Positions 1 to 23,392 of a DNA stretch of 23,392 bases are shown here, piece after piece. Every line of letters begins with the position of its first letter. Within the stretch, counting starts at the first letter, position 1. Source of the DNA: a virus. Made by a program: the position numbers and the translations under genes. Under the pieces are notes generated by a model. The model was not told where the DNA came from, made no database searches, and was given only the letters and a program-made list of their open reading frames with translations. The stretch spans positions 1-23,392 of the IMG/VR virus record IMGVR_UViG_3300048586_000908. One strand, written 5' to 3'.

Positions 1-93
1 TACATCGAGCGATTCTACAATGCGGTTCGCAGGCACTCGACGATCGGCTATCTCAGCCCCGTCGAGTTCGAAAAGAAGGTTGGATTAGCCTAA
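1..93 (+). CDS. IS3-family transposase OrfB, C-terminal fragment
   Basis: Frame 1 reads from the first base to a TAA stop at 91-93 and gives 30 residues. They match the conserved C-terminus of IS3-family DDE integrase/transposases: the YIERFYN, RRHSTIGYLSP and FE blocks. In this family the segment directly follows the catalytic Glu of the DDE triad, which lies outside the window. The protein would cut and join the IS ends. Only the C-terminus is visible, so nothing can be said about activity. The stop is followed after five bases by the terminal repeat, as is usual for the right end of IS3 elements. Confidence 0.85.
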   Translation, partial: YIERFYNAVRRHSTIGYLSPVEFEKKVGLA

Positions 94-98
94 CCCAG

Positions 99-123
99 TG
101 TCCACGAAACCGGCAGCAGGCCA
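99..123 (+). repeat. IS3-type right terminal inverted repeat
   Basis: The 25 bases beginning TGTCCACGAAACCGG lie six bases after the transposase stop. Their TGTCCAC.AAACCGG core is characteristic of IS3-group terminal repeats, where the transposase recognises and cleaves the element. The matching left repeat is outside the window, so the exact length is inferred from family knowledge. Confidence 0.7.
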
Positions 124-210
124 ATCGGCGCTCTGTTCACGCTGGTATCCGTGGCGCGCAGCTATGCCGTGCGGCGCATGTTCGAGAGGATGCGCTCTTG
201 GACTGCATAA
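124..210 (+). pseudogene. 5'-truncated small phage membrane protein (DUF7220-like), cut by the IS
   Basis: Immediately after the IS end a reading frame is open to a TAA at 208-210. It encodes a 28-residue C-terminal tail reading IGALFTLVSVARSYAVRRMF and then ERMRSWTA. The pattern of a hydrophobic stretch, then V-S-x-A-R-S-Y, then R-R-x-F-E resembles the C-terminus of the short two-helix membrane proteins (about 70-80 residues) common in alphaproteobacterial prophages and often called DUF7220; the name is from memory. There is no start codon or ribosome site. The frame runs back into the IS, so the natural reading is that the IS inserted into this gene and separated its 5' part. The other part should lie beyond the left end of the IS. 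Confidence 0.55.
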
Positions 211-213
211 GCG

Positions 214-245
214 AAACGCCGCCGCCCATGGCGGGCAGCGGCGGC
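214..245 (-). terminator. Probable terminator of the leftward gene cluster
   Basis: An 8-bp perfect GC inverted repeat (GCCGCCGC at 218-225, GCGGCGGC at 238-245) lies about 18 bases past the stop of the leftward 81-residue gene. Read on the minus strand it is followed by GTTTC, a short and weak T tract. It could end leftward transcription before it enters the truncated gene and the IS. The poor T run keeps confidence moderate. Confidence 0.4.
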
Positions 246-262
246 TCAGTGAGGATGGCGTG

Positions 263-508
263 TCAGCGGGTGGGCGTTCCGAGCAGCTTCGCCCGGAAGT
301 CGGCGCCCACCGGCCGGCTCTCGCCAACGGTGCGGCCGGCCCGGAGCGCGCCGGCACGGCCGACGAAATAGTAGCCGACCTGCTCGCCGGTTTCCCGGCG
401 CGTTCGCGTGAGGACCGTGTAGCGGGTCGAGCGTGCATCAGCGATGATCGCTTCGCCTCGGTGCTGCAGGGCGGCGACGAGACGGTCGTGGATGGTGATC
501 CTCGCCAT
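263..508 (-). CDS. Hypothetical protein, 81 aa, conserved phage type
   Basis: This is a small basic protein of unknown function beginning MARITIHDRL. It has a central Y-T-V-L-T-R-T-R strand followed by YYFVGRAGALRAGRTV, which looks like a compact beta-rich fold. I recall similar short proteins beside phage terminase genes, but no function is known to me. The ATG at 508 is chosen over a longer in-frame start at 547 because it has a GGGAGGG Shine-Dalgarno about nine bases upstream. It also begins just four bases after the stop of the DUF3489 gene, so the two are probably co-transcribed leftward. A GC hairpin follows the stop. Confidence 0.6.
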   Translation of the reverse strand: MARITIHDRLVAALQHRGEAIIADARSTRYTVLTRTRRETGEQVGYYFVGRAGALRAGRTVGESRPVGADFRAKLLGTPTR

Positions 509-512
509 AGCC

Positions 513-1058
513 TCAGCCCTCCCGGCTGAGGCGGTAGACCCGACCACGTCCGTCGACCTTCTCAGAGGTCACATCGAGCCCGAGCTTCTTCTTGAGCGCC
601 CCGGCGATGGCGCCGCGCACCGTATGCGGTTGCCAGTCGAATGCGGCGGCGATCTCGGCGACGGTTGCTCCGTCGGCGCCCTGCAGCATGGCGATCAGCT
701 GGGCCTGCTTGCTGCCTTCTCGGACCTTCGGCTTTGATGGCGTCTTGACGGCAGCATGATCGCTTTGCGTCGGCTCCGCAGCGTCACGCGAGGCCTCCGG
801 CTCGATGCCGATGGCGGCGAGCCCGTGCTCGGTGATCGCGAATGTGACGCCGTGGCCGTCGCCGGTCTCGCGCCAGATGTGTTCGCCGATGCGCGTGTCG
901 GCATCGATCTCTTCGAGCAGGCCCTGCTTGAGGAGCGAAGCAATCACTTTCTGCGCTGCGCCGCCCTTGAGGTTCTTCGGGAGCGGTAGAGCCAGCATGT
1001 TCGCGCGCTGCGCGGCGGCGCTGAGGACGATCATCTGGGTGTCGGTGAGTTTGGTCAT
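513..1058 (-). CDS. DUF3489 domain-containing protein (probable DNA-binding)
   Basis: A 181-residue protein with two parts. Residues about 1-80 (TKLTDTQMIVLSAAAQR onward) form a helical segment followed by an I-T-E-H-G-L-A-A-I-G motif, resembling a winged-helix unit. After a linker rich in Lys, Pro and Ser, residues about 115-178 form the DUF3489 domain (Q-L-I-A-M-L-Q-G-A-D-G-A-T-V-A-E-I, then W-Q-P-H-T-V-R-G-A-I), again a winged helix-turn-helix pattern. DUF3489 proteins occur in alphaproteobacterial prophages and near recombinase genes; a regulatory role is inference. The ATG at 1058 has AAGGA about seven bases upstream. The 102-base gap to the 73-residue gene contains an inverted repeat (GCCCCG at 1109-1114, CGGGGC at 1135-1140) that could be a leader hairpin or weak terminator. 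Confidence 0.8.
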   Translation of the reverse strand: MTKLTDTQMIVLSAAAQRANMLALPLPKNLKGGAAQKVIASLLKQGLLEEIDADTRIGEHIWRETGDGHGVTFAITEHGLAAIGIEPEASRDAAEPTQSDHAAVKTPSKPKVREGSKQAQLIAMLQGADGATVAEIAAAFDWQPHTVRGAIAGALKKKLGLDVTSEKVDGRGRVYRLSREG

Positions 1059-1160
1059 GGGGCAATCCTTGTTCAGGAGAGGCGCGCGACCATCGCGGAC
1101 CTTCTACTGCCCCGAGCCCCGAGGGCGAGCCCAGCGGGGCGAAGGCGGGAAGCAGCGCGC

Positions 1161-1382
1161 CTAATCGGCGTGCTCGCCCTCCTTGAAGGCTGCGTCGGTG
1201 ATGCGCTTCAGGAGTTCGGCATAGTGCGCGAGGGTTCCGACGTGGCCCCAATTGATCTCGTCGGGGCTGGTGTCGAAGTGGTCGTCGCTCAGGGCCTTGA
1301 TGCGCTCCAGCATCGCGTCGATCTCCGCCTTCTTGGCGATGAAAGCGTCGAGGGCGGAAGCGGTGTTTCCGGACTTGGTCAT
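1161..1382 (-). CDS. Hypothetical protein, 73 aa, upstream of DUF3489
   Basis: A small acidic protein that looks mostly alpha-helical: a helical N-terminal half (ALDAFIAKKAEIDAMLERIK), a DDHFDTSPDEINWGHVG turn, and a C-terminal helix ending in GEHAD. No enzymatic motif or membrane segment is visible. I recognise it as the kind of short conserved protein that accompanies DUF3489 genes in alphaproteobacteria but know no function. The ATG at 1382 has GGAG about six bases upstream. It is the first gene of the leftward cluster and faces the terminase operon across a 147-base intergenic region. Its coding pattern is clean and it is not overlapped by a better candidate. Confidence 0.65.
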   Translation of the reverse strand: MTKSGNTASALDAFIAKKAEIDAMLERIKALSDDHFDTSPDEINWGHVGTLAHYAELLKRITDAAFKEGEHAD

Positions 1383-1529
1383 GGCGGTCTCCAGCGCTTG
1401 ATGGTGACCCCATACAGGCTCTGATCGGCACCCTCATCAAGTCGATAAGTGCATCATTTCATTGCTTTTTCTGCAGTGATGGCGGGGCTCCCGACATGAC
1501 CTGATCTTGCCCGGGAGCGGCCCCCGTTC
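1383..1529. promoter_or_regulatory. Divergent intergenic region between regulator cluster and late operon
   Basis: These 147 bases separate the leftward 73-residue gene from the rightward terminase operon. They include the most AT-rich patch of the left part of the window (about 1436-1472), so promoters for both directions may lie here. I found no pair of -35/-10 boxes close enough to consensus to name and no convincing operator palindrome. GGAG for the leftward gene is at the left edge. GGGAG, somewhat far from the ATG, is the only Shine-Dalgarno-like site for the terminase gene. Confidence 0.3.
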
Positions 1530-2099
1530 ATGGCGACCAATACCCAACCCATCGCGGTCATCGCTCGGCTCCTGGACCTGACCGAAAGGCGGGTCCAGCA
1601 GCTGGCGCGCGACGGGATCATCCCGGCGTCGGTCCGGGCCGGCCCCGAACGCGGGCGCTACGATCTCGTCGGCACGGTGCGCGGCTATGTGCGTTACCTG
1701 CGCGAACTGGCGACGCGGTCGCAGACGGGCGCCGCGGATTTCGGTGTCGAGCGCGCTCGGCTGATCAAGGCCAAGGCCGATCTCGCCGAAATGGACGCCC
1801 AAGTTCGGCGCGGCGATCTCTTGCCGGCCGCTCAGGTCGAGGAGGCTTGGATCGCGGTGCTGGCCCGCCTGCGCGCGCGTCTGCTGGTCCTGCCCGACAG
1901 GCTGGCGCCGCTGGTCCACGAGGAGTCCACCATTGCCGGCACGCGCGCGCAGATCCGCGACGCGATCACCGAAGCGCTCGCGGAACTCGCCAGCCTCCCG
2001 GCCATCGCCGTTGATGCTGAAGGGGCCGGCGCGGCTGGCGCAGGCGACGCGCAAGGCGCTGACGATCCTGGCGCCGCCGCCGACTCTGACGATCAGTGA
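1530..2099 (+). CDS. Terminase small subunit (Nu1-like DNA-binding)
   Basis: A 189-residue protein. The N-terminus (IAVIARLLDLTERRVQQLAR, then G-I-I-P, then G-R-Y-D-L-V-G-T-V-R-G-Y-V) is a MerR/Nu1-type winged helix-turn-helix. In lambda Nu1 this unit binds the cos packaging site. A helical middle follows (ERARLIKAKADLAEMDAQVR and a long helix to about residue 155) that would mediate oligomerisation and large-subunit contact, ending in an Ala/Asp-rich acidic tail. It would recognise phage DNA and deliver it to the motor. The next gene starts inside its 3' end, so translational coupling is likely. The family assignment rests on the N-terminal pattern, the length and the position directly before GpA. 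Confidence 0.82.
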   Translation: MATNTQPIAVIARLLDLTERRVQQLARDGIIPASVRAGPERGRYDLVGTVRGYVRYLRELATRSQTGAADFGVERARLIKAKADLAEMDAQVRRGDLLPAAQVEEAWIAVLARLRARLLVLPDRLAPLVHEESTIAGTRAQIRDAITEALAELASLPAIAVDAEGAGAAGAGDAQGADDPGAAADSDDQ

Positions 2100-3990
2100 A
2101 TGGGCCGACGCCAGGCGCCGCCTGAGTTCCGAAGCCAGCGCCGAGCCCGGCCGCTGGCGCACGGAGCGGGCCATCTACCAGCGCGGCATCATGGACGCGA
2201 TCTCCGATCCGGCGGTCGAAAGCGTCGTCGTGATGTCGTCGAGCCAGACCGGCAAGACGGAGGTGCTGCTCAACACCGTTGCATTCCACATCGACCAGGA
2301 CCCGGCGCCGGTGATGGTGGTGATGCCGACGGAACGCGATGCGGAGACCTGGTCGAAGGACCGTTTCTCGCCGATGGCGCGCGATACGCCCTGTCTGCAT
2401 GGGCGGATTTCGGATCCGAAGTCGCGGGACGGTTCGAACAAGATCCTGCACAAGAAGTTTCCCGGCGGGCATCTGACCATCGTCGGCGCCAATGCACCCT
2501 CGGGCCTGGCCAGCCGGCCGATCCGCATCCTCCTGTGCGACGAGGTCGACCGCTATCCGTTCAGCGCCGGCGCCGAGGGCGATCCGGTCAATCTGGCGAA
2601 GAAGCGCACCGTCACCTTCTGGAACCGCAAGATCGTGCTGGTCTCAACGCCGACCATCCGTGGCGCGAGCCGGATCGAGACCGCCTATGCCGAAAGCGAC
2701 AGGCGCCGGTTCTTCGTGCCGTGCCCAGAATGCGGCGAGCATCAGACGCTGGTCTGGGAGCAGGTTCGCTGGGACCGCGACGCGGACGGCGCCCACCGGC
2801 CGGAGACCGCGCGATACCAATGCCGCCATTGCCGCGCGCATTGGAGCGACGCCGAACGCTGGGCCGCCGTGCGCCGGGGCGAATGGCGGGCCGAGGCCCC
2901 GTTCGACGGCATCGCCGGCTTTCACCTGAACGAGGTCTATTCCTCCTGGGTTCGTCTGGAAGCCATGGTGCGCACCTTTCTGTCGGCGAAGGATCACGGC
3001 GACGAGGCGATGAAGACCTTCGTCAATACATCTCTGGGCGAGACCTGGGTCGAGACGGGCGAAGCGCCCGACTGGCAGCGGCTCTACGACCGCAGGGAGA
3101 GCTGGCCGGCCGGCACGGTGCCGATGGGCGGCCTGTTTCTCACCGCCGGCGCCGACGTCCAGAAGGATCGCATCGAGGTCGATGTCTGGGCATGGGGGCG
3201 CGGGCTGGAGAGCTGGCTCGTCGACCACATCGTCATCGAGGGCGGCCCCGAACATGCCGCCGCATGGTCCGCGTTGGACGGTCTCTTGGGCCGCAGCTGG
3301 CCGCACGCCTCGGGGACGGCGATGGGCCTGTCGCGCCTCGCGATCGATACCGGCTTCGAGGCGCCGTCGGTCTACGGCTGGGCCCGGCGCGCCGGCTTCG
3401 CGCAGGTGGCGCCGGTCAAGGGCGTCGAGGGGTTCAATCGGGCGAGCCCGGTCTCCGGCCCGACTTATGTCGATGCGACTGCCGGCGGCAAGCGACTGCG
3501 GCGCGGCGCGCGTCTGTGGTCGGTCGCGGTCTCGACTTTCAAGGCCGAGACCTATCGCTACCTTCGGCTCGAACGGCCGACCGACGAGGAGCGTGCCGGA
3601 GGCGCGCGCTTTCCCGCAGGGACCATCCACCTGCCGGCTTGGGCCGACAGCGAGTGGTGCAAGCAGTTCGTCGCCGAGCAGCTGGTGACGGTGAAGACCA
3701 GGCGCGGGTTTCAGCGGCTCGAATGGCAAAAACTGCGCGAGCGTAACGAGGCGCTGGATTGCCGGGTCTATGCCCGCGCCGCCGCCTGGATCGCCGGTGC
3801 CGACCGCTGGGGCGAGGAGAAATGGCGTGATCTCGAACGCCAGGTCGGCTCGCTCGATCCACGCGACACAGCGGCGCCAGAGACGACAGCCCCTGACCCC
3901 GGCGCGCCAGAGATCGCCTCCGCGGGTCTGGTGCGACGAGCGCCTGCCCGGCGCGGCCGACGGGTGTTCACGCCCAGCTATTTGAGTTGA
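2014..3990 (+). CDS. Terminase large subunit, GpA family
   Basis: The packaging motor and nuclease; 658 residues from this start. The N-terminal block ISEWADARRRLSSEASAEPG, then RWRTERAIYQRGIMD, is a GpA-family signature. Walker A is SSSQTGKTE (about residues 73-82) and Walker B is ILLCDEVDR (about 172-180). A zinc-ribbon-like pair, CPEC (about 237) and CRHC (about 270), follows. The C-terminal nuclease region has GADVQKDRIEVDVWAWG (about 378-395) and LAIDTG (about 442). The ATG at 2014 is chosen because homologues start about this far before the SEWAD block, giving an 86-base overlap with the small subunit. A TTG at 1933 with AGGAG seven bases upstream is an alternative that adds 27 residues of arginine-rich shadow-like sequence. 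The length fits the family and no lesion is seen. Confidence 0.93.
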   Translation: MLKGPARLAQATRKALTILAPPPTLTISEWADARRRLSSEASAEPGRWRTERAIYQRGIMDAISDPAVESVVVMSSSQTGKTEVLLNTVAFHIDQDPAPVMVVMPTERDAETWSKDRFSPMARDTPCLHGRISDPKSRDGSNKILHKKFPGGHLTIVGANAPSGLASRPIRILLCDEVDRYPFSAGAEGDPVNLAKKRTVTFWNRKIVLVSTPTIRGASRIETAYAESDRRRFFVPCPECGEHQTLVWEQVRWDRDADGAHRPETARYQCRHCRAHWSDAERWAAVRRGEWRAEAPFDGIAGFHLNEVYSSWVRLEAMVRTFLSAKDHGDEAMKTFVNTSLGETWVETGEAPDWQRLYDRRESWPAGTVPMGGLFLTAGADVQKDRIEVDVWAWGRGLESWLVDHIVIEGGPEHAAAWSALDGLLGRSWPHASGTAMGLSRLAIDTGFEAPSVYGWARRAGFAQVAPVKGVEGFNRASPVSGPTYVDATAGGKRLRRGARLWSVAVSTFKAETYRYLRLERPTDEERAGGARFPAGTIHLPAWADSEWCKQFVAEQLVTVKTRRGFQRLEWQKLRERNEALDCRVYARAAAWIAGADRWGEEKWRDLERQVGSLDPRDTAAPETTAPDPGAPEIASAGLVRRAPARRGRRVFTPSYLS

Positions 3991-3994
3991 GACC

Positions 3995-4207
3995 ATGACG
4001 CTTGACGACATGATCGCGCGCCGCGATGCGCTGCTCGCCGCCCATTGGCGCGGCGTGCGCACCGTCGAGGTCGAGGGGCGCCGCATCACCTATGCGAGCG
4101 ATGCCGAAATGGCGGCCGCCCTCGGCGACCTCGAACGGCGGATCGCCGAGGAGCAAACCGGCGCGCGCCGTCGCATCGTTCGCACGACGGCAAGCAAGGG
4201 GCTCTGA
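3995..4207 (+). CDS. gpW-like head-tail joining protein
   Basis: A 70-residue protein starting MTLDDMIARRDALLAAHWRG, then a beta-hairpin R-T-V-E-V-E-G-R-R-I-T-Y, a D-A-E-M-A-A-A-L-G-D-L-E-R-R-I helix and a basic tail. The helix-hairpin-helix layout, the length and the position between terminase and portal match the lambda gpW family. gpW sits in the portal channel after packaging and completes the head so that the tail connector can attach. It begins five bases after the terminase stop, with GAG upstream, and ends four bases before the portal start. These tight gaps indicate coupled translation. Confidence 0.8.
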   Translation: MTLDDMIARRDALLAAHWRGVRTVEVEGRRITYASDAEMAAALGDLERRIAEEQTGARRRIVRTTASKGL

Positions 4208-4210
4208 CCC

Positions 4211-5686
4211 GTGCTGGAATCGATCACACGGTGGCGCCGCCGCATCGGCGCTCTGGTGGGCGGCTTTGAAGCGGGCCAGGGAAGCCGAAGGCTGCGGCAC
4301 TTCCAGCCGAGCCGGGCGCATCTCAACACGCTGATCGCGGCCGCCGGCGCCGACATCACCGCACGCGCCCGTTGGCTCGTGCGCAACAACGGCTATGCGG
4401 CGAACGCCATCGAGAGCTGGGCCGGCAACGTCGTCGGCGACGGCATCAAGCCGTCGTCCCTGATCGCCGATGCCGATCTCAAGGCGCGCGTGCAGCGTCT
4501 CTGGCTCGACTGGACCGACGACAGCGATGCGGAGGGGTTCACCGACTTCTACGGCCAGCAGCGGCGCGCCGCGCGCGAGGTATTCATTGCCGGCGAGGTG
4601 TTCTTCCGCTTCCGTCCGCGCCGGCCCGAGGACGGACTCATGGTGCCGCTGCAGCTGCAGATGATCCCCTCCGAGATGCTGCCGCTCTCGCGCAATGAGC
4701 AGGTGGCGGGCGGCAATGTCATTCGCCAGGGCATCGAATTCGACCGTATCGGCAGGCGTGTGGCCTACCATTTCCTGCGCCGCCATCCGGGCGACGTGAC
4801 CGATCCGGGCCTCTCCGGCGAGACGGTGCGGGTGCCGGCGTCCGAGGTCATCCACGTGATCGATCCGGTCGATGCGGGGCAGTTGCGCGGGATTTCCCGC
4901 TTTGCGCCGGGCATCGTGAAGCTGTTCCTGCTCGACCAGTACGACGATGCGGAGCTCGACCGGAAGAAGGTCGCGGCGATGCATGCGCTGTTCATCACCA
5001 CGCCGGCGCCGGCGGAGCCCTTCGACATCGCCGAGAGCGAAGAAGGCGGCGAAAGAACGATGGACCTGCAGCCCGGCCAGATCGTCATGCTGGAGCCGGG
5101 CGAGGAAGTGCAGACCTCGGCGCCGGCGGATGTCGGCCAGACCTACGAACCGTTCCAGTACCGCACGCTACTGCAGGTCTCAGCGGCGCTCGGCATTCCG
5201 TATGCGTATCTGTCGAACGACATGCTGAAAGCGAACTACTCGAACTCGCGGCTCGCGCTCCTCGAGTTTCGCCGCCGCATCGAGGCGTATCAGCACTCGG
5301 TCATGGTCTGGCAGATCTGTCGACGGGTCTGGGCGCGCTGGCTCGATACGGCGGTCGTGTCAGGCGCGCTCGACTTGCCTGATTACGAACAGCAGCGGCG
5401 CACCTGGCTCGGTTGTTCCTGGCTGCCGCCCAAATGGGACTGGGTCGATCCGCTGAAGGACGCCCGCGCCGAGATCGAACAGATCGAGGCGGGGCTGAAG
5501 AGCCGGACGCAGGCGCTCGCCGAGCGCGGCTATGACGCCGATCAGGTCGATGCCGAGATTGCTGCAGACCGTGCGCGAGAGCGTCAGCTTGGCCTCTCCT
5601 TCGGCAGTGCATCCTCCGACCCCACGCTGCTGAACGATGCACAGGCAGCACCAGCGGACAACCAGGCGAACGTCGCCGCCGACTGA
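4211..5686 (+). CDS. Portal protein, lambda B family
   Basis: A 491-residue protein that would form the dodecameric ring at the head vertex through which DNA enters and leaves. Family signs are the N-terminal R-A-R-W-L-V-R-N-N-G-Y-A-A-N-A-I-E-S-W and N-V-V-G-D-G-I-K-P blocks, the E-V-F-I-A-G-E-V-F-F-R-F segment, V-I-H-V-I-D-P-V-D-A-G-Q-L-R-G-I-S (about residue 215), and the C-terminal G-I-P-Y-A-Y-L-S-N-D, Y-S-N-S-R-L-A-L-L-E-F-R-R and W-L-P-P-K-W-D-W-V-D-P-L-K-D blocks typical of lambda-family portals. Translation starts at a GTG at 4211, three bases after the gpW-like stop, with AAGGGG about ten bases upstream. The last stretch is an acidic, Ala-rich tail. The length is close to that of lambda B. 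Confidence 0.94.
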   Translation: MLESITRWRRRIGALVGGFEAGQGSRRLRHFQPSRAHLNTLIAAAGADITARARWLVRNNGYAANAIESWAGNVVGDGIKPSSLIADADLKARVQRLWLDWTDDSDAEGFTDFYGQQRRAAREVFIAGEVFFRFRPRRPEDGLMVPLQLQMIPSEMLPLSRNEQVAGGNVIRQGIEFDRIGRRVAYHFLRRHPGDVTDPGLSGETVRVPASEVIHVIDPVDAGQLRGISRFAPGIVKLFLLDQYDDAELDRKKVAAMHALFITTPAPAEPFDIAESEEGGERTMDLQPGQIVMLEPGEEVQTSAPADVGQTYEPFQYRTLLQVSAALGIPYAYLSNDMLKANYSNSRLALLEFRRRIEAYQHSVMVWQICRRVWARWLDTAVVSGALDLPDYEQQRRTWLGCSWLPPKWDWVDPLKDARAEIEQIEAGLKSRTQALAERGYDADQVDAEIAADRARERQLGLSFGSASSDPTLLNDAQAAPADNQANVAAD

Positions 5687-5693
5687 GGTTTCC

Positions 5694-7010
5694 ATGACGC
5701 GATTGAATCCGCTGCTCACCCGGCTCGGCGGCCGGCCCTTGGCGATCGCCCCGCGGGCGCTCGACGGCCTGCTTGCCGCCGGCCCAATGCTCGATGCCCG
5801 GCCGGCCATGCTTCCGGCCCGCAATGCGTCTCCAGGGGCGAGTCATGTTCTCACCGAGGCTGGCATCGCCGTGGTGCCGATTCTCGGACCATTGGTGACG
5901 CGCGGCGACTGGCTGACCAGTCTCCTCGGCGCCAGCGACTATGGCGAGATCGCCTCCGCCGTGGAAACCGCGCTGGCCGATCCTTCTGTGCGGGCCGTGT
6001 TGGTGGAGCTGGACTCGCCAGGCGGTGAGGTCGGCGGTCTCTTCGACCTGGTCGATCGCCTCGTGTCCTTGCGCGAAGCCGCGCAGAAGCCGCTCTGGGC
6101 TGTCGCGAGCGAAAGCGCGCTGTCGGCTGCCTTTGCCATCGCCAGCGTGGCGGACCGCCTTTACGTCACCCGGACGGCGGAGGTCGGATCCATCGGCGTC
6201 GTCGCCATCCATGTCGACGAGAGCGTCGCCGACGTCATGGCCGGCCTCAAATGGACGCTCGTTCACGCGGGCGATCGCAAGATCGACGGCAATGCCCACG
6301 AGCCGCTCTCGGATACGGCGTTTTCGGCGATCCAGGCAGATGTCGACGCGCTCCATGCGGACCTCGTCACCCTGGTGGCGCGCAACCGGAACATGAGCCC
6401 CGACGCTGTCCACGCGACACAGGCCGCGATCTATCGGGGCCAGCGGGGCATCGACGCCGGCCTTGCCGACCAGGTCGGCACCGTCGGCCACGCACTTGCC
6501 GATCTCGCCCGGATGCTCGACCCGCCACGCCTGATCAGGGGTGCTTCGCAGAGCGCCCGCAGTCGTCAACCTCCAAGGAGAAAGACCGAAATGACAGTAG
6601 AACCCGACCTTAACCCGGCTGCCGAAGACGCGGCTGTCGAGGAGACGAACGCGTCCGATCCGGAAACTCTCGGAACGCCGCAACCAGCGGCGCCCGCCGC
6701 GCCGCCGGAGGCGACGGAGGCGCAGACGGATCAAACGGCCGAGCGGCTGCGCGCCGAATATGCGGAGATCGCCGCCATCGCCGCCCAAGGCGCCCGGCTG
6801 GGCGTCGCCATCGACGCCGCCGACGCCATGGCCAAAGGGATTGCGCCGCATGCGCTGCGAAGCTCCATCCTCGACGCACTCGCGGCTCGCGCCGAGGCCA
6901 GCACCGTCGTTGCCGTAGCGCCGTCACCGGCCGGCTCGCCGGCCTCGAACGGCGGCGAAAGCCCCATCGTGCGTCGTGCGCGTGAGCGCGCCTCGGCCAA
7001 CCGCAGCTGA
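5694..7010 (+). CDS. Head maturation protease, S49 family (lambda C-like), with scaffold C-terminus
   Basis: A 438-residue protein. Residues about 50-270 are an S49 (SppA-like) serine protease domain: the V-E-L-D-S-P-G-G-E-V-G-G oxyanion-side block, the nucleophile candidate Ser144 in E-S-A-L-S-A-A-F-A-I-A, E-V-G-S-I-G-V-V, and the general-base Lys196 in A-G-D-R-K-I-D-G-N-A-H-E-P-L-S. The Ser-Lys spacing of 52 fits the family. In lambda this protease processes portal and scaffold during prohead assembly. The last 139 residues are a separate, acidic, helical scaffold-like domain with its own internal start (next entry). The ATG at 5694 is preferred over an upstream one at 5637 because it follows the portal stop by seven bases and has GAGG upstream. 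Confidence 0.92.
   Translation: MTRLNPLLTRLGGRPLAIAPRALDGLLAAGPMLDARPAMLPARNASPGASHVLTEAGIAVVPILGPLVTRGDWLTSLLGASDYGEIASAVETALADPSVRAVLVELDSPGGEVGGLFDLVDRLVSLREAAQKPLWAVASESALSAAFAIASVADRLYVTRTAEVGSIGVVAIHVDESVADVMAGLKWTLVHAGDRKIDGNAHEPLSDTAFSAIQADVDALHADLVTLVARNRNMSPDAVHATQAAIYRGQRGIDAGLADQVGTVGHALADLARMLDPPRLIRGASQSARSRQPPRRKTEMTVEPDLNPAAEDAAVEETNASDPETLGTPQPAAPAAPPEATEAQTDQTAERLRAEYAEIAAIAAQGARLGVAIDAADAMAKGIAPHALRSSILDALAARAEASTVVAVAPSPAGSPASNGGESPIVRRARERASANRS
6591..7010 (+). CDS. Nested in-frame scaffolding protein (lambda Nu3-like)
   Basis: Inside the protease gene an ATG at 6591, in the same frame, is preceded by AAGGAG (6575-6580) with ten-base spacing. This is one of the best ribosome sites in the window, and its sequence has no need to look like one if only the long protein is made. 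Initiation here gives 139 residues: an acidic Pro/Ala/Glu-rich N-terminus, a helical stretch (T-A-E-R-L-R-A-E-Y-A-E-I-A-A-I-A-A-Q-G-A-R), and a basic C-terminus (V-R-R-A-R-E-R) suited to capsid binding. Lambda makes its Nu3 scaffold in the same way from the 3' part of gene C. The role is inferred from that arrangement and composition. Confidence 0.72.
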   Translation: MTVEPDLNPAAEDAAVEETNASDPETLGTPQPAAPAAPPEATEAQTDQTAERLRAEYAEIAAIAAQGARLGVAIDAADAMAKGIAPHALRSSILDALAARAEASTVVAVAPSPAGSPASNGGESPIVRRARERASANRS

Positions 7011-7027
7011 CGACAAGGAGGATCATT

Positions 7028-7417
7028 ATGACCGTTCTCACCATGTCGCCGACCCTCGGCGACTTGCTCAAATACGAGCTCAATGCGAGCTACTGCCGCG
7101 AGGCTGTGACCCTTAAAGCCGGCGCCAACTACGCGCTCGGCTCCGTGCTCGGCCGGATCACCGCGTCGGAGAAATACCGCCTGTCGCCGGACGCCGAGGT
7201 CGTCGGAGATGAGGGTGCGGAGGTCGCAACGGCCGTCCTGATCGAGCCGGTCGACGCGACGGCCGGCGATAGGACCGGCCTCGTGGTTGCCCGCGGCCCG
7301 GCGATCGTCTCCAAGGCGGCGCTCGTCTTCGACGCCTCCATCGATGACGCGGCCAAGACGGACGTCAAGCACGCCGAGCTGAGCTCTGCCGGCATCGTGC
7401 CGCGCGACACCGCCTGA
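7028..7417 (+). CDS. Head decoration protein, lambda D-like
   Basis: A 129-residue protein with the gpD-family layout: the N-terminal L-K-Y-E-L-N-A-S-Y-C-R-E block, V-T-L-K-A-G-A-N-Y-A-L-G-S-V-L-G-R-I, a central A-T-A-V-L-I-E-P-V-D-A-T strand and V-A-R-G-P-A-I-V. The C-terminus (L-S-S-A-G-I-V-P-R) matches the usual ending of the family. In lambda, trimers of gpD clamp the expanded capsid shell and resist internal DNA pressure. The gene has a near-perfect AAGGAGG (7015-7021) six bases before the ATG, as expected for a protein needed in about 400 copies. An intrinsic terminator follows it. Confidence 0.88.
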   Translation: MTVLTMSPTLGDLLKYELNASYCREAVTLKAGANYALGSVLGRITASEKYRLSPDAEVVGDEGAEVATAVLIEPVDATAGDRTGLVVARGPAIVSKAALVFDASIDDAAKTDVKHAELSSAGIVPRDTA

Positions 7418-7446
7418 TCCACGCTCGTCAGACCCAACCCGTCACC

Positions 7447-7478
7447 GGCTCCGAGGCGTCCGCCTTCGGGGCCTTTTT
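7447..7478 (+). terminator. Intrinsic terminator between decoration and capsid genes
   Basis: A GC-rich hairpin runs from GGCTCCGAGGC (7447-7457) through a GTCC loop to GCCTTCGGGGCC (7462-7473). It has 11 pairs with one G-T wobble and one bulged T, and is followed directly by TTTTT (7474-7478). It lies in the 94-base gap between the D-like and E-like genes. Because every downstream structural gene would depend on read-through, it is more likely an attenuator, or a target of phage antitermination, than a full stop. Confidence 0.72.
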
Positions 7479-7511
7479 CATGCCCGTTCCATCCCAAGGA
7501 GACCCGACATC

Positions 7512-8534
7512 ATGGTCGCCATGATCAACCCGTTCGACGCGGGCGGCTACTCGCTCGCCGAGATGACCCAGGCCATCAACATCCTGCCCAACGTCTACAC
7601 CCGGCTCGGGCAGATGGGCCTGTTCCGCTTCGAGGGCGTGACCCAGCGCTCCGTCGTCATCGAGCAGGCCGAAGGCGTGCTCAACCTGCTGCCCACCGTG
7701 CCGCTCGGCGGCCCGGCCACCGTCGCCAACCGCGACACGCGCTCCATGCGCTCCTTCACGGTGCCGTGGATCCCCCACGACGACGTGATCACGCCGCAGG
7801 ACATCCAGGGCGTGCGCGGCTTCGGCGTGGCCGACGCCGCCGATCCGCTCGCCACCGTCATGGAGCGCAAGCTCACCCGCATGCGGGTGAAGCACGCCCA
7901 GACTCGCGAGTACATGGAGGTCAACGCGCTGCGCGGCATCGTCAAGGACGGCGCCGGCACCACGCTCTACAACTACTTCACCGAGTTTGGGCTGGCGCAG
8001 CTGGAGACGGACTTCGTGCTCGGCACCGCCGGCACCCAGGTCCAGGGCAAGGTGCGCGACGTGCTCAGGAAGGTCGAGACCGAGCTCAAGGGCGAGACCA
8101 TGACCGGCGTGCTCGCTCTCGTCAGTCCTGAGTTCTTCGACAAGCTGATCGGCCACGCCAAGGTCGAGGAGGCCTACAAGTACTATTCCTCGACTGGGGC
8201 GCAGCCGCTGCGCGAAGACACCCGCCGCCGCTTCCCCTTCGCCGGCATCCTGTTCGAGGAGTACAACGCCACCGTCACGCTCTCGACCGGCGCAACGGAA
8301 ACGCTGATCCCCTCCGGCGAGGGCATCGCCTTCCCGCTCGGCACGCTCGACACCTTCGTCACCCACGGCGCCCCGGCCAACCTGATCGAGACGGTCAACA
8401 CCGTGGGCCTGCCGATTTACGCGCGGCAGATCGCCCGACCCGACGGCAGCGCCATCGAGGTCAAGACCGAGGCCTCGATCCTGCCGATCAACAAGCGTCC
8501 GCGTCTCGCCGTGCGCATCTTCTCCAGCAACTGA
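7512..8534 (+). CDS. Major capsid protein, lambda E family
   Basis: A 340-residue protein with the gpE-family pattern: the N-terminal NPFDAGGYSLAEMTQAINIL, then L-G-Q-M-G-L-F, the E-loop-like P-R-residue-rich R-D-T-R-S-M-R-S-F-T-V-P-W-I-P-H-D-D segment, D-I-Q-G-V-R-G-F-G, and the C-terminal A-P-A-N-L-I-E-T-V-N-T and K-R-P-R-L-A-V-R-I blocks. It would assemble into the icosahedral shell. The ATG at 7512 has AAGGAG (7496-7501) with ten-base spacing; a second ATG at 7521 is less likely. Codons in this gene are even more strongly C-ending than those of the neighbours, as expected for the most abundant virion protein. Length agrees with lambda E (341). Confidence 0.94.
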   Translation: MVAMINPFDAGGYSLAEMTQAINILPNVYTRLGQMGLFRFEGVTQRSVVIEQAEGVLNLLPTVPLGGPATVANRDTRSMRSFTVPWIPHDDVITPQDIQGVRGFGVADAADPLATVMERKLTRMRVKHAQTREYMEVNALRGIVKDGAGTTLYNYFTEFGLAQLETDFVLGTAGTQVQGKVRDVLRKVETELKGETMTGVLALVSPEFFDKLIGHAKVEEAYKYYSSTGAQPLREDTRRRFPFAGILFEEYNATVTLSTGATETLIPSGEGIAFPLGTLDTFVTHGAPANLIETVNTVGLPIYARQIARPDGSAIEVKTEASILPINKRPRLAVRIFSSN

Positions 8535-8536
8535 GC

Positions 8537-8851
8537 ATGAGCATCTTCGCGGAGGCGATCGATGACCTCTTCGCCGACCCAAACCTCGCGCGGGATGCCG
8601 TCTGGCGGGCGGGCGGCACGAGCGCACCGGTGACGATGCGGATCGTTCTGCGCCAGCCGGATCGGATCGGAGGCTTCGGCGAGACGCGTTTGCTCGCCGC
8701 CACCACCGTGATCGAGGTGCGCACGGTCGAGACGCCGGAGCTCGCAGAGGGCGATGGTTTCGAGATCGGCGGCGAGACCTTCGTGGTGCAAGGCGAGCCA
8801 GTGCGCGATAGCGAGCGTCTCGTCTGGACGGCGGAGCTGAGGAAAGCATGA
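8537..8851 (+). CDS. Head-tail joining protein, FII-like
   Basis: A 104-residue protein, predicted to be mainly beta-strand after a short N-terminal helix (MSIFAEAIDDLFADPNLARD). A pair of strands (A-T-T-V-I-E-V-R-T-V and D-G-F-E-I-G-G-E-T-F-V-V-Q-G-E-P) and the ending L-V-W-T-A-E-L resemble the small tail-attachment proteins that follow the capsid gene in lambda-like phages (FII family, phage attachment). It would bind the connector after gpW and accept the tail. No FI-like gene lies between it and the capsid. It starts two bases after the capsid stop and overlaps the next gene by four bases (ATGA). The assignment rests on size, fold pattern and position. Confidence 0.68.
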   Translation: MSIFAEAIDDLFADPNLARDAVWRAGGTSAPVTMRIVLRQPDRIGGFGETRLLAATTVIEVRTVETPELAEGDGFEIGGETFVVQGEPVRDSERLVWTAELRKA

Positions 8852-9495
8852 GACTGTCGGCGCAAATCATCGGCGACCTCGGCCGCATCATGGCCGAGGA
8901 GGTCAAGGCGGCCGAAAAGGCTGTCACGGCAGGTGTCGGTGAGGCGGCTGAGGGACTCAAGACCGAGCTCAGAACGCAGATCACCAATGCGGGGCTCGGC
9001 CCTCGGCTGGCGCGCACCTGGCGGTCCGAGACCTTCCCCAAGGGCCAGAACAGCATCCGGGCGGCGGGGCTCGTCTGGTCGAAGGCGCCGGGCATCATTC
9101 GCATTTACGAAGACGGCGCCACCATCCGGTCGACCAAGGGTTTCTTCCTGGCCATTCCGACCGCTGCCGCCGGACGCTTTGGCGACGGTGGCCGCAAGAT
9201 TACGCCCGGCGGATGGGAACGGCGTACCGGGCAGCGGCTGCGCTTCGTCTACCGGCGCAACGCTGCGTCTCTGCTCGTCGCCGACAACATGCGGGCGCGG
9301 ACGGGGAAGCGGGGCGGATACGCCAGAGCCAGTGCCGCCGCTGTGCGCAGCGGGCGCGGCTTGGTGACCGTGCCGATCTTCATTCTGGTGCCGCAGGTGA
9401 CATTCAGGAAGCGGCTCGATGTCGCCTCCGCCGCGAACAGTTGGCAGGAGCGGCTGCCCGGCCTGGTCGTCCGCAACTGGGTCGACGGGCGGTAG
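8848..9495 (+). CDS. DUF6441-like phage protein (minor tail, Z-position)
   Basis: A 215-residue basic protein. The N-terminal helix pair (L-G-R-I-M-A-E-E-V-K-A-A-E-K-A-V-T-A-G) is followed by a G-L-G-P-R-L-A-R-T-W-R-S-E block, a G-L-V-W-S-K-A-P-G-I-I segment, and T-K-G-F-F-L-A-I-P. I recognise the set as a prophage family annotated DUF6441, from memory. It occupies the place of lambda Z, whose product helps complete the tail end that joins the head. The N-terminal layout (helix, then R-T-W-R) is also like HK97 gp10-type tail-completion proteins. The function is inferred from position only. Start and stop overlap the upstream gene as ATGA, so it is translationally coupled. A 94-base non-coding gap follows, the longest in the tail module. 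Confidence 0.65.
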   Translation: MRLSAQIIGDLGRIMAEEVKAAEKAVTAGVGEAAEGLKTELRTQITNAGLGPRLARTWRSETFPKGQNSIRAAGLVWSKAPGIIRIYEDGATIRSTKGFFLAIPTAAAGRFGDGGRKITPGGWERRTGQRLRFVYRRNAASLLVADNMRARTGKRGGYARASAAAVRSGRGLVTVPIFILVPQVTFRKRLDVASAANSWQERLPGLVVRNWVDGR

Positions 9496-9589
9496 CCCCG
9501 TCTTCGCCTTCTTCGCATCCCGGTGCATGTGCGCGCCGCACCGTGTGCGGAGAGATCACCTGCATTGGCCGCAAGTTTAAGGAAAACCA

Positions 9590-10024
9590 GTGTCCAGCCG
9601 CCGTGAAGCCATCCTCGGAGCCCTCTTCCAGGCGCTCGACAACACGTTGGACGCGAACGTGCGTCGCAACGAGGTGCTGCCCGAGAAGGTGCCGGCATCC
9701 GGTCTCGTCATCCTGCGCGACGGCGATCCGGGAGAGCCGGACGTGACGCTCAATCCGCGCACGGAGTTCTACGCCCACCGGGTCGAGATCGAGGTCTATG
9801 TGCCCCGCGATCCGACGGGCGGAGGCGAGGCAGTGCTCGACACGCTGCTCGGATCGATCGGAATGGCGCTCAGGATTGACGCCTCCCTCGGCGGGCTCGC
9901 CGAGAATCTGACGCCGTCGGCGCCCGAGACCGGGGCGCTCGCCATCGAGGGTGCAGCCCCGATCCTCACCGCCCGGCTCGTCGTCACCGTCGAATATCTG
10001 GTGAGCGATCCGCTCACTGCCTGA
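9590..10024 (+). CDS. Probable tail terminator (lambda U-like position)
   Basis: A 144-residue protein starting MSSRREAILGALFQALDNTL, with a helix, then strands E-F-Y-A-H-R-V-E-I-E-V-Y-V and A-R-L-V-V-T-V-E-Y-L-V-S-D-P. This alternation, and a length close to lambda gpU (131), suit a tail terminator that caps the growing tube and contacts the head connector. Related proteins are sometimes labelled acyl-CoA transferase in databases; nothing in the sequence supports an enzyme and I reject that name. Translation starts at a GTG (9590) with AAGGA eight bases upstream. The tail tube gene follows after 21 bases. Confidence 0.65.
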   Translation: MSSRREAILGALFQALDNTLDANVRRNEVLPEKVPASGLVILRDGDPGEPDVTLNPRTEFYAHRVEIEVYVPRDPTGGGEAVLDTLLGSIGMALRIDASLGGLAENLTPSAPETGALAIEGAAPILTARLVVTVEYLVSDPLTA

Positions 10025-10045
10025 ACCTGGAAATAGGAGTTCTCC

Positions 10046-11317
10046 ATGCCCAAGGTGCGCGCTTACGGCGCGGACGCCACGCTGAAGGCTTGCCGCGAGG
10101 CGAGCTACGGCGTGGCTCCGCTCTCCGGCTATCGAAGCCTCGATTTCAAGTCGACCGATCTCTCTTCGGCGCAGCCGCTCGGGGACGACCCGCTCCTGGG
10201 GCGCGGACGCAACGCGCAGGATCCCTACCGGGGCCTCATCACCGATGAGGGGCAGATCGATATCCCGTTCGATCTGCGCGGCACCGGCTTCTGGCTGACC
10301 GGCCTGTTTGGCGACCCCGTGACGGCGGCGGTCAATGCCTCTGGCTCGATTTCCTTCGCGGCCAATCCCTCGCCCGGGGCGACCATCACGTTGGGTGGCA
10401 CGGTCTGGACGTTCGTCTCCGGGACGCCATCGGGCGACGAGACGGAAATCCAGGCGACGGTCACTCAGACCCTCGATCAACTGGTCAGCGATCTGAATGC
10501 CTCCGCCGATGCGGAGATCGCCAAATGCACCTATTCCCGGCCGACGAGCACCCAGACGCTCGTGATCGTGTTCGACACGGCCGGCCCGACTGGCAACAGC
10601 TTCACCCTTGCAGCATCGGCGGCGAGCGTGTCCGGCCCGACGCTGACCGGTGGCGGCTATGCCCATGTCTGGGAAAGCGGCGCCGACGATATCCCGAGCT
10701 ACACGATCGAGATTGGCCACCCGAAGCTCACGACCCCGGTCTTCTTCCGCCATCTAGGCACGGTGATGGAGAGCCTCAATTTCGAGATGGGTCAGGAGGG
10801 GCCGGCCAATGCCCGCCTGCAGCTGGTGGCGCAGGGCGAGGAACGCTTCGCGGCGACGGTCGACGCCAGCCCGGATGCCTTCTCGCTGCGCCGCTTCAGC
10901 CAAGGGCGCGGCTTCATCCGGCGTGGCGGATCGGCGCTGGCGGGTGTCACCGGCGGCAGTCTCACCTTCTCGAACAATCTCGAACGGGTGCGGGTGATCC
11001 GCGAGGACGGCAAGATCGAGGCGGCCGATCCGACCTTCGCGTCCGCCGAAGGCTCGATGTCGGTACGGTTCGATGGCGCGACGCTGGTCGCCGAGGCCGC
11101 CAATGGCGACCCCGTCGCGCTCGATTACGGCTTCACCTTCCCCGAAGGCTATGCGCTCCGCTTCGAGCTGCCGCGCGTCTTCCTGCCAAAACCCAAATAC
11201 GCCGTCTCCGGCCCCGGCGGGGTCGAGGCGAGCTTCGACTGGCGCGCCGCCTTCGATGACAGCGAGGGCACCATGCTGCGCGCCCATCTCCTGAACGACG
11301 TCACCAGCTACGCATGA
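10046..11317 (+). CDS. Major tail tube protein with an inserted domain
   Basis: A 423-residue protein at the lambda V position. The N-terminus (M-P-K-V-R-A-Y-G-A-D-A-T-L-K-A-C-R-E) and the L-T-D-E-G-Q-I-D-type segment (about 70-80) join to F-W-L-T-G-L-F-G (about 88). The matching core resumes with H-V-W-E-S-G (about 205), S-Y-T-I-E-I-G-H-P-K, and the C-terminal half. Between them, residues about 95-205 form an inserted beta-rich unit (A-T-I-T-L-G-G-T-V-W-T-F-V-S-G, A-T-V-T-Q-T-L-D-Q-L-V-S-D-L-N-A-S-A-D-A, then T-A-G-P-T-G-N-S-F-T-L-A), a module I recall from several phage structural proteins. Tube subunits stack as hexamers, so such an insert would point outward from the tail. The start has a usable AGGAG about nine bases upstream. 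Confidence 0.82.
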   Translation: MPKVRAYGADATLKACREASYGVAPLSGYRSLDFKSTDLSSAQPLGDDPLLGRGRNAQDPYRGLITDEGQIDIPFDLRGTGFWLTGLFGDPVTAAVNASGSISFAANPSPGATITLGGTVWTFVSGTPSGDETEIQATVTQTLDQLVSDLNASADAEIAKCTYSRPTSTQTLVIVFDTAGPTGNSFTLAASAASVSGPTLTGGGYAHVWESGADDIPSYTIEIGHPKLTTPVFFRHLGTVMESLNFEMGQEGPANARLQLVAQGEERFAATVDASPDAFSLRRFSQGRGFIRRGGSALAGVTGGSLTFSNNLERVRVIREDGKIEAADPTFASAEGSMSVRFDGATLVAEAANGDPVALDYGFTFPEGYALRFELPRVFLPKPKYAVSGPGGVEASFDWRAAFDDSEGTMLRAHLLNDVTSYA

Positions 11318-11327
11318 GGATGCATCC

Positions 11328-11765
11328 ATGATCCGTCTCGAACTCTCCCGCGAGCCGCGCTGGCTCGATCTCGGCCACGGCGTGCGCCTGCACGTCGGTC
11401 CGCTCACGACATCCTTGATGGCGGCGGCGCGCAGCGATCCGATCGTCACCAGCCTGCCCGAAGGAGCTTCGAACGAGACCATTGCGGTCGCCATGGCCAA
11501 GGCGCTGGCGCGGCTCGTGGTCGAGGACTGGGAGGGCGTCGGCGATGCCGACGGCAATCCCGTGCCGGTCACGCCGGAAGGGATCGATGCGCTGCTCGAT
11601 ATCCTGCCGCTCTTTGAAGCCTTCCAGCTGCGCTACGTCTCGAAGGGTCTGCTGCTGGAAGCGGAAAAAAACGACTCCGCGCCCTTGCCGAGTGGCATTT
11701 CAGCGGGGGCGACCGGTATTGCCGATCCTGCCGCGGCATCTGCGGCGAATGCCCATCCGTCCTGA
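11328..11765 (+). CDS. Tail assembly chaperone, short form (gpG-like)
   Basis: A 145-residue protein starting MIRLELSREPRWLDLGHGVR, predicted helical in the centre (AIAVAMAKALARLVVEDWEG, then a helix ending in Y-V-S-K-G-L-L-L-E-A-E-K-N-D). It sits between tail tube and tape measure, the place of the lambda G/T pair. By analogy it would coat the tape measure protein and guide tube polymerisation, and not be part of the finished tail. The last 30 residues after the E-A-E-K-N-D segment are low-complexity Ala/Ser/Gly, as if this end is unconstrained. The mRNA at that segment is the slippery heptamer described separately. The ATG at 11328 has GAGG nearby. Confidence 0.8.
   Translation: MIRLELSREPRWLDLGHGVRLHVGPLTTSLMAAARSDPIVTSLPEGASNETIAVAMAKALARLVVEDWEGVGDADGNPVPVTPEGIDALLDILPLFEAFQLRYVSKGLLLEAEKNDSAPLPSGISAGATGIADPAAASAANAHPS
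11666..11672 (+). promoter_or_regulatory. Programmed -1 ribosomal frameshift site A AAA AAC
   Basis: Codons 113-115 of the chaperone gene are GAA AAA AAC. This places the heptamer A AAA AAC in exactly the X XXY YYZ phase that allows tandem slippage by one base. After the shift the frame is open for 107 codons to a TGA at 11993-11995, well past the zero-frame stop at 11765. Lambda G-T uses the same strategy with a GGGAAAG heptamer. A possible stimulatory fold begins seven bases downstream: CGCCC (11680-11684) can pair with GGGCG (11707-11711), enclosing TGCC-GAGT-GGCA (11686-11697). Confidence 0.85.
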
Positions 11766-11995
11766 ACCGCCCCGTAACAATTGAGGGCTGGCAGGTCTGG
11801 GATCTGGCCCTGCGGCTTACAGGCCAACTGCGCGTCATCCCCGGCGCAGTCCTGGGGCTCGACATGAATGCGGCCCTCGCGATGGCCGAGGCGCTCGGGC
11901 TCAACACACTCATCTGCGCGGAGCTCTTGCCGGACATCGAGGCAATGATGGTGCGCGGCCTCAATGCGCAAATGAAGGCTGAACACGATGGCTGA
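11672..11995 (+). CDS. -1 frame extension of the chaperone (gpGT-like)
   Basis: This frame has no start near its 5' end and is read as the C-terminal part of a 222-residue fusion: 115 codons from 11328, then 107 codons in the -1 frame. It encodes a segment with four cysteines in a C-x2-C-x3-C-x2-C array (Y-C-R-S-C-R-G-I-C-G-E-C) directly after the junction. A conserved-looking domain follows: T-I-E-G-W-Q-V-W-D-L-A-L-R-L, G-Q-L-R-V-I-P-G-A-V-L-G-L-D-M-N-A-A-L-A-M-A-E-A, and A-E-L-L-P-D-I-E-A-M-M-V-R. Related downstream frames are usually listed as separate hypothetical phage proteins (I recall DUF7697). By analogy with lambda gpGT the extension binds the tube protein while the G part binds the tape measure. 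It overlaps the tape measure start by eight bases. Confidence 0.82.
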   Translation, partial: RLRALAEWHFSGGDRYCRSCRGICGECPSVLNRPVTIEGWQVWDLALRLTGQLRVIPGAVLGLDMNAALAMAEALGLNTLICAELLPDIEAMMVRGLNAQMKAEHDG

Positions 11996-14483
11996 GAAAA
12001 GGGTGTCGGTGCGCCTTGCCGTCGTCGGCGGCCGCGAGGTTCGCGCCGAGCTGCAGGGCATCGGCGATGCGGGTGAACAGGGCATGCGGCGCCTCTCCCG
12101 CGAAATGGATGCGGCGAACACGCGCGTCGCCGCCTTCTATCGCCGGGTTCAGATAGCAGCGGCTGCTGCTGCAGCAGCGTTTGCAGCGGGTGCGGCGGCG
12201 ATGATCCGCTCCGGCCTGCAGGTGATCGACAACCAAGCCAAGCTCGCGGCTTCGCTCGGCACGACGGTCGAGAGTATCCAGGTGCTGGAGCGCGCCGGTG
12301 ATCTCGCCGGCGTCTCCATGGGCGAGATCGAACAGGCGACTATCCAGCTGACCCGGCGCCTGAGCCAGGCAGCAGCCGGAACCGGAGCCGCGGTCGGCGC
12401 GCTCGAACGTCTCAGGCTGACCTCTCAGGAACTGCAGCGCCTTCCCCTCGACCAGCGCATCGCCGCCATCCAGGAGGCTCTCGCCCGCTACGTGCCTGAG
12501 GCCGAGCGTGCGGCGGTTGCCTCCCAGCTCTTCGGCGATCGCGCCGCGCTCACCTTCCTGCGCATCGACACGGCGACGCTCAGGACGGCGACGCAGGACG
12601 TGCGGGACTTCGGGGTGGTGGTGTCGCAACAGGACGCGGCGCAGATCGAGCGCACCAATGACGCTCTCTCCCGGCTCGGACTGATCTGGCGTGGGGTCTC
12701 GAACCAGCTGGCGGTCGCCGCAGCGCCCGCCTTGGAAGCCGTTGCGGACGCGCTCGCTGCCATGGCGCGCGCCACCGGGCCGCTCGGGCAGGCCATTCGG
12801 CTTCTATTCGACAATCTCGGACGGCTTGCCTCGATCGCCACCGCCTTCGTCGGGCTCATGGCCGGGCGCTTCGTCGCCAGCATGGTGGTGGCCGCGGTCT
12901 CGGTGCGTGGTCTTGCCACTGCGCTCGTTTTCCTGCGCGGGGCGATCATCCGCACCGGGATCGGCGCGCTGGTCGTGGCGGCGGGTGAGTTGATCTATCA
13001 GTTCGGGCGGCTCGTGCAGGCGACTGGCGGCTTCGGCGCGGCGCTCAATCTGCTGGGCGATGTGGCGCGGGAGGTCTGGGACCGGATCGGCCTGCTCGTC
13101 GAGGTGCTGAAGAACCGGATCGCCGCAGCCTGGCTCGGCATTCAGGCGAACGTCGCCGACGCGCTGCAGGGCGCCCTCGATGCCGTCATCGCTTTCGGCA
13201 ATCGGACCGTCAACGTCTTCCAGGGCGCGTTCGACGCCATGGTGGCGATCTGGGGTCGACTGCCGGCAGCGATCGGCGACTTTGCCATTCGGGCGGCCAA
13301 TGCGCTGATCGCCGCCGTCGAATGGATGCTGAACGGCGCCACGCGCGGCATCAACGGCCTGGTTCAGGGGATTGGCGCCGCGCTTTCAGCGATCGGCATC
13401 GAGACCGAAATCAGACTCGTTCCGGATATCGATCTTGGCCGGATCGAGAACCAGTTCGCGGGCGCCGCCGAAGGCGCTGGCGCGGCTGCGCGCGACGCCT
13501 TTGCAGCCGCCTTCGAGACCGATGCATTTCGCGTTCCGGATCTCGGGTTCTCCGCCTTCGCGGAGGATGCCCGTCGCGCCGCCGAGAGCGCCCGCGAAAC
13601 CGCGAATGCCCTTGGTGAACTTGCTGGCGCGCCGCTGGAGTCGGTCGCCGCGCTCCGTGAGGCGATGTCCGGGGCGAACACCCAGATCGATGAGGCTGCC
13701 GCGGCGACGGAGCGGCTCGACACGGCGTTCGGCGCGATCGGTGGCGGCAGTGGCGATGAGGCAGGTGATGGCGCGGGCGCCAGAGGCTCGGCCGGACGTG
13801 CCGCTGCAGCCAGCCGCGAAGCCGGCCGGGAAATCAAGGCGGCGGCTGACGAGGCCGCAACGGGCTGGGCCGCCGTCAGGGACGAGCTCGCGCGCTATGC
13901 CGAGGAAGCCGCGAATTGGGGCAAGGGCCTCGGCAATGCGCTCACCAGCGCGTTCCGGTCGGCCGAAGACGCTGTCGCCAAGTTCGTGACGACCGGCAAA
14001 TTCGACTTCAAGGCGCTCGCCGATAGCATCCTGGCAGACATCACCCGCATCGCGTTGCGCTCGGCGATCCTTGGGCCGCTTGCGAACGCGCTCGGCGGCG
14101 TGGGTGGCGGCGGCGGGATCTTCGGCAATCTGTTCGGCGGGGGCGGCGGCATCCTGTCGGGCATCTTCCACGCGGGCGGCATCGTCGGCGCGCCGGCTCC
14201 GCAGCGGCTCGTACCGGCGCTCGCCTTTGCCGGTGCGCCACGCCTGCATGGCGGCGGCATGGCGGGTCTTCGTCCCGACGAGGTGCCCGCCATCCTGCAG
14301 CGGGGCGAGATGGTGCTGTCGCGCTCCCAGCTCGCAGCGATGGGCTCGGCCCGCGACACGCGCCCTCCCGTCAATGTGGTGATGAACATCTCGACACCCG
14401 ACGCGAACAGCTTCCGCTACGCGCAAGGCCAGATCGCGGCGGACGCCGCCCGCGCCATGGAACGAGCGCGGCGTAATCTCTGA
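11988..14483 (+). CDS. Tail tape measure protein, lambda-type
   Basis: An 831-residue protein. It has a short N-terminal unit with A-E-L-Q-G-I-G-D-A-G and a coiled R-L-S-R-E-M-D-A-A-N segment, then an Ala run (about residues 57-72). A long helical body includes a hydrophobic stretch of likely membrane-inserting segments (about 280-345). The C-terminal domain typical of lambda-type tape measures is marked by W-G-K-G-L-G-N-A-L-T-S-A-F, F-D-F-K-A-L-A-D-S-I-L-A-D-I-T-R-I and a Gly-rich loop. The closing blocks F-H-A-G-G-I-V-G, H-G-G-G-M-A-G-L-R-P-D-E-V-P-A-I-L-Q-R-G-E and S-R-S-Q-L are widespread in the family. The length sets the tail length. Lambda H has 853 residues and a tail near 135 nm, so a similar tail is expected. 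The ATG at 11988 overlaps the preceding stop, so translation is coupled. Confidence 0.93.
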   Translation: MAEKRVSVRLAVVGGREVRAELQGIGDAGEQGMRRLSREMDAANTRVAAFYRRVQIAAAAAAAAFAAGAAAMIRSGLQVIDNQAKLAASLGTTVESIQVLERAGDLAGVSMGEIEQATIQLTRRLSQAAAGTGAAVGALERLRLTSQELQRLPLDQRIAAIQEALARYVPEAERAAVASQLFGDRAALTFLRIDTATLRTATQDVRDFGVVVSQQDAAQIERTNDALSRLGLIWRGVSNQLAVAAAPALEAVADALAAMARATGPLGQAIRLLFDNLGRLASIATAFVGLMAGRFVASMVVAAVSVRGLATALVFLRGAIIRTGIGALVVAAGELIYQFGRLVQATGGFGAALNLLGDVAREVWDRIGLLVEVLKNRIAAAWLGIQANVADALQGALDAVIAFGNRTVNVFQGAFDAMVAIWGRLPAAIGDFAIRAANALIAAVEWMLNGATRGINGLVQGIGAALSAIGIETEIRLVPDIDLGRIENQFAGAAEGAGAAARDAFAAAFETDAFRVPDLGFSAFAEDARRAAESARETANALGELAGAPLESVAALREAMSGANTQIDEAAAATERLDTAFGAIGGGSGDEAGDGAGARGSAGRAAAASREAGREIKAAADEAATGWAAVRDELARYAEEAANWGKGLGNALTSAFRSAEDAVAKFVTTGKFDFKALADSILADITRIALRSAILGPLANALGGVGGGGGIFGNLFGGGGGILSGIFHAGGIVGAPAPQRLVPALAFAGAPRLHGGGMAGLRPDEVPAILQRGEMVLSRSQLAAMGSARDTRPPVNVVMNISTPDANSFRYAQGQIAADAARAMERARRNL

Positions 14484-14494
14484 CGGGTCGACAG

Positions 14495-15097
14495 ATGAGT
14501 GGATTTCACGAGGTGCAGTTCCCGCCCGACATCTCCTACGGGGCGTCGGGCGGACCGGGATATTCGACGACCGTGGTGACGACCGTGTCGGGGCACGAGC
14601 GCCGCAATGCCAACTGGGCCGCCGCGCGAGGCAAATGGAACGTCGCGCATGGCCTCAAGAAGCGCGAGCAGGTCGCGGCGCTGATCGCCTTCTTCCGCGC
14701 CCGCAAGGGCCGCGCCTATGGCTTCCGCTTCAAGGACTGGACCGACTACCAGGCGTTCGCGCAGGTGCTGGGCATCGGCGATGGCGCCAACAAGACCTTC
14801 CAGCTCGTCAGGCGCTATGCGAGCGGCGGCGAGATCGAGAGCCGCATCATCGCCAAGCCGGTTCCTGGCACGGTCAAGATCTACCGCGACGGCGTCGAGG
14901 CGGTCACGGGCTGGACGGTGAACACGGCGACAGGGCTCGTGACCTTCACGACCGCGCCGGCGTCCGGCGTTCAGGTGACGGCGGATTTCGAGTTCGACGT
15001 GCCGGTTCGCTTCGACAGCGATCAGATGGACATCACCATCGAGACCTATCAGCTCGGCAGCTGGGGCCAGATCCCGGTGCTGGAGATCCGCCCATGA
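14495..15097 (+). CDS. DUF2460 distal tail protein (GTA orfg12-like)
   Basis: A 200-residue protein starting MSGFHEVQFPPDISYGASGG, with P-G-Y-S-T-T-V-V-T-T-V-S-G-H-E-R-R-N, W-A-A-A-R-G-K-W-N-V-A-H-G and F-F-R-A-R-K-G-R-A-Y-G-F-R-F-K-D-W-T-D-Y. These are the signature blocks of the DUF2460 family, known as gene 12 in the Rhodobacter capsulatus gene transfer agent. There the product forms the distal tail ring between the tube and the baseplate hub. The C-terminal half (A-T-G-L-V-T-F-T-T-A-P-A-S-G-V, F-E-F-D-V-P-V-R-F-D) is the usual beta domain. It starts 11 bases after the tape measure stop without a strong Shine-Dalgarno and overlaps the next gene as ATGA. Confidence 0.92.
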   Translation: MSGFHEVQFPPDISYGASGGPGYSTTVVTTVSGHERRNANWAAARGKWNVAHGLKKREQVAALIAFFRARKGRAYGFRFKDWTDYQAFAQVLGIGDGANKTFQLVRRYASGGEIESRIIAKPVPGTVKIYRDGVEAVTGWTVNTATGLVTFTTAPASGVQVTADFEFDVPVRFDSDQMDITIETYQLGSWGQIPVLEIRP

Positions 15098-16674
15098 AGT
15101 CAACATCGACAGCGCTCGCCACCCACCTGGCGGGGCCGGTGACCACGCTCGCCACCTGCTGGCGCATCACGCGCATCGACGGGCGCGAGTTCTTCTTTAC
15201 CGATCACGATCGCGACCTCGTCTTCGATGGCGATCTCTACAAGGCGAGCTCCGGCTATTCGCGCACGGCGATCGCCAATGATGCGAGCCTCAGCGTCGAC
15301 AATCTCGACGTAGAGGGCGTGTTCGATGACGAGGCCATCACCGAGGAGGAGCTGCGCGCGGGTCTCTTTGATCAGGCGGAGGTGCGCATCTTCCTAGTCA
15401 ACTGGGCCGATCCTTCGATGGGCGCGCTTCGCATGCGGCGCGGCTGGTTTGGCGAGGTGGTGCTGACCGAGCAAGGCGTTTTCCGCACAGAGCTGCGCGG
15501 CATGACGCAGGCGCTCTCCCAGCGCATCGGCGAGCTTTACAGCCCGGAATGCCGCGCCGATCTCGGCGACCCGCGTTGCAAGGTGCCGATCCACCCGCCC
15601 GAGATCCAGCGTTCGACGTCCTATGCCGTCGGCGACACCGTCCGAATACGAACCTCATCGGCGCTCACGACGATCGGCATTCCCTTCGTCAATCCCGGCT
15701 TCGACGCAGGCAATCTCTCTGGCTGGACCGTCGCCTCCGGTTCGGCAGCCGCCAAGACCGCGAGCGGAACGCTTGGGCCGAAGACCGGCACGCATTTTCT
15801 CGAAGGCGGCAATGTCGCGAGCTTCGAGCTGCGTCAGACCGTAGATCTCTCCCATGTTCTCGATGAGCCCATCCTCGATGCCGGCGACTACCGCCTGACC
15901 GTGGGCGGCTGGCGGGCCAATGGCGGCGGCAACACCGTCGATCAGGGACGGCTGCGCGTGCAGTTGCTCGATGAATTGGGCGCTGTGCTGGCCACACCGC
16001 TCGACACCGGCAATGAGGCGACGACCGGCCTCTGGACGCTCCGCCAGGTCGCCGACGCGCTGGTTCCCTCGGGCACCCGGCAGCTGCGCGTGATCTTCAA
16101 CGGCACGAGGGTCAGCGGCTCGGTGTGCAATGCCGCGCTCGACGCCGTCAGCGGCTTCTTCACCGACACGACGACAGGCGTCGGCACAGCGACCGTGTTT
16201 GAGAATCGCGTCTACCGCTGCGTCGGTGCGGGTACGACGGCTGCTGACCAGCCAGCCTATGACACTTCCGTCGGCCAGCAGACCACCGACGGAACGGCCG
16301 TGTTTGAGGCCATGGAGTCCTGGAGTCGGGCCGGGATCGTCACCGATGTCGTCGACCGGGCGGTGTTCACGGCATCGGTCGACGAGTCCCGCGCGACCGA
16401 CGGCTGGTTCGCCGGCGGCGTGCTGGCCTGGGAGAGCGGGCCGAATGCCGGACGCTCGATCGAAGTGAAGGCGTGGACCCAAGCAACGGGCCGCGCCGAG
16501 CTGTTCCTGCCCATGGGCTATGCGATCCGGGTCGGCGACCTCTTCCGCATCCATCCCGGCTGCGACAAGCGCCTCGACACCTGCATCGCCCGCTTTGCCA
16601 ACGTCCTCAACTTCCGCGGCGAGCCCTACGTGCCGGGGCAGGACGCCATGATGAGCTATCCCGATGCCCGCTGA
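15094..16674 (+). CDS. DUF2163 baseplate hub protein (GTA orfg13-like), enlarged
   Basis: A 526-residue protein. The N-terminal 190 residues are the DUF2163 hub domain (L-A-T-H-L-A-G-P-V-T-T-L-A-T-C-W-R-I, F-T-D-H-D-R-D-L-V, A-S-S-G-Y-S-R-T-A-I, W-F-G-E-V-V-L, with Cys in S-P-E-C-R-A-D-L-G-D-P-R-C). The family C-terminus (G-C-D-K-R-L-D-T-C about residue 488, F-A-N-V-L-N-F-R-G-E-P-Y-V-P-G) closes it. Usual members have about 290-300 residues. The surplus lies between about 196 and 400: a galactose-binding-like beta unit (N-P-G-F-D-A-G-N-L-S-G-W-T-V-A-S) and a short chitin/sugar-binding-like motif (R-V-Y-R-C-V-G-A-G-T-T-A, D-G-T-A-V-F-E-A, about 368-410). In gene transfer agents the hub carries iron-sulfur-type cysteine pairs. 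The start at 15094 overlaps the previous stop. Confidence 0.9.
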   Translation: MKSTSTALATHLAGPVTTLATCWRITRIDGREFFFTDHDRDLVFDGDLYKASSGYSRTAIANDASLSVDNLDVEGVFDDEAITEEELRAGLFDQAEVRIFLVNWADPSMGALRMRRGWFGEVVLTEQGVFRTELRGMTQALSQRIGELYSPECRADLGDPRCKVPIHPPEIQRSTSYAVGDTVRIRTSSALTTIGIPFVNPGFDAGNLSGWTVASGSAAAKTASGTLGPKTGTHFLEGGNVASFELRQTVDLSHVLDEPILDAGDYRLTVGGWRANGGGNTVDQGRLRVQLLDELGAVLATPLDTGNEATTGLWTLRQVADALVPSGTRQLRVIFNGTRVSGSVCNAALDAVSGFFTDTTTGVGTATVFENRVYRCVGAGTTAADQPAYDTSVGQQTTDGTAVFEAMESWSRAGIVTDVVDRAVFTASVDESRATDGWFAGGVLAWESGPNAGRSIEVKAWTQATGRAELFLPMGYAIRVGDLFRIHPGCDKRLDTCIARFANVLNFRGEPYVPGQDAMMSYPDAR

Positions 16675-17113
16675 GATCATTACCCCTGAGGCCGTCACAC
16701 CCGAGGCGGTCGTCACCGATGCCCGCGGCTGGCTTGGCGTTCCCTGGCGGCATCAGGGGCGCACGCGTTCGGGCATCGACTGCGTCGGGCTGGTGGTCTG
16801 CGTCGCCCGGGCGCTCGATCTCTCGGACTATGACAGCACCGGCTACAGCCGCCGCGCTCAGGGACAGGGTTTCGTCGAACATTTCCGGGGCAACATGGAC
16901 GGCGTGGCCATCCCGGAGGCCCAGCCCGGTGACGTGCTCGTCTTCGCCGATCAGGCCTATCCCTGCCACTGCGGCTTCCTGACCGAGCGGCTCGGCCATC
17001 CCCATCTGCTGCACGCCCATGCGACCCGCAGGCAGGTCATCGAAGAGCCCTATGCCGGCGAGTGGCCGGCCAAGGTCAAATTCGCCTTTCGCTTTCGCTC
17101 TCCCGGACACTGA
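16664..17113 (+). CDS. NlpC/P60 tail peptidase (GTA orfg14-like)
   Basis: A 149-residue cysteine peptidase of the NlpC/P60 family in the tail-assembly position, comparable to lambda K and GTA gene 14. Catalytic residues are Cys40 in G-I-D-C-V-G-L-V, His102 in C-H-C-G-F-L and a third polar residue at His117 or His119 in L-L-H-A-H-A. The W-L-G-V-P-W-R-H-Q-G block precedes the cysteine as usual. Members cut the peptide of peptidoglycan to let the tail tip through the wall during DNA entry. The ATG at 16664 lies 11 bases inside the hub gene, so expression is coupled. The tip protein gene follows after six bases. Length is normal for the tail subtype. Confidence 0.93.
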   Translation: MPAEIITPEAVTPEAVVTDARGWLGVPWRHQGRTRSGIDCVGLVVCVARALDLSDYDSTGYSRRAQGQGFVEHFRGNMDGVAIPEAQPGDVLVFADQAYPCHCGFLTERLGHPHLLHAHATRRQVIEEPYAGEWPAKVKFAFRFRSPGH

Positions 17114-17119
17114 ACTCTC

Positions 17120-20100
17120 ATGGCCATCCTCGTCGCAGTAGGCGGGGCCGCGCTCGGCTCCGCCGTCGGTCTCGGCTGGCAGGCAGGCTGGCTGGTGGGC
17201 TCCGTCGTCGGCAGCCTGCTGTTTCCCGCCAAGGGGCAGAACGTCACCACCGAGGGTCCGCGGCTGGGCGATCTGACCGTCTCGTCCTCCGCCTACGGCG
17301 CATCGATCCCGATCGGCTACGGCACGCTGCGCATGGCCGGCAACATGATCTGGTCGTCGGGCATTCGCGAACAGCAGAACGTCACCCGCACCCGATCCGG
17401 CGGCAAGGGCGGCGGCGGGCGCAGCACCCAGACCTCGATCAGCTATTCCTATTTTGCGTCTTTCGCGCTGAGCTTCGGTGAGGGCCCAGCCGAGGACGTG
17501 CTGCGCATCTGGGCCGACGGCAAGCTGATCTACGACAAGACCGGTTCGAGCCCGGACGTGGCCAAGCCAAACCTGCGCTTTCGTTTTCATCGCGGCAGCG
17601 ATGCCCAATTGCCCGACCCGCTGATCGAAGCTCATGTGGGCGCCGGTCGCGCACCGGCCCATCGCGGCCTCTGCGTCATCGTCTTCGAGGATCTGGCGCT
17701 CGCCGACTTCGGCAACCGCATCCCGAACATCACGGCGGAGATCACCTATCGGCGCGCCGCGCAGCAGCCCTATCAGCTCCTGGACTTCATCACGACGGGC
17801 GAAGGCGGCTATTTCGGGTCCTACCAGATCAGCGACCTCGCGGTCGATTGGCGGCGCGGCTACGGCTACTTCGTCTCGTCGAGCAGCAACGCCGAAGCCG
17901 CCGGTATCCGCCGCTTCAATCTTCGCACCATGGCGGAAGACCGCCAGGCGCGGATGACCGATGTGGCCGCCGCCACGCCCAACAATTTCCCGAGCACGCT
18001 GTTCTGCGGCGAGGACGGTCACCTTTACCTGACCGTCGGCTCGGGCAACTCGCGGCCGATCATCCGGGGCGAGCCGAATGCGCTGAAGGAAGTGGGCCGC
18101 TTCGGCTTCACCAGCACCGGCCTTTCCAACACCACGACCCGCTTCGTGACGACGACCTGGTTGGGCATGATCTCGGCCTACGGGCAATCCGGTCGGGTCG
18201 ATTTTCTGCTGACCGGCTCGCTCTTCAACGACATTGGCCTGCTGCACGCCGACAGCATGGGCTACGTCTGGGGCGCCGGCCAGACGGTGACGGAATCGCG
18301 CGTTCGGGGCGCAATCGGCGGCGCCGTCGGCGAGGGTTATGGCGATGGCTGGATTCTGGCGAGCGCGACATCGAGCAGTCTGAACCACACCAGCCTCGGG
18401 CTCTACCGCATCCGGGTTTCAGCCTTCGCGCAGTATGACAGTCTCACCGGCCAATCGCTCGGCGTCACGTTCGAAAAAGTGGCGAGCTTCACGCCTGCGC
18501 AGATCGAAGCTGGCGCGACGGGGTTCTACAGCGATGCGGGCGGACTGACCTACGACGCCACCGACGACAGCGTCATCTTCCAGATCACGATGTCGAACGG
18601 CGGCTCGGCCGGTACGATCTATGCGATCAAGTGGCGCGCCGACACCGGGATCGTCTGGAAGACGGCCGTCCCGCACAAGATCAACTACGAGGGCCCGTTC
18701 TTCGGCCAGAGCCGCTTGCGGGGCCAGCGCTGGACGCTGATGCGCTCGACGCGCGTCGTCCAGCTCGACACGGCGACGGGCGCCATCGTGCTCAACGAGA
18801 TCTGGCCGGGCGCGGTCAGTGAACAGGGCGCACAGGTCTACGACGCCGTCACCGACACCCATCTGGTGCGCGGCAGCAGCGGGTGGGCCCGGCTGTTCCT
18901 CAATCGCGGCGGTGGCGAGGGCGAGGCGCTGTCATCCATCGTCGCCGATCTCTGCGGACGCGCCGGCCTCGGGCTCGCCGACATTGACGTCGCCGAGCTC
19001 ACGCCATCCGTGCCCGGCTATGTGATTGGCCGGCAGACCACCGTGCGCGGCGCGATCGAGCCGCTGGCGCAGGCCTATTTCTTCGACGCCGCCGAAAGCG
19101 ACGACACGCTTCGCTTCCGAAATCGCGGGCGCGCGCCGGTCGCCACGATCCCGGCCGAATACCTTGTGCCGCTCGACAGCCAGACGGGCGAAAGCTGGCG
19201 CGAGCGCCGCACGCAGGAAGTCGAGCTGCCCGAGCGCGTCGCCGTCGTCTACATGGACCGCGACGCCGACTATCAGCAAGGCACGCAGAGCGAGAAGCGG
19301 GCATCACTGCCGCTGCCCACCATGCATTCGCGCAACCAGGCGAGCCTTGAGCTCGCGCTCGCCATCGACGCCACAACGGCCAAGCGAATCGCCGCCAAGA
19401 CCCTCTTCAGCGCCTGGATCGAGCGCAGCGCCTACGAAGCCGAACTGCCGCCAGACTGGCTCCGGCTCGATCCGACCGATGTGGTGGATGTGGTGTTCGC
19501 CACTGGTTCGACCTTCCGGACGCGGATCAACCGTCTCGACGTCGGCGCGGATTTCTCGCTCGCGGTGAAGGGCGTCTCGGAGACCGCCGCCACCTATGTC
19601 TCCTCGGTCATTGCCGATGGCGGTTCGGGCAAACCCGTCCAGCTCGTGGGCGCGAACGCCGCCACGCGCCTGATCTTGCCCGACCTGCCGCTCCTGCGCG
19701 ATGTCGATGATGCGGGCGGTGCGGGCTCTCGGGTCTACTATCTGATGGCGGGGTTCGGCGGCCCCGGCTGGCCCGGAGCCGCCCTCTATCGCAGCGCCGA
19801 CGGTTCCGCATGGGCGCAGGTCGGGCGGGCCCTCAGCGAAGCCGCCTGGGGCGCTACGGCGACTGCGCTGGGCAGTCCACGCTCGCCGTTCGGCACCGAC
19901 GAGGAGAACAGCCTCACCGTCTTCATGACCACCGGCGGCGAGCGGTTGGAGAGCGTCACGCAGGAGGCGCTGGTCAATGGCGCCAACGCGGCCCTCGTGC
20001 TGAAGGCCAATGGCGAGCCCGAGATCATCCAATTCCGCGATGTGACGCTGAACCCGGATGGCTCCTACACGCTTAACTGTCTGCTGCGCGGCCGGCGTGG

Positions 20101-20632
20101 AACGGACGTCTTCGTCGAGGGCCATACGGCGGGCGAACTCTTCGCGCTGCTCGATCCTGACGATGTCGAGACGCTGGTCACCGCACTCGGCGATCTCAAT
20201 TTGCCGCGGTCCTGGCGCGCCGTTGGTTTCGGCACGCTGTTCGAGGATGCCGAGACTCTCGTCCAGAGCCACGGCGGCCGCGACCTCAAGCCCTATGCAC
20301 CGTGGAACGTGCGCGCAGCTCCAAGCGGCAGCCCGACGAACATCACGCTCTCCTGGGTTCGTCGCACGCGCATTGGCGGTGAGCTCAAGGATGGGACCGG
20401 CGTGGTGCCGCTCGGCGAGGCGAGCGAGGCCTATGAGATCGACATCCTAGATGGTCCCGGCGGTGCGGTGCTCCGCACGCTCGCCTCCACCAGCCCGAGC
20501 GCCGTCTACGCCAATGCCGACATCCTGGCCGATTTCGGCGTCGTGCCGGCTGCTCTGTCCGTAGCCGTCCATCAAATGAGCGCGGTCGTGGGTCGCGGGT
20601 TTCCGCGCGCCGTCACCTTGGAGGTTACCTGA
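17120..20632 (+). CDS. Tail tip / host specificity protein (GTA orfg15, J-like)
   Basis: A 1170-residue protein. The N-terminus has a Gly/Ala-rich hydrophobic segment (about 3-35), then Y-G-A-S-I-P-I-G-Y-G-T-L-R-M-A-G-N-M-I-W, S-F-A-L-S-F-G-E-G-P-A-E-D-V and I-W-A-D-G-K-L-I-Y, typical of phage tip proteins of the GTA type. Residues about 217-600 hold a long insert of short beta repeats with G-x-Y or D-x-L-Y endings that look like a beta-propeller. A tail-hub domain follows (E-L-P-E-R-V-A-V-V-Y-M-D-R-D-A-D-Y, then D-W-L-R-L-D-P-T-D-V, about 700-790). The C-terminus has a fibronectin-III-like unit (about 1055-1165, with W-N-V-R-A-A-P and I-T-L-S-W). The protein should close the tail and contact the receptor. 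It joins the next gene by a TGATG overlap. Confidence 0.9.
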   Translation: MAILVAVGGAALGSAVGLGWQAGWLVGSVVGSLLFPAKGQNVTTEGPRLGDLTVSSSAYGASIPIGYGTLRMAGNMIWSSGIREQQNVTRTRSGGKGGGGRSTQTSISYSYFASFALSFGEGPAEDVLRIWADGKLIYDKTGSSPDVAKPNLRFRFHRGSDAQLPDPLIEAHVGAGRAPAHRGLCVIVFEDLALADFGNRIPNITAEITYRRAAQQPYQLLDFITTGEGGYFGSYQISDLAVDWRRGYGYFVSSSSNAEAAGIRRFNLRTMAEDRQARMTDVAAATPNNFPSTLFCGEDGHLYLTVGSGNSRPIIRGEPNALKEVGRFGFTSTGLSNTTTRFVTTTWLGMISAYGQSGRVDFLLTGSLFNDIGLLHADSMGYVWGAGQTVTESRVRGAIGGAVGEGYGDGWILASATSSSLNHTSLGLYRIRVSAFAQYDSLTGQSLGVTFEKVASFTPAQIEAGATGFYSDAGGLTYDATDDSVIFQITMSNGGSAGTIYAIKWRADTGIVWKTAVPHKINYEGPFFGQSRLRGQRWTLMRSTRVVQLDTATGAIVLNEIWPGAVSEQGAQVYDAVTDTHLVRGSSGWARLFLNRGGGEGEALSSIVADLCGRAGLGLADIDVAELTPSVPGYVIGRQTTVRGAIEPLAQAYFFDAAESDDTLRFRNRGRAPVATIPAEYLVPLDSQTGESWRERRTQEVELPERVAVVYMDRDADYQQGTQSEKRASLPLPTMHSRNQASLELALAIDATTAKRIAAKTLFSAWIERSAYEAELPPDWLRLDPTDVVDVVFATGSTFRTRINRLDVGADFSLAVKGVSETAATYVSSVIADGGSGKPVQLVGANAATRLILPDLPLLRDVDDAGGAGSRVYYLMAGFGGPGWPGAALYRSADGSAWAQVGRALSEAAWGATATALGSPRSPFGTDEENSLTVFMTTGGERLESVTQEALVNGANAALVLKANGEPEIIQFRDVTLNPDGSYTLNCLLRGRRGTDVFVEGHTAGELFALLDPDDVETLVTALGDLNLPRSWRAVGFGTLFEDAETLVQSHGGRDLKPYAPWNVRAAPSGSPTNITLSWVRRTRIGGELKDGTGVVPLGEASEAYEIDILDGPGGAVLRTLASTSPSAVYANADILADFGVVPAALSVAVHQMSAVVGRGFPRAVTLEVT

Positions 20633-21912
20633 TGCCCAGCCCCAATCTGGCCGTGACCCATGTCGCCGCCGCCCAGAACCAGAAGGAGGTCACGATCAAC
20701 GACGCGGTCGATGCCCTCGACAACTCCATGAATCGGGCGTTGTCACTGGCTATGGCTGACGCCAACGTGACGTTGACCAGCGCGCAAGCCAACCGCAACG
20801 GCCTGATCGTCCTCACCGGCACGCTGACGGCTGCGCGCGTCCTGACGTTGCCCGTCAATCATCGGCGGCTCGCGATCCGGAACGCGACCAGCGGCGGCCA
20901 GGAGGTCCGGGCCAAGTACGCGGGTTCGGGCGCGGAGGTCATCATCGTGCACGACGCCACCGTGCTGGTGCAGGGCAATGGCAGCGATCTCTTCGGAGTC
21001 GGCGGCGGCGCCGGCGCACTCAACGACCTGACCGACGTCGCGGCCGGTGCCGCCGTCGCCAGCGACGTGCTCCAGTTCGATGGCGCGCTCTGGAGTGCTG
21101 CCGGCGTTGGCATCTTCCAGCGCGCCCTGCTGCCCTTCCGGGGCGCACTCGTACGGCGGACCACGAACTTCAGCGTCTCGACGACCGGCGCCTATGTCGC
21201 GGTCCCCTGGCAGAGCGCCGTCTACGACAGCGACGCGCTCTGGGACTCCGGCCAGCCGACGCGGCTTACCGTGCCGGCCGGTGTAACCAAGGTCCGGCTC
21301 ACGGGCAATATCGAGTGGCAGACCTCGCCGACGAGCCAGCTGGTCGAGATCCGCATGAACGGCGGCGGCGTGATCGGTGGCGGCTCCTTCATCGTCCGCG
21401 GCGACAGCGGCTACAGCAACCAGATGCGGAACATCGCGAGCGCGGTCCTCCCGGTCGTCGCCGGCGACTGGTTCGAGCTTACGGTGTTCGTCAGCGCCTC
21501 AGGCGAGCTCCGGGGCATGGAGCGCACCTGGTTCGCGCTCGAAGTCGTCGAGACCGAGGACGCGGCCGATCCGCCGGCGGACTTCGCCTTCGCGAAGGCG
21601 GGCGCGCCCGCCGCCTCGGAGGTGTTGCTGCGCACGGTCGTGGCCCGGCGCTCGCGGCTTAAGGTCGATCTCGCCGGTAGTCAGGGCGCGGCCGGAGTCG
21701 CGGCCACCGCAGAGACGGACCTCGATGTCCAGCGCAACGGCACGAGCATCGGCACCATCCGCTTCGCGGCGAGCGCCTCCGCGGCCGTCTTCATCGCCGC
21801 GAGCGAGACCGTCCTTGAACCGGGCGACCTGCTCGAGGTGATCGCGCCCGGAAGCCCCGACGCCACGCTCGCCGACATCGCGATCACGCTCGCCGGGACG
21901 CTGGTGATCTGA
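20632..21912 (+). CDS. Fiber-like tail protein (DUF2793-type N-terminus, C1q-like domain)
   Basis: A 426-residue protein starting MPSPNLAVTHVAAAQNQKEV, a DUF2793-type N-terminus seen in tail-associated proteins of alphaproteobacterial phages, here probably the attachment to the tip. Residues about 40-130 are a beta-rich shaft-like part. Residues about 180-310 resemble a C1q/TNF-like jelly roll (F-S-V-S-T-T-G-A-Y-V-A-V-P-W, Y-D-S-D-A-L-W-D, L-T-V-P-A-G-V-T-K-V-R-L, W-F-E-L-T-V-F-V). A further beta domain at about 320-426 ends in P-D-A-T-L-A-D-I-A-I-T-L-A-G-T and is a module found at the ends of several phage fibers. The protein would be a receptor-binding fiber. It is the last of the tail genes; the TGATG overlap couples it to the tip gene. 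Confidence 0.72.
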   Translation: MPSPNLAVTHVAAAQNQKEVTINDAVDALDNSMNRALSLAMADANVTLTSAQANRNGLIVLTGTLTAARVLTLPVNHRRLAIRNATSGGQEVRAKYAGSGAEVIIVHDATVLVQGNGSDLFGVGGGAGALNDLTDVAAGAAVASDVLQFDGALWSAAGVGIFQRALLPFRGALVRRTTNFSVSTTGAYVAVPWQSAVYDSDALWDSGQPTRLTVPAGVTKVRLTGNIEWQTSPTSQLVEIRMNGGGVIGGGSFIVRGDSGYSNQMRNIASAVLPVVAGDWFELTVFVSASGELRGMERTWFALEVVETEDAADPPADFAFAKAGAPAASEVLLRTVVARRSRLKVDLAGSQGAAGVAATAETDLDVQRNGTSIGTIRFAASASAAVFIAASETVLEPGDLLEVIAPGSPDATLADIAITLAGTLVI

Positions 21913-21935
21913 TCGACAGTTTGAGAACCACGACG

Positions 21936-22226
21936 ATGGAACAGAAACGCGACAGCGGCAGGCTGGTCAGTCTGCCGAGCGACGAGTTCGAGGCGCTGCT
22001 CGAACGCGCCGCCGAAGCCGGCGCCCGCCGTGCCCTGCATGAGGTTGGGCTCGACGGGACGGAGGCGGCCGAGGACATCCGCGATCTGCGATCGCTGCTG
22101 GCCGGGTTTCGGCTGGCCAGGCAGACGGCCGTGCAGACCGCCGTCCGCATCATCACCACCGGCATCCTGCTCGCCCTCATGGCCGGCATCGCCATCAAGC
22201 TGAAGCTGTTTGGCAACGGTCCCTGA
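21936..22226 (+). CDS. DUF6127-like one-TM protein, holin candidate
   Basis: A 96-residue protein from the ATG at 21936. It has a charged N-terminal half (M-E-Q-K-R-D, S-D-E-F-E-A-L-L-E-R-A-A-E-A-G-A-R-R-A-L, likely amphipathic helices) and one C-terminal hydrophobic stretch (I-I-T-T-G-I-L-L-A-L-M-A-G-I-A-I, about residues 71-87) with a short basic tail. I recognise the pattern as that annotated DUF6127, from memory. No known enzyme motif is present. A TTG at 21921 would add five residues; ATG is favoured. It lies just before the peptidase and spanins, so a holin or membrane role in lysis is possible but unproven. It ends the structural unit, with a terminator 29 bases after the stop. Confidence 0.6.
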   Translation: MEQKRDSGRLVSLPSDEFEALLERAAEAGARRALHEVGLDGTEAAEDIRDLRSLLAGFRLARQTAVQTAVRIITTGILLALMAGIAIKLKLFGNGP

Positions 22227-22254
22227 CCGGCGCTTCCGATCCTCCACCCACCAG

Positions 22255-22277
22255 CCCGCCCTTCGGCGGGTTTTTTT
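22255..22277 (+). terminator. Strong intrinsic terminator
   Basis: A perfect 6-bp GC stem (CCCGCC 22255-22260, GGCGGG 22265-22270) with a CTTC loop is followed at once by seven T residues (22271-22277). It lies between the DUF6127-like gene and the lysis peptidase. Since the lysis genes lie downstream with no other promoter seen, it may be passed by antitermination, or a promoter may overlap the hairpin. Confidence 0.88.
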
Positions 22278-22294
22278 ATGTGCGGAGACCACCC

Positions 22295-22969
22295 ATGACG
22301 ACTACCACCTTCAACCACTGGCGCGACGTGCCCGAGCGCTCCTGGCGCTGGCAGAACTTCTCGCCCGCCGAGATCGCCTGCCGGGGCAGCGGCTCCTTGC
22401 GGATCAACGAGGAGGCGCTCGACAAGCTGCAAGCCCTTCGCGATCGGCTGGGCAAGCCGCTGATCGTTCGCTCGGCCTACCGCAGCCCGGCGCACAACCG
22501 CGCCGTCGGCGGAGCGTCGCGCTCGAAGCATCTCGACGGCACGGCCTTCGACATCGCCATGGACAACCATGATCCCGCGGCGTTTGAGGCCGCCGCCCGG
22601 GCGGTCGGGTTCAAGGGGTTCGGCTTTTATCCGCGCTCGGGATTCATGCACATCGACCTCGGCCCCGAGCGCAGCTGGGGCGAGCGGTTCCCGGTCCAGG
22701 CGACAGCATTTGCAGCCGAGACCCCGCCCGCGCGCGAGGTGCTGGCTGAGAGTCGCACGTTGAAGGGCAGCGGTGCGGCCGGTGTTGCGACTGTGGGCGC
22801 GGCCGGAATCGAGGTGGCGCAGAACGTTCTGACCGAGACGCAGTCCGCTGTCCTGCCGCTCGTGCCCTATCTCGACACGCTGCGCGGGGTGTTCATCGCC
22901 GTGGCCCTCGCCGGCATCGCAGTCGCGATCTACGCCCGCATCGATGACTGGAAGCGGGGGCAGCGATGA
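22295..22969 (+). CDS. M15-type peptidoglycan peptidase with C-terminal TM (endolysin candidate)
   Basis: A 224-residue protein. Residues about 16-125 form an M15-type (peptidase M15_3, DD-carboxypeptidase/endopeptidase) zinc domain. Ligands are visible as His79 and Asp86 in S-K-H-L-D-G-T-A-F-D-I, and His119 in F-M-H-I-D-L-G, with Asp121 beside it. V-R-S-A-Y-R-S-P-A-H-N is another family block. No N-terminal signal peptide is seen. A linker at about 130-190 leads to a single hydrophobic helix (about 195-213, G-V-F-I-A-V-A-L-A-G-I-A-V-A-I) and a basic end. The enzyme would cut peptidoglycan cross-links at lysis; the C-terminal TM suggests it is anchored to the inner membrane. GGAG precedes the ATG at 22295 by about nine bases. 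The stop overlaps the next start as ATGA. Confidence 0.85.
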   Translation: MTTTTFNHWRDVPERSWRWQNFSPAEIACRGSGSLRINEEALDKLQALRDRLGKPLIVRSAYRSPAHNRAVGGASRSKHLDGTAFDIAMDNHDPAAFEAAARAVGFKGFGFYPRSGFMHIDLGPERSWGERFPVQATAFAAETPPAREVLAESRTLKGSGAAGVATVGAAGIEVAQNVLTETQSAVLPLVPYLDTLRGVFIAVALAGIAVAIYARIDDWKRGQR

Positions 22970-23223
22970 TCGTCTCCCTACTTTCCGGCATCGCCACAAG
23001 TTCATCGGCACGGACTGCGCTGCGCTATGGCGCCATTGCCCTCTCGCTTGTCCTGTTCCTGCTCGCGTTCCGGCGTTCTGGCGAGCGCGCGGGTCGCCTC
23101 GTCGAACGCCTCGAAACCATGGAGAACGCCAATGACGTGCAGCGCCAGATGCTGGATGCCGCGGCTCGCCGCCCTCGCGATCGCAGCGATCTCGCTGACC
23201 GGCTGCGCGACGGTCACTTCTGA
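22966..23223 (+). CDS. Inner-membrane spanin candidate (Rz-like)
   Basis: An 85-residue protein with a single N-terminal transmembrane segment (about residues 20-36, R-Y-G-A-I-A-L-S-L-V-L-F-L-L-A-F) followed by a hydrophilic coiled-coil-prone tail (R-L-V-E-R-L-E-T-M-E-N-A-N-D-V-Q-R-Q-M-L-D-A-A-A, then D-R-S-D-L-A-D-R-L-R). One TM with a periplasmic helix is the layout of i-spanins, which pair with an outer-membrane lipoprotein to fuse the membranes at the end of lysis. Its 3' part overlaps the lipoprotein gene by 92 bases in another frame, as is usual for spanin pairs. It begins with ATG at 22966, overlapping the peptidase stop as ATGA. The family is assigned by topology and context, not by a known motif. 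Confidence 0.7.
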   Translation: MIVSLLSGIATSSSARTALRYGAIALSLVLFLLAFRRSGERAGRLVERLETMENANDVQRQMLDAAARRPRDRSDLADRLRDGHF

Positions 23224-23392
23224 GCCGCGGATCGTCACGGTCTGCCCGCCGGTGGTCGAGTATAGCCGCGACTTCCAGGCCCGCGCTGCCGACGAACTTG
23301 ATCTGCTGCCTGGCGGGTCGGCGATCGCCGAGATGCTGAGCGACTACGCCGTATTGCGGAATCAAGCTCAGGCTTGTCTGCGCAACAGCTAA
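23132..23392 (+). CDS. Outer-membrane lipoprotein spanin candidate (Rz1-like)
   Basis: An 86-residue lipoprotein. A basic start and a hydrophobic run (L-A-A-L-A-I-A-A-I-S) lead to the lipobox L-T-G-C with Cys25, so the mature part is 62 residues. The V-C-P-P-V-V-E-Y-S block and A-D-E-L-D-L-L-P-G-G-S-A-I are, from memory, common in small lipoproteins at the end of alphaproteobacterial prophage lysis modules. It would anchor in the outer membrane and bind the inner-membrane spanin. ATG at 23132 is chosen for GGAG (23121-23124) with seven-base spacing. A later ATG at 23156 lacks one, and upstream in-frame ATG or other starts would precede the signal with a shadow-like sequence. The first 92 bases overlap the Rz-like gene in the +1 frame. 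It ends with the TAA at the last base of the window. Confidence 0.75.
   Translation: MTCSARCWMPRLAALAIAAISLTGCATVTSEPRIVTVCPPVVEYSRDFQARAADELDLLPGGSAIAEMLSDYAVLRNQAQACLRNS

Follow-up and report, generated by a model that had tools for sequence, protein, structure and literature searches.

Here we describe a site at which a programmed -1 ribosomal frameshift of the lambda G/GT kind very probably takes place, at positions 11666-11672 of a viral DNA. The window, by which we mean the whole stretch of DNA analysed (23,392 nucleotides), is a 23.4-kb virus record. The site lies in the gene of a tail assembly chaperone, G, and slippage would join this protein to a conserved domain, T, that is encoded in the -1 frame. 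The first-pass annotation had proposed that a -1 frameshift joins the chaperone to a downstream domain, and this is still the best explanation because both the heptamer and T are conserved in the 310 distinct relatives among the matches listed.

The window carries lambda-type terminase genes (PF05876, PF20454), followed by genes for a portal (PF05136), an S49 peptidase, a cap_E major capsid protein, the tail tube protein, G, T, a lambda-type tape measure protein and the tail tip. The tail tube protein gene (10046-11317, plus strand; PF18906 Phage_tube_2, 5.4e-46) is upstream of G. The tape measure protein gene (11988-14483, plus strand; phrog_8462, 3e-166; PF09718, 9.2e-25) overlaps the end of T by 8 bases. 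As in lambda-type clusters, the G/GT pair is flanked by the major tail protein gene on one side and the tape measure gene on the other, G belongs to a tail assembly chaperone family (phrog_313, 4.2e-20), and the downstream ORF overlaps G in the -1 frame with the heptamer inside the overlap. The tail-tip genes at 14495-20632 (DUF2460, phiJL001 Gp84/BR0599, NlpC/P60 and Rcc01698_C) are of a kind that we take to be that of gene transfer agents, while the terminase, portal and tape measure genes are lambda-type. A DUF3489 gene lies on the minus strand at 513-1058, upstream of the packaging genes. No tRNA genes were found in the window, and 11000-12600 had no DNA-level match in the phages collection.

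The slippery heptamer A AAA AAC (11666-11672, plus strand) has the canonical form X XXY YYZ and is in phase with G (11328-11765, plus strand; 145 aa, 15.0 kDa; stop TGA at 11763-11765). In the ORF that begins with the ATG at 11328 it is read as gaA AAA AAC, which encodes E113, K114 and N115. The exact slippery phase within a chaperone gene, as claimed in the first-pass annotation, is thus borne out. So is its description of a -1 frame open for 107 codons with a sensible protein domain: from 11672 there are 107 sense codons before the TGA at 11993-11995, and the product has a confident predicted fold and a match to PF24752. The T domain (11672-11995, plus strand) fused to G would give a GT protein of 222 aa and 24.0 kDa. 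The -1 frame is already open upstream of the slip, from 11618, and its first ATG, GTG or TTG is the ATG at 11864. As there is no earlier start codon, T is absent from the list of ORFs of at least 60 aa, in agreement with the suggestion that it has no usable start near its beginning and would be lost to gene calling.

Counting both strands, the window has two copies of AAAAAAC, the one in G and a minus-strand copy at 22270-22276; shuffled sequence is expected to have 0.25, and 2 of 100 shuffles contain two. A scan for canonical heptamers (X XXY YYZ, with Y being A or T and Z not G) in 22 chosen gene-like ORFs returned four in phase, and just one of these is A AAA AAC, that at 11666-11672. A GGGTTTC at 9138, in phase in the gene at 8848-9495 (DUF6441) and followed by a -1 frame open for 200 codons, was considered as a second frameshift candidate and put down to probable chance in GC-rich DNA.

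Relatives were gathered from viral contigs (with G or T), from genome contigs (by alignment of T) and from annotated phages. Of 465 loci, 310 were distinct around the site once 152 duplicates, two loci without a T match and one truncated locus were dropped. The loci used were the best 80 of 397, of 90, of at least 577, of at least 581 and of 212 in the respective searches, and the counts of relatives are therefore counts in samples. The set of 244 relatives in which the frame of G was established by homology came from 325 loci less 78 duplicates, two without T and one truncated. One peptide pattern of the first relative search spans the heptamer, and the heptamer was for this reason recounted on 271 loci derived with T only, from which 106 duplicates and one locus without full T had been dropped. 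For 172 clustered relatives, five off-frame loci were excluded and the rest were clustered at 8% difference.

The 80 genome-contig records listed are mainly from Alphaproteobacteria (e.g. Paracoccus, Rhodobacter and relatives, Sphingomonas and Parvibaculum). Other labels among them are two Burkholderiaceae MAGs, one Gammaproteobacteria MAG and one Exiguobacterium MAG. Nostoc phage Nsp-JY21 and Synechococcus phage Sc-Yong805-1 have identical G and T translations despite different cyanobacterial hosts on record. Given that the genome-contig relatives are mainly alphaproteobacterial, the true host of these two phages may be a companion bacterium.

The heptamer is near-invariant among the relatives listed, and its conservation in homologues was one of the checks put forward in the first-pass annotation. 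The string at the slip in the 310 distinct relatives among the matches listed is AAAAAAC in 285, GGGAAAC in 21, AAAAAAA in two, AAAAAAG in one and AAAGAAC (beside N's) in one. The T-derived loci, whose query patterns exclude the heptamer, have AAAAAAC in 250 and GGGAAAC in 19 of 271 among the matches listed. The 0-frame reads E-K-N or E-K-K at the site in 284 of the 310 listed, with GAA AAA as the first two codons in all 284. Over the preceding 270 bases of G, taken from 281 loci, Glu is by comparison written GAA at 915 of 1911 codons and Lys AAA at 175 of 602. G is in the heptamer's 0-frame in 239 of the 244 relatives among the matches listed. In the five off-frame relatives the A-run or its immediate flank differs in length by a single base, or there are N's; the length differences may be sequencing errors or real variants. 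In L218, which belongs to these five, G would be fused to T directly and in frame.

In 64 of the 310 distinct relatives among the matches listed, the stop codon of G begins at the fourth base past the heptamer, so that beyond this stop only T can code. Across T codons 17-53 of 43 clustered early-stop relatives, a set that omits three divergent early-stop loci (L462, L464 and L465), pN/pS is 0.25 in the T frame, 1.36 in the 0-frame and 2.81 in the third frame. The T frame is under purifying selection where G has ended.

The first-pass annotation recognised the heptamer and overlooked a second part of the signal, a hairpin downstream. A spacer of 7 nt (11673-11679, plus strand) separates the heptamer from a likely stimulatory hairpin (11680-11711, plus strand) made of a 9-bp stem, in which 11680-11688 (CGCCCTTGC) pairs with 11703-11711 (GCGGGGGCG), and an inner 3-bp stem (11690-11692/11699-11701). 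Stimulators are placed 5-8 nt downstream of the slip in a passage of PMC4066793. The conserved 9-bp stem falls in this range, whereas the window's minimum-energy fold begins three pairs earlier, with extra basal pairs (11677-11679/11714-11716) that would cut the spacer to 4 nt. Compared with dinucleotide shuffles, the window's own hairpin is only moderately better (z -1.87; 8 of 200 shuffles were as good).

The stem is conserved beyond the window. RNAalifold recovered it from 26 diverse relatives minus the C-G pair at columns 25/48, together with the inner 3-bp stem. All nine pairs are complete in 148 of the 172 clustered relatives, at least eight pairs in 162 of them, and all nine again in 247 of the 271 T-derived loci among the matches listed. 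The pair 11684-11707 is broken in 18 of the 172, and in one locus (L164) the pairing seems by eye to be one base out of register. Rfam models gave nothing near their cut-offs in 11000-12600 (best 16.9 bits against 123), and no paper naming the hairpin was found by title or abstract start in the open-licence literature.

Given the overlap of G and T, a stem might also be imitated by double coding; the frameshift could then be real while the hairpin is a by-product of two conserved frames rather than a stimulator. We consider this unlikely, although it is the alternative that survives best. Most stem bases are fixed by the T residues A4 L5 A6 and G11 G12 G13, and two-sided covariation is rare, being found at a single pair (C-G to G-C) in three relatives. 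Two of five covariation measures lie within shuffles, as 155 of 500 shuffles reach the observed number of pairs changed on both sides and 137 of 500 that of further pair types. However, in the early-stop relatives, where T is the sole coding frame, synonymous choices still track the stem. The clustered early-stop relatives are mostly one related group, so that their counts are not independent. In them every Gly12 codon of T is GGG (43 of 43, against 113 of 539 in the background) and every Gly13 codon GGC (46 of 46, against 303 of 539). Ala4 always has GCT or GCC (46 of 46, against 199 of 444), and Leu5 always has CTC or CTT, never CTG (43 of 43; background 154 of 541).

Two further results bear on the same question. 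Randomisation of codons that keeps the T protein gave a mean z of -2.93 for 46 early-stop loci (93% with p<0.05) and of -2.90 for 130 others (87%), the latter with the 0-frame ignored and one of 131 loci skipped. In the divergent early-stop loci L462, L464 and L465, a G-C pair replaces the C-G pair at the base of the stem. Taken at the level of sequence, these three results (the codon choice of early-stop loci, the randomisation and the pair swap) argue against double coding as the source of the stem.

A fusion of G and T could also be made without any slip of the ribosome, if RNA polymerase stuttered on the seven A's and left one extra A in some messages. Homopolymer slippage is a known alternative to ribosomal slipping, the run here is A7, and single-base length differences at the A-run are present in a few public sequences. 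Such transcriptional slippage is nevertheless improbable, and the ribosomal mechanism is favoured over it, because 21 of the 310 listed relatives have GGGAAAC, with a longest run of three, at the same site and with the same kind of T. Ribosomal slippage agrees with both the in-phase heptamer and the hairpin that follows it after 7 nt, neither of which is needed for slippage by the polymerase.

The T domain itself has several conserved features. In an alignment of 39 T sequences, W8, F10, G13, C20, C24, C27 and W43 are invariant and C17 is present in at least 90%. Four cysteines (C17, C20, C24 and C27; 11720-11752, plus strand) form CxxC pairs that are conserved, with the pattern shifted in two divergent rows (L456 and L458) and C24 missing in L074. 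This zinc-knuckle-like motif is a candidate for a zinc-binding knuckle or ribbon. AlphaFold2 models T with a mean pLDDT of 92.4 and a helix from residue 2, and T is thereby predicted as one compact domain that begins at the slip. The predicted fold of G is confident to about residue 114, and residues 115-145 have pLDDT below 50. The predicted folds of G and T meet at the slip in these models. The 30-residue tail of G past the slip looks dispensable, since the predicted G fold ends at the slip, and this agrees with the relatives that have no tail.

Comparisons with known structures and families gave little for either protein. G has no Pfam or NCBIfam family match in profile searches and no reliable match among solved structures (Foldseek best E 1.9). 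T likewise had nothing reliable among solved structures (Foldseek best E 1.9; VIA best Z 3.8 in 225 chains). Its matches among viral protein structures are weak: the best (E 0.032) is an uncharacterised protein, and six of the 50 listed, with E from 0.049 to 2.7, are named tape measure chaperone or tail assembly chaperone. A phrog_680 match to T is weak and is seen in 16 of the 39 sequences. The C-terminal half is covered by two families, Pfam DUF7697 (PF24752, 52 positions; T residues 55-106, 11834-11989, plus strand; 2.7e-24, 85.3 bits against a cut-off of 27) and phrog_11212 (55 positions), which match T from residues 55 and 53. Each matches 38 of the 39 aligned sequences, the window included in the case of DUF7697 (E up to 0.01). 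No paper on DUF7697 was found in the open-licence literature.

T has no conserved start codon. A start between the slip and codon 16 is present in one of the 310 relatives among the matches listed (L328, GTG as codon 2), and its AAAAAAC is intact; with the 90 bases upstream of the slip included, the number is 19 of 310. An independent T gene with its own conserved start, which according to the first-pass annotation would, in homologues without the heptamer, speak against a frameshift, was seen in none of the 310 listed, L328 being the nearest to it. In 298 T frames the first start is most often the ATG at codon 65 (42), the GTG at codon 55 (40), the GTG at codon 60 (30) or the TTG at codon 53 (24); 12 of the 310 listed were left out as named phage records, incomplete, outside 95-150 codons or with N.

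An alternative is internal initiation, in which T, or just its C-terminal half, would be translated on its own from a rare or internal start codon. The two family matches beginning at residues 55 and 53 could be read in this way, as could the ATG at 11864 and the separate 77-aa CDS annotated from T codon 41 in Nostoc phage Nsp-JY21. We hold internal initiation to be very improbable, because the position of the first start varies among the 298 T frames and most of the products would be without the most conserved half of T (W8, F10, C20-C27 and W43), and because a start before codon 16 is so rare among the relatives listed. The annotation of Nsp-JY21 illustrates instead that truncated calls of T do get made. 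As gene callers cannot start T at the slip, we infer that DUF7697 and phrog_11212 were built from truncated gene calls of the frameshift product. In three plasmid records that encode T relatives there is no annotated feature under the match, and one record is without any annotation.

A chance heptamer in a decayed or overlapping frame without function can be dismissed: GC-rich DNA often has open alternative frames (138 ORFs of at least 60 aa in the window), but the conservation of heptamer and T across the 310 listed relatives, the purifying selection on T and its mean pLDDT of 92.4 leave this a negligible chance.

Lambda-type frameshifting in tail chaperones is established, reportedly through work by Xu, Hendrix and Duda in 2004, and the lambda G/T heptamer is GGGAAAG. 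In lambda the tail chaperone has a -1 extension, GT, and binds the tape measure and major tail proteins (excerpt of PMC5009743). The likeness of the window to lambda lies in a chaperone with a -1 extension; the library searches named no lambda G or T match.

The first-pass annotation had also suggested that this precise site may be undescribed for the phage group. This goes too far, as frameshifts of the kind are known nearby. The phiCbK-like Caulobacter phages extend a chaperone that precedes the tape measure (gp93/gp94) by -1 frameshifting at AAAAAAC, and Colossus does so at GGGAAAC, according to part of PMC3556154; their likeness to the window is one of gene and frameshift. Closer are the Rhodobacter phages RcKemmy, RcKvothe and relatives (MW677517, OP009275; 11 records). 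They have homologues of both proteins, at 44.7-47.7% over 86% for G and at 50.5-51.5% over 96% for T. RcKemmy and RcKvothe have the gene order of the window and are annotated with a chaperone CDS and a two-piece CDS. The Rhodobacter phages have a hairpin in the same position as in the window, and RcKemmy and RcKvothe carry GGGAAAC in phase at the place where the window has AAAAAAC. An article on an R. capsulatus phage collection mentions the usual chaperone frameshift signal (excerpt of PMC8601537).

Other systems share some of these features. For the chaperone genes gp12/gp13 of Acinetobacter phage Loki, an AAAAAAC frameshift motif that adjoins the stop of the upstream gene has been proposed (excerpt of PMC5313236). 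The Loki chaperone is among the weak structural matches to T of the window (E 0.42, TMq 0.63, 11% identity). Paenibacillus phage Dragolir possibly uses AAAAAAC (excerpt of PMC6003738). Bacterial IS elements use A AAA AAC for -1 frameshifting as well, with genes unrelated to those of the window, and a proven IS cluster with A AAA AAC is without an established stimulator as far as the excerpted text of PMC4066793 goes. Citromicrobium phage RXM has a weak match to G (E 5e-3) with a product of the same name, and the -1 frame past its GGGAAAC is by eye unlike T of the window. In RXM (1471-2258) the first chaperone gene ends right after the GGGAAAC, and the -1 frame enters a second chaperone that is annotated separately. 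This sequence arrangement makes RXM a likely case of unannotated frameshifting.

Under the frameshift reading, most ribosomes would read G to the stop at 11763-11765 and make the 145-aa tail chaperone. A minority would be held up by the hairpin (11680-11711) while AAA AAC occupies the P and A sites, and both tRNAs would slip back by one base onto AAA AAA. Translation would then resume at CGA 11672 in the T frame and continue to 11995, to give the 222-aa GT. By analogy with lambda, the coat on the tape measure protein would consist of many copies of G and few of GT, with T serving to recruit tail tube subunits, and both G and GT would depart before the tail is completed. At the junction of G and T, the predicted trypsin cut leaves only NR and hence no useful junction peptide; Glu-C should give one.

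How often ribosomes might slip can be gauged from other systems. A AAA AAC and G GGA AAC are both low-efficiency heptamers in E. coli (excerpt of PMC4066793). The lambda ratio is about 30 to 1 according to part of PMC5009743, and reporter measurements put two chaperone genes from an HK97-related cluster at 6% and 7% (excerpt of PMC3711429). A weak heptamer with a hairpin would suit a product that is needed in a small share, as in lambda.

The region is probably a cassette with a dual use. In it a heptamer that is weak in E. coli is nearly always followed after 7 nt by the same hairpin, which lies inside T codons 3 to 14; one set of bases would then spell out both the RNA stimulator and the first helix of T. 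G would either end at the slip or run on, in most cases by some 30 residues; in the window this extension is predicted to be disordered. Since T offers gene callers no start, its N-terminal half, with the cysteine motif, would be missing in the family libraries searched.

The site in the window adds a case to the known lambda-type chaperone frameshifting, in little-described phages of alphaproteobacteria. The frameshift itself will not surprise a specialist; the useful additions are the conserved hairpin and the likely explanation of DUF7697. Relatives in which G stops at the slip separate the constraint on the RNA from double coding, which is usually hard to do. If the families were indeed built from truncated calls, DUF7697 and phrog_11212, both of unknown function, are explained as truncated readings of a frameshift product, and about half of a conserved domain is lost wherever gene calling or a family library leaves the -1 frame out of account.
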